Shown here: piece by piece, positions 1-64,000 of the stretch
How positions within the stretch are numbered: position 1 is the first letter of the stretch
Layout of the letters: each line of letters opens with the position of its first letter
Assembly (NCBI GenBank): GCA_021234155.1
Contig: JAJEKV010000005.1
Location: forward strand, 28,635,617-28,699,616
Length of the DNA: 64,000 bases
Reading direction: 5' to 3'
Source of the DNA: Isoetes taiwanensis
Lineage: Eukaryota > Streptophyta > Lycopodiopsida > Isoetales > Isoetaceae
Notes under the pieces: generated by a model
Told to the model about the DNA's origin: nothing
The model's input: only the letters and a program-made list of their open reading frames with translations
Database searches by the model: none
Translations under genes and position numbers: made by a program

Positions 1-1840
1 CTTCGGGGCTAGGCAATGGCCGAGACCATTTGGGTTTTAGACCGATTGCTTAAAGAAGGAAATCTTATACAAGAAGGTGCTTTTACCAAGGATAGGATGT
101 CCCGTTGAGTCTTTGCAACCATGTAAAGGATGTACGACCACAATGAAGTCATTTGTAGGGAGCTGAGTTACAAAGGCTATGTCAGGGGATGTGGCATTAT
201 CACGAAATTGGATTCTTTGGACAAATACAAAGGTCAGTAATGATGACATCAAGAAGTTTGTAATTGGGTCAAAGGACTTCCTAAAAGAATTGGAAGGCTA
301 AAAATACAAAACATAAGGAGACTCTACCCCCTAAGGTACTGGTGGAGTTGAGAAGAAAATGGCCCTTGTGAAGAAGATTCTTGGAGAAGACGAGCTGTGC
401 CCGTGATTCAGTCTCCATTGGGTACAAGGTCTCTTGCCGGAATCAACTTACGGCCTTAAAAATATATCACTCTTTTGTGTTGGACAGCCGGTGGGAGAGG
501 AGATATGGGCATGAACCGAAGGACTCTGGCCTTCTTCTTACAGTTGTATAGGATTGACAACCCGAGAGGTCCTTCACTATTGTCATCGTTTGTCCTTGGT
601 GAGTCACATCGCATGCACTATCCATTGCTCATGATCCGGAGTGCCTCAAAGTTATTAGGGAGGGATGCCTAATATATGATGTTAAGGATAATGAGCTGCG
701 ACAAAGACGAAAGATGGCACATGTGATCTTCATTATGATAGCCATGCTATCGGGCGCAATATGATATTGCTAAGGCCAAAGGGTGACAATAGCAGTGCAT
801 GGGAATGTTTTTCTTCTAGATGATCGGACTTAAGAACTATATTCTTTCATACGGATCGGGATCGGTCGAACGAGGATGAGTCGAGAAGAGGATGAGGATG
901 GGACCCCCTCCTAAGTGGGGAAATCAAATCTGAGCTACAAACTAAGGAGAAGGGCCCTTAAATAAAATGGATTTCCCGGTCATGGCTGCTTACCTCGCCG
1001 AGGCATTTGCTCCAATTGATACAACCCGCTTGGAGCTTCATGTTGGAGGTTATATTGCGAGAGGCTCTTATGGGTGCAAGAAGATGTCACCGCTTTGTGA
1101 GTGATGGCGGGCCAAAGACTTTCTTGAACCATTCCTCATGCATGTGCTTGCCAAGTCTCCTAAAAGGTCCTTATGGCAACTTTGAAATCATCGACAATCA
1201 AAAGTCTAAGACTTGTCCAATTCGAAAGTGGGCGTTATACCGTGAGGGACCTAGTAATACTTGGCGATAAGGAAAGCGAAGAATGAACAAATAGGCGCTA
1301 AACGGGCTGCTCAAAAATCTTGTGATGGCGAACTTAGGGAATATTTTTGCCCATTGCGGGTGATGCAAGCAACAATGAGTAGATTCACGGGTTAACAATG
1401 AAGTAATTGACAAGGAAACCGAAAATGAAGGCAGCGAAGGCGGCTCTAGTGATTCGCCGGGTTTGCCAAATCAATAGTAAAATAATGTCGGGTTGTGAAG
1501 GACGCCAAATGGAACTAATAGAAAATAACAATTCTAAAATCGGAAGAAGACGAAGATTAAGGGTATGAAGGGGAGAATGACGCCATGACGGGCAAATAAA
1601 CCGAAGATGATAGGTATGGCCTTGCCCATGAAATAAGCGCCATGCAAGATTTAATTTGTATTACCTTTGAATTAAATCGCGCCAAGCGTTTTTGATTATT
1701 TTTCGTTGTCAAACTAAATCACGCCGGCGCGATTTGGTTATGACTATTTCAAATCACGCTTACGGCGTTTGTATTGTTTGTGTTATAATTATCTTCTTGA
1801 CCGGATACATGTTTGATGTTTCAGCTTCCATTGCGTTTCT
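1..1840. other. Eroded sequence without a recognised gene
   Basis: Only short open frames interrupted by stops are present, for example 475-672 on the plus strand, and none matched a family I know. The DNA is moderately GC-balanced and reads like decayed coding or transposon sequence leading into the phosphatase fragment that follows. Around 1673-1760 the motif AAATC(A/G)CGC(C/T) recurs four times, once as an inverted pair at 1716-1735. Confidence 0.4.
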
Positions 1841-2347
1841 AAGAAGGTTGTGGTGTTCGACCTAAACGGAGTCCTTTGCAAGACTTTTCCGAAAAATAAA
1901 GTGGCTAGAGTACGGTTTCATCGACACACCGGTAGAATCAAACACCAAGTGGATCTATCTGCGACCCTTGCTTGAAAGGAGATGCTAGACGAGGCATTGA
2001 GGTTATTTCGAGTTGGTATTTGGTCATCCATGGAACTAAGGAACATCAAGGATACTTTGGAGGCAATGGGGAAATGCGAGACATTGGTTGACCCTTTGGG
2101 ATCAAAGAACAAATGTGTGAAGTTCACTAATCCCAAGGATCCAACGGGCAAGCCTATCTTCATCAAACACTTGAGTAACATGATGGGCCGAACTTGGTAT
2201 CGAGAATAAGGATGATATAATCATAGTGGATGATGATGCTCTCAAATGTTTCTACAATCAAACAGGCCTGAATCCACCATCTTACGATCCAAAAACTTTC
2301 GCACGGATGATTTTTCCTGGTGAAGTTTGTGTCTATTATACATAATT
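1841..2347 (+). pseudogene. FCP1-like HAD phosphatase fragment, broken
   Basis: The translated pieces match the order of an FCP1 homology (NLI-interacting factor) domain. The nucleophile motif region reads VVFDLNGVLCKT, followed by LRLFRVGIWSSM and later DDIIIVDDDALKCFYNQ. In this family the first DxDxT/V loop carries the phosphorylated aspartate and the proteins dephosphorylate phosphoserine, classically on the RNA polymerase II tail. Here the second acidic residue of that loop is replaced by N. An in-frame TGA at 1973-1975 and a frameshift near 2208 break the frame, and a TGA at 1814 lies just upstream. Plant genomes carry many diverged relatives whose first loop reads DLNG, so this is most likely a decayed copy or a fragment carried by a transposon. 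I infer no activity. Confidence 0.6.
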
Positions 2348-2841
2348 TGGCTATGGGGGGAAGCGGTGGGTGAAGTGTTAGATTCGTACCAGGCTGGATA
2401 GAGCGGTGACATGGAACCACACCTTGTTAAACACGTGGAAAAACATGGATTGATCCCTTAATGTTTTATTGGAATATATGATATTTTTGTATGATATTTG
2501 TGCCATGTATCGATAATTTTAAGTCTGAAATTGCCTCGCAAATAATGCAATCTGTTGTTATCAAACCTAATATTATCATCTATCGAGCAAGCAATTTTGG
2601 TCTCATCTATGTTAGCAACTTGCTCTTCATTTCTGCATATTTCAATTCGCATATGAAAAGTCACACGTGAATCGCAACCTTATGTTATTTTTGAAGTCCA
2701 AAAAAAAGGTTAAAAAAAACAAAAACCCCCTAGAAGACAATAGCAGGTTGGCGTGATTTTGGAGTTGACATAATCCCAATTTAATTGGATGATGGTTACT
2801 TGATGGGCCAGTATGCGTACTCATGTGCGTATATGCACGCT

Positions 2842-2908
2842 TGACATGCATGCAAGATAGAGCATGCATGGAATATGGAACACGCATGCAAGATAGAACA
2901 TGCATGCA
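2842..2908. repeat. Tandem GCATGCAAGATAGA repeat
   Basis: Two units about 38 bp apart share the core ATGCAAGATAGA(A/G)CATGCATG. Each core is flanked by self-complementary GCATGC/CATGCATG, so the stretch can also form small cruciforms. Confidence 0.6.
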
Positions 2909-5900
2909 GCACGGAGAGGATATAAGCAAGAGTTTTTTGGAGAGCTTAGTGGAGATTGGAGACGTGAAGGTTTTTGCAAGAGTTTGCAAAGCAAAAAAGC
3001 AGAGGAGACACCGAGGAGGCAAAAACCTTGGAGATCATGTCATGGACTGCGTCAATCATTTTTTCTTTTCAGGTGGGGTTTTGCTGTAGATTCAATTTGA
3101 AATTTCAAATGCTGCCATAGATAGATTTGCATATGTTCTTGAGCTGAGGAAAAGCTTGGATTTGCATCATGTTAAAGAATTGTTAGAGGCTAGATATGTG
3201 AGGCTAGATCTTTTCTTAAGTTTTCAAGGAATTATTCATGTGATTGTTATGATTTACTAGCTGGTTTGCACGATAAGATTATGTGCAGAAGGAGAAGCTT
3301 AATTTGCAATCGTATGGGCATGGAAAAGTAGAAGGTACATCCAAGTAAAGTGATACAAATAAGGTCGACATTTTATGGAGAAGGATGATTTGGGCCTGAG
3401 AAGCATCGATTTAGCATGGAAAACTCAGAAAAAGCAGGATCGAATTTGGAAACTGCCACGATTGTTGCCGGATTTTAAATGTCTGTCTTTTGTTGTTTAT
3501 ATTTATTCTTTTGTTGCTTTGTTATATTTTTGTCATAGTTTCTCAATTGTCTTGTGAGTGTTTAAATAACCAATGGATTTGAGATGGAAAATGCAGAGCA
3601 TCTTGCAGGTTATGATTGTGGCAAGTATGCCAATTAATAGAAGAATCTGACTTGATAGAGGAATTGCTAATAATAATTGCTTGCTAGTAATTCTAAAATG
3701 GAGTAGAACATGATAGATTGATTTCCAATATGGCTCAAGAGTAGAAAACTTTGCTTGGAACAAGTAAAGGAGATCCAAGCATAAAGACCTTGGGAGCATA
3801 ATCAAGTAGTAAGAACATGCATTTTTGGGTTGCCCCTAGGGGGGCAAACCCTCGTTTGTATGGGGTTGTGGCATATCCTGAGTATATGCTGGAATATACT
3901 CAGAATATATTGATGACTGCTAAAAACCGATTATAGGCTGTAAATGGCAGGTAGCTTTTGTTGCTAAACAGCCACTCACGAAACCGGCTAACCGGAGGGG
4001 CTCCTTTCCTCATCTTCTTACTTGCTTGTAGTGTGGCATGCATTTTCCTCTGCCTTCCAAGATCGCGGCAGATATTAACTCTGCCTTCTATGATTTGCTT
4101 AGCTGAGAATCGAAGAAGAGCTCTCTTTGGCATAAATGGCTATAGAGTATTGTTACTATTTTGCCACCGTCCATTGGCATCCCCTATACACGCAACTTAC
4201 ACGAACGGTGGTCCCAGTTCTAAACCTAATCATGCAATGGGAAGCATTGGGGTTCAAATTATGGATTATGATCATGATGAAGCTACAATGTCTCTCAAGC
4301 GAGGTAATAAACTCAAACTTTTTTCTTGAACATTAATTTTAAGGAATAGGTCAAATTCAGCCTCACGGTCAAATTTATGGCGGATGGGCGGGGACATGTA
4401 ACAAGTCGGCTTTAGTCTTGAAGCTAACGGCAACATCGCGGTAAACCAGGTCATCTCTCTTCAATGAATCATGCAAAGAATGAGTCAATATCGTGATTTC
4501 TATTTCTTATGTCACGGTTAAACCACAACTGGTCTGCGTTACTTCGGATATGCAGAGAATGAACCAACATACCGCAATTCGGTTTCTTATGCCACAAAAA
4601 GCCACTAACTTACTCTGACTTCATTGACAAAGCTTCTTCCACCCATCTTCTATGTAGTTGCAAATAAAATTCTTTGTTTGCCGGAGATAGAACCAAGAAG
4701 CTGAGACTCCATGGTGTTGTAGCGATTCTGAAGGATTGTTTAACATCATAAAGATCCAACAAAGACGACCAACATGATAAGGATTTTGTGTCCAAATATG
4801 TATGTAAAGCGGACTCTTCTTCCAAAATATGGACCACTCTATATTACTAAAAACTGCTATTAGGCATAAGTGTCACATACTAACAATGCAGCTCAAAATC
4901 ACCATTTCAACGGATCATAGTCTCCACATTTAATTTTTTGATTTTCATTTCCATCCTAGGATTCCTTTAGTTAAGTATACCTTATCCGGCGGAGTTCATG
5001 TACCACATAGTTTCTTTAAGTGCCTTCTCGATGTACTGCGTAAGCGGTGGACCAAAGGCTTGAAATTGTTTCGGAATTACGAAGATTGCATAGCCTTCCT
5101 AGACAAGAAACACCGCTAACAGAAACTAAGACAAGAAACCTCAAACTTTTTTTCTAAATACTTCTTGTTACAATTAAGCGGAGAATGCAGACTGCTCGAA
5201 GAATCTTCTTTGAAATGAAAAAAGATCTATACTTGGAAGTCCTAATATCTAGAAAAGTTTCTCTCAGGTACCGCATTGAATAAAGAAAAGAGAGAATGTG
5301 CTACAAAATCAGATTGCTGATACATTGTCTGGAAGTAACTGAGTTATAAAAATGTTGTCAATATTTTGCTGGCGAATTTGAAGCCTATGAAGCTGACGAA
5401 ATGAACCTTCTCTCCAATTGACCATGAAGATCGACCCACCTAGTTAAGTACGTGGAATGAGAAGATTCCAAGCAAGCATACCTTTATGACTTACCTATTT
5501 CATATTTACAGTATGTTTGTAGACACATGCACATCCGTTCAGCTGCATAATAGGCTACAGTTATTCCACCTTATTCGTTCTTTGTCTCAGATGCGTCAAC
5601 GATATCCGGAAATGGCTTCTACACTTGCTCTCCTTCTTCTCAAATGAGTCAAAGACCTTGACAAATGGTTTTGAAAGATAAGGTACAATGCCACAATGTG
5701 GCTGCAGGATTACATAGGCAGAAAGTGACAGTGAGTCATAGATGCCAAGATCTCAGAAGCCAGAATAGGATGTGCATGGATTTCAAGGAGGCAATGAATT
5801 TGTGCTTGCTCGCAATAGAGCAGGCTGCATGGATTCCGCATAACCAACTCTAGTGTTAAGGACACAACTCAGGTGAGCAGAAGCTCTGCTGCTTTAAGTT

Positions 5901-6277
5901 GCTAAGATTTTACGGTTAAGGTAAACTGTGGTGCTGGGAGGGACTACTTTATGATGCTGGTATTGGCCCTGGCGTGTATGATCATTCTCCACGAGTCCCT
6001 GATATGGAGGAGATGGCATATTACATCCTCAAAGTAAAAATCTGCAGTTGTTTGGTTATTTTCTTTTATGCAGTCTGGTTATTCAAAGGCTTGCTATTTG
6101 ATATCAAGGTGTTGTGGATGCTCGTCAGTGGCTTTGTTTGCTCTTCATGATGGTCAAGTTTTAATGTTGGTTTTTCCGTGGGGCCAATTTTTCGAGTGGT
6201 TGCATCAATCTTGATTTTGGCTACAGTCTTGAAATTGGTGCAAATGGACGAAAACTTATATGGCAAGGCGTTCCAAG

Positions 6278-6323
6278 AAGCATCCGGGATAGTCATAGAA
6301 AAGCATCCGGGATAGTCATAGAA
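6278..6323. repeat. Perfect 23-bp tandem duplication
   Basis: The unit beginning AAGCATCCGGGATAGTCATA occurs twice head to tail with no mismatch, at 6278-6300 and 6301-6323. Perfect identity in otherwise eroded DNA suggests a recent slippage or repair event. Confidence 0.8.
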
Positions 6324-6413
6324 AAGTTCGTGACAGTAATGACGGGCTGATAATTCAAAGGAATATGGCATTATTTTTTTTGGGTGGTGCCAAAACTATG
6401 ATGTTGCTAGCAA

Positions 6414-7164
6414 ATGGTTTGCAAAGAGGTTCTTCCTCAGTCTTATAAGTATTTGGGCATTGAGTTTTCTACTACCACACACTGGGATGCATCCATCAGG
6501 TTACGGGTCACTGCAGGCTGGAAAGCCCTGTATGCAATGCAAAACAACAGTCACAAGGCAGAGCTGTATGCATGGGGTCACCAGGCACACTTGTTCAGGG
6601 CCTTGGTTGAACCGGTCCTCCTCTATGGGGCAGAAGTGTGGGGGCCAGTGATATCCCTCACCACTTGGAACGATCTAGAGCAGGTACAGAAGGCCTTCTT
6701 GGCCCGGGCACTGGGAGTGAAATCCACGGTCCCATATCAGATCTTGCTCCGAGACAGGCTTCCTTCCATTACTGAGGGGCTGCTACTGGAACGTCCACAT
6801 TATTTACTTCCGAGGAAAGGTGGTGGCTATGGATGAAGCCCGGCTGCCCAACCTTGCTTTGGCGGTGGCGATGGGGCCCGCGGCGACTCAAAGCCTGGCT
6901 GGAAAGACAAGCAAGCCCGGTGGTTCTCGCTATGGAATGTGCAGAGGCACGATGTGGACCGGTGCATACACCGGCGAACGCCACGCCTTGAAGCGAAGCT
7001 TTGGATGCTTGCTTCATGGCCAAGCTTTGGGATGCAGGCCCCGCTGTCACATGTCAAGGTGGCAAATTATCGACAACAAGGTTAATCCCATGCTCACGAG
7101 GGGCCCACACCACTACGTGCACCCATCTACCCATGAAAAGCGCGGGGGTGATTGCTTCCATTAA
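6414..7164 (+). mobile_element. LINE ORF2 C-terminal fragment (non-LTR retrotransposon)
   Basis: The frame at 6414-6836 encodes the region that follows the reverse transcriptase palm in plant non-LTR elements: YKYLGIEFS, then LFRALVEPVLLYGAEVWGP, then LEQVQKAFLARALGVKS. These are typical of the thumb and connection part of LINE ORF2. The polymerase core with YxDD is not present upstream, so the copy is 5'-truncated. After 6836 the reading frame shifts, and related protein sequence can be followed in other frames to about 7160. The copy is therefore dead. The 3' tail shared with two other places in the window follows at 7498-7640 and supports the assignment. Confidence 0.8.
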
Positions 7165-7497
7165 GACAGTGCACACCACCCTCGCATTGAGGCAGGGAGA
7201 TGGATTCGAGCAGCGTGAGGACAGTCCGTCAATCTTTGTCAGCGAGCCATTGAGGATGAAAGTCACGCCCTCAGGGCTGTCCGGCGCTCGAGCATATCCG
7301 GGCTCGGTATGCTTCGTTTAGTTGTGCCCCATCCCGAGGCCTTGCATGAGCTACCGAACGGCCTCGTGAGGGTTTGTTGGGATCGTACCTCCAGGAGGTA
7401 ATGGATCTTGGGACTCGGTTATGCCCCCCCGTCCGACATTAACCTCACCTGTACTTGTGATTATGTATATAAGCGTGCGGTATGTCAAAGCATCCTT

Positions 7498-7640
7498 ATT
7501 GCTACTAAGGTTTTTCCCAGAAAACCTTTGGTGGGGTTTTTAATCCGGTAGTAATCGCTGCTGCTCTCTCTTTGTACTTGGGTCCCATAGGCCAGTTGGT
7601 CTCCGTGGACGATAAAATCATATTCTATTCTATTCCTCAA
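7498..7640 (+). repeat. LINE 3' tail with CTATT terminal repeats (copy 1)
   Basis: The block starts with TGCTACTAAGGTTTTTCCC, contains GGGTCCCATAGGCCAGTTGG and CTCCGTGGACGAT, and ends in ATTCTATTCTATT. Nearly the same block occurs at 27269-27470 and a decayed one at 28035-28165. Because this copy lies directly downstream of LINE coding sequence, it is most simply the 3' UTR, with a short repeat tail in place of poly(A). The part near AAAACCTTTGGTGGGGTTTT can fold into a hairpin, as expected for a template recognised by a LINE reverse transcriptase. Confidence 0.7.
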
Positions 7641-10630
7641 CGGAGAACAATTTTCCGTGTGCTTTACTGATTGCTATCTTCTTTGTAACTATACTTGAAT
7701 TTTAAACTCTTGGCAAGCTCTAGAAGCAATGCTATGGGTAGTTATGTTATGTCTATATAACGATTGATCGAGATGGACGGTAATGGTATTGCATTCGTGA
7801 GAAAGGTAACTAAATCTCATCTTCATAACTTGTGGCATCGTTTGATTAAGTCGTGTTTGGCTTGTACTGCTCATGTCATGGATTAAGCTTATGTTCACTT
7901 ATAAATGGTGAGGCTTCTCGAGCTCCCTTATAAGCATCCTGCAAGACAGCTAGAACTATTTATTTGCCTGACGTTCTAGCAGAAAGACAGGTTATGGGCA
8001 TTAGAAAAGGCTTATTGGAAGACAAAGATGTGAATTTACATTGAAAACCTTATGCCAAAGGGATAAGTTACAATGCTGGAAAAAAAAGGACGTATGCCAA
8101 AGAGACAGGTTACAACGTTGAAAAACAAGGGTTATGAGTTTGATGAAAGACAAAGATGTGAATTTGCATTTGAACACCTTATGGCTTACATGGCACACAA
8201 AGAAAGAATGATGACTTAAAGCAAGCAAAGCAGCCTAGATCAAGCATCCCTTATAATCTTTGTAGTTGTTCTCATATTTGCAAACATGATGGCATAAAGA
8301 TAATGTTCTATCGTGGAGTGCAAATGTTATGCCATCCAAACACTTCCTATAAGGAAGGAAGGAAGGAAGGCTTGTCCTATAAGGACAAATAGATACACGA
8401 CTCTTCTCTGCCAGTTTTTCATTCATTGCATATTTGAAAATGCAAAATGGTCCTAGAGCTCCACTTTTGTAGCATTTTGTGAACATATTAGTGCCTTAGT
8501 CTAATTAATGATATTTAAATGTGCATTTTTTTCACATATCATTTAAGGTAAGAGTTTGAAAATCTTCGAGGTTGATGTCGATGAAGATGTTAGGAGGAGC
8601 AGTATGCTAATTTATCTAGTAAAGAAAATAGATCGAACCTAAGTAGAAAAATAGGAAAAAAATCAGCATCCAGGTTTGCTTGGCACATTTCCATAATTGA
8701 CTTGCGCTTGTAAATGTTGTATGTATTAACAAAGTTGAGAAGGCAATATCTAACACAACCAATTGTAAGTCCATGTTTTTGTTATATTATGTCAACGTTT
8801 TCTTTATTTTCCAATATCGAGAAAAATGGGCACTTCATTCTTACCAACCATCATCTCACAGATAAGTTTTGCCCAAGTATTTTCTGCAATAGACTCATCA
8901 TAGCCTCCCCTCAAACTTGCAGCTACAATTTATTTCTTAAAGAACACATCCAATGCTTCATGCCCTTCATGCATATTATATATTTCATGGAGCTAATTTT
9001 CATATTGAGTATCAAACACCACTTTCTATTACACCTGACCACTTTAACTTCTGAATGCTATCCCATAGCAAAGGCATAGTTTAATGGCTTGGTCATGATA
9101 AATGAACACATGTAGGTTACTCTCAATAGGCTTCTATGGTTAGTGACAATAGACCAAATGAAGATAAATAAAAGCTCGGATACAGGATGTTGCTTACTAA
9201 ACAACAGTTTGGAGCTATTATGTTTATTATCGGGTCGTTATTTCCACCTATTACAATGATGCAATGGAAGGATGCCTTAAAGAGTTGCAGTCTGCTTTCT
9301 CATAACATGCATCCAAATGGGAATACACAATTCAACTTTGGATTTGCACTTATTACAATGACACCATGGAGGATGCTTTGAAAAGCTTCATTACTTTTTT
9401 TCATCACATGGGAATACACAATACAACCCTGGATTTGCAAAGATGTTGTAATTATAGTTTTTTCTTTGATTTTAAGCACATGTTTCCTCCAACAAAACTT
9501 TGATTATCATGTGAGAAATACAGAAGATAACATGGCAAATAAACATTGTGGCATATAATGGCAAGTAATTTGGGTGATGCAAATAGGGATGGAGTCACCT
9601 CGGCTCCAAATATTGAAGCATAGTATTAAAAGCAAGATTGTGCCAAAAGAGTTTTTTTGTCTTGGTGGGAGTCATCTTTGCTCCAAATATTGAAGTACAA
9701 GGCTAAAAGCTATATCTTGGCATGTTGTTGTATCTATCAATGCATAACTTCAGTTGTGTTGTTACAACTTACCTTCTAATGAAAAGCTGCTTCCGAATAG
9801 TTTATTAACTCAAATAGAAAAGCCAAATTCCAATCCACATATTCAAACGAACAGGATTTATACATGCAACCAATGCAAGATTAACAAGGTGCTGTGCACA
9901 AGGGGTCCGATGGCCCGACTCAGGGCTCGAAAATAGCAACGAGTCTAAACAGTAAAAATGCCGCTCGCTATTTGAGGCTACCGGAAAAAATATTTGTTAG
10001 AGCATTTTTTAGTATATTATGCCGGAAATTTGTTATTTTAATGTCGAAAAATTGCCGGAAATTTTTCAGGATGACCGGAATTTAACACAAGTGGGCGGAT
10101 TTTTAGGGGAGGAACTCCCCTATTTTCGAACATGTACATCCATTCTCTCCTTTATTACACTTCTCCTTATGCTTCTACCATCCTAGTTCCATACCAAGCA
10201 CCAAACACCAATACCTTGCGCTCAAATCCCAAAGTCCATATGTCCAACTACATCGTACTCCAACAACACCTCAACACCTAAGCAGAACTTAGTAATGCAA
10301 ACGCGTACTCCAACAACACCTCAACACCTCACTTTTCGGCCATGGAGGGCAACCCTCCGTGCGCAGCACCTTGTTTTTAGTGGTTGAATTTACTTTAACT
10401 AGGAAATTATGGAATACAAGGTTAATAATATTAAGGCTAAGGAGTTAATTGTATTATTGGCACCTGAAAATGCAGCCTGGGTTTACGATCAGTCAGCAAG
10501 AGTTACATGCAGTTGTGGTCGTTAGACTATATGGATTAAAGTCATAGCTAAGTGTTGTTAATAGGATATCTAAACTATATAATTGTTATAGGCAAGGTTC
10601 GTTGAGAATATATTTTTTTATTCTCTTCCA
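7641..10630. other. Gene-less interval with local duplications
   Basis: I see no supported gene. The interval holds a short AAGG microsatellite near 8353-8370, a degenerate two-unit tandem repeat at 9248-9445, a duplicated block around 9588-9705 (GCTCCAAATATTGAAG twice) and a repeated ACTCCAACAACACCTCAACA at about 10258 and 10305. Confidence 0.5.
9248..9445. repeat. Degenerate tandem repeat, about 100-bp units
   Basis: Unit one (9248-9350) and unit two (9351-9445) share TATTACAATGA, GGATGC(C/T)TT, then GGGAATACACAAT and TGGATTTGCA in the same order, with small deletions in the second unit. Confidence 0.6.
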
Positions 10631-10631
10631 T

Positions 10632-11392
10632 TTAAGCGATACGTCCGCAACTTTGTCCGGGGGAAAAAATCGAAGAAAAAAGAAAGCCAAATAATTTGGA
10701 TGATCTCTGTCCTGCGGATTCGACATGGAGAAACGGCAGTAACAATCCGACTGGCCATTTTTGGATCTTCCTCTTCCAAACCATGGCCTCCATTACCATA
10801 GGCTTCAACGCAGTCGTCCTTATGATCGTCAAAATGCCTGGTGAAGCATTTTCATCTTTCCATAATCAAGCCTTAGTTCAAGGGAGTACTTGGCTTATGG
10901 AGAAGATTTCTGAGATTAAGCAGCACAATCTTATGGGCAAATTTTCATCGATAGAAACATGGTCGGACTCGGATCTGACGTTCTCTACTCCTCCGACATA
11001 AGGCAATACTTGGCGATGGCAGTTTAGGCTGAGGATTCCATATAAAAATTTCCGGAGCTTTCATTGCTTCAATCGCGGATGCTCCAACCCGCCTGCCCAG
11101 CATCAAATTCTGCAGCACTGCCTACCAATCCAGATTCACGTAGACCATGTGATTCATTGTCAGACTTAAGAGTCCTTAAGGCGCAGAAGAGCTCTGTCTG
11201 CCATAGCCGGGGTTCGGGAAACTTGGTGAAAAAGGGCCATAGCCAAATCTCGTCCAGTCCCTGCATGCTGCCTCTGTTTTTCCAGCCTTGGATCATTTCA
11301 TTTGCTTCTTGCTCTGCATTTTCATAGCATATCGCTAAAAGCAAGCAAAATTTGCTGCTCCTTCTTACGCTGCCACTGCGACTTAAGTGCAA
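10632..11392. other. Possible unknown coding remnant
   Basis: Overlapping medium-length open frames exist on both strands (plus 10696-11001, minus 11069-11392). The minus-strand frame has a mixed, protein-like composition, with WLWPFFTKFPEPRLWQTELF in its middle, but I do not recognise the family. No splice structure or start could be fixed. It may be an exon of a gene I cannot identify, or chance. Confidence 0.2.
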
Positions 11393-12027
11393 CTGGAGAA
11401 TTAATATGGGTTTGGACTGTTAGAAATTGATCTGTCAAGACTAGCTTTGGAAGATTTAAGTGCATCTCTGCAACAAAAATATAAATAATCGGACAAGATT
11501 ATTCTAGAAATGTTTCTGAGTCCATTCCAAATTATCAAAATCAATCTAGACATATAGGGAAATAAGTTTTTGGCATTGGTAGGGTTGAATTCTCAGTTCC
11601 ACGAGCTCGTCCCATTACTTGAAGCCGAAAAATAGGTAGAAACAGAGTTTCTTTTTTGCTCAGACCATATTCCAGGCCATAATTAAATCTATTTGGGAAT
11701 GGGAGCACAATCTATTTGGACAAGCTAAAGACGGAAAATTGGCAAGGAGATTGCTTTATTCAATCAATCGAAGCTCTATTTTGAGCAAAGAAACTTGCAA
11801 TCAACCTAAGCTCTATTTTAAGCAAAGAAAATTGTGTAGAAGATGAAGCAGATGAGGGATAATTTCCTTCTTTTTCATCGTATTTGTTAAATTTATTGCT
11901 ATTTGCAAGAGAAATGGTTACGGTAGCATTATTGAAATAACAAAAGTCAAACCTTAAATTTAACATTTCTCTTACTAAATTGTTAGTATTTGCAAAGAAA
12001 GGGATCGCAAACAACATCTTATTACTT

Positions 12028-12065
12028 CATTCTTAGGCAAGGTCCTAAACACAACATATATCAGC
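12028..12065 (+). repeat. 38-bp direct repeat, copy 1
   Basis: Starts CATTCTTAGGCAAGGTCCTA and is repeated at 13014-13051 with about two mismatches. The pair brackets 0.95 kb, and copy 2 is fused to the right arm of the hairpin at 12962-13028. Confidence 0.7.
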
Positions 12066-12441
12066 GAAGTGAAGTGGTGTTCTCATTGAGATTTGAAAAA
12101 TCATTGAGTACAAATTGATTTCCCCACTAGGAGTAAGAAGCTTTCTCAAAAATATTGATAAAATGCTCCGAAACTAGACAATTATCGAGAGCATCTAAAA
12201 AATAGGTTATAGAAAACATTGAAGTTGAAACACCTCCAGCGATGAAGCTCCATCATTTCACAAAGAGAGACGGCTTATCCGCAATAAATATGTCACACCA
12301 AACTGATACTCGTCCTGGGCCAATGGAAAAGACTCCAGAGTAACCTGCAAAGAGAAAAGTAAATAGAGAATGACACATTAAGAAGTTAGGTGCATTAATC
12401 AAGAGTGTGCATCAGTGCACTATCTTATCAAGAATATAGTA

Positions 12442-12700
12442 AGGCTCGGAGGCCACAGGACCACGCCAAGAAGAAACAACAGTCGACCAATCGGGAACCG
12501 TCCATGGAGACGCTACCATGGGAAACATCCGACTAGTACTGCCCCGGAGGCTACAGTGCCATGCTGAGAAACATAGAAAAATAAACCACCGACTGATCGA
12601 GAAAACCACCCAAATAGTGTTGTCTCGGAGACTATGGCCCCACGTTGAGGACGGCGACATATAAACCATAAAAATAAATAACCTGATGAATGGGAAAAAT
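12442..12700. repeat. Degenerate tandem array, three units
   Basis: Three blocks beginning near 12442, 12540 and 12627 share CTCGGAGGCYAC..., a CCACGCTGAG-like segment and a GATCGAGAA-like end. Spacing is about 85-100 bp. Divergence is high, so the array is old. Confidence 0.55.
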
Positions 12701-12961
12701 TGTCCTACTCAGTGATAAACAGTGAATAAAGAACTAAAGCAATCAGACCACTACATATAAAGTCAACGAAAAGAAAAAATAAAATAATGGCATAACAAGA
12801 AATCTTAGCCCCACCAAATCAGGGTGGGGTGGGATAGGGAAACTAGAAGAGAGAGAAAAGAATAGAACAGACTAGAGGATTCAGCTCAAGAGAACGCCGA
12901 TAAGAGAATAGTGGAAAAAGAGGAGAATATATAGGATATACGATCCAAAGACAGCAACGTC

Positions 12962-13028
12962 CCTTGCCAAAGAATGGTGGTTCTATTGCGAATGCTTCGC
13001 AATAGAACCATGACATTCTTAGTCAAGG
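12962..13028. repeat. Foldback (hairpin) with perfect 15-bp inner stem
   Basis: TGGTTCTATTGCGAA at 12978-12992 pairs perfectly with TTCGCAATAGAACCA at 12996-13010 across a TGC loop. The stem continues outward with bulges: AAGAATG pairs with CATTCTT and CCTTG with CAAGG. The whole is a 67-nt foldback. It may be a snapback footprint of a transposon or a small-RNA precursor, and sequence alone does not decide. Confidence 0.75.
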
Positions 13029-13051
13029 TCCTAGACACAACATATATCAGC
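13014..13051 (+). repeat. 38-bp direct repeat, copy 2
   Basis: Partner of 12028-12065. Its first bases form the right outer arm of the adjoining hairpin. Confidence 0.7.
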
Positions 13052-14797
13052 CGATAGAAGAGGAACCAAACTTGTCGTCTGCCAAATCGAGGCGAAAATC
13101 TGCAAAAAGAATATCAATAAGAATATAGCTCGAAAATCTTGCTAGCTTGGTGTAGAAAGCTAGGCAAACATGGAAATAGGAAGTAAGTAGCCGAGAGATG
13201 TGCTACGAATGACCCATGAGAAGATATGGGAAGGAACTGTTATGGCAACAGGGTTGTCGGGAGAAGAGCCCCATAGAAGAAAAATACCTATGGTGGTAAA
13301 ACGGAGATAATGTGACAAAATAAAGGCCTCGAATAATGAAGGGGTCAATCTCCTCGAAGAAAAGATGTGAGAATTAAAGGAAGAAAAACCAAAAGGGAAG
13401 AACCATGGAAGTAGACATACCCATGGAAGAAAGAAAATTGTTGTGGCCTTATGGGCACAGCCAGAAAAGAATTCTCAATGGTGACACGGACGGCTATAGG
13501 CAATGAAGGTTGAGGAAGAAACTTAAGAAATAAAAGTGCAAGCCGAGAATGGAGAATAAAAACCATTGAAGAGTAAAAAGACACTAAGGAGAAAGGAATG
13601 GTAAAGAAAGAATTAAGGCAAGGGGCAAGGGAAAGACGAATTTGGGAACCATTGAAAAAAAGAAAGAAAAACAGGAAATTGTTAACATGGGCAATTTGTA
13701 ATGAAAAGGGAGAATGTTTCCGACCAGGGTTGTGAACGAACGGACTCCTGGGCTGGACTTATTGGGCGAAAAGCCATGGCTGTTCCGGATGGATAAGGAC
13801 CTTCGGTTCTAAGACCGGTGGGCACAAATCAAAGCAGAGCCGGCGTGATTAACAGAAAGGGGAAGGATCGTTTTAAGGAAATCAGAAGCAAATCGGGTCT
13901 GAAAACTCTGGCATCAGAGAAAATTGAAGAAGGAATGGCCGGATATGGCTTGAATCGGCCATCTCAGAACTTGTTTATAGAACAATAGGACGGATTGAGT
14001 CTAAATCCGCCATGGCAATGCAAAAGATTGGAGCCAGGGTTTCGATTCTGGAGAACATGGGCTTGAGTCAGGCTGATTAAGGGAATCGGGAGGTTGCCAG
14101 GGTTTTGTCGGACCTCTAGATTCGGCAGCAGCAATTAGATCAACAGGATAAAGCAAATATCAGCTAAAGAACTTGAAGCACTGAACTAAAGAAACTACTG
14201 GAATATGTACAACAAAGGTGAAAGAAAGAAGGAAAGAAATGGGACAAGAGAACTGAAGGAACTACAGACAAGAGCAATTGGTTAAAAGAAAAGAAAAGAA
14301 AGAAAAAGGGAAGAAACCGCACAAAATAAGAGGATGATCTGCAACAAAGAAGTAGCAACAATGGAGTAAAAAAGGAGCCTAAGGGACAAAATAAAACAAT
14401 ACAATACCAACAAAAGTATTGGAAACCATGATGTAACTGGGATTAAAAGAATAACTAGACATTAGAGTACCAAATACTAAGAGATTTGCAAAAATACTAG
14501 ATACCAAGAGGGTGTCAAAACCAAAGGAGGGATGGGACAAACAAGACAGCTAGAGCAAATTAAATGAAATCTAACAAAAAGTGTAATAAAGCAAAGGAGC
14601 ATAAAAATAACAAGAGGCGCAAAAAGAGCAAAGGCGCAAATAAACACCCAGTAGGCAACCTCATCCAAACGCAAATGGTAATGAGAACCTAACCAGCATG
14701 AACAATAAATTATGCAATTTGGGCTAAGGAGCTAAAGGACAATCATGTATAACACCTGGAAACATAAAAATCATGCGATGAATGGAAACAAGGGCAG

Positions 14798-14868
14798 AAA
14801 AGGAGCTAGAGGGACCAACCTAGGGCAAATAGCACAAAAGGAGCTAGAGGGACCAACCTAGGGCAAAT
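14798..14868. repeat. 39-bp tandem duplication
   Basis: AAAGGAGCTAGAGGGACCAA and the following CCTAGGGCAAAT occur twice, 39 bp apart, without mismatch in the shared part. Confidence 0.8.
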
Positions 14869-15969
14869 GCAGTACAAACATCATCTACCAGATCCATATG
14901 ACCAAAATATGCATCAAACATAATATTATGTAGAACATTGAAACCAAAAGAAACTACATGCATGAAACTAAATAGAAATCTCAAAAATTGACGAGATGAA
15001 ATGTTTAATGTGAACATCCTCCACCAAATATACAGTTAACTATCCTAACACTCCTTTCCTTTAAGTCTAGATAGACTATCACCACATCTAAACAACAATA
15101 TATAATGTAAGAGATTAGGTCCCATTCATGGAAGACAGGAGTATGATCAATCTCAAGATTACAAATCAATGGATAAGGACAATCATAGGAGTATCTGTGG
15201 CCAAATCTAGACGAACCAACAATTGACCATAAATGTAGAACATCCCATACTAAAAATACAGCAAAAAATGATGGGATCGAGATCAAAACCTCATTTAGAC
15301 ATGTGCAACACCACCTAAGAAGGCGTCTAAGCAGTCCCCTAGCACGTTATTGATCAATGACCTCAATGAAAAGTACAAACTCTATAAGAATATGTAGAAA
15401 TAGTATCCTATGGAATGATCTAGCCAATAAGATTAAAAACAAGAAATACCCAATCGTCAACATTAGATGTATCCATGAATATGACAAGGTTTGAAAATGC
15501 GAATAACTAAAGACCTAAGGGTAGAAGACCACCTATGTAAGATATAATATCACCTCCAAATATACGTAAGGATAATGCGTGCCGAAAATCTCTCCCTATG
15601 AGCACTGCTAATGTAAAGTGGCCCAAAGCAAACCTCCTTTCAGTAGCAAATGGTCAAAGTGTACCATGTACATCAATGGCAACTTATCGAGGAAAAAAGG
15701 GAGAAAATATTGTTGCACTAATATCTGCATGTGAAGGCTTCAAGAACGCAAATCAAGAAATAAGTGTATTCTACTCTTAGGTTGCAAAACAAAACAAAAA
15801 TCCGAATAGCCATAAATGGCAAAATCGACTAGCAAAGAGAGAATACCTTTTGAGTCTCACCATCACTGATGATCTTGCATATCAGGAATGCGCAGCACTT
15901 GGTGGACAAAATCATTTGAGCAAAATCCTTCATCCAGTGCCTCTCTTGTAAATATGTGTTTGACAAACG

Positions 15970-16930
15970 ATCTTTGCGATCCTCATGAATAGAAGACAGA
16001 ACCATGCACGCACTAAGAGAGAACTGAACCTACTCATTTGTTATTATATGGTTCTGAAATGAGAAAGCATACAAACTTATTCTAATGAAAATATGCATGC
16101 ATGCATGCATGAAAAATGATGATTACCTGGTTAAGGAATTCCTCAAAAACTGAAATTCAACATGGGCGTATCGAATGCATAAAATTCTTTGCAATCCTTA
16201 TGAATAGAAGACAAGAAACCATGTGTGCACTAAGAGAGAACTCGACTTATCTATTTGCCAAGATATAGTTCCACCACAAAGCAAAAGCATTCTAATTACG
16301 AATATAAGAAAGCAAATGAATTATGTCAATGACATCATGCATGCGGCATAAACGTGATGATTAGCGGGTCAGCGAATTTCTCAATCCAACATGGACGTAT
16401 CAAATGCATAGAGCCTCAATGAATAGGGAAAAACTGATCTCTAAAAACAAAAAACAAAAAACAAAAAACAAAAAACAAAAAACAAAAAACAAAAAACAAA
16501 AAACAAAAAACAAAAAACAAAAAACAAAAAAAAAAAAAAAAAAAAAAACAAAAAACAAAAAACAAAAAACAAAAAACAAAAAACAAAAAACAAAAAACAA
16601 AAAGGATAATGCATGCAATGAAGAGGATAAAATGAATGAACCTCCAGAGAAAATGAATTTATAGAAATGAAAACATGCATGCGTGCATGCATAAAACTGA
16701 TGATTACTTGGTAATTTATCTTTCACAAATGAAATCTAACATGCACGAATCAAATGTATGCAAATTCAATGAACAAGAGAAAAATAAGCATGGAAAAAAG
16801 CGGAGAGAATAGTGCAAGTCCAGAAGAGAATAAAATAAACATAGAAAGGAAAATAACCACATAACTTGGTTATGAAGTGAAGTATAAAATAGGAACAAGA
16901 CAGAACTATGGATGTACTAATAAAGAATAG
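15970..16930. repeat. Degenerate tandem array of about 210-bp units
   Basis: At least three, probably four, units can be read. Each contains a TGAATAGAAGACA-like block with CACTAAGAGAGAACT, then an ATGCATGC tract, then GATGATTA followed by a GG-rich step, then CAACATGG(G/A)CGTATC(A/G)AATGCATA. The cores lie near 15983-16180, 16190-16410 and 16605-16760, with a last partial unit to about 16930. The heptamer microsatellite sits inside the third unit. Confidence 0.65.
16443..16604. repeat. (AAAAAAC)n heptanucleotide microsatellite
   Basis: About twenty units of six A plus one C run through this stretch, interrupted by a pure A tract near 16528-16548. Because seven is not a multiple of three, all frames stay open and give artificial low-complexity ORFs on both strands. 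The unit is not the plant telomere heptamer TTTAGGG. Confidence 0.95.
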
Positions 16931-17675
16931 AACCTATACCCTTGGGCCACACGGTCCAATGGTGTGAATAAGAAACTCACCAACCAAGTATTTAGATCTG
17001 GGCATGTAGATCTGAAGTGCTTTGGTCTGCAACAGAGTAACCAGAACGGCAAAAGCAGAAATCGAGTCTGTTGGTGGAGCGATTGTGAAGAAGACTATTC
17101 TGTTGATGAAACAATTACGGATCATTGGAGTTTAACTGACAGGATTTATATGGTTTGGTGATGAATCATGTAAGAGAAGCTGAAGCCTGAAGCAATTGTG
17201 GAGATCATGCAATTTCCTGCAGGCTGAATAGTCGGTGCAAAGATTTGCTGATTTGGGGCTACAAATTTGATTCCAGATTCTGCTTCTATCCAGGGATTGT
17301 ATTTATAAAATCTGAGACTTGATTTGCGGATACCTGTGAAGAGGCTGTTGTGAAGAGGCTGATGTGTGCACTGAAGATAAGCAAGGAGAAAAAAGAAATC
17401 TGGTATTCTGGGTTCAAATCCACGGCTCAAAACATTTATTTTATAACAATGCAAACAAAGGAACAATAAGCACAAGATACAAGAAAAGTAGAGGATACAA
17501 AAAAGATGAATAGAGCCGATAAGTTTGGTGTTTATTACGGCATCCTAGATTATTATGCTTTCTATGCAACAATGCACTGAAGAGTGGTTGGCTACCACCT
17601 CCAGGGTTATGAAGGTCACCAGAATAACCACTCTCATAGTTCACCGAGCTATGAACTATTACACCTGTCAGAGAC
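16931..17675. other. No recognised gene
   Basis: Short frames only. GGGTTCAAATCC near 17409 matches a tRNA B box, but no A box or cloverleaf was found upstream. Confidence 0.4.
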
Positions 17676-18214
17676 CTACATAGGATAAGCTCTATTGATT
17701 TGCTTGGGTATGTAACTATACTGTGGCAAACAAGTCTTTGTTTGATCCATCTTGTCATGTATAATACAAACATAGTTATTGGGTTCCAAACATGATAACG
17801 TTCTCCACATCCAATAAGTGGGTCTACATGATAGCTGGTCTGTCAGTTGATTTTTCATTTGCTCCCTTATCTTAGCCCTTTGGCTTGGTTGCTTCGTCTT
17901 ATCCAGAATCTCTTTCAACTTAGCATACAAGTTGCACTTTGCAAAGTTGTTCGAAGTGACTATAGTGACATGCTTGAAGTGCTTGGTCCATAGTCTACTG
18001 AAGCTGGGTTGAGATGTTGCAGGTATCATTAGTTCTCGAAGCAAAACATACACTTCCTGCAATATACTCTTCTGTGTACAATGGGATGGCAATCTCTTCT
18101 CGACAATAATTTTCCCTGTTGATCTTTCCTACTTTTGTGGCATATTCTCAGCATTGAATTCAACACATTAAAAACCTTCCTAGCAGCCAGGATCCTAGAA
18201 GTTGGCCTCAACAT
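17676..18214 (-). pseudogene. DUF7869-like transposon-associated protein remnant
   Basis: The minus-strand frame 17676-18092 holds a run of features seen in DUF7869-type proteins. A segment resembling a cysteine-containing linker (FAKCNLYAKLKEILDKTKQ) precedes a basic helix, and VCIIHDKMDQTKTCLPQY corresponds to the family's conserved I-x-D-x-M-D-Q-x-K-x-x-x-P block. The upstream part continues in a different frame at 18029-18214, so the gene is frameshifted. The sequence also ends abruptly after the block. Proteins of this family are usually found with plant, fungal and algal DNA transposons, and their biochemical role is not settled. I rely on the single motif block, so the family name is tentative. 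Confidence 0.4.
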
Positions 18215-18847
18215 ACCACTATTTCCATGTAATGCAATTTTGCTCCCCTTTGCATGACTTGCTTGCTAGTTTTGCCAAGATGAATTGGAATGCCATGAAT
18301 ATGTATCCATGCACCTGTACATATCCATGCTCCTAGCAGTGGGTATCTCTTTTTCTTTGATATTTTTCATCTTGAAGTGCAATCTCATGAATGGAATACA
18401 TGTACTTTTTCCTTCTATTTTTCTTCTAAACTTGATATGGCCACATCCACTTTATCCTCTCCTAACCTTTCATCATTGACAGCGTGCGTGGATAGGATCA
18501 GCTAGTATGATAGTTCCTTCACCTACTAGCTCCTTATTGCATTGGTGCTTGACTTTCACCTTCTTATTCTTCCAATCCAACCTACTGTGGAGGATAATTT
18601 GCTTAGTAGTCTCAGTCTCAACACTCTTTGGGTGGTCCACACCATTGACCTACAAGGACAATGTTAACAATGGGGTAACATGTGATAAGAACATGCGATA
18701 ACAATGTTGATACATGTTGGGGGTGAAAGGCGTTACATTTTTAGCCTTTTTAGGATCCACACGCTTCACCTATACAAATTTAAATGTTCTTAGTATTAGC
18801 TCAAAAAAAGAACAAAATAAATATGAGAATAGATTAAAGGGCAAATT

Positions 18848-18848
<1 letters not shown>
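18215..18848. other. No recognised gene; ends in an oligo(A) tract
   Basis: The interval leads into a 30-base A run without frames that resemble a family. It could be the body of a short plus-strand retroposon whose tail is the A run. Confidence 0.35.

Positions 18849-18878
<30 letters not shown>
18849..18878 (+). repeat. Poly(A) tract of 30 bases
   Basis: An uninterrupted run of 30 A. As a retroposition tail it would place the body to the left, but no target-site duplication was found. Confidence 0.9.
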
Positions 18879-18880
<2 letters not shown>

Positions 18881-19224
18881 ATACATTGATACGACCTCTT
18901 CTCTAGATCTCGGATAAATTGCCTATAAAAACCAAAGAGCTAAAAAGATAATTTAGTTAATTGAAGGAGAAGCTCGATCCACCCAACCGGATTCACCACG
19001 AAGTCTTTATCTGGAGCAGGAAATCTTTATCCCACTCAGACCAACAATCTTGGCTATGGAGAATTGGAAGTAGAATGAAATAATCAGTAGAAGAAGAGAG
19101 GTAGAGCTATGATGGTGAGTCTTCATGTCTCATCCCCCTATGTATGTTCTTTTATAGTCTCTTGAAAGACCCTTAAAGGTAACTTCCCTTTTCAGCTTTC
19201 GCCTTTTTGGAAAGACACTTGGCC

Positions 19225-19320
19225 CTTTCTTATTAAGTTTAAGGTTGATGTCTTGGTTAGACACTTGATCTTTCAAGCTAGAGATGAGGGTTCAAATCCC
19301 TATGAGGACAAGTTTGGATG
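19225..19320 (+). mobile_element. tRNA-like (SINE-type) fragment
   Basis: CTTGGTTAGACACTTGATC followed by GGGTTCAAATCCC at the right distance resembles the D-arm and T-arm (A and B box) of a tRNA. The acceptor and anticodon stems pair poorly, so this is a tRNA-derived repeat and not a working tRNA gene. The B-box half is duplicated at 19919-19965 because it lies inside the tandem duplication that starts at 19271. Confidence 0.35.
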
Positions 19321-20564
19321 GATTGATATTAGGTCTCATTATCAGCCATAAACATTTTAATGAGCCAATTGTTTTATTTAAGTCACTTGTTGGTTATGAA
19401 TCACACCCCTAGCTATTATCTGGTTCTAATACTATAACAATCCCTCCCTTTCCATGAGTGAATGTTCTCGTCAATCATAGGAAAAATTGCTCATCTCAGC
19501 CTTAAGTCAATCTGAGGGCTTCCATTTCAATTCATTTAGAGATGGCCTCAAGTCAGAGGTTTTTAATGGTATCAATGAGTTTCAACTAGCGTGCATTTAT
19601 GATATCCTGAGTTTGAATATGCCTTAGACTTTGCTGATCAAATCGGGCTATGAATTTAGTCTCCATCAAATAATGTCTCCATTTCTTTAGTGCATCTATT
19701 AAAGCAATCAACTCTTTCTCATAAGTACTGTAGCCTTGCTTAGAAGGCTTTAGCATAAGGCTAATGTAAGCCAATGGGTGTCCATCTTGTATAAGCACTG
19801 TGCCACTAGCACTACTGCTGACAACTGAGCCTATATTATCTCTTCCTATTTGGAAAAGACCATTTATTGTGATGGGCAAATATAGGTTGTAAGTATGGGC
19901 AAAAATAGGTTGTAAGTATTTCAAGCTAGAGATCAGGGTTCAAATCCCTATGAGGACAAGTCCGGATGGGTTGATATCAGGTCCCATTATCAGCCATAAA
20001 CATTTTAATGAGCCAATGGTTTTATTTAAGTTACTTGTTGGTTGTGAATCACACCCTCGAGCTATTAGCTGGTTCTAATACTGTAACAATCCTTCCCTTT
20101 CCATGAGTGAACGTCCTCGTCAATCATACGAAAAATTGCTCATCTCAGCTTAAGTCAATCTGAGGGCTTCCATTTCAATTCATTTAGTGATGGCCTCAAG
20201 TCAGAGGTCTTTAATGGTATCCATGAGTTTCAACTAGCGTGCATTTATGATATCCTGCGTTTGAATATGCCTTACTTTGCTGATCAAATCGGGCTATGAA
20301 TTTAGTCTCCATCAAATAATGTCTCCATTTCTTTAGTGCATGTATTAAAGCAATCAACTCTTTCTCATAAGTATTGTAGCCTTGCTCAGAAGGCTTTAGC
20401 ATAAGGCTAATGTAAGCCAACGGGTGTCCATCTTGTATAAGCACTGTGCCACTAGCACTACTGCTGACAACTGAGCATGTATTATCTCTTCTTAATTGGA
20501 AAAGACCATTTATAGTGATGGGCAAATATAGGTTGTAAGTATGGGCAAAAATAGGTTGTAAGTA
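19271..20564. repeat. Tandem duplication, about 648-bp unit
   Basis: Unit one (19271-19918) and unit two (19919-20564) align from TTTCAAGCTAGAGAT through AAATAGGTTGTAAGTA with a low percentage of mismatches. Each unit ends with the repeated phrase GGTTGTAAGTAT, which could have served as the slippage or recombination homology. Confidence 0.9.
19586..19924 (-). pseudogene. Ty3/gypsy RNase H fragment, copy 1
   Basis: The minus-strand frame encodes LIQDGHPLAYISLMLKPSKQ and GYSTYEKELIALIDALKKWR, followed by HYLMETKFIARFDQQSL. This is the classic RNase H order after a gypsy reverse transcriptase: a D-rich strand, the S-x-x-L...YSTYEKE-L block with its catalytic E, then a helix and the TDH-like strand. 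In intact elements the enzyme degrades the RNA strand of the RNA/DNA hybrid. Upstream polymerase motifs are absent and downstream sequence has stops, so only a domain-sized remnant is left. Confidence 0.8.
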
Positions 20565-20651
20565 TGGCGGACATGTGGGTGTAAGTAATTCTAGAGAATT
20601 AATGATAGCTAATTCAATCGGGTATAATTCTACAATATTAAGTATAGGCAA
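20211..20651 (-). pseudogene. Ty3/gypsy RNase H fragment, copy 2
   Basis: This is the second copy of the same RNase H remnant, created by the 648-bp tandem duplication. The block GYNTYEKELIALIHALKKWR is intact. A two-base deletion after FDQQS changes the frame compared with copy 1. Extra, unduplicated sequence at its N-terminal side comes from the unique DNA beyond 20564. Confidence 0.8.
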
Positions 20652-21386
20652 AAATAAGTTGTAAGTATAGCTGACGTGTGGATAATTCTAGAGAATAAAT
20701 GATAACATATGGTGTAAGTAATTCTAGAGAATTAGTGATAGCTAATTCGTATAGAGTATAATTATAGAGTATTAATGAATTTTGATGTGATGGAAGCATA
20801 ATTATGCTCTCGCCTACTATACGAAATCTTGCATGCAACTACTATATCTGAGGAACCTTTTCTCCTTCATTCTCAAACCTTTCATTCTCCTTCAAGCGCC
20901 TTCGTCTTCCTTCTGACCATGGAGCCATGCCATCCCTGCTCTATCCTGCCATAGTCGCCTGAAAGAGGATGAAGAAGGAGATCATAAAATTGATCTCCAA
21001 ATCCCTTCCCCCCTCCCGAAGATGCCGCTGTGGATGCCTTCCGCACCACAATCCAGAGGAATGCGAGGAGCTTTTTCTTGAGGGTAAGCTTTGGCCAGGC
21101 AATCCATATCTCAGCAGCAGCATCAGTAGTCCTGAATCCCCACATACACCAGCATCACCAGCCCGGGGGATTCACCTTTGATCAGCGTATAACCCATGAG
21201 AGTTCAACGAAGGGGGGTTTTTTGGACCATTTGCGTACGTATACTTAGAGGTTAGGGGTGTTTTTATGCATTGATCTAGTGCAAAATTTATACACAAAGG
21301 GGTCAAACTGCCTTTCAAAAATGTGTATACAAGGGGGGTTTTTTGCTACCCTTTGAACGCAGATGCCATACCCCCTTTAGATATAA
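20652..21386. other. No firm gene
   Basis: A plus-strand frame at 20969-21181 contains SRRCRCGCLPHHNPEECEEL, a cysteine/histidine cluster of possible interest, but it is short and overlaps open frames on the other strand. GGGGGGTTTTTTG occurs twice, near 21214 and 21335. Confidence 0.3.
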
Positions 21387-21617
21387 GTGAATCCCATGGG
21401 ATCACCAGCAGATTCCTTTGAGAAGCGTGAAAGGGAGATCGAAGAAGTAGAAGAGGAGGAAGCAGATGAGGAGTGGCGGGAGGAATTGGAAGAAGAGAAG
21501 AAGCAAATAATCCTCAATGCCCTCTCTTCGGATGATAAAGATCTTGTTGCAGAAGCCATCCTTGAGGAGATGGCAGACGAAAGCGATGAGGAAGAAGAGG
21601 AGGAGGATGAGGACTAG
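21387..21617 (+). CDS. Short acidic protein, unknown
   Basis: The printed frame opens at GTG. The first ATG in frame is at 21396, giving about 73 residues rich in E and D that end in EEEEEEDED. The middle (KREREIEEVEEEEADEEW) is a predicted charged helix or coiled coil. No family was recognised. Acidic low-complexity ORFs can be chance products of GAA/GAG-rich DNA, but the frame ends cleanly with TAG and shows little erosion. It could be an exon of a longer gene. Confidence 0.3.
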   Translation: MNPMGSPADSFEKREREIEEVEEEEADEEWREELEEEKKQIILNALSSDDKDLVAEAILEEMADESDEEEEEEDED

Positions 21618-21619
21618 GC

Positions 21620-23152
21620 TAACGGAGTTTCTTTTTCCTTTATTTTTAAGTTTCTGAAAGGTTGAATTCTTGCTCTTTCAATCTTAATTTTGAGAAAGCT
21701 CAACCTTAGTTTTGAAATCACACCTAGTGCGTATTCAAGTGAAGTTCTCCCTATGCCAGAAGGAGATTTTGTGCCAGGGCCTACACCAATACCGCCATAA
21801 TATGACCATTCTTGGTGAAATATGTTCGGGAATGGACACAAGCATGGGGTTTTGCAATGAGTTATGTCGTGCTCTGGAGAGGCTTGAAATGGAAAATGTC
21901 AGCTGAGGATGAGAATTGTAGAGCTCGAGGGCATTTTGGGTAATAGCCCAATAGCTACACCATCTAATTTGCCAGATTCTACTCTTGTTCCAACCTCTAC
22001 TGTGCCAGCTTCTCTTGTTTCTACTTCTGCTGTGTCAGCTTCTCCTGTGCTAGCATTTGATACTATTGAGAAATAATTCACAGATCTGTGTAGATAAATG
22101 TAAAGACTGTTTAGTGTTTCGTAAACCCATGAATGGTTTGGTCTGCAGAACTTATAATTTTGAAATTTTGACAAAAACATCTGAGCTATCAGATTCCTAC
22201 TATATGAACTCAAAGTGTCTTGTAAACTCATTTTATGTGACTGGTCTGGTCTGCAGGCCTAATAATTTTATATATATGATAGAATCAGCCATGACCATAT
22301 GAACTTCTTAGTATACGAACTCAATCTAAACCATCATCCTCTATTTCTTTCGAAAAAATGAAACTTACCTTTTTTAAGCGAATTACTGGCCATGCAACAA
22401 AGGTTCCAATGCTTTCTCCGACTGTATCTCCATCAGGATGCCTTCTGGGTAATGCTTCATTATTGAAATGGCAAATGGTAACTAGGATCTTCACATGATC
22501 ACTTCCCAAAGGAACTCCATAGCATACTGCTTCCGGATCAATTGATTCTATCTTGCATCAAATTCGTCGTCAGCATGTAACATTCCTTTCCAACGCTGTT
22601 GAATCTAGTAAGATTATGGGATTGAATTAGAGCGGGCGATCCAAAAGAGCAGAAGAACTTACATGAATGCACTTGACGTCGTTCAAGCACAGGCGTCTTC
22701 CCAGTTCTTCCGAGTTCTTTTGATTTCTTGGTATAGGTTCTCGAATGGCAAGAAAGGCTGACGGCAAGATTAGGTGGCATTTTCAAATTACCCATTAATT
22801 GTACTAGTTTTTTAGCGGCTGAGTGAAATCTAATTTCGGATTTCATAATACGGCTGTCATTGAACATAACTGCCGGTTGAATTGCATGTCGTCCATTAGG
22901 CGCAATCGTAAAATTTCTAACCGTTGATTTGAAGTCGATCCGGGACATCTAAATAACTGCTCGCATCTTTCGGTCGTTGATCTAAAGTCGATCGGAATGA
23001 CACCCTTCGATCCAAAGTCGAATCAGCTAACCAAATCTGGCGGTCGATTGCTTATTGAAATCTATATAACATTTTGATTTTTTTGTGCTTCTCGATTGCA
23101 GATTTGCTCTGAGGCGCTCAAGAACATCAAGCTGCTCAAGATCTTCGCGAAA
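21620..23152. other. No recognised gene; repeat-bearing upstream region
   Basis: Short frames only. Close to the possible exon at 23153, a phrase like GTTGATYTRAAGTCGATC recurs three to four times between about 22920 and 23050, a small degenerate tandem array in what could be a promoter. Confidence 0.4.
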
Positions 23153-23213
23153 ATGCCGCCCAAAGGTTGTACTGCTCCGAACTCTGGCCGAGCCACGAGA
23201 AAAGCTGCTCAAG
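23153..23213 (+). CDS. Possible first exon of an unidentified gene
   Basis: An ATG at 23153 (context AAAATGCCGCC) opens a frame reading MPPKGCTAPNSGRATRKAAQ, which runs into AAG|GTCAGT, a good plant splice donor. The peptide is basic and proline/alanine-rich, like N-termini of nuclear proteins, but too short to identify. A poly(T)-ended L1-like element begins 210 bp downstream, so if this is an exon the element sits in its first intron. A short frame at 26742-26861 (MAGTEPNMADLARAIAICST...) on the same strand could be a later exon. That link is inference. Confidence 0.25.
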
Positions 23214-23423
23214 GTCAGTATTCTTCATCACTCTGTATGCCATTCGTTCATGTTCTATTCTTTGTTCAGTAATTAGGGTTCTGTTCATTGGTCTATTTAT
23301 TGTGCAGTGTTTGTTCTTTATGTTCTATTTATAAATCTTCTGCCCGGCTTAATTGTTCTATCTATCATTTCTCTTGCAATGAGTTAAATTTGCCTTTGTA
23401 ATTATCCTTCTTGTGGTTAATTC

Positions 23424-26400
23424 TTTTTTTTTTTTGAGGGTAAGAGAGTGATATATTAATTAGTATAGTATGTTTAATACTGTTTTTCCTTGTATGGGAA
23501 TATTACAGAGTGTGACTCAGTTGGCACTTGGCCTTTGTAGTTCCAGACCATGCTCGTCCTCAGATAACCAATGACACTTGAAGAATACGTAAAAACCTTA
23601 GATTTTGCCAATCCTGTCTAGAGCTTTGTTGTAATTGCGACCAAATTTCCGATAATGAGCTAAAGCCATAAGGGCCACCTCCCTATTGAAAACATTTTTC
23701 ATCTTATCTAAGGAGAGCTGCTGCCCGCCCAGAGCAATTCCACATCGATGCTTCCATATTGTCCACATGGCTATGTTGACAAGAGATGCTGAAATTATTT
23801 CCCCATCGGTGGCCATCAGTATGCCTGGCCACTGTAGCATATTAACACCAATAAGAGGACAGATCCAGTCCCAGAAGGCCTGGACTTTTTGGGATAGAAG
23901 AGCAAGTGTGTGGATTTCTGCAGTGTTACAACCAAGAGGGCACCTATCAGTTAAGAGAATTCCATTTTGGTAAAGTCTTACCATAGTGTCCAGTCCCCCT
24001 TGTAATGCTATCCACCTAAAAACTTGTAATCTCTTTGAGTATAGAGTTGCCCATGATTTGACTAGTAACTGTGTAGCTTGAATACCATCGACGCCCAACC
24101 TGCCAGCAGCCTTTAGTGGGGGGCGCGAACAAAAAAGGTTGTAGAGAGTGCTGACCACATATTTCTCTTCCTGCTTACAACTCCATCGGTCACTTGGGCC
24201 ATCCTTACCTGAGAGGCCTTCTAAGGTACGCCGAATTTCCCCAAAGATCTTTCTATCTCCTTCCCCAACATTATGCACCCTATGCTTAAAGGGGGACCAA
24301 GAGAGCCACCTCTCACCATCCTATAGATGCTCCACCTTAGTGAAGCTTGACTGTCTCCATTTAATGAACATACGGGGGTGTGTAAGACCTAGAGGGAGGC
24401 TGTTTCTTGACCAAACCTTTGTGTTTCAAAAAATGCTCAACTTACCAGCCTCTCTGGGTATGTCCATAGGCTCAAATAAAATTTGAACTTTCAACCAAGC
24501 TTCAAGTATCTTTTGCATGATGGGAGATGTGCCTGGGACAATTTTATAACTAAAGAAAAAGGAACCCATTTCGTCACAAGGTAGAGATGGCTTACCTTTT
24601 AGTGTACAACACTGAAGCCAATACATGACAAAATGTAAAGCGGGGGAGGTGATAACATGAGCTCTCCTCCAAACATATCTTCCAGCTAAAATATGTGCTT
24701 GGGTTATCGAATCTTTGCATCCCACTCCGCCATCACCTATGTCGAGACACATTTCTGCCCAGGCCACTTTATGCATTTCTCCTTTCCATATGAATTTCCT
24801 GATAATGGTCTGGATTTGATGGTAGACAGCCTTCTGGGCCACAATAGCTGAGGAATAATAGATATGGGAAGCAGCTAGAATTGCCTTAGCCACTGCTATC
24901 CTTCCAGCAATAAATAAACCTTTGGCTAACCACAAATTGATTTTCTTCCTCAGGTGATCCAAAACAGGTGACTATAAACCTTTTAAGTTTGTAGAGAGGA
25001 CTAAAAGTAGGCCAAGGAGCTTGGTAACCTCATCCTTAAAAACTCGGAAGCCAAGATTTTTCACTTTTGGATCAACATCTTCCTCAAAGGGCCAAATAAC
25101 AGCAGATTTTGAAACGTTGAGCTCTATCCCTGATATCTTTTCCAAATACATCTAATACTTCATGAAATGACTTAAAACTAGAGTCGTCTAAAGAAAATGA
25201 ATGTATCATCTGCATACTGCATAATTGTAAGTTTATCCTGGGATTCCGAAAGTTGAAGACCTGAGAGAGTGCCCTCAGAAACTTTAAACTCCACCATTCT
25301 GGTAAGAAAATTGGCGATGATTAAAAATAGGTAGGGTGCCAGGGGGCATCCTTGTCGAATTCCCTTTCTTAGTTCAAACATGCCAGAGGGCTGCCCTTGA
25401 TAAGAACTGCGGCAAAAGCAAGCTTGTTTAGGCCCAAAAATAGCTCAATGAATGAGGCACTAAAACCCATATGTAGCATAGTATCTTGAAGACCCCTCCA
25501 ACGAAGGGTATCATAAGCTTTACGAAAATCCATTTTAACAAAAACACAATTTCGTTTGGAAAGCTTACATGAGTGTAGACCTTCTCTTGCTGCAATAAAG
25601 TTATCCAAAATGTGCCTCCCTGGTGAAAAGGCTGTTTGTTCATTCCCAATAACTTTACGAAGGATAGGCTTTAATCAGTTGGCAATTACTTTCATGATGA
25701 CCTTGTATAGCACATTAGTCAAGGCAATAGGTCTCCATTCACTTAGCCTTTGTGGTCGAACAACCTTAGGAATTAACGAAATGAAATGTGGGACGAAAGG
25801 CAGATGTAGATAGTGGGGCCCTGTGCCCCTTTAAGCTTGCTTTTGATGAATGCTGGCCCAAGAAGGTCCCAAAATTCTACAAAAAACTCTGGAGGGAACC
25901 CATCAGGGTCAGGGGACTTACCTGAAGCAAGTAATGAGAGAGTTCTGAAGATTTCATCATCCATTAACTCACATGTTTAGCTCCTGTTATTATCTTGCGA
26001 AATTTCAACCCCCCATTGTATTTTTTTCAACCAACTTTGGAGCAGAGAATCATAATCACTGGGGAGAGGGTCCTCTTTAAACATGTTCTGAAAGCTATCT
26101 CTCATATATGAACCGATCCCATCACATGAGTCAATCCTGTTTTGTTGATCATCAATAATAGAAGTAATACCATTCTCAGCACGGGGCACCTGCGAGTCTG
26201 AAAAAGTGCTTGGAGTTCTCATGGTCTGCTTCTGTATACCATTTAGTTTTGAATCTTACTGCAGCCCCTCTGGCTTCTTCCTCTTCAATAGCCTTTGCTC
26301 TACCCTCGAGATCAGTCCATGGAGTGGAGGGTAGTGTTGAAAGGGTCCAACAGAAGATCTTGTTTGGTGACTCTGAGCTGGTCATATACATTATTTTTGG

Positions 26401-26565
26401 CTCTTCTAAACTCCATAACCCTATCCCGGCCTCATTTCTTGATCCAACTCTTGATCTCTCTAATTCCCTGAATCCAAGCCTTCATACTTGGTATCCCATC
26501 CTCTTGATGTCGAGAAACAAGAAAGGCTCAAAAAGCATCACAAAAAGAGGACTTTCCAATTAACG
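23424..26565 (-). mobile_element. L1-like LINE, 5'-truncated and decayed
   Basis: On the minus strand the order of pieces is that of plant L1 ORF2. A linker (25977-26563) is followed by SGKSPDPDGFPPEFFVEFW (25773-25964), then FISLIPKVVRPQRLSEWRPI and NEQTAFSPGRHILDNFI (about 25600-25800). Next come VKMDFRKAYDTL (25369-25608) and the catalytic QYADDTFIFF block near 25200. The thumb and connection (24426-24962) and a zf-RVT-type C-terminal domain follow (23598-24278; FRWIALQGGLDTMVRLYQNG, then CPLGC). In-frame stops and frameshifts separate the pieces. The endonuclease is missing, so the copy is 5'-truncated. The T run at 23424-23435 is the complement of the poly(A) tail. No clear target-site duplication was found. 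Confidence 0.85.
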
Positions 26566-27268
26566 AGGTGTTGAATTTGAAGAGCAACCATAGCTACAAC
26601 TGTTAGATTGAGAGAGAAAACAGAGAACTTCTTGACGCCATAGCCATATCTAGAATACAGAGCAACCATAGCCACAACTTTGCAAGCCTAAGAAAAAAAC
26701 CGAACCTAAAGCTAGAAGAAACTGGTGCCTAAAGCTCGAAGCATGGCTGGGACTGAGCCCAACATGGCCGATTTGGCCAGAGCGATAGCCATCTGCTCCA
26801 CCCCTTCTAACCAGGAGCTGGCTATGGCTTTGGATTTGCCATTACGGCAGGGTCTTTTATAAATCGCAAACCTTTACAAAGAAGTCGAAAGTGTCGCTTT
26901 GATAGTGGCACAAGAATAAGTGTCAACAAAATAAGAATTTAGATTGCGGCGGAGAACACGAAAAAAGAAAAATTAGAAACTCAATTACATATGTTTAGAT
27001 AAAGCAACAAAACATTCCAAGTGTTCTTGTGTTTCTCATATTTGCTGCCAGGATTTCGTCACCATCTCCCGATATTTGTCCAACCATGATGCACAATTCT
27101 TCATAGCACATGAAATTATTATGGAGTTGCATATTGTTGGTCATAATAATATTGTTCTCTCAATAGACCCAATAGGTATATACCAATTTTATATTTTAGA
27201 TTAATAAAATTCATACACTTAAGCATCTAATTTGTTCATTTCTCTAAACTTCTTACACTTATTACACT
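26566..27268. other. Short interval with one small ORF
   Basis: The plus-strand frame 26742-26861 reads MAGTEPNMADLARAIAICST and onward for 39 residues. It looks protein-like but matches nothing I know. The phrase AGAGCAACCATAGC(T/C)ACAACT occurs twice, near 26580 and 26661. Confidence 0.3.
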
Positions 27269-27470
27269 TATTACTGCTAAGGTTTTTCCCTCGAAAACCC
27301 TTCGGGGCGGGGGTTGTTCATATACTTATTACTGCTAAGGTTTTTCCCTCGAAAACCCTTCGGGGCGGGGGTTGTTTAATCCAGACAGTAATACGCGCTC
27401 TTTTTTTGTTTGGGTCCCATAGGCCAATTGCTCTCCGTGGACGATACAATCTATTCTATTCTATTCTAAT
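27269..27470 (+). mobile_element. LINE 3' tail insertion (copy 2), internally duplicated
   Basis: The same 3' block as at 7498-7640: GGTTTTTCCCTCGAAAACCC, then GGGTCCCATAGGCCAATTG, CTCCGTGGACGAT and a (CTATT)n end. The first 57 bp are duplicated in tandem (27269-27325 and 27326-27382). Nothing of the coding part precedes it, so this is a very short, strongly 5'-truncated insertion. Confidence 0.75.
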
Positions 27471-28895
27471 ATCACCTTTTTTTTTATAGAATGTTTTGCA
27501 AACATATATATATACCTTGCAATGCCCGACATCCATTACTAATATGGCCTAATTCATGTATATTTACATTTTGTTTTGGCAAGCTGTGGATGCAAAATGT
27601 ATGCAGGCCTTCAATGGGGCCATCCAAAGCATGAGAGCAATTAATAATACTGCTATTGATTTGAGACTTGCATCAACATCTCCAAAGCGTAAGACCACTG
27701 CGCACTTAGAGGAGCACAATTTAGGTACTTGACACAATTTGGGCACTCGATTTGCTATGAGAGGGGCGAGATTATGTGCATATTGCCGGCCGAGGAGGAT
27801 ATTTAAGATGGAAACCACACACTTCAGAGATGTCTTGCTTTTGGGATGATCAAGAATCATTATTTGACAACAAAAATTACAATCCATGCTTCCACAACTT
27901 CTCAAAGCACCATTTGTGCATGACTTGCCATTATACATACTTGAGGTTCTAGATGCGCGTCATCAATTACTGAGCCATCAGCAGTCACATGATCTTCTTT
28001 GTACAAACTTTTTTATTATTGACTGTCTAGTATCAACATTATTGCAAAGCTTTTTCCTTGAAAATCTTTTGAGGCAAGGATTTTTTAGTCCTAGTAGTTA
28101 TGGTTGCACTAACCTATTGTATGGGTTACATGGTTAAAAGACCTTATCTATTCTATTCTTCTAACATTGTAGAGGTTTTAAATACTTGGCTTCTTGACGC
28201 TGGAAGTAAACCAATTTTTGTCAATGCTGAAAATTATTCGAAGACAAGTGGCTGAACGCTTTTACTGCATGACAAGCTTTATGGGCATCTTGTAGAGAAC
28301 CCTCATCAGATATACTTTAGCGGAGGATGCTCAAGACATATTTCAAAGGTAACTGAACGTGATAGAAGGTGCATAGTCCTTCCTTCTTAGGCATTTGTGT
28401 TCGAAGTACAAAGTCAAAACGATCTATTGCAGTTAAAATTCAATCCAAGAAGCATTGTGGTCATGAAGTGGCTGTTATTCTTCGGGATATTTGTTGCATT
28501 CATTTTGTAGTTCATATGTTGAAGCTATATCCACTAAGTGTTGAGCTTATAGATTGACATATAGATAGGTTTTTTAATGTCTGTGGAGACTAAATTTTCC
28601 ATAGGACCCAAACAACGAAAGGGGTATGGAAGACCAAAAAGTAGAAATAAAAGATAATGCTAATGCTAATTTTAGGCCACCCTCGTGGCAGGCCTAAAAG
28701 AAAACATGTTTGCACAAATTGTAGTAATGGCAGCCAAATAATGAACACTCTTCCAACTTCACGTTTCTGGGAAATTACTGAACAATTGAGCATTCTAGGA
28801 ATTTTAAATTCAAAAGGAAATTAACAATTAAGGGTATTGTGGTAAATGTTTTTTGACTCAACGGGAATTTTAGTGGGTTCAATCTTCTCAAAAAT
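27471..28895. other. Decayed interval with a third LINE-tail remnant
   Basis: From 28035 to 28165 the order GCAAAGCTTTTTCCTTGAAAA, TAGTAGT, TATGGGTTACATGG and ATCTATTCTATTCT follows the LINE 3' block with many changes. Around 27580-27720 an open plus-strand stretch (AFNGAIQSMRAINNTAIDLR) looks like old coding sequence but was not recognised. Confidence 0.4.
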
Positions 28896-28907
28896 TTGTT
28901 TTCTGTT

Positions 28908-30842
28908 ATGGTCTTAGTGCAAATTCTTCGTAGAAAACCTCGAATTGTGCAGGTCCATTATCTGCACCAACAAAGTTTACTTGTCGAACTAGCTGGAGGT
29001 GAACATGTTAATGATAACCCAAGTTCTCCTAAGACCCAAGCTTTGGGAACACTCTGGCAGGGGTCTTTCCGAAACTATGTCTCTACTCTACGTCGGTATG
29101 GCAATCTCAAGAGATTCTCATCAGGTAAAATGGCGCACTCTAACATAGTTAAAGATATGATTAACAGCAGTTATCTGGACAACCTTGTCATAGATATGTA
29201 TGGCAAATGCAGTGCGTTGCAAGAAGCATTTCTAGTATTTTATCATATTCAGGAGAAGAATTTGTTTTCATGGAATATCATGCTTGGGACATACACCAGA
29301 TGTATATGCTTAGAAGAGGGCCGATGCTTGTTTGATAACATGCCGGAACATGATATTGTTTCATGGAATACGTTGCTCACAGCATGCGTTCAGTATGGAA
29401 GCTTGAAAGAAGCTCAGCAATTGTTTGACGGAATGCCTGTGCGGGATATTGTTTCCTGGACTGCAATGATCACCGCATATAGCAATAATAAACAAGGCAG
29501 AGAAGCTTTGGAGCTGTATAAGCAAATGCAGCAAGAGGGTATTGCTCCTGATAGGGTTACTTATTTAACCATCATTGATGTTTGTGCTGTTATGAAATCT
29601 TTAAGTGAGGGTAAACAACTACATGAACACATGTCAGCAAATGGCATGGATGTGGATCTTACTCTGTCAAATGCTCTTATCAATATGTATGGCAAGTGTG
29701 AAAGTCCACCAGATGCACGGGCTGTATTTGACAAATTAACAGAGAGGGACGTGATTACATGGACAACTATGCTTATAGCTTATGTTGAAAATGATCATTC
29801 AAACAAAGCACTTGAACTTTTTCGCGAAATGCAAAACGCAGGTATTAACCCCAATGAAGTTACTTATCTCCCAGTTCTGCAAGCATATGCAGCTATGGGA
29901 GCCTTGGCAGGAGGTAGAAGGATGCATGCTTGTATTCTGCATGCTAACCTGGGCACAAAAGTTGTTCTGGAGAATGCTCTCATGTATATGTATGGAAAGT
30001 GTGGGGATGTGATTGACCTCTTTGAAGTCTTTAACAGAATGATAAATGATGATGTGATGTCATGGAACACGTTACTTGCAGCATACGTACAGAATGGCTT
30101 TAGCAGTGAAGCTCTGCAGTTGTTTCAGAACATGAATTTGAAAGGTATTAAGCCCAGTGAGTTTACATATGCAACCATTCTTGATGCTTTGGCTGACTCA
30201 GCATCACTTGAAAAGGGCAAGCAAATACATCGGTGGATTATGCAAAGTGGATTTAAACCAGATGTTGTGGTTGGAAATGCTCTTATACACATGTATGCAA
30301 AATGTGGAAGTCTGGAAGGTGCGATATATGCATTTGGTAAAATGCAAATACGAGATTTGGTTTCATGGAATGCACTGCTAGCAGCTTACAGTCAGTGTGG
30401 ATGTGTTGACAGAACAATTCAGTTCTTCCAACAGATGCAGATGAAGGGCATAATACCAGACAGGATCACTCTCCTTTGTGTTCTATTTGCTTGCAGTCAT
30501 GGAGGTCTTCTTGATGACAGCTTTCTCTTTTATATCTCTGCAAGTCAGCAATGGGGTCTTTCCCAAACAATTGAGCATTCTCATTGCATGGCAGATCTCC
30601 TGTCAAGGTCTGGGAAATTGGACGAGGCAGAAAATTTCCTTGGGAACATGATATTTGAACCTTCTCCAAATTCTTGGACCACCTTGCTTGGTGCATGTAG
30701 AAATTTTGGTGATGTACAACAGGGTAAACGGATAGCGGAATATTTATTCTCAAAAGATCCAGAGAATGAATCTTCTTACATTCTATTATCAAATATGGTT
30801 GCTGCCACTATTAACCAGGATTCTTTTTCTAAGGTCCAGTAA
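28908..30842 (+). CDS. PLS-class pentatricopeptide repeat protein, ending in the E region
   Basis: The protein is about 644 residues from the first ATG. The printed frame opens four codons earlier at TTG. It carries tandem 31-36-residue PPR motifs of the P, L and S types (for example DIVSWTAMITAYSNNKQG and DVITWTTMLIAYVENDHSNK), each a helix pair that binds one RNA base. The family acts in mitochondria or plastids in RNA editing, splicing or stability. The C-terminal part ends at NESSYILLSNMVAATINQ followed by KVQ and a stop, that is inside the E domain and before the usual MK-x-x-GxxKxPGxSWIE block. No DYW deaminase domain follows. The first 80 residues are basic and may include a transit peptide. 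There is no intron in the coding part. It is either an E-type editing factor with a short tail or a recently truncated DYW gene. Confidence 0.85.
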   Translation: MVLVQILRRKPRIVQVHYLHQQSLLVELAGGEHVNDNPSSPKTQALGTLWQGSFRNYVSTLRRYGNLKRFSSGKMAHSNIVKDMINSSYLDNLVIDMYGKCSALQEAFLVFYHIQEKNLFSWNIMLGTYTRCICLEEGRCLFDNMPEHDIVSWNTLLTACVQYGSLKEAQQLFDGMPVRDIVSWTAMITAYSNNKQGREALELYKQMQQEGIAPDRVTYLTIIDVCAVMKSLSEGKQLHEHMSANGMDVDLTLSNALINMYGKCESPPDARAVFDKLTERDVITWTTMLIAYVENDHSNKALELFREMQNAGINPNEVTYLPVLQAYAAMGALAGGRRMHACILHANLGTKVVLENALMYMYGKCGDVIDLFEVFNRMINDDVMSWNTLLAAYVQNGFSSEALQLFQNMNLKGIKPSEFTYATILDALADSASLEKGKQIHRWIMQSGFKPDVVVGNALIHMYAKCGSLEGAIYAFGKMQIRDLVSWNALLAAYSQCGCVDRTIQFFQQMQMKGIIPDRITLLCVLFACSHGGLLDDSFLFYISASQQWGLSQTIEHSHCMADLLSRSGKLDEAENFLGNMIFEPSPNSWTTLLGACRNFGDVQQGKRIAEYLFSKDPENESSYILLSNMVAATINQDSFSKVQ

Positions 30843-31555
30843 ACTTATTGTCTACTCTTAGCATTGAGCACAACAGTGGCGAAAATTCTAGGAAGAATTT
30901 TGCACGCACCTACACATTTACCCTAAATACATCTTACCAAACCCAAAATAACCAAAATAACATATCCATATTCACTAAGGGGAAGTTCAAAGGCTGTGAT
31001 TTCTCATTGCAGTAGCACATCAGGAGAAAGCTGATTCCGTTTTTGAATGTTCGTTTTTGTGAGAATGGAGAAATAGAAAGTGGCTTGCTTTGGACTCGAG
31101 CTTCCAGCTAGAAAGCATCCTTTCTATGATTCCGTTAATCTAATCGATATTTTGCTGTCGATATTTTGTATCGTGGCTCGTGCTTCAATCTATAATTAAT
31201 TTGTATTATTATCGTAATCTATTAATTATTTCTATTATCGTGACGATTGAAGCACGAGCCACGATGCTCTGCTGTAGCCACGCCGATGTTGGTTGTAAGA
31301 TTTTTTTAATCTCGCAAATGGAACGCCAAATTGACAGAAAAGATGCTTCATTAACCGGCAGTTCCTCGACTACTTTAGATCGGCGTAAGATTTTTTTTCT
31401 GGTTTTCTTGCATTGGCACGATGCTTTATTTTGACTTATTCAAATGTTCGTTCCAATTTTTATCTCAAGCCATGTCGCAATGTTCGTTCTTTATTCTCGC
31501 AAATTTGTGGCAATTGCACGATGATGTGCATTACAGCTCACTAAGCAGCGCCTTC
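30843..31555. other. Spacer between PPR and NLR genes
   Basis: No gene. It contains the 21-bp-arm foldback at 31170-31265 and a partly repeated phrase (GTAAGATTTTTTT near 31295 and 31386). Confidence 0.5.
31170..31265. ncRNA. Perfect 21-bp-arm foldback, miRNA-precursor-like or MITE
   Basis: ATCGTGGCTCGTGCTTCAAT plus C (31170-31190) is exactly complementary to 31245-31265. The 54-nt loop is AT-rich. Arm length equals that of a plant miRNA duplex and the 96-nt whole is in the size range of short precursors. A perfect 21/21 match is unusual for a conserved plant miRNA, which normally shows a few mismatches, so a young MIR locus or a small MITE are both open. It lies 375 bp before the NLR start codon. 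Confidence 0.45.
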
Positions 31556-31563
31556 TATTTAAG
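31556..31563 (+). promoter_or_regulatory. Possible TATA box of the NLR gene
   Basis: TATTTAAG lies 77 bp before the ATG at 31640, a reasonable place for a plant TATA element with a short leader. Only the match and the position support it. Confidence 0.4.
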
Positions 31564-31639
31564 AAGCTTGGGCTGCTTTTGCTTCATCACTACCATTCTA
31601 TCATTCTATCGTTGTCTCTGTAAGTTACTATCTATTGTA

Positions 31640-33880
31640 ATGGTTCCCAGCACTTCCCAGATCTCTTCTCCAATCACTCTTTTGGAAATGTTCAAGAAAC
31701 TGGATACCACGAAATTTGTTAAAGTTTTGAAGGAAGTGGATGCCAAGAAACTGGGCAAGGTATTACCCGATCTCCCTCATTTTTTGTGCTCAACATTTCT
31801 TTCACTTGACTTTCTAAAACTGCTTTTTGCAGAAGGGAATACAAAAATTCAATGAGAATGCCCCATTGCTCACGGAATTGACAAAGAATATTTGTCAAGT
31901 TGCAGGCCAGGCACCGTTAGTTGGTATTTGCTTTCAAGCTCTTGTGATAATCCTACAAACTGCTGAAGATTATATGGAAATTGATGAAAAGGCCAACGAA
32001 TTAATAGAATATGCAAATTTCTTAAAAAAATCCATGGAAACAATCGAAAATGCAGGCGGAGGTGATGAATACTTGAAAGAAAATTGTCTGGCATTGCTCT
32101 GTGCAGAGGCCTTTGAGTTTCAGAATAAGAATTCCAGGTAGGTACTTACCTATTTATTTTATTTCCTTTGTGGTTTCTATTCATTTTCATTTGATGTTTG
32201 TGAGAAACAGACCCGTAGAGAAGTAAACCCATGACTTATTTGTAAACTTATTCAGAGCTGTAATTAGATGTATTGTGTAGAGTAGAGAGTTTAGAGGTTC
32301 CCATTCAATAAATCAAACAATGAAAGTAAGACTGGAAATGTTTGCGGTTCAGGGAACAGAGGTGGGCAAAGTGCATGTGTGGCTTCGTTTGTGCCCAATG
32401 TGACACCAAGACGCTTGATGGCCTTGCCGCCAGACTGAGAGACATGAACCAGAAGCTTTCCTTGCACTGTCAATTACTTATTTTGAATCAAGCCCCTAAG
32501 CCCAGCCAAGCCCCACTTGCTAATTCTTCTCTCAAGCTTAATAACAAATTCGTGACAGAGCCAGGAGTACGAGTCCTTGCTCTGTGTGGAATGGGAGGCC
32601 TTGGAAAAACCACCTTGTTGACAGCCTTACACCAAGACTTTCCAAAGAGTGGCAATCAGGCCAAGGCTTTTATAGAGGTGGGGAAAGACCCTGCCAATTT
32701 AATGGAAATTCAAACACGGATCTTGCAAGGATTGGAAAGCATAAATGAGACGTTCACAACCACTCAGCAAGGTCGGATTAGATTGGAGGATTGCTTAAAA
32801 GGTTTAAAGGAAAAGGGCTCAAATTTGTGCTTGTCAATCGATAATGTGTGGAAAGTAAGACATTTGAAAGAACACCTACATGTTCATCTTCCAAAATCAA
32901 GCTGTTTAATGATCTCCACACGCTCCAAAGAAGTAGCCAAGGAGTTTGGTGATATTTGTTGTCCAAAAAATGCAAATGCATTCCGACTCTTTCAGCCGAA
33001 CATGATGGGCACACAAGAGGCAGAACAATTGTTTATGAAGTGCGCAGAAATTGAAAATAAGAAGGAAGAGTCGGATCTCATAAATGAAATAGTCCCACTA
33101 TGTGGTGGGCTTCCATTGGCAATTAAAACATATGGTAGCTACTTTAGAAGGCTAGAGAGACGCAAGGAAACAGAGTGGAGAAAAGTTAAGCAACGGATCT
33201 TGACATCTACCGAATCCCCATCAACTGCGGATGACGATGACCAAGTTCCAGAATGCTTAGAACCTAGCATTGATGCTCAAATTGAGAAGGTGCAAGATGC
33301 ATTCATTGATGCCGCGCTTTTTTGGCGTGGACAATCACTTGAAATGGCCCGAAGTGCTCTATATGTTCGGGATGAAGACATTTTGGATGTTTTGTTGCAA
33401 GAGTCCATTATTTATGGCAACAAAGATTTTTCCAAGAAAGATCGACGCGAGGAGAAGCTCACTTTAGAATGCCACGACTTGTTTTTTGCCATTGCAGAGA
33501 AGCGTGCAAAGAGAAAGGGTTGGAAATATTTGACTACGTCAGAGGCAAGTGCTTGTCCCTTTATAGAAATCTATGCCCTTGTTCCCCTTTGTAAGCAACT
33601 TTCTTACTTGAATGCAATGCAAATTCTAAAAGAAACATACACTCGCCAAGATTTGGAATTTCTACCAGAAGGAGTGCGTGCAATACACATTCGCCGAGAA
33701 TCTACCATTGATTTGGGTTTTCTACCATTGCAAAAGAATCTACTTTACCTAAGATGCGATGCTAATTTTACTACGTGTGGAGCGTGTAACACTTCAGAAG
33801 ATAAAAACCATGATCTCAAAGCATTCCAATTATCTCAGAGTGTCGATCTGAGTCTTCTCCAGGTTTGGAATGTTGCCTCT
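31640..33880 (+). CDS. NB-ARC immune receptor (NLR), 5' part: N-terminal helical domain and NB-ARC
   Basis: Three exons fit in phase: 31640-31759 (ends AAG|GTATTA), 31833-32137 (ends CCAG|GTAGGT) and 32353 to about 33880. The first 140 residues are helical, without TIR motifs, and resemble the RPW8/CC-type four-helix N-termini of non-flowering-plant NLRs. The NB-ARC follows with P-loop GMGGLGKTT (32588-32614), kinase-2 LCLSIDNVW (32825-32851), RNBS-B LMISTRSKEVA, GLPL as CGGLPLAI (33101-33121), and ECHDLF in place of MHD (about 33467). Such proteins bind ADP/ATP and oligomerise to trigger defence. The exon reads into leucine-rich sequence, then meets an intron-like GT and, at 33938, a CACTA transposon. 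The LRR piece resumes at 45.7 kb. Exons here are intact, but expression across an 11.8-kb insertion is uncertain. Confidence 0.8.
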
Positions 33881-33934
33881 TACAAGAAAATGGTACATAT
33901 ATATGAAATCAAAATAACTAATCTATTTTCAACA

Positions 33935-33937
33935 TGT
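33935..33937 (+). repeat. Target-site duplication TGT (left)
   Basis: The three bases before CACTACAAG are TGT, repeated directly after the right terminus at 45707-45709. A 3-bp duplication is the signature of CACTA insertion. Confidence 0.85.
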
Positions 33938-33969
33938 CACTACAAGAGAATGATGGCTAAACGTCACAA

Positions 33970-34320
33970 CATTAGTCAGAGAGCCTTCGTAAAACAGACA
34001 AGTGTCCAAACCTTATTCCTGACGAATGAAGTGACGAGTTTTATCTGACGAATATTAGTCAGAAGATTAGTCAGAGTAAAAGTCATGTTATTAGTCATAT
34101 GTTTAGTCACTCAATTAGTCACCAGTTTAGTCAGATGACTAGTCAATGTAATAGATAGAATTTTAGTCAGTTACTTAGTCAATTTATTAAATAGCTAATT
34201 AGTCAGCTAATTAGGTACGTAATTAGTCAATGTATTACTTAGATATTTAGTCATGATATTAGTCAAATACTTAGTCAATAAGTTCGTCATAGTAATAGTT
34301 AGAATATGGGTCAATTATTA
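33970..34320 (+). repeat. CACTA subterminal repeat array, left
   Basis: Roughly fifteen copies of (A/T)TTAGTCA or close variants (CTAGTCA, TTAGTCG), spaced 8-25 bp. They are the presumed sites for the TNPA-like protein. Orientation on the plus strand is the same as in the right array. Confidence 0.85.
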
Positions 34321-34657
34321 GTGGTGATTAGGTTGGTGGGGCAATAGTCGGGCAGTTGGTCATGCAATAGTGGACAATCGGTCGGGTTATTTAGCCACAT
34401 CATTAGTTATTAGTCGGAAGAGCGGTCAATATATAATTCTATTAACATTCATTACAATAGACATATGACAATTAACATTTGTTACAACGGATAAAATAGG
34501 CAATTGACATTTGTGAACAACGGATACAATAGAATAAAAAGCAAAATGTAAAGATAAAACTTGATTACACATGAGTAGTCAAAACTTAAGACTTGATTGC
34601 AAATCAGTCGTAGTCATTACAAAGTCATTACTGATTAAAGATAGTAAAAGCAAAGTC

Positions 34658-37600
34658 TTAGAAACACATCAAAACTTGATAGTTCACATCTTGCGGGTAC
34701 TCATGTCGACCTCTTGACTTTCTAAGTGACTTATATTGCGCAATGTTTAGTGCAATAGTACCATCTACAAATTGAACCCAAATTTCGCCTTTGCTCTTCT
34801 TCCTTTTTTTTTACGGAAGTGGATGCATTATCACTTCTCTTGCTGCCCTCCTCCACATCATTTCTCTTCTTCATAACCATCTCTTCCATACTCCTTGCAC
34901 TCTCAATCCCTTCTCCATAAGCTGCGTCGTAAAAAGCATCAATGTCAGCAGCATCTTCATGTGGCAAATCTGGGGCGTCTACACGACAATTTAACTCCAC
35001 CGCAATCCCCACATCATCTTCCACATCTTCCGCTCTAATCTCCTCTACTCCATCCACTTCTTGCTCACCTCCATCAACTACATGGGCATTCTCGCCTTCC
35101 TCAACTCCATGGGCTGGCTCGCCTTCTAGATCCACATGAACTAGTGCTTCTTCTTCCCTTCGATCTTCGATGCCTTGGTTTTTGCTTCCTAAAAGCGAAG
35201 TTGTTTAAGGTGAGAGAAGGATATATATATCGAGAATGCTACAAAGTAGAAATTACCTTGGTTGTTTTTCTTCTTATTGCTTATTCTTCCTTTAAGCCCT
35301 TCTTCCCTAAGAAATGCAGCGCCTCAAACTACAAAAGAACAAAAATCAGAAATTTTGAGCTCTCACATTTGATCGGAAAAGAACAAAAAATCGAAATCGA
35401 GAACTAAACAAAACAAAAGAAAAGCTTACATTTCCGGGAATTCTCCCTTGACAATTAGAGATTCTCGATATGCCTGTATGATCTCTTCTTCTTTATCATT
35501 TGCCATTGTTGTTGCGAAGGGTAAAAGCACCCCCAATCCGGAACTACATAAGATTAAAAAAATAGAGTTAGTCAAGAAAAATCTTTGCTTGCTGATCCAA
35601 ATCCAGGCAATCAATGAAACTCTAGTTGTATTAATCAATCAAATGAAATGTTATTACAGTTAAAGAGACCATCGAGAATGGCCAAGGCGGTTTCTTTGTC
35701 TTTTAACGTAAGCAAGCGGTGACTTTTCAAATAAAGTTCTTCTCCATCAGACCTTGCATGGGTTATGAAAATGGGGACAAGGGAAGCATTTGGAATAATG
35801 AAGGTTACCTGCATGAGATGCGGTGTATCCTTCCTATTGTGTATCGGGTAAAAGCATGTTAGGGTGTACCACTTTTGGAACCTGCAAAAGTACATACACT
35901 AGGTACTTCAGAACTGGGTACTTTCTCATTTTTCTTTTCATTAAAACTAGTACAAAAGTCCAAAATAAAAGTCAAGGACGTGTTAATATTTAAAGGTAAG
36001 ATAAATATAATGCTATCTAAGCCCAAAATATATATAAAAGTTCTAAAATGTACCTTTTATTGACATATTACACAGGTACCCAGTACCCAGTCCTGGGTAC
36101 CTTTTTAGGTACCTTTTTAGTCACTAAATAATACTTTTTAAGGGACACCCTAACATGCTTTCACCCTATCAAGATGCCCAATGCTTTTAACAGCAGAGCA
36201 ATTGATTAAGGGCCTCCTTACAACACGATCAGCTTATCCTTTAATAGTTGCTGGGAAGCTAACAGCTTCAAATTCCATGGGTATGCTCTATGTTTATGCA
36301 ACTGGACCTATTCCAACTAAGCTGGGCCACCTTTCGGAACTGCAATACATTGACATGTCATGGAACATGCTAAATGGTTCCATTCCACCAGAGCTTGGAA
36401 ATTGCAGCAAAAGTTTTTATATGGATCTGAGTCACAACCTTTTCATAGGCAATATACCAACAAATATGCAAAGTCTTACTTCCTTGGAGATCTTGAATCT
36501 TGAAGCGAATTCTTTGACTAGTGGAATCCCAAGCTTTGTTTCTGCATTTGAGAACCTCCTTGACCTGAGATTAGGAAGCAGCAGACTTCAAGGCCGGATA
36601 CACGGTGATATTGGGAGCCCTAGGACATCTAAGCATCTAAGCCTAAATCAGCTAGATGGCGTATACCACGAGCTAGGTGACACGGATTTACTTGAGAATA
36701 TGGATTTATCACATAATAGGTTAGCTAGGTGACTGGATTTACCGGAGAATATGGATTTATCACATAATAGGTTAGCAGGTACCATACTTGAAAGTTTGTC
36801 TGGCATGGAATCTTTGCAGTCTGTAAATATTTCATTCAACAAGTTATGAAGAAATGTTCCTCAGTCATGGAATAAATTTTTAAGTAGTTCCCCTGGATCA
36901 TTTGTGGGCAATGCGGCTCTATGCACAAATGCATCATGTAGCGGAGCTAATGTTGGAGGAAGGAAAGGAGGTTTAAATAGGGGCATTATTGCTGGAATTG
37001 TCCTTGGAGGATTGGTAGTTTGTCTTCTGATTCTAGTTTGTATAATTGTTTTAGCATATCGGAAAGGTCCAGCTTACAAGTTTGAGAGCTCTAGGGTTCT
37101 TTATGCTGATACCTCAAGAAAACTATCTGTGGAAGATGTGCTGGAAGCAACGAGGAACTTGAGCAATGAAAATATGCTAGGCAAAGGTGCTCATGGTGTG
37201 GTATACAAAGTACTCACAAAGTCTGGGCAAGTTGTTGCAGTGAAGAAACTGGAGCTCTCAAGTAAAACAGCAGGGGGAACATTTGAAAGGGAGCTGGAGA
37301 CTGCAGGCAAGGTGAAGCATAGAAACCTAATAAGAGTAAATGGATACTCTGCACAAGATGGAGTTGGATACATTTTGTATGAGTATATGCAACAAGGAAG
37401 TCTATGTGATAACCTGCATGGCTCAAGGTCTCATCCACTTGACTGGAATATGAGATACAACATGGCATTAGGCACTGCTCATGGACTGGCATACCTGCAC
37501 CATGACATTCGCAACTTCTTTCTATGGTTAATCCAACAACTTCTTTCTATGTTTGTGCTCTGTTTGGCATTAATATGCTTTATGGCTATCCAGATTTATT

Positions 37601-39262
37601 GCTATGTACTCTCAGATTTTTTGTGTTACAATACTTTAGGAAGGAGCTGTCCATGTATATGGTATAAGAGGAGAGGCTAGCAGCAGTTTCCATGCATCAC
37701 TAAGACTCTGATTTCTAATATACAGGTTCACAAGAGCGTTCCCTGCGCCAAGCTTGCATCTTTGATGGATGATTGCAATGTGGATAGGTAAACTCTGGAA
37801 CTGCAAAATTTGCAATTGCTAACCTCAAAATGCCCAAAAGAGATCACTGTGCCTTTGTTTGATTCCATAGTAATGGTATAAGAACCCACAAGCTCATTAT
37901 TTCAGGAATGGGACTAAGGTGCATCAGACAACATCAACGAAATGAAAATACTATTTAGAGCTTGCCCATTAGCATGGAACTTGAATTCACGACAACATAT
38001 CAGCAAATGCATGCCATATTCCAGTTCTATATAGAATTTTCAATTCGGATAGAAGATTGTCCAGCAAGTAAAGAAAGTTGGAGATGGGCGGGACCAATAG
38101 TTTTTGGGAATTTAGTTTCTAAAAAAGGTTTCCTGGAAATCAGTGTCATTGGCGAACTTTTTGGCCATAAAAGTTTGCTCAGCCTGTATTCAAGTATTAA
38201 AAAAGGAAAATGCAAGAGAAGTTACCCCAGTACTTACATAATCCGCAGCGATTCCAGCATGTCCCCGCCGTCCTATTCTTTCGCCATTAGGTTTTCTTGC
38301 TGCCGCTGCCTTTTTCTGTTGGTGACGTGGCTTCTTTTTATTTGCAAGAAATCTCTCCCACACAGGATCTTTCACGTGGTTTGGGGCTATTTTCTTATCA
38401 CTCCTACGCAACCAATCCCTACACAACATGACAACAATGTTAAATAATGAAGAAATCATAAAACATGATAAAATACAATAGTAGCTTACTTCCAATGATT
38501 AAATATTCGAGCTGCCCTCTTTAGTATATCAGAAGCAAATAAACCTTTACCAAAACGCTTCTCCATGTGTCTCACTAGTCTCTTTTTGGAGATCTCATCC
38601 ACCTTCTTCCAATCTTTGTCAATCTCTGTGCAATATACTTTCACCGCATGGCCAAGGGCTGTCTTCCATGTCTGTCCATTCTCATCTAGATGTATCTCCC
38701 CTCCTTGCACCATAGTCACCTATAATATACAACGAATAGTTATTAATAATAATGCACAATAAAATACAATAATAATATCCAACAATGCATTCACAAAATG
38801 CAAATAAGCATCTACCTTTTCCTCTTTAGGAAGACGACGAAAAGTAACTTCATAATCTTCATTTGGCTCCTCGTCCCCTTCATCACTTATGCTATCATCT
38901 GTTTTTTCATCTTCTTCTTCATTCTCACTTTCTGGCGCATTAATGGATCTTACACTTGTCTCACTGCGACAACAAATGAAAGGACAGGTTAGCAAGTGCA
39001 TTTTAAAACATGAAGTGCTTCACCAAATACCTTGATCTTCTCTGGTTTTTGGACAAGCTTGAACCTCGCCTTCTGTTAGAGGTATGCGATGGAGTAGCGA
39101 CATGTGCAAGCTGCTTGTCAAGGGCTGCCTTAAATTTTAACAGGTCAGACTGGTCCATTTCTGCAATTATTGCAGTGATGTCTCTAGAATCCTCTTCGTC
39201 ACTGTCCTCATGTCTTCTTCGTGAGGTTTCCCCCCTATTTTTTGAGCTCTCCCTTGGAGCCA
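34658..39262 (-). CDS. TNPA-like (plant transposase_24 / Ptta type) gene of the CACTA element
   Basis: Exons with good GT-AG borders on the minus strand are 39031-39262, 38816-38963, 38490-38719 and 38238-38418. After a long gap come 35430-35543, 35257-35306 and 34658-35188. The 38490-38719 exon reads WKTALGHAVKVYCTEIDKDW and FGKGLFASDILKRAARIFNH; the next reads DWLRRSDKKIAP and ends with a basic KAAAARKPNGERIGRRGHAG. This is the layout of the En/Spm TNPA-related DNA-binding proteins, which bind subterminal repeats to bring the ends together. The last exon is acidic (VDGVEEIRAEDVEDDVG). It needs a shift at a run of nine A near 34802-34812 to read the plausible tail KGEIWVQFVDGTIALN. The start exon was not fixed. 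The receptor kinase pseudogene and a MITE lie in the 2.7-kb gap. Confidence 0.65.
35842..36170. mobile_element. MITE nested in the CACTA element
   Basis: A 321-bp body (35846-36166) begins GGGTAAAAGCATGTTAGGGT and ends with its complement; the 25-bp terminal inverted repeats match at 23 positions. TATC flanks both sides (35842-35845 and 36167-36170), fitting a 4-bp target duplication. The interior has no gene and carries repeated GGTACC-type phrases near its right end. It lies between two TNPA-like exons and directly upstream of the receptor kinase pseudogene. The superfamily is unassigned. Confidence 0.75.
36181..37510 (+). pseudogene. LRR receptor-like kinase fragment captured in the CACTA element
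   Basis: The first part has plant-type LRRs (LGHLSELQYIDMSWNMLNGS, then IPPELGNCSK and IPTNMQSLTSLEILNLEANS). A juxtamembrane stretch with a predicted transmembrane helix (GIIAGIVLGGLVVCLLILVC) comes next, and then a kinase N-lobe: glycine loop GKGAHGVVYK, lysine VAVKKL, helix C glutamate in FERELETAGK, HRNLIRVNGYS, and helix E with GLAYLHHD. It stops there, before HRD, DFG and the rest of the C-lobe. The open frame continues to 37680 in unrelated hydrophobic sequence. A 52-bp tandem duplication (36674-36777) shifts the LRR frame and TGA occurs at 36847. Gene order and orientation (plus strand, between minus-strand TNPA exons) indicate capture of a host gene piece. Confidence 0.8.
36674..36777. 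repeat. 52-bp tandem duplication in the LRR
   Basis: TAGGTGACxxGGATTTAC followed by GAGAATATGGATTTATCACA occurs twice, 52 bp apart, with a few changes. Since 52 is not divisible by three it alone destroys the LRR frame. Confidence 0.8.
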
Positions 39263-39269
39263 CTAAAAA

Positions 39270-40466
39270 ACATAAGCCAAAAGTTAGATTAAGCAAAAGT
39301 AGTCTGCTGAACAAATAAGAGGACATAGCAATGCAGCAATCAAGAAAGGAATGGAATTGGAAAGAAGCAAGCAAGCAAGCAAGCAAAGACAGCAATCAAG
39401 GAATGGAGTGGAATGGAATTGCAATCAAGCAAGCAAAGACAAGACAGGTATTTGAATTGGAAAAAATTATCAATGAACAAATCGTGATGATGTTCCTGAA
39501 ACTAGACTTTCCTCCTTTGAGCGGAAATGTAAATTTCAGAAGAATGTATTTCGGATCATCATGCTTTTGTAGCCTCGAAACCAGACTATCCTGAAACCGG
39601 ACTTTCCTGAATGAGAACCAAACTGAGCTTTCTTAAAGAACTGTATATCTGAATGCTGCATCCATAGAAAAATCGGGAGACCTCTTGTTCATTGGACGTT
39701 TCTTCAATGAAAGAGACGGAAGGCACGCTGGACGATGACAGATAAAAAAAAATTTACTTAGGGTTAAAAAATGCTTACTTATTACGTCTCTCTCTTTCTC
39801 TTTCTAGCTTAACCTTGCTCAACCTTGCTTAACCTTTCTCTCACGCTGGCTCAATCTCGATCAGGGCGCCTCGATCTCCATCAAGAAAACAAGCGGTAGT
39901 GAATTTGGCGGGCGGATTATTAGGTAAGAGAAAATTAGGTAAGAGAAAATGAAGAAAAAAGAACGTCACAAATTTTTTTCCCCTGTTTTTATCTGACGTT
40001 TTGTTAGGCACTAGATTCGTCACGGGTCCATTCTATTACAGTTGTATCACTACAACTATAGAATAAATATAACACAAGGAAATGCATCAAGCCAAGCTTT
40101 TGCATAAATATATTAACATGATGTTCCCCATAAGGATAAATAGCAGTACTATGTTCCCCATAGTTGTACCGAAGTTGTACCATTCTTTTGTAAAGAAGAT
40201 TGGACTAGGAATTTGTAATTAGCCTGGCATGCTTGCTTCGCAAATTGTCCCGGGGATTGCGCCATGCCACCGATGTATTGCATACTGACGACGTGAGGTA
40301 TTCATCATTAAAATACGTAGTTGCTAAACACGTGTCCAGTATTAAAATGCTTGTATTTTATTATTGTTATATGTGTGTTAGTGGGTTATATACTATTGGG
40401 TTTTTTGCAGGGCTTATATCTGTGCACCTTCAATGACTCCGTCATGAGCACCTCAGTGGCTCGGCA
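39270..40466. promoter_or_regulatory. Divergent intergenic region of the CACTA element
   Basis: This region lies between the minus-strand TNPA-like and plus-strand TNP2-like genes. It contains an AAGC microsatellite near 39365-39385 and no domain-bearing frame. By position it should hold both promoters, and untranslated first exons are likely, since the plus gene shows a splice acceptor (TTTTTTGCAG) near 40410. Confidence 0.4.
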
Positions 40467-43400
40467 ATGAGTAGGTCTGAGCACCCTAGTGGCTCCGCAA
40501 TGAGCACCTCTGAGCACCCTAGCAACTCCGCTATGAGCACCTCCGAGCATCCCAGTGGCTCCACTTCGTCAACCAATCAATCTTCGATGCCGTCTATTGA
40601 TGAGCTACGAGCATTAAGGTTTTGATCTCTCTAACTCTTTCTTTCTCATTTTGGTTTGGGCAAACATTTGATCACTTGGGTATTTATCGTTTGCCTATAG
40701 AAATGAAACTTCTTCATCTTCCACATCAAGAAAAAGACAAGCAACAAAAACTTGGCTTCGAGATGATCCATTGGAGCGACTTGCTAGGCAGTACGACAAC
40801 TGTTGGTGCAAGCAATGTAAAGGCACTAGCAGAAGAATGTATACCACGAGACGAGATCACAAAATGAAGTACGGTTTGATGCCAAATGCTCCAACTCCGT
40901 CCGACCTTGAGTTAAATGCACGACAAGAAGCAGATGAGGTAACAGTGTGTATTAAGCATTTCTATTATTTATTCCATATATTATTCTAATCCTCTTTTAA
41001 TATATACAACTTGTCATAGTATTTGGACATGCTTCACAAAAATCGAACTTCTTTGAGACATCGGATAGCCCCTGTGTCGTCCTAGATCATCGGGTTCGCT
41101 ACCTTGGTATTCTAGAAGTTCTAGTTCTAGTTCAAAAGAGACTTCGGGAAGTTGAGAGAGGTCGCATACGAGGGGCAAGTCAGTGGCTACAAAAAATTAA
41201 GAACCATTTCAAGAAAAGCTCGCATAGCCTTGTTCATGCATGTGAAACAAAAAATGACATGGCTGAACAACTTCCCTCTCATCTTAGAGCCTCTATTGTT
41301 CCATTTGTTCGATCATCCCTAGGTTGTTGGGAAGGGGAATTGCCTCCAATGTTGAAAGAATTTATATATTGGGGCCATAAGTACATGATTGCACCTTCTT
41401 TAGAAATACCAGAAGCTGGAAGGGGTTTGTACATAATGGAGCACGTGAAGGTCCCATCTGGACACTCAACTGTGTTGATGGTGTTTGGCGGACCAAAGTA
41501 TCCCTGGGGTTTATGGCATAAACTTGCTTCTTTTATGCCTAGTATGTCTACTTATGCCATGGCATTGAATGCGGCATCTTTGAGCGAGCAGAGAGATCGT
41601 GGAGAACATACCCCACGCAGTGCGCGCATATACATTGATGGCCGGCCAAGTGTTCATGGAAATATTGCAGCACTTATAAATAGCTCTCGTGGTCGTCCCG
41701 AATTAACAAATGCAGAATTTGAAGAGACTACAGAATATGATTCGTGTTACATGAATGGGTATGTTGGACCGTATGTGAGAGTTTGTGCCATACGCAACCT
41801 CCGTCCTGGAGAGGAATTGTTTGTCAACTATCCTTTCAAAAGAGAGACCCCAAGGCGAGTAGAACGTAAGAAGCGTGGTGAACCAATTGTTGTGCCCTAC
41901 GGAAGGAAGCGTTGCCTAGATTTATAGTCATGTAGCATTGCCATTTATACAAACGTTTATGATTTTAATGATGTTAATCATGTAGTGATATTGCTTAATG
42001 GTTGTGCCTAGATTTATAATCATGTAGCATTGACATCTAAACAAAATGATGAATATTTTTCTTTTTTATGGTGTATATGGACTTTGAAGATGTTAATCAT
42101 GTAGTGATATTGCTTAATGGTTGTGCCTAGATTTATAATCATATAGTGATTTATAAAGTGATATATAGTGATTTTTCTTCATATAGCATGTTTATAGCAT
42201 GATTTTTCTGCATATAGCATGTTTATAATCTTATTTCCAATGCATGTTCCTTCTATATTTTTCTTTTTCTTTTTTATCATCACATGTACAAACTCCCACA
42301 AACAAATAAGTTTGGCTTGTGAATTTGCAGTCAAGCGATGATGGGAATGAAAACTCATGTGCTCAAAGTGGCTTTCATGCTGAGAGTGGTTTGATGGAAG
42401 CTATACAAAATTACTTCCCAACCAATAACTCTAATGGTGATGATGACGGTGAGAGACCTATCACACTTTTAGAGACAGAGACCAGCAAACCACTATACCC
42501 AAATGCAAAGATATCGCGTCTCGCTGCATGCATACTCATCCTCAACCTACAACACAAATTAAACTGGAGTAATAATAGTGTAGATGATCTTCTAAGGTGA
42601 GTAATTTGGTTTGAGTTGCAAGTTTTCATTCGTCATTTTTTTTTCTCACTTGATATTTCTTTTTTTTTTATTCTAACAGTTTGCTAGCTGACTATATACT
42701 TCCAAGTGATCATTGTCTTCCAAAATCAAGGAGGGGCATTAAACAACTTTTGCAAGAACTAGGTTTGCAATACAAATGCATTCATGCATGTGTAAATGAT
42801 TGTATACTTTTTCGCAATGAATACAGTGAGATGAATATAGTGATGAATGTATGTACTGGTCTGAATTGAAGATTGCACATCTATTGGATCCCATGCATAT
42901 TTTTAAGAATGTAAGCCATTCACTTTGGCGACATCTTACAGGAGATTGGGAGACTCTTAATGCTAGAAATGATTTAAAGGATAACAACATCAAAACAGAA
43001 TTGTGGCCTATCATAGAAGAAGGCAAAGCTCCTCGCTTTCGTCGAGGTCCTTGGGTATTGAAAAGGGATGAACTCAAACAAGTGAAAAACTCTATTAAAA
43101 CTCTTCGCACTCCAACTGGTCATGGCTCCTCCCTAAGAAGGGCATTCACAAAAGATGGAGATCTCACCGGCTTAAAGTCGCATGATTGGCACAACTTTCT
43201 ACAGGTATTTATACTATAGGATAAACAATATTGACAACTTGTATGTACGACTAATTAATTGTTTTTTTGTCTCGTTACAGTATATTCTCCCATGTGCCTT
43301 GGAGAATTGCCTCACGCCTTCTATCCGGAAGGTCATCTATAGACTCGCTAGCTTTTCTAGGTGGGTGTCTTCTAAAGAGATTGTAGCTGCGGATATTCCC

Positions 43401-44971
43401 ACTATGGAAATAGAGATTGCAGAGATATTATGCCAGTTAGAACACTTATTTCCAACTAGCTTTTTTGATCTTCAGGTACGTAGCTAGTTGAATAAGTTAC
43501 ACATTGGCAATTACACGTTATTAAGTGTGATCATCAGGTACACTTGTTGGTGCATTTGCCACAAGAGATTTTGCTCGTGGGTCCAAACCCCTCTAGATGG
43601 ATGTTCTTTTTGGAGAGATATATGAAGGTATTAAAAGGCTTTGTGCGCCAGATGGCTAGGCCTGAGGGATGTATGGCAGAAGGACACCTTGTTCAGGAGA
43701 CATTATTTTTCTTAACAGATGCCACAACATCAATAGATCCAAATGCACCAAAGATTTGGAAGAAGGAGGCTCCTGATTGGTTAGAAGGTGAAGTTTTACA
43801 AGGTCAGGGTAAGCAGCGAAGGTTAAGTGACGAGATGTTTGAAGGCATCAACAAATTCGTATTGAACAATGCAGATGGTCTCACCAGGTGGGTGGAACTC
43901 TATAAAGTTGAGAAGGCACAAAGAGATAATGATAGAAAAACATATGCTGCAAGGAATCGTCGAGGACGTCATAGGAGAGTACAATATCCTCCAGAACTAA
44001 GGCCCCTCCCTGATAATCCCCCCTCTTGGTGGCTATCTGAAAAGCTTTGGGAGGCTGAAGGCAATGGAGAAAAAATACAAGAAGATGATCTCAACATTGC
44101 ACTTGGGTGTAATAGATCAGTACGTCTGAATTTGTTATTGTTATTGTTATTGCATTCATAATATGTGACACTTGAGTTTTTATTCAATTTGCAGGCTAGG
44201 TTCCATAATTCAATGTGGGCTTATGGTCAACATTTTCGAATTGATAGCATTGACAAAGCTCGCGTCACTTGTGATTCTGGAATAATTGCCTCATTTGACC
44301 AAAAAAGTCGAGCAAGCGCTAGAGATGATAATCTTGTTGATGGAGAGCTTGAATATGTCGGAGTTATTACTGATATTATTGATGTGGATTTTCGTTCATT
44401 TCGACAGACCATCCTAAAAGCGAAATGGTTCAAGCCTCTATACCGCGGAAGAAATCAAACAGTGCGGCCACATCCATCTGGTTTTTTTGAAGTTGATTCC
44501 ACGCATGTATTAGTAGATGTAAGTGAGCCGTTTGTGTATCCACAACAAGTTCAGCAAGTATTTTTCCATGTCAACCCTCAAAACAGTACATGGTGGATTG
44601 TAATCCCTACAGAACCAACATCACGTAGACACGTTCCTAATGTAACCCTTGAGGAAGAAGAGGAGGAACACGAGGAAGATTTAGAGCATGGCCAAGAATT
44701 GGAATTTGTGGAATGTGAGGAAGATATAGAGCATGAGCAAGAATTGGAATTTTTGGAGACACAAAATCTAGAAGATTATGAAGCTCAAGGGCAAACCACC
44801 AATGAAGAATTGAGATCACCAATGCACTCCCCAATGGCAGAAGATTATATTGAAGAGGAGGAAGACGTTGACCTTCAAATGCCAAATATACGACGAAGGC
44901 TGCTTTTACAACTAGACGATGATGAATGGAATGATATACAAGATGATATCTTGGATGAGGATTTCATATGA
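40467..44971 (+). CDS. TNP2-like CACTA transposase, catalytic core deleted
   Basis: Exons that join in phase are 40467-40618, 40701-40938, 42331-42596, 42680 to about 42850, then a frame change to 43204, followed by 43281-43475, 43538-44119 and 44195-44971. The first exon has 11-residue MSTSEHPSNSA repeats and the second a CWCKQCKG...H zinc-binding motif. The 42.7-kb exon ends with the TNP2 hallmark YKCIHACVNDCILFRNEYSE. The next recognised block is LLDPMHIFKNVSHSLW, which in complete proteins lies several hundred residues later, so the DDE core between them is missing. The DUF4218 part (FFDLQVHLLVHLPQ, GPNPSRWMFFLERYM, ARPEGCMAEGHL) and the DUF4216 part (YVGVITDIIDVDF, PQQVQQVFFHVNP) are intact. 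The tail is acidic. TNP2 cuts and joins the ends; this copy should not. Confidence 0.8.
41259..41927 (+). CDS. SET-domain protein encoded inside the CACTA element
   Basis: The 222-residue frame from the first in-frame ATG contains SET motifs in order: PEAGRGLYIMEHV (51-63), DGRPSVHGNIAALINSSRG (127-145) and LRPGEELFVNYPF (181-193). It ends in a basic tail (RRVERKKRGE). SET domains transfer methyl groups from S-adenosylmethionine to lysines. The usual NHSC step reads NSSR, so the canonical H is absent while the GEEL...Y part is kept. The frame is open back to the splice acceptor at 41019 without an ATG. It lies in the same orientation between TNP2 exons 40701-40938 and 42331-42596, whose phases fit each other without it. 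It could be an independent gene in an intron or an alternative 3' exon, but phase to the upstream exon does not match. No pre-SET or post-SET cysteines are evident. Confidence 0.75.
   Translation: MAEQLPSHLRASIVPFVRSSLGCWEGELPPMLKEFIYWGHKYMIAPSLEIPEAGRGLYIMEHVKVPSGHSTVLMVFGGPKYPWGLWHKLASFMPSMSTYAMALNAASLSEQRDRGEHTPRSARIYIDGRPSVHGNIAALINSSRGRPELTNAEFEETTEYDSCYMNGYVGPYVRVCAIRNLRPGEELFVNYPFKRETPRRVERKKRGEPIVVPYGRKRCLDL
41905..42160 (+). repeat. Tandem repeat beginning at the SET stop codon
   Basis: GCCTAGATTTATA(G/A)TCAT(G/A)TAG recurs at 41915, 42006 and 42125. GATGTTAATCATGTAGTGAT and ATTGCTTAATGGTTGTGCCT are shared between the first two units. The unit boundary includes the last codons and the stop of the SET frame, so the 3' UTR expanded by duplicating its own beginning. 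Confidence 0.8.
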
Positions 44972-45265
44972 CAAAAGACTAGAGATCATATTTCACACTG
45001 TTGTGTTCTATATGTATCACAATTAACTTTTTTTTTTTTTAAGTATGTATTTCATATAGTGCTCGAATTATTTTTATTCCTAATCGTTTTCATGTTTAAA
45101 GTTACATTGATAGGAGAAAAAAAAGCAAAGTTCCTTACAATGGAGTTGTTGAACATGTTTTCAGACTAGAAAACACACTTGGGATAAGTGTTCATGATAT
45201 TGGATAAAGTAGACATGATATTGGACAATTGATATCATATATGACGAGTATACAATGTTAAACAC
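44972..45265. other. 3' flank of the transposase gene
   Basis: AT-rich and non-coding, with a T run near 45030. It leads into the right subterminal array. Confidence 0.4.
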
Positions 45266-45269
45266 CTTA

Positions 45270-45660
45270 TAAGTCAATCAATTACTCATAATCTTAGTAA
45301 CAATATTAGTCACCTTTTTACTCACTTTTTTAGTTTGACTATTAGTCTGTAGCTATAGTCAAATGTATAGTCAGATATTTAGTCAACCAATTAGTCAAAC
45401 TATTAGTCATGCATTATAGTCAAACTTATAGTCAGACATATCGTCAGAAAGTAACAGTCAGCATATTAGTCAGTGTAATGGTCATGACAATAAACAATGG
45501 TTTAGTCATTGTTATAGTCAAAATATTCGTCAGGTAAAACGTCAATATGCATTTAGTCATAAATTTAGTCAGTTTATTAGTCAGTATTAAACGTCAGTTT
45601 TTTTCGTCATATGATTAGTCACTATAAACGGCACATAGACATTTCACAGATAGTTTTTGA
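45270..45660 (+). repeat. CACTA subterminal repeat array, right
   Basis: About fifteen TTAGTCA or TAGTCA heptamers at short intervals, in the same plus-strand orientation as the left array. Only the outermost part (CTGACTAAAAGTAGTC near the end) includes the inverse form. Confidence 0.85.
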
Positions 45661-45706
45661 GCCTCTGACGAATTATCTGACTAAAAGTAGTCATTCTCTT
45701 GTAGTG

Positions 45707-45709
45707 TGT
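45707..45709 (+). repeat. Target-site duplication TGT (right)
   Basis: Matches TGT at 33935-33937. Confidence 0.85.
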
Positions 45710-45726
45710 GGGATAGTGCTTTCCAG

Positions 45727-46005
45727 GCCTACAAGTCTTGTCTGTTGGAGGCCTTAAATGTGGAATAGAATCAACACAGGTACATCCCCAACTTCTTTCC
45801 TTTTTGTTTAAATGCTTTAGCAACTTGCGTTTTATAGAAATTGGAGGAAATGAGCAATTACACATGCTTCCAAATTCTCTAGGCAACTTAGAGCATTTAC
45901 AAAACCTTCGACTTTTGGACCTCTCTTGCTTGAATATGCTTCCAGCCTTTTCTAAGCCCTTGATATCTTTAAAAAACATCAATCTCCTTTTGCGGCGACC
46001 TTTTG
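45727..46005 (+). pseudogene. LRR part of the interrupted NLR gene
   Basis: After the transposon the frame LQVLSVGGLKCGIESTQ continues as FSNLRFIEIGGNEQLHMLPN, then LGNLEHLQNLRLLDLSCLNM and FSKPLISLKNINLLL, which are NLR-type leucine-rich repeats. An acceptor-like TTTCCAG precedes it at 45720-45726, so before the insertion this was probably the next exon of the NLR at 31640. I could not make the phase across the junction fit with one simple splice. At about 46000 the LRR stops and a GC-rich tandem array begins, so the receptor's C-terminus is lost or far away. Confidence 0.65.
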
Positions 46006-48385
46006 CTGGGTCGCCCGGCTTCGCCCAAGCTTGTCAGACCACTCTTCGGTACTTGCCCATACTGGAGGCGGCTCTTGCTCTCGGTGCGCCCGGCTTCGCC
46101 CTTTGCTTGATACGCTTCGGCCCATTTACCCATACTGTAAGAACTCGACCTCTCCGGGTCGCCCGGCTCGCGGCTTTGCTTGTTTCGCTCGGCCATTTGC
46201 GCCAATGGGATCTCGACCTCTCCGGGTGCGCCCGGCTCGCCCTTGCCCTGCCCCCCTTCGGCCCGACGCGCCCTAATGGGGCTCGGCCTCTCCGGATGCA
46301 CCAAGCTCGTCCTTTGCAAACCGCTTCGGCCCAGCCTTGCTTCTAGGTAAGCCATTCTCTCCGGGTGCACCCGGCTTCGCCGCGCGCCTGCCAAAACCGC
46401 TCGGTATGCCCAATCTAGGGAGGCTGATCTCTCAGTCACGCCAGCTCGCTTGCCCTGCCCGGAAACCTCTCAGCCTTTACCCGCCTATGAGTAGCTCGAC
46501 CTCTCAAGTCGCCGGCTTCGCCCGCTGCCCCTTTCGGCCAGCGCACGCCCTAAAGTGACTCCTCCCGGGTGCACCATTTCAGCCGGCTGCGGAAACACAC
46601 TTCGGCCAGCCCCATACAGGTAGCTCGTCCTCTCCGTCGCGGCTGCGGCACGCGTTTTCGGCCTTGTTGCCTTCTGTAGGCTTCGACCTCTCCGGGTCAT
46701 TCGTAGAAGCTGCCTTGATCCTTTCGGCCCTTTGCACTTGTGTGTGGCCAGTCGACCTGCCGGGTCGCTTGGCTTGTAGAAACTGCCAAGGCAGCCTCGC
46801 TGCATACTGCAAAAATCTCCGGTCACGCCCATTTCGGCCCGGCTGCCCGATACCTTTCGACACATTTGCCCATACGAGAAGCGCTCATCCTCTCACAGGT
46901 CGCCCGGCCTCGCTACTTGCAGGCGTGGCCCGGCCCGTAGCGTTCGACCACCGGGTCGCATATTCGCCCTTTGCCAAAGAGCCTTTCGACCCTTTACTTA
47001 TCTATGTGGTGGCTAAAATCCTCTCCGGGTCGCCAAGCTCGCCCCGACGCAGGCTACGCTTCGGCCCAGCTGCGCCTGGCAGGCTCGTCAGATGCGCCGG
47101 CTAGCAGCCTGCCCGACCACGCTTCGGCCCTTTACGCGTTGATGTTGCCATTCAGGATCGCCCACATTTCGCGGCTGCCCGAAACACCTTCGGCCTGCCG
47201 CCGTAGCGCTGGAAAAGCATAAAGTCGCCCGGCTTCGCCCGGCCCTGCGGAAACCGCTCGGCGGCGCATGCAATTCTTCCCTCTGGAATTTTTGTGCTTG
47301 CCTGCCCAGGCGCCTTCGGCCAGCTGCCCAGCGTTAGCGGTGCGCAAACCTCCGGGTGCACCCGGCTCGCGCCTACGGCTCACGCGCTTCGGCCCACTAC
47401 AGCGTTAGCGGTGCTCGCGGAAACTGCAGGTGCGCCAGCTTCGCACTTTGCCGGAAACCACGTTCGGCCCATTTGCCCGCCACAGGGTTTCGACCTCTCT
47501 GGAGTGCGCCCGGCTCATGCGGCACACCCGACCGCTCGGCCCATTTGCAGGCTTGTATTTCGACCTCTCGAGTGCGCCCGGCTGCGCCCTTTACCCGACC
47601 ACGCTACCATTTGGCTACCCAGCGACCAGTGCTCATCCTCGAATTAAGCCCGGCTTTCGCCCGGCACCGCGAAACCACCTTCGGCCCGCTGCCCGCCCTG
47701 TGGATGCTTCGACCTCTCCCGTGCGCCCGGCTCGCCCGGCTGCAGGCTGCGCTTCGGCCCCACCGCGCCCTGCAGTTCGACCTCGATGCGCCCGAAGCTC
47801 GTTGCTTTGCAGAAACCACGCTTCCGGCCAGCCCCACGCCCTAGAGGAATTCGGCCTCTCCGTCGCCAACTTACCCGGCTACGCGCTTCGGCCAGCTGCC
47901 TTCCCTAGAGAGGCTTCGGCGGCCTCTCCGGAGTGCGCCTTATTTCGCGGCCTCCCGACCACGCTCGGCCAGCTGCTGCGCCTTGGCGCATCTACGGCCT
48001 CGCGGTCGCGCGGCTCGGCACTGCCAAACCGCTTCGGCCAGCTATCGGCGTTAAGCATCTCGGCTCAGTGCGCGCGGCTTCGCGGCCTGCGTACGCTGGG
48101 CATTTGCGCGTTGATTCGGCCTCCGGGTCATGGCTTCGCGCCTGCGAACCTTCGGCCCGTACGCCACAGGCCAGCTCCTCTTGAGTGCACCCGGTTTCGC
48201 CTTTTGCAGGCAGCCGATATTTGCGCATACAGGGCGGCTCTTTCTCTTGAGTGCACCCATTTCGCCCCTTTACCCCCGGTTCCTTGCCCTCCCTTGACAT
48301 CAGCTCGACTATCAGAGTCGCCCGACTCTCGCCTTTTGCTTGACATGCTTGTTGCCAGACTCTAGTCACAATGTAAACCCTCACC
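46000..48385. repeat. GC-rich minisatellite, about 68-bp unit, roughly 35 copies
   Basis: A composite unit reads roughly CGACCTCTCCGGGTCGCCC, then GGCTTCGCCCTTTGCC, CGCTTCGGCCCATTTGCCC and a short variable end. The CCTCTCC anchor recurs near 46150, 46217, 46287, 46356, 46426, 46500, 46561, 46629 and 46687, a spacing of about 58-74 bp. GC content contrasts sharply with both flanks. Long open frames in several phases (up to about 310 codons at 47430-48365) follow from GC richness and have no domain. Units can form GC hairpins such as CCCGGCTTCGCCCGG. Confidence 0.85.
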
Positions 48386-50290
48386 CAGCTCTATGTCCTG
48401 CATGACACACTTGGTGCTAGGGCCTGCTAGCCTCCAGTCACCACATAACCTTAAAACTTGAGGAAATCACATAACCCGATATGAGGGAGGACCCAACACA
48501 TGCATCACTTAAATCAAAATATGATGTGTACATTCACAACGTTTCGAACTTTTGACCTTTTAATGTCATGTTGTACATTTAATAACAAGACGTATGATGT
48601 ACTTATAGTTCACTTATGTTGTTTTATCGTTTCAATGTGTGCCCCTTGCTTATTGGAGTGGAAGAAAGATAAGCTTGTTGCTACTACATATTCTTGCTTC
48701 AAGTACTATTCTTTTTCTGTTTAAAAATGACATGGATGTAAAACTTGGAATTTGAATCACATATCCTCCATAATATTTTCCATGTGCTTGATGTGTTGTC
48801 AAGGCAGCCAGTTTGACTTCATAATTCCATCTTCCTTCTTTCACCTTTCATGATTCATTTGCATGCTTCCATCTTTCAGCCAATGGGATGGTTTATTTCT
48901 TCACATAACCTCTCCATATTATATCTATATATTCATGCCAGGCATGCCAATCCTGACATCAAACAAAAGATGCTAATAAAGTTCTATCCTTTTATTTCTT
49001 ACTTCCTTGATGTGCCGACCTATTCTATCATACAACCTTTGCATGATATTCATAGGTAGTTTGTTCCCGGGCCTGACAACATTTTAAGCATTCCTAGCAG
49101 TCATACGTTCTAAATAATAAGAAGCATTAAAATCCATTGAAGTTCTACAAACTTTAAGGTTTAATAGCAAGGATCAGTTTTCATAAATGTCTTGCTAAAA
49201 TTTCTTAAGGATGTGCTTCCCACATTGTTGGAAAATACTTGGTAAACCTACGACCATTTCAAATGAGAGAGATTTGCTCTTTTCCATTTTTCCAATTGCC
49301 ATATCCTCTTGTTCAATTCCTTGCCTTTCAATCAATTTGAACCATCCTTTTACTTTTCTACCTTCCAAAAAACCCAATGGCAATATTTCTATAAGGTTTG
49401 CAAGTCATTATTTCCATGTCGTATGACTCCTGTACATTCACATCTTAAGCTTTGAGTCCACATGATCATGTCACATCAGTCAAATGATAACATCAGCCAT
49501 CCAAAAAGTTATGCCATTGCTAAGTTTTAACTAATAAGAGTTTTGCCACCTCAATCTGCCAAACGCAGCACTCTATTTGCCACCCCATCTTGCCACCTCA
49601 CTATTCTATGCCCTTTTTGCCTTTTTTATGTAAGAAAACAAAAATCGCAAAAGTAATCGACATTCGTGCATGAGGGTTGTGCTCTTGCCATTAACACCCA
49701 TTCCAGCCTAAAATTTATCCTATTTTGTAGCCCATTTTCTAAGCCAAATCCTTCCCTCCCTCCCTCAGGCACACACACACATAATCACATGCATAAGGGC
49801 ATCCCATGTTAGAGATAATGGGCGCCTGCAGGCCCTTATGCGGGGTAAGGGCCTGGCGAGCCCGGCAGGGCGAGCCTGATTTGCACCCCGTGTAAGGGCA
49901 TGCGGGCGCCCATTTTCTCAAGTAAAGTTGGGGGAGAATATTTCCTGCCACGTGGCACCGTCGTAGCCACAGAACTTTGATCAATTCGTTATCAGCCATC
50001 GTCGGAGGAGAGGAAGGCAGCATCGGAGGAGAGGAAGCGAGCTGCAGCAGATTATTTGTTTTAAGATGGCTTGAAATATGGCGAAATATTCTCCCCCCTA
50101 ATTTTATGTCCTTATAGGTGTTTGTGAAAAGAAATTGAAGTGAAGGGCTACTTATACCTTTGATGAGTTTTTAGCTCAAGGCTTTGAGATCAGAAGCAGC
50201 TTTTTGCCAATTGCTTTCTTCATGGCTTTCCTGATTTTGAATCAGTTGGAATCATCATTATGACTTTATAAAGCACTTCAATGCTCTATT
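48386..50290. other. Gene-poor interval with one foldback
   Basis: No recognised gene. A minus-strand frame at 49195-49383 (KVKGWFKLIERQGIEQEDM) looks protein-like but is unidentified. The foldback at 49817-49914 is listed separately. A CA-rich stretch lies near 49770-49780. Confidence 0.45.
49817..49914. repeat. Foldback with 30-bp arms
   Basis: Left arm 49817-49846 (AATGGGCGCCTGCAGGCCCT...) pairs with 49885-49914 (...GGGCATGCGGGCGCCCATT) at 26 of 30 positions across a 38-base loop that is itself GC-rich (CCTGGCGAGCCCGGCAGGGC). It could be a tiny MITE or a small-RNA precursor. Confidence 0.7.
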
Positions 50291-50299
50291 ACAACACAT

Positions 50300-50990
50300 T
50301 TTGAAGACCCCATATAGGGGATTTGGATGCTGCTGATGATTTTTTTTCGAAGACCCCATATATGGACATTGTTGCTCTACTGCTTTGAAGACCCCATGTC
50401 TTATATTTTATTTTAAGGACCCTATATAGGGGACTTGATTGTTGCTCGCTCTTCTATGTTCTATTTTGAAGACCACATATCGCAGACCTCGTTATTGTTC
50501 ACTACTTTGAAGACCTTGTATATGGAAATTTGTGTTGTTCACTATTTTAACGACCCCATATGAGGGATTTGGATGCTGTTTATTTGGTTACATGTCCAAA
50601 TGGATCTTTTCTAATGGTGTGACGTTAAAACAACTATCTACCTATCTATCTATTATATCTTTAAAGACCCCATATATGGAATTTTGTTGTTGTTGCTTGT
50701 CACTTTTTATAAAAGACGTCATATAGAGGACTCGCTTGAGCTTACAAGACTGCATACATGGCATTTTTTTAATGCATCAAAAAAATTGAGAAGAAAAGAG
50801 ATGACAAAAAGGAAGAAAAAAGACCCGTTACATATGCAGTGGACATCTTTATGACAAACCCATATAAAGGATCTGGTTGCTGCTTTTGTTTTATCTGAAG
50901 ACCCCATATAGAGGAGTTGGTTGTTATTTGCCTATTTGAAGATCCACTATATGGGATTTGGATGCTGCTTATGTTTTACTTTGAAGACCT
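50300..50990 (+). repeat. Interspersed GAAGACCCCATATAGGGGA array
   Basis: More than ten copies of GAAGACCCCATATAGGGGAT or close variants, separated by 30-70 bp of T-rich filler containing TTGTTGCT and GGATGCTG. CCCCATATAGGGG is itself palindromic. The array runs directly into the degenerate integrase. Confidence 0.75.
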
Positions 50991-51990
50991 ACGTAGAGAT
51001 TGTTATGATATCATAAATACTTGCCATCAATGCCAAATCTTTGGCAAGAGGATCCTTCTTCTAGCCGTTTTGAATCCGGTAGTTTCTCTAGGACCATTTC
51101 AGATATGGAGACTTGATTATATAGGTCCTATTAACCCCCTTTCTGTAGGTCAACAGCAGCACATCATTGTAGCATTACTTCACCAAATGGGTAGAAGCAA
51201 TACCTTTGAGGCAAGCAAATGCTACTACGACAACAAGGTTAATACCTTTGAGACAAGCAAATGCTACTACGACAACAAGGTTCCTACATGAGTTTGTGTG
51301 TGTCAGATTTGGTCTTCCTCTTAAAATGCATTCTGATAGAGGTACACCTTTTGTGAATGTATTTATTTATAATTCGCTGAACACTCTCAAAGTCAAACAT
51401 ACTAAAAGCTCCTCATATTATTCACAAGGTAATGGACATGCTAAATCTACTAACATATACTTGAAGAGTATCCTACAAAAAACAGTAGAATTGGATAAGA
51501 GAGATTCTCAAGATAGTGGATGCACTTTGGGCTTACAGGGTCACCATCAAGGCAGCCACAAATCATACACCATTCAAATTAGCCTATGGCATTGAGGTTG
51601 TCTTACCAATTGAGCTTGAGCTGCCATCCTTGAGGTTAGCTCATAAGTTATGCTTACCTTTTGAATTTGCCTTGCAGGAAACATTAGATGCCTTGCTGCA
51701 TTTGGATGAGTTCAGAGCGGAGGCTAAAAATGCCAATTTTTTGAAGAAAGCCAAGGACTTGGCTACATTCAAAGCTACTCATGAGATACAAGGCACTTTC
51801 AAGGAGGGAGAGCTTGTCCTTTAGTGGAACAATTCGCGAGAAGACTCAGCTGGCAAGTTTGAGAATCTTTGGGAAGGTCCTTATGTGATCTTAGAATTTG
51901 CAAGGACAAACTCTTATTGGCTAAAGGGGGCGAATTCAGGCATACCATTGACAAATCCTATCAATATTTCGCACCTGAATGGATACTGGG
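50960..51990 (+). pseudogene. Ty3/gypsy integrase remnant
   Basis: Readable pieces in order: DIINTCHQCQIFGKR (second half of the zinc finger), IWRLDYIGPINPLS (first catalytic Asp region), FGLPLKMHSDRGTPFVNV (second Asp) and SYYSQGNGHAKSTNIYLKSI, where the catalytic Glu of the family (NGQVE) is replaced by Lys. C-terminal sequence up to about 51990 follows (WEGPYVILEFARTNSYWLKG). Frames change several times. The 14-codon block 51199-51240 is duplicated in tandem at 51241-51282 (42 bp). Intact enzymes insert retrotransposon DNA; this one is dead. No reverse transcriptase or LTR pair could be linked to it. Confidence 0.8.
51199..51282 (+). repeat. 42-bp in-frame tandem duplication in integrase
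   Basis: AATACCTTTGAGGCAAGCAA and the following bases up to AAGGTT are repeated once with one difference. Confidence 0.85.
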
Positions 51991-52802
51991 ACTAGCATGT
52001 GTGCTTGTCCCTCTTTATGCAGTAGGAGATCAATAAGCCATGGTAGAAGTAGGTAGTTAGTTTAGTTTCATATTTGAAGTTTTTTTTTCCATAAGTTAAT
52101 TGCTTTGATAAGTTAGTTTTATGTTTGCAACAAGTAGAACTGAGGTGAGGACAGTATCGAATAGTCCAAGGATGAGAATGATTACTAATCTTCTACCAAG
52201 TGTCATATGCAGGTCGATCTGTAGTTGACCATCATAAAGCCTTTGCTCCCTCATTTGCCAGTATGCAGGACCCTATCAGCCCTTATATCCCACAAAAGGT
52301 GCTGCTGAGGTTTTTTTCCTAATAGGTTTCTATGTTTCCATGGCAGGTGAATATTTGATCCATCTCTATTCATCTGTCTTAAGTGGTCCTACCATTCATC
52401 ATAACCATTTTCACTTGATTTCCTTTCCTAAAGCTCTCCGCCCTTTAGCTTCAACATCATGGCATTGATGTACCCCTAAGTTCTTTTATTTTGGTGAATT
52501 CTCAACACTAATACACTCATTCCATCTCATTGCACACTTACATTCCATACTTTCCATATCATACACAGCATACACCTCATTTCCACATTTACTTCATCAT
52601 TCACACTCCATTCACATCATAACTCCATCATACTCACACTCAAATTCTTTTTCATGCATCATCTCCATCACAATTCCATCCAGAAGAATTGATTCATGCT
52701 GAAGACCCCCCTTGATGTTTATCTTAGCATTCTATGGCTGAGAGGACCAACCGTTCTTTTGTTTTAGCGAGATTTTGCCCCCAAAGGGCAACATACTAAC
52801 CA
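51991..52802. other. Integrase 3' flank, no gene
   Basis: Non-coding. Around 52560-52690 the plus strand is a CA/TCA-rich stretch (ACTCCATTCACATCATAACT type) without a fixed period. Confidence 0.45.
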
Positions 52803-55800
52803 TTGGCCTATGCTTTAAGACTAGGCCAAACTTGGTTGGCAACATTTGTGTGAAGGTCAAGAGCTACTCATCTTCAAAGTCAACACAAGCAATTAAGGTC
52901 AAACTTCCTAAGAAGTACTATATTTGTGGTCAAACATTTGATCAAGGCATGGTTCTAGAAGAATCTGGGTTAAGAAGATTGGAAGACACTCATTTGAAGA
53001 TTGGAAGTCAAAGTTTGGAAGACCCCTTGGTATTTGGTTCGCAATTCTTAGCCATATCTCAAACTTTTCCTTCCCCCTTATTCTTACTACATTGTCCCTT
53101 TTTGTCATAAATTCACTCTTGAAACATTCTTTGCCTTGCCATTCCTCCATATTCCCATATATGGCCCTTGATTATTCATGCTTTTCATTTTTTATTTTGA
53201 TTCCATCACCTTTGCACCATACCAAAATCCCCTAGTCATTATTCCCATCTCTACCCCCATAACATATTTTTTCCCCATGGTTGCCATTTTGACATTAAAA
53301 TACTCATGACGTATTTTTGCCTAGCCATTTTCTTGGATTGCTCATTATACACCCATATTGCCCTTTAAAGTTGTGCTACACTTTTTCACCATTTTACCTT
53401 ACCATGATCACCATACACCTTTTGTTTAAATTTTACCCACAGATTTTCACCACGTCCGCAATATCCGTATGACCCTTCTGCTTCATTTGAAAGTTGGCAT
53501 TGGAAAATGTCATACCTATACTCCAAGGCCTCATAGTTTCACAGATCAAAAGCTACTATTAAACTAGTGCCACCATGGTTTAAAAGATCTAAAGTTTTAC
53601 CTGTTTATTTTTTCGAAGTCACCTAAAAGTATGGTCTGACATCTGAAATACCAAAATACTACGCATATCGTGAGTTCTTCACGAAATACAGTCGGCCAAC
53701 TCTAAATCCAAAACCACGCTTAAATCTTGTCGGATCTTCATCCTTAGACCCTGCAAACCCCTATCTTTGGATTCCCATGCATAAGGAGTGCATTAAGTCT
53801 AAATCTAACCTCGAGCCAATGCCGCATCTGTGGTAGGGCAAAGCCTTTTGGGGCGTGTGTCGGAGATATGATTCAAGACCGATCAGTAACTGGTAGTCCC
53901 TGGAGAACTTCAGATCTCGGAACTAAAAAAAAAAAATGTATACAGGGGATCGAGAACAGAACATTTTTGAAGGCCCAGATGCGTTCAAGAACTACTGACA
54001 CATGCCATTCATGCTTGGAAGAGATTTGAGAAGCTATAGTGCATTCCTCAGCTTGGTTCATGTAGATCAAGCTGAATATTTCTATCTTCTATGTTTGAAT
54101 GATCTTTTGCCATGTTTACGGTCATGATTTGCCTGAATACAGTATTATTACGACTTAATGACCTTTGTTTCGATGAAATTTGCCTATCAAGTATTCAAAC
54201 AATTTATGATGTGATCTCTAGCTTCATTACAAAAAATTCATTAATAAAATCCCTTTCACTCCAAATCCATTTTTGACAAGTTATCATTACCCTTGACAAC
54301 TTATATGCTTTGAAAACTCCCAAAAATATTATTTCAAACTTGAGTTACATTTTTGAAGACTCTGTCTGTGAGTGTTCTTGACTGTATTTTGGCGAATCCG
54401 AGTACAGGAGCTCCTTCCTAAGATCTAAATCAGAATTTTTCTTCTTGCCCCTTCTCAAGGTCACTTTTTACAAACATTGGCTTTGAAATTTTGCAAAAAA
54501 TACATTGTGCAACTCAAAATCTCCATTTTTGATCATTGTTTTTGCATTTCTGATCATTTTTTTTGCAGTCTAATTATCATTGGCCAAATTTTGACCCATC
54601 TTTGAGCTCGAATAACTCACAGTTCTGAACTCTGACTTGTTTAGGGATTTCACCATTGCCTTCTAGTAACTTTTCTTTGTCAGTGTGACCAATCAAACAT
54701 CGAAAATCAATCCATCTATGCATGCCACCTCGATTTGAGCACTGCTACCATTTTTTAGAAATGTGTGGGTATGAATACTTAGCCTTTTGAGCTATTCTAT
54801 TGAAGTTAGTTTTCTCGTATAGACTGATCACCTTAAGTGATCTAGAGATTCTATCCCCAACTTGAGCATTGTTTCAAGTTGGCTTCTTGTGTTTGACTCT
54901 TAAACCAGATTGAGGGTCAACAGAGAAGCCCACAAAGCTTTCCTTTGACATGGATAATTATGAGCATGAACATTCACTAAACCACATTCTTGCTCCTCTA
55001 TTTCTAGTTAATAATTATCTAATGAAAAATCTGTCCGTTTGAGTGAAAGTAACATGCAAAGAGGGCTTCCATGTAGTAAGAACATCTGCTTTAGCAAAAC
55101 CTGTAGCCACTACACTCACATTGTAATCACGTCCCAAAATGTTAGTCAATTTTTGAACATCACCTTTACAACACTTGTGCTCCTGAAGACAAGATGGATC
55201 CATAGAAAACTTAGATTGATAGAGAGTTGATAGAGAGACAACCTACTCCTTTTGCTTGGAGAAGAAGCCACTCCCCTAACATTTCAAAAAAGATGATTCA
55301 TGTGGCAGTTGAGGGTGCTCCACATCCATCTCAGTGGCCTCAAGATGATAACCTGCATCTGAGAGGTCTATCCATCATATACGAGTAAGTGGCAAGTGGG
55401 AGTCTTCTCTCTGTTCCACCCTTCCATTGTGACCTGCAGCATTTGGCATAGGGGAGCCTTCGCTCTACTCCACCCTCTTCATATTATATACAGATTGTGG
55501 TGAATGAGAGCCTCCTCTCTGCTCTAGCCTCCAAAGGAGTACCTTGGCCTCCGATAAGGGAATGATGGTTGCTATTGTGCCCTTCCATCTTGATCTTCAC
55601 TAGGATGTACCACCTGAGAAGCAGCTTGAGCAAACTTATGACCTCAGCCTTCTTTGAATTATATTTTGTCCAGTCGTCTGAAGCTTTTTCTTGTCGTTCA
55701 TGCTGCTCTTGGAGCATTTGCAACTTGGCTCTTGCTTTAGCACTAAAGCAGGCATAGATTAGAAGCAGGAAACATATTGGCATCCTTATTAGCCATATCT

Positions 55801-55963
55801 TTAAAAGACAAGGATTGAAGGAGCACTAATCTGGGAGAAGAAGAAGTGAAAGACAAAGAAGTAGCAGGAACGTTGACAAGACGGTTCTTCTTAGCATGAA
55901 AATTTACATAGAGTTCAACTTGGAGAAACAAGTCAGCAAGTTGAGAACCATTGAGTATTTGCA
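52803..55963. repeat. Large direct repeat, copy A (about 3.2 kb)
   Basis: From TTGGCCTATGCTTTAAGAC to ATTGAGTATTTGCA the sequence is matched by 57267-60248 with scattered substitutions and several deletions in copy B. Possible LTR-like ends TG...CA exist (TGGCC at 52804, TTGCA at 55963), but no matching target duplication was found and the spacer between copies is only 1.3 kb. It contains a conserved 62-codon minus-strand frame (55015-55203) and a coiled-coil-like minus frame near 55680-55750 (KLQMLQEQHERQEKASDDWT). Confidence 0.85.
55015..55203 (-). CDS. Small conserved ORF in copy A, unknown
   Basis: A 62-residue frame starting MDPSCLQEHKCCKGDVQKL, with DYNVSVVATGFAKADVLTTW further on. It differs from the frame at 59357-59545 at about four residues, all others being the same, and neither copy has a stop or shift. 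No family was recognised. It may be part of an old retroelement gag-like region or simply well-preserved chance sequence. Confidence 0.3.
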   Translation of the reverse strand: MDPSCLQEHKCCKGDVQKLTNILGRDYNVSVVATGFAKADVLTTWKPSLHVTFTQTDRFFIR

Positions 55964-57266
55964 AATCAAATTTGAGAAATATAGGACAGTCAAAACAATC
56001 ATTCTATTCAGGAAGATCATCATAGCAATCCTTTTTGGGGCAAAACCCTGAACTCCATGTAGTGAACGTTGTGCATAATTTCTGTTGTAACTTTCTTTCT
56101 AGGAGCCAGAATTCAGGGACCTTTGGTGTATTGGAAGGATGATTTTGGGAGCTTTTAATGGTGAAATGTTGTTCTTAATTTCAGCCATTAGTGATGCAAG
56201 CTTCTTCCTCTAAAGTGGCTCTGCAGTCTCCAATTTCCTCATTACTAGGATCCGGTGAGTCTGTAGCAGTGCATAATAACCCTTTGGCTCTTTCTGAGGT
56301 TTTTGCATATGAAGGAAGAGAATTTAGATTCACTACAGATGATTTATCTCGGTTGCCTTCACGGGATCATGTTTCAAATAGTTATGTTCCATCTGTTTCT
56401 GCTGCGGATCAGGTTACATCTTCTAGTAATGTATGCACTCCCCCTATTCCTCCATCTTTGCCCTCACTGTCTACCTCGTCTTGGAGATCTGTTGCCACTG
56501 CCAACAAAAACGCATAAGAGCAATTTGGAGATTGGATTAAGAAAGATATGTTTTCAGCATTATCCTGCTATTGATATGATGGTTCAGAATAATAGAAAAG
56601 ATATTGATAATTTGCTTAGAGAGTGTTAGGCAAAGAAGACTGAACTAGATTTTCAATTACATCTTGTGGACGTGTTCTATCAAATAGAGGTGTATAGAGA
56701 TACTCTAAATGCATCTGGCTACAATATTCTGCGGATTGATCATGATTTGCACAAGAGGTGTATCAGTAACTTGATATCATTTAGCGTGGTGGGTCATTAT
56801 ACTAGAGCATATTTGGATGTAAGGAAGCTTGAAAATTGATTGACATGCCATCTTTGCAAAATTCAACTTCCCCCTTATCGAATCTTGAATGCTTGGAAAA
56901 AATTTCTTTTTAGTTATGTTTGATGATGTTGTTGTTGTTGATCAGTTGGCAGGACAAGGAGTTTATCATAAATCGAGTGATTATGTGTTATACCAACCCT
57001 ATTCTCCTGGCTTCTCTTCTATATGAGTAATGCTTTAAAGATGCATTGTTGGTTCTCTATTTTATGTCTTTCTTCTGATCTGCTTGTGTCGGACTTCCTT
57101 GTGAATGCTAATGGTTTGGGTAATCACTTGGCACATTTTATCATTCATGATGCTAATATATGTGTTTCTCTGCCTTGTGGTGGGGTTCTTCCTGGCTCTG
57201 TTATCGTGCCACGACACACAATTATCAAAATATTTATTCTTCTTTTTTTTTTTTAGCTCAGATGCG
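55964..57266. other. Spacer between the two large repeat copies
   Basis: The plus-strand frame 56191-56517 reads MMQASSSKVALQSPISSLLG and is serine-rich. A related continuation in another frame follows to about 56840 (HYPAIDMMVQNNRKDIDNLL, then ELDFQLHLVDVFYQ), suggesting one decayed gene with frameshifts, family unknown. Confidence 0.35.
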
Positions 57267-60248
57267 TTGGTCTATGCTTTAAGACTAGGTCAACCTTGAT
57301 TAGTGACATTTGTGTGAAGGTCAAGAGCTACTTCAAAGTCAACACACGCAATTAAGATCAAACTTCCTAAGAAGTACTATATTTGTGGTCAAACATTTGA
57401 TCAAGGCATGGTTCTAAAAGAATCTGGGTTAAGAAGATTGGAAGACACTCATTTGAAGATTGGAAGTCAAAGTTTGGAAGACCCCTTGGTATTTGGTTCG
57501 CAATTCTTAGCCATCTTTCTCAAACTTTTCCTTCCCCCTTATTCTTACTACATTGTCCCTTTTTGTCATAAATTCACTCTTGAAACATTCTTTGATTCCA
57601 TCATACCAAAATCCCCTAGTCATTATTCCCATCTCTACCCCCATAACATATTTTTTCCCCATGGTTGCCATCTTGACATTAAAATACTCATGACGTATGT
57701 TTGCCTAGCCATTTTCTTGGATTGCTCATTATAGACCCATATTGCCCTTTAAAGTTGTGCTACACTTTTTCACCATTTTACCTTACCATGATCACTATAC
57801 ACCTTTTGTTTAAATTTTCCCCACATATTTTCACCACGTTGCAATATCCATATGGCCCTTCTGCTTCATTTGAAAGTTGGCATTGGAAAATCTCATACCT
57901 ATACTCCAAGGCCTCATAGTTTCACAGATCAAAAGCTAGTATTAAAATAGTGCCACCATGGTTTAAAAGATCTAAAGTTTTACCTGTTTATTTTTTCGAA
58001 ATCACCTAAAAGTATGGTCTGGCATCTAAAATACCAAAATACTAGCAAAATACGAGAAAAATATGGGGCCCATATCGTGATTCTTCATGGAATACAATCG
58101 GCCAACTCTAATTCCAAAACCATGCTTAAATCTTGTCGGATCTTCATCCTTAGACCCTGCAAACCCATATCTTTGGATTCCCATGCATAAGGAGTGCATT
58201 AAGCCTAAATCTAACCTCGAGCCAATGCAGCATCTGTGGTAGGGCAAAGCCTTTTGGGGCGCATGTCAGAGATATGATTCAAGACCGATCAATAATTGGT
58301 GGTCCCTGGAGAACTTCATATCACGGAACTATAAAAAAAAATTAAAATGTATACAGGGGATCGAGAACAGAACATTTTTGAAGGCCCAGATGCATTCAAG
58401 AACTACTGACACATGCCATTCATGCTTGGGAAGAGATTTGAGAAGCTACTGTGCATTCTTCAGCTTGGTTCATGTAGATCAAGCTGAAAATTTCTACCTT
58501 CTATGTTTAAATGATCTTTTGCCATGTTTTACGGCCATGATTTGCCTGAATACAATATTATTATGACTTAATGACCTTTACTTCGATGAAATTTGCCTAT
58601 CAAATATTCAAACAATTTATGATGTCACCGCTTCATTACAAAAAATTCATTAACAAAATCCCTTTCACTCCAAATCCATTTTTGACAAGTTATCATTACC
58701 CTTGACAACTTATATGCTTTGAAAACTCCCAAAAATATTATTTCAAACTTGAGTTACATTTTTGAAGACTCTGCCTGTGAGTGTTCTTGACTATATTTTG
58801 GCAAATCCGAGTTTCTAAGATCTAAATCAGAATTTTTCTTGTTGCCCCTTCTCAAGGTCACTTTTTACAAACATTGGCTCTGATAATTGTTTTTGCATTT
58901 CTGATCATTGTTTTTGCAATCTAATTATCATTGGACAAATTTTGACCCATCTTTGAGCTCGAATAACTCACAGTTCTGAACTCTGACTTGTTTAGGGATT
59001 TCATCATTGCCTTCTAGTAACTTTTCTTTGTCAGTATGACCTATCAAACCTCAAAAATCAATCCATCTGTGCATGCTACCTCGATTTAAGCACTACCATA
59101 ATTTTTTAGAAATGGGTAAGGTATGAATACTTGGCCTTTTGAGCTATTATATTGAAGTTTTCTCATATAGACTGATCACCTTAAGTGAGGTTCTATCCCC
59201 AACTTGAGCATTGTTTCAAGTTGGCTTCTTGTGTTTGACTCTTAAACTAGATTGAGGGTCAACAGAGAAGCCCACAAAGCTTTCCTTTGACATGGATAAT
59301 TATGAGCATGAACATTCACTAAACCACATTCTTGCTCCTCTATTTCCATTTAATAATTATCCAATCAAAAATCTGTCCATTTGAGTGAAAGTAACATGCA
59401 AAGAGGGCTTCCATGTAGTAAGAACATCTGCTTTAGCAAAATCTGTAGCCACTACACTCACATTGTAATCACGTCCCAAAATGTTAGTCAATTTTTGAAC
59501 ATCACCTTTACAACACTTGTGCTCTTGAAGACAAGATGGATCCATAGAAAACTTAGCTTGATAGAGAGTTGATAGAGAGACAACCTACTCCTTTTGCTTG
59601 GAGAAGAAGCCACTCCCCTAACCACATCCATCTCAGTAGCCTCAAGATAATAAACTACATCTGAGAGGTCTATCCATCATGTGCGAGTAAGCGGCAAGTG
59701 GGAGTCTTCTCTCTGTTCCACCCTTCCATTCTGATATGCAGCATTTGGCATAGGGGAGCCTTCGCTCTGCTCCACCCTCTCCATGTTATATACAGATTGT
59801 GGTGAATGAGAGCCTCCTCTCTGCTCTAGCCTCCGAAGGAGTACCTTGGCCTCCGATAAGGGAATGATGGTTGCTATTGTGCCCTTCCATCTTGATCTTC
59901 ACTAGGATGTACCACCTGAGAAGCAGCTTGAGCAAACTTAGCCTTCCTTGAATTATATTTTGTCCAGTCGTCTAAAGCTTTTTCTTGCCGTTCCTGCTGC
60001 TCTTGGAGCATTTGCAACTTGGCTCTTGCTTCAGCACTAAAGCAGGCATAGATTAGAAGCAGGAAACATATTGGCATCCTTATTAGCTGCATCTTTAAAA
60101 GACAAGGACTGAAGGAGCAGTAATCTGGGACAAGAAAAAGTGAAAGACAAAGAAGTAGCAGGAACATTGACAGGATGGTTCTTCTTAGCATGAAAATTTA
60201 GAAGTTGGAGAAATAAGTCAACAAGTTGAGAACCATTGAGCATTTGCA
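57267..60248. repeat. Large direct repeat, copy B (about 3.0 kb)
   Basis: Collinear with copy A at an offset of 4,464 bp at the left end. It has lost short blocks present in A, for example after TCAAACATTCTTTGATTCC near 57595. Its right end joins directly to NLR sequence at about 60246. Confidence 0.85.
59357..59545 (-). CDS. Small conserved ORF in copy B, unknown
   Basis: Partner of 55015-55203 with VVATDFA for VVATGFA and a changed last residue group. Both are full length without stops. Confidence 0.3.
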   Translation of the reverse strand: MDPSCLQEHKCCKGDVQKLTNILGRDYNVSVVATDFAKADVLTTWKPSLHVTFTQMDRFLIG

Positions 60249-61083
60249 TTCGAACTCTTTCAACCCAACTTGATGGGCACACAAGAAGCAGAACAATTGT
60301 TCATGAAGTGCGCAGAAATTGAAAATAAGAAGGAAGAGTGGAATCTCATAAATGAAATAGTCCCACTATGTGGTGGGCTTCTATTGGCAATTAAAACATA
60401 TGGTACCTACTTTAGAAGGCAAGAGAGACGCAAGGAAACAGAGTGGAGAAAAGTTAAGCAACGGATCTTGACATCTACCAAATCCCCATCAATTGCGGAT
60501 GACGATGACCAAGTTCCACAATCGTTAGAACCTAGCATTGATGCTCAAATTGAGCAGGTGCAAGATGCATTCATTGATGCCGCACTTTTTTGGCGTGGAC
60601 AATCACTCAAAATGGCCAGAAGTGCTCTATATGTTCGGGATGAAGATATTTTGGATGTTTTGTTGCAAGAGTCCATTATTTATTCCAAGAAAGATTATTT
60701 CAAGAAAGATCGACGCGAGGAGAAGCTCACTTCAGAATGCCACGACCTGTTTTTTGTCATCGCAGAGACGCGTGCAAAGAGAAAGGGTTGGAAATATTTG
60801 ACTACGTCAGAGGCAAGTGCTTGTCCCTTTATAGAAATCTATGTCCTTGTTCCCCTTTATAAGCAACTTTCTTACTTGAATGCAAATGCAAGTTCTAAAA
60901 GAAACATACACTCGCCAAGATTTGGAATTTCTACCAGAAGGAGTGCGTGCAATACACATTCACCGAGGATCTACCATTGATTTGGGATTTCTACCATTGC
61001 AAAAGAATCTACTTTACCTAAGATGCGATGGTAATTTTACTACGTGTGGAGCGTGTAACACTTCACAAGATAAAAACCACTAG
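60246..61083 (+). pseudogene. Truncated NLR paralogue (NB-ARC 3' part)
   Basis: Sequence collinear with 32970-33807 of the NLR. It starts in the NB-ARC after kinase-2 and lacks the N-terminus, P-loop and kinase-2. GLPL is changed to CGGLLLAI. The ECHDLF motif remains. Compared with the first copy, one extra A in GCAAATGC at about 60885 shifts the frame, so the end reads in another phase from 60880 to 61083 (ETYTRQDLEFLPEGVRAIHI). The match ends at GATAAAAACCA(C/T), after which unrelated sequence follows. It cannot encode a working receptor, but it shows that the NLR was duplicated before or during arrival of the large repeat. Confidence 0.9.
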
Positions 61084-61087
61084 AAAT

Positions 61088-61147
61088 GCTTGCCCAGCGA
61101 TGCCGGGCATTAGTCATGGACGTGTGTGGAATACATTTATGGTAATA
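61088..61147 (+). repeat. Dispersed GC-hairpin motif, copy 1
   Basis: GCCCAGCGATGCCGGGCATT with TAGTCATGGAC following. Directly adjoins the NLR fragment. The related copy at 62258-62320 reads GCCCGGCGATGTCGGGCATT. Both can form a short GC hairpin. Confidence 0.6.
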
Positions 61148-62257
61148 TATGTTTCAGGTGCAATAGAATGTTATAGATAGAGAACAAACATTATCTTGAT
61201 TCTTGGTTTAAAAATTGCCAAGTATATGATAAATTGTCTTCAAACACGTATATTTGGTCCACAAAAATACAAAATATTTTGGTGCAATCTAAAACTGTAG
61301 AGTTAATGTTCATCAGCCTAAGTGGTTCCCTATTATAAAGAACCCATTCCAAAGAACTTTAAATTTACAATGCTGATAGGTATCGAAAGCTCCTCTTGCA
61401 GTGCCCATAGTAGAAGAAATGACTTATTAAGAAGCATAGACGCAATTGCTATCATTACTAACAAATCACACTCAGCATCTCTATGATGTACGTGAACCAT
61501 CACCCTTGGCTTAGAATTTTTAAGTCAATGTACGAAGGATGTATAATGCTCCATGATCTGGAACAATTGAGAAGGCCAATAGAGTCCAGAGAAATATGAG
61601 AAGCCTTAATAAAGACATATATACATGCACTATGTAGACATATAAACATTTGTCGACACTCACCTCCATCACAACGCATTTGTGTAAACCACGTCTCTCG
61701 TGAACCTTAAACCGTATTGGAGCCTTCTTATGGCATGGATGGTGGGTCTTTGATAACAACCCAAATTCCTTGCTGACTTTGCACCCCTAAAAATGCCACA
61801 ATAATTCTCCATGCCTAAAGATATGCTTCAGAGGACATTTACCTACCTTATGCATTGTATCATCATGGTAAAAGGCAGCTGCAAAGGAGATTGCACACTT
61901 CCAAACTAATGAAGTGGCAAGCGGAAATTGGTCGGCACAATTGGATGCATGATAGGAGCACAGTGTCGCCAACATTTCTTCCACTTACTATCTATGCATC
62001 GATAATCCTTCTTGTATAATCAGTTGTGTTCCACTGCATAGGCTGTTCTGTTGATGTAGACCTCAACAATATGATAATCATTCCCTCATTCCCTCCTTCA
62101 AATTTAGCTCATGGAGTGGCACATTGATTGAAGTTGTGCAAGGGAAAAGGTAGTAGTGACAAATATTGATGCATGTAAGGATGTGATCAATGTTGGATTT
62201 GTTTTTGCAGTTAAATTTCTTTGAAGATGATTATTATTATTTTTCTTTCCTAGATAC

Positions 62258-62320
62258 GTGCGCCCGGCGATGTCGGGCATTAGGCATTAGTCGTAGACAC
62301 GCAGAATAGATAAATGTAAT
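62258..62320 (+). repeat. Dispersed GC-hairpin motif, copy 2
   Basis: GCCCGGCGATGTCGGGCATT followed by a GCATTAG duplication and TCGTAGACACG. The shared part continues about 35 bp beyond the hairpin in both copies. Confidence 0.6.
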
Positions 62321-64000
62321 GAAATGCATAGGTGGAATGGAATGAGATGTTGGTATAATGTAATAGTTAGGATAGAGGGGAATGGAAGGAATGGAACAAA
62401 TAGGTGGGATAGATTGCATGTCGAGCATATATCTAGAAAACATGCAAAAATTTATGTACAGTTTGTATAGGTTCATTTCTTCAAGTCATTTGAAACGAAA
62501 CAAAATGCCCGCAAACATGTTACCAGTATAAGCACATGTCATTCTGAGCTTGGAATTAAATAACCAAGGATATATTTTTCAGCTTAAAGAATGCAATTCA
62601 ATATAATATATTACATTAGTAGATCTTTTGATCCACCAGAGATCTAATGATCCAAAAACCCAGTTCCAACATTTTTTTTGCGAGAAAAAACCTTTCTTTA
62701 TAGCTGAATATCTTCAATTGGCATAATCATTTCGACATCTTTAACAATGCATAAAAATATTAGGCTGAAACAGAAGCTTAAGAGGTTGTTGGCAAAGATG
62801 GTATGTTCTGCTCCCTCATGTAATATGAAGGGTACAACAAAGTGAAAACATATCCGCTTAAATAAGAAAAAATTCTTACAATTGGTAGCACCAGCTAAAA
62901 AGCTAAAGTTGCAACTATTAGAAATCCATTTTTTTTTGTTATAATGTTTAGATTCCACATGTCCTCGTTATCACCCATGACAGACCAAATATGTGATCAT
63001 CAAACAGTAGAAACCAAAGAAACTTTTAACCCACCAGATTCATGATATCGAGTTCCCCTAAATGGTATCAATGGTATATTATATCAGGAATAGATGGTCC
63101 AGGTATATTATTACTAAGTCATTCTTCTTGCTTCTCACTTATGGCCCCCAACGTGACATTTAAACTAAATGCATGTCAAGTTATATAGAGAACATGAATC
63201 TGTTCATATAGAATATATGATCACTATTCTTTTTGAAGCACATTGCATAATGGGCAAAGTGTTAATCTGCTGTTGCAGTCCTGTACCATCATGTACAACG
63301 GCATCAAACGTATAACAAATCATGTACAACGACGCCAAACGCCAAACGTACAACAGCATCAGACTTGTTTCTTTGGATTAAACCATGACACCAATGAGTC
63401 CTTATTTCTTGTTGCAACTGAGAAACATGAATATGATATATCTTGCAATAAAATCATTGTAGAGTTTAATTGCTATTCCTTTGAAGCACATCTCCAGGCT
63501 CAATCCTTTGGTGGCATGCTTTCCGCAGCTAAGACAAAAACGTGGCCTGCAATAAAGATAGAGAAAATTAAATACCGGTTGTGACATCAATAAGAAATGC
63601 CAGATTTTGGACACATAACACGCTTTACACGTACAACATATTATAGAATTCCATTATTCTGTAGGCATGATCACCTGCACATCTAAGAAATCTAAAATGT
63701 ATAAAAGATGTCTCTCAGTAGACTACAAATCATGCGACAATGTGGCTGGCAATCTTATATCATGCCTGAAGATAAGACATCCTAAACTGGCTGGACGGAG
63801 GGTTTGTTGCTGCTTCATTCATCAGGCAGTAGAGTAGAGGGACTGATAGAATAACAGCATAATGACTATGCAAACATTGCAATTGATTTAAACGAACATG
63901 GAAATGAGTTAAATCTTGCATTCCTGATATATCAATAAACTAAGTATTTGTAGATTATGAGCAGACCGCTACACGGGATCCCTTTTGAGCCTCAGGGCCG

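Follow-up and report, generated by a model that had tools for sequence, protein, structure and literature searches.

Why does a gene with a SET domain lie between the transposase exons of a plant transposon: is it cargo that a single element picked up from its host, or a working part of the element itself? The question is raised by a CACTA (EnSpm) element in a 64-kb stretch of the Isoetes taiwanensis genome, the whole of which we call the window. An earlier note, made from the letters of this stretch alone, had described a 222-codon SET frame between TNP2-type exons within perfect CACTA ends, and had proposed that the element acquired a chromatin modifier of its own.

The element and its SET exon

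The element has both terminal inverted repeats and a 3-bp TGT duplication, as expected of CACTA/EnSpm (Table 1). The perfect ends described earlier are indeed present: the 13-bp sequence CACTACAAGAGAA has two matches in the 64-kb window with up to one mismatch allowed, against a chance expectation of 0.08. The insertion site is an NB-ARC gene (PF00931, 86 bits), whose disease-resistance-type frame (32342-34048) continues into the 5' end of the element. Downstream of the SET exon, Transposase_21 (PF02992) has no match in the window frames scanned, and in one related copy, L022, homology resumes at 42854 after about 700 extra bases that contain transposase sequence. Most of Transposase_21 has therefore been lost from the window copy, which is a defective, non-autonomous derivative and itself incapable of the function that we propose below.

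Table 1. Features of the CACTA element, numbered from the first base of the window.
Feature	Position	Strand	Basis
TGT target-site duplication, 5' side	33935..33937	.	read from sequence
CACTA (EnSpm) element, defective copy, 11.8 kb	33938..45706	+	13-bp ends, TGT duplication
Terminal inverted repeat, 5', CACTACAAGAGAA	33938..33950	+	pattern match
N-terminal exon, CxCxxC...H; inferred common start of transposase and SET isoform	40702..40938	+	donor GT in 20/21 copies
SET exon, terminal, own stop; frame broken upstream of 41259 in window copy	41020..41927	+	acceptor AG in 20/21 copies
222-codon SET frame, intact	41259..41927	+	open reading frame from ATG
SET domain PF00856	41568..41831	+	frame residues 104-191, profile 43-104 of 105, E 3.3e-6
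TNP2 exon after SET, phase 0	42331..42600	+	matched through 42600 in 16/20 copies; acceptor AG in 12/16 readable
Transposase core, start; homology of most relatives ends at ~42839, a deletion in the window copy	42681..42839	+	copy alignment
Later transposase part (DPMHIFKNV...), past the deletion	42854..43204	+	copy alignment
DUF4218, first part	43368..43478	+	PF13960 27.2 bits, cut-off 27
DUF4218, second part	43547..43726	+	PF13960 57.3 bits
DUF4216-like part of last exon	44402..44602	+	PF13952 26.2 bits, below cut-off 30.6
Terminal inverted repeat, 3', CACTACAAGAGAA	45694..45706	-	pattern match
TGT target-site duplication, 3' side	45707..45709	.	read from sequence

The 222-codon frame lies between TNP2-type exons as claimed, and it matches PF00856 with 27.9 bits (curated cut-off 22.4). 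The larger SET exon (41020-41927) proposed around it stands in part: it follows an acceptor AG and begins in phase 0, but its first stretch, 41020-41258, is not open in the window copy, where the frame continuing from 40938 meets a stop at codon 21. The intact part of the window's SET exon is therefore the ATG-started 222 codons only, and the exon terminates in its own stop ahead of the TNP2 exons.

The element holds further sequence upstream of these exons. A fragment with leucine-rich repeats and a protein kinase (receptor-kinase-like, 36181-37680) is matched, at 97%, in only one (L011) of 20 compared stretches from copies of the window's family, and is a host gene piece captured by one subfamily. 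The 321-bp stretch at 35846-36166, which may be a small mobile repeat, occupies other places in L010 and L011, and in L022 its orientation is reversed. On the minus strand, another gene-like region (38190-39395) has about 80-97% DNA identity in many copies of the family and no Pfam match above cut-off in the frames tested, and may perhaps encode a TNPA-like protein of the element.

Copies, diverged lineages and selection on SET

In a DNA search of the genome that holds the element, 40 of 201 candidates were scored and every one of these matched at 81-100% identity; 20 of the 39 listed places besides the window were compared (lineage A). The N-terminal exon and the SET exon stand in the same order in all 20, the N-terminal exon of L027 having a deletion at its end. 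Within the compared stretches, the next TNP2 exon goes unmatched through 42600 in L012, L013, L014 and L026, the first of which has transposase sequence further downstream. The alignment starts at the window's 5' end in 12 of the 20 relatives, and a CACTA end with at most one mismatch is found in 14, both ends being seen in the window copy only. The 21 copies in which the donor and acceptor flanking the first intron were counted include the window; the acceptor AG of the next TNP2 exon has been lost in L009, L011, L019 and L020. Eight relatives (L010, L012, L018, L021, L024, L025, L027 and L028) have a stop-free one-piece SET frame, that of L021 being stop-free from residue 6 on, and the whole SET exon (291-305 codons) is open from its acceptor in 6 of the 21 copies compared, the window counted among them, and not fully open in the other 15. 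One copy, L009, is 99-100% identical and retains just 40481-42839 and 248 bp from the 5' end, an instance of the recent mobility of internal-deletion forms.

A search of the genome with PF00856 gave at least 72 places. Three of those with open frames of 274-279 codons turned out, once the flanking sequence was viewed, to represent two additional CACTA lineages, B and C. In lineage B (L029 and L030), the SET is 39-41% identical to that of the window and the order is again N-terminal exon, SET, TNP2 exon and transposase; a DUF4218 region comes next in L029, with a stop inside, and would lie past the end of the L030 stretch. Lineage C (L050/L051) has a SET that is 37% identical to that of A and 47% to that of B, carries CACTACTAGAGAA on its 5' side, and has all of its detected exons open. 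The lineage B stretches contain no CACTA end and the lineage C stretch no 3' end.

A further relative, L055, lies on a 9-kb contig (CAKZGI010000455.1) of a metagenome-assembled genome labelled Trichormus, and encodes the SET protein P0015. It comprises the N-terminal exon, a 45% identical SET, the TNP2 exon, Transposase_21 and DUF4218, and its matched exons are open. The Transposase_21 genes of L055 are split by introns and thus point to eukaryotic DNA in this assembly, so that the contig is probably a contamination of the Trichormus bin; Trichormus azollae is a symbiont of Azolla ferns, and our guess is that the sequence comes from such a fern. The whole SET exon is open from the acceptor in L029, L030, L051 and L055. 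Transposase_21 scores 190.6 bits in L029, 254.1 bits in L051 and 211.5 bits in L055, and DUF4218 scores 97.7 bits in L051 and 109 bits in L055. Element-linked SET genes outside the window's family, which the earlier note had suggested looking for, therefore exist: SET occurs with TNP2/Transposase_21 in B, C and L055, and with DUF4218 in L029, L051 and L055. The SET tree and the trees of two separate transposase pieces all place B with C (support 100, 97 and 100) and A with L055. Since only three trees are possible, agreement would arise by chance in 1 of 9 cases, which makes this congruence supporting rather than decisive.

The pairing extends across the genome. A query with the lineage-C SET found at least 151 places (150 listed; 150 of 1763 candidates scored) and a Transposase_21 search found at least 167 (150 listed; 150 of 2310 candidates scored). 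For 43 of the 150 Transposase_21 places listed, a SET place from the DNA search, the PF00856 search or the lineage-C query lies upstream, within 6 kb and on the same strand. They amount to 51 pairs, a number of SET places having turned up in two of the searches; because both lists are incomplete, 43 is a lower bound. The gap is 0.88-1.46 kb in 46 pairs and 2.7-5.4 kb in five, and one more pair within 12 kb has another arrangement. When the SET places were shifted by 50-1000 kb as a control, 0.1 pairs remained on average. The other 107 of the 150 listed Transposase_21 places are without a SET match in these incomplete lists, and a requirement of SET for transposition does not follow from these figures.

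Selection on the SET exon was assessed by dN/dS (NG86). Across 11 lineage A sequences, including L017 and L023 with one stop each, 54 of the 55 pairs have ratios of 0.08-0.32 and the remaining one, L023-L025, has 0.46, with dS up to 0.92. A comparison of the window with L028 shows changes at 38 of the 507 nonsynonymous sites and at 78 of the 147 synonymous ones (Fisher p 1.2e-31). The values are 0.21, 0.33 and 0.52 in lineage B, the last two involving L047, a copy with damaged stretches, and 0.17 in lineage C. SET is thus under purifying selection, with dN/dS mostly 0.1-0.2, and neither neutral decay nor chance open frames would give such ratios.

SET occupies one and the same position in all 20 copies compared and in three diverged lineages, it is under purifying selection, and its tree agrees with those of the transposase. 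Judged from these sequences, SET has long been part of a CACTA clade and has been kept there by selection. A finding that no other copy carries SET would have spoken for a one-off event, and the opposite was found, in 20 of 20 copies and in diverged lineages. CACTA elements do capture genes, as the receptor-kinase-like fragment of the window's own element illustrates, and SET could by analogy be a functionless host fragment transduplicated by a single element; yet the kinase fragment is shared with 1 of the 20 copies, whereas SET is in all of them and in old lineages, at one place and under purifying selection, and we give this reading hardly any weight. We reject such a one-off capture from the host on the copies, the selection and the Transposase_21 pairing. 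A separate nested element was also considered and rejected, its position and exon phases being identical in four lineages. As to the nearest host SET gene, 14 of 20 stretches around PF00856 places have no match to the element-type SET at E<=0.01, and six have one.

Fold, catalytic residues and relatives of the SET protein

Profile support for SET, on which the earlier proposal depended, is not confined to the window: PF00856 scores 29.6 bits in L029, 32.6 bits in L050 and 26.9 bits in P0015, all above the cut-off. Searching the PDB by sequence gave no match for the single protein and only weak ones with a profile (best E 0.097). Modelling with AlphaFold2 predicted a SET fold in one confident model of five, the others scoring 36.9-53.7, and this confident model supports the fold as a prediction. 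The fold match does not separate SET7/9 and MLL from PRC2 and ATXR5, the former two being activating and the latter two repressive enzymes.

The usual SET motifs comprise an NHS motif with its His and a catalytic Tyr. The His is absent from all aligned relatives, which have Ser in its place except for P0026 (Asn), so that methyltransferase activity is not assured. Such a replacement would suit a SET that is no longer an enzyme and serves the element as a binding or dimerisation module. Against this, little or no variation is seen among the lineages in the Asn before the replaced His, in the DGRP-GN block and in the Tyr of the last block, and we think a purely structural role improbable. The proposal that the element acquired its own chromatin modifier accordingly gains support from the copies, the diverged lineages, the profiles and the predicted fold, with an enzymatic activity that is putative.

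A protein search with the window's frame-broken exon retrieved no relatives among 1590 candidates. A profile built from six relatives gave 14 protein matches, and a second profile gave 592 (120 listed) at E<=0.001; 14 and 11 sequences were read, and the 592 may include other subfamilies. One relative, P0006, has a transcript-style name and belongs to a eukaryote collection. Further relatives (P0019-P0033) sit on metagenome contigs of up to 65 kb, with up to 134 members, and when read whole have a Ser-rich start, as in lineage A. A viral or bacterial origin was rejected: the 24 stretches matched in a scan of viral contigs included no relatives, phage records gave no matches, and of the 78 stretches that a peptide-pattern scan picked out in prokaryote contigs one, L055, is a relative.

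A candidate second product of the element

In the window, exon 40702-40938 ends in phase 0 before a GT, and positions 41020 and 42331 are each preceded by an AG and each read on in phase 0, which upholds the claim that the TNP2-type exons join in phase without SET. The same junctions recur in A, B, C and L055, where the N-terminal exon leads in phase 0 either to SET or to the next TNP2 exon, both behind an AG and both in phase 0, and where the SET exon stops in its own frame. The N-terminal exon of the window has no Pfam match; homology links it to the corresponding exons of lineage B (E 6e-6) and L055 (E 5e-8), and Transpos_assoc (PF13963) matches the N-terminal exons of B (E 0.018), C (8e-5) and L055 (0.0072), all below the curated cut-off. 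As the phases are in frame at both junctions, a single primary transcript could yield either the transposase or an N-terminus-SET protein. The exon structure of four lineages is, in other words, compatible with in-frame splicing of the N-terminal exon to SET or past SET to the transposase core.

The SET exon also has an ATG of its own (41259 in the window) and its own stop, and an internal transcript could give 222 residues. A SET protein made in this way would act without the transposase N-terminus and would find the element via partners or not at all. We regard this as rather doubtful, since in four lineages, with SETs that share no more than 37-47% identity, the junctions around SET have stayed in phase 0 and retained their splice sites, and the whole exon is open from the acceptor in six lineage A copies as well as in L029, L030, L051 and L055.

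Plants silence transposons via histone and DNA methylation. The reading we prefer, to which we assign a probability of about 60%, is that SET is a methyltransferase-like gene of an old plant-type CACTA clade, produced as an alternative isoform targeted by the transposase N-terminus and acting against silencing. Two proteins would arise from one promoter by alternative use of terminal exons, and the methyltransferase would carry the transposase's N-terminal, probably DNA-binding, module to the ends of the element. There it might methylate a histone or the transposase, and the ends might be kept open to transcription and cutting, countering silencing in cis and in trans; these last two steps are the least certain. 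In its widest form, in which an entire clade of CACTA elements in land plants encodes a sequence-targeted chromatin writer, the N-terminus being spliced to the core or to SET and the histone state of the element's own ends being set against silencing, the proposal is tentative and we place it below even odds.

Opening of the ends is favoured on two grounds: within a transposon family, copies that evade silencing should be at a selective advantage, and the plant cases described in the available part of PMC10398659 (VANC, TnpA and MURA) act against silencing. The predicted fold would fit activating and repressive enzymes, and SET could alternatively limit the element, by a repressive mark or by restraint of a methylated transposase, and so hold copy number at a level that the host tolerates. 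Self-limiting genes would not obviously be selected among competing copies, and the plant element-encoded regulators just named work in the other direction; we consider self-limitation unlikely. On the anti-silencing reading, SET is a fixed, selected part of a multi-copy CACTA family and may let the element change its silencing by the host.

Several known systems resemble parts of this arrangement. With the usual plant CACTA/EnSpm set (TAD, Transposase_21, DUF4218 and DUF4216, in some also Transposase_24 and Peptidase_C48) the SET-carrying elements share the ends, the 3-bp duplication, Transposase_21, DUF4218 and a TAD-resembling N-terminal exon, and they differ in that a SET exon has been added between the N-terminal exon and the core. 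Maize En/Spm produces TNPA and TNPD from one element by alternative splicing, the same arrangement that we infer here, although TNPA is not known to be a SET protein whereas the SET product is enzyme-like. The parallel with primate SETMAR, to which the earlier note had pointed, is weak. SETMAR is one host gene in which a SET domain and a mariner transposase make up a single protein, whereas here SET is a gene of its own in a mobile multi-copy family, with a stop ahead of the TNP2 exons. What the two share is the pairing of a SET domain with transposon sequence (PMC9062482, in the part available).

Nearer to our case are HarbingerS and the SET-bearing MuDR of the oomycete Phytophthora (Kojima and Jurka, Repbase Reports 2014), DNA transposons that likewise carry a SET histone-methyltransferase gene (cited from the available part of PMC12730594). 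These are Harbinger and MuDR elements of another kingdom, in contrast to the plant CACTA/EnSpm elements described here, whose relatives have Transposase_21 instead of a Harbinger-type transposase and whose ends are those of CACTA. The same source, as far as available, describes TET/JBP-bearing fungal transposons, one group of them under EnSpm, which are also DNA transposons with a chromatin- or DNA-modifying enzyme, in that case a DNA dioxygenase rather than a lysine methyltransferase-like protein (PMC12730594). VANC of the Arabidopsis VANDAL elements is element-encoded, sequence-specific and anti-silencing, as proposed for SET; VANDAL is of MuDR type (PMC12730594), and VANC binds DNA and is not described as a methyltransferase in the available part of PMC10398659, where none of the anti-silencing factors VANC, TnpA and MURA is presented as a histone methyltransferase. 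The main text, so far as available, of a 2022 study of CACTA domain sets in Chenopodium and other angiosperms does not contain SET as a whole word (PMC8978399). SET on DNA transposons is thus already known, and for SET in CACTA we found no report in the open-licence PMC literature, in line with the earlier note, which knew of no such family; a Repbase entry is possible.

If the preferred reading is true, a family in which selection has preserved SET over deep divergence would provide direct evidence of transposons using lysine methylation themselves. One genome holds copies whose SET is open, copies whose SET is broken and Transposase_21 elements with no SET detected, and so offers a testable case. 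Transposon genes may also account for some of the 'SET domain' predictions found in plant and metagenome annotations.

Directly past the element, at about 46000-48400 of the window, the sequence is by eye G+C-rich, with long frames overlapping on both strands and repeated CCGGGTCGCCCGGC-like words.
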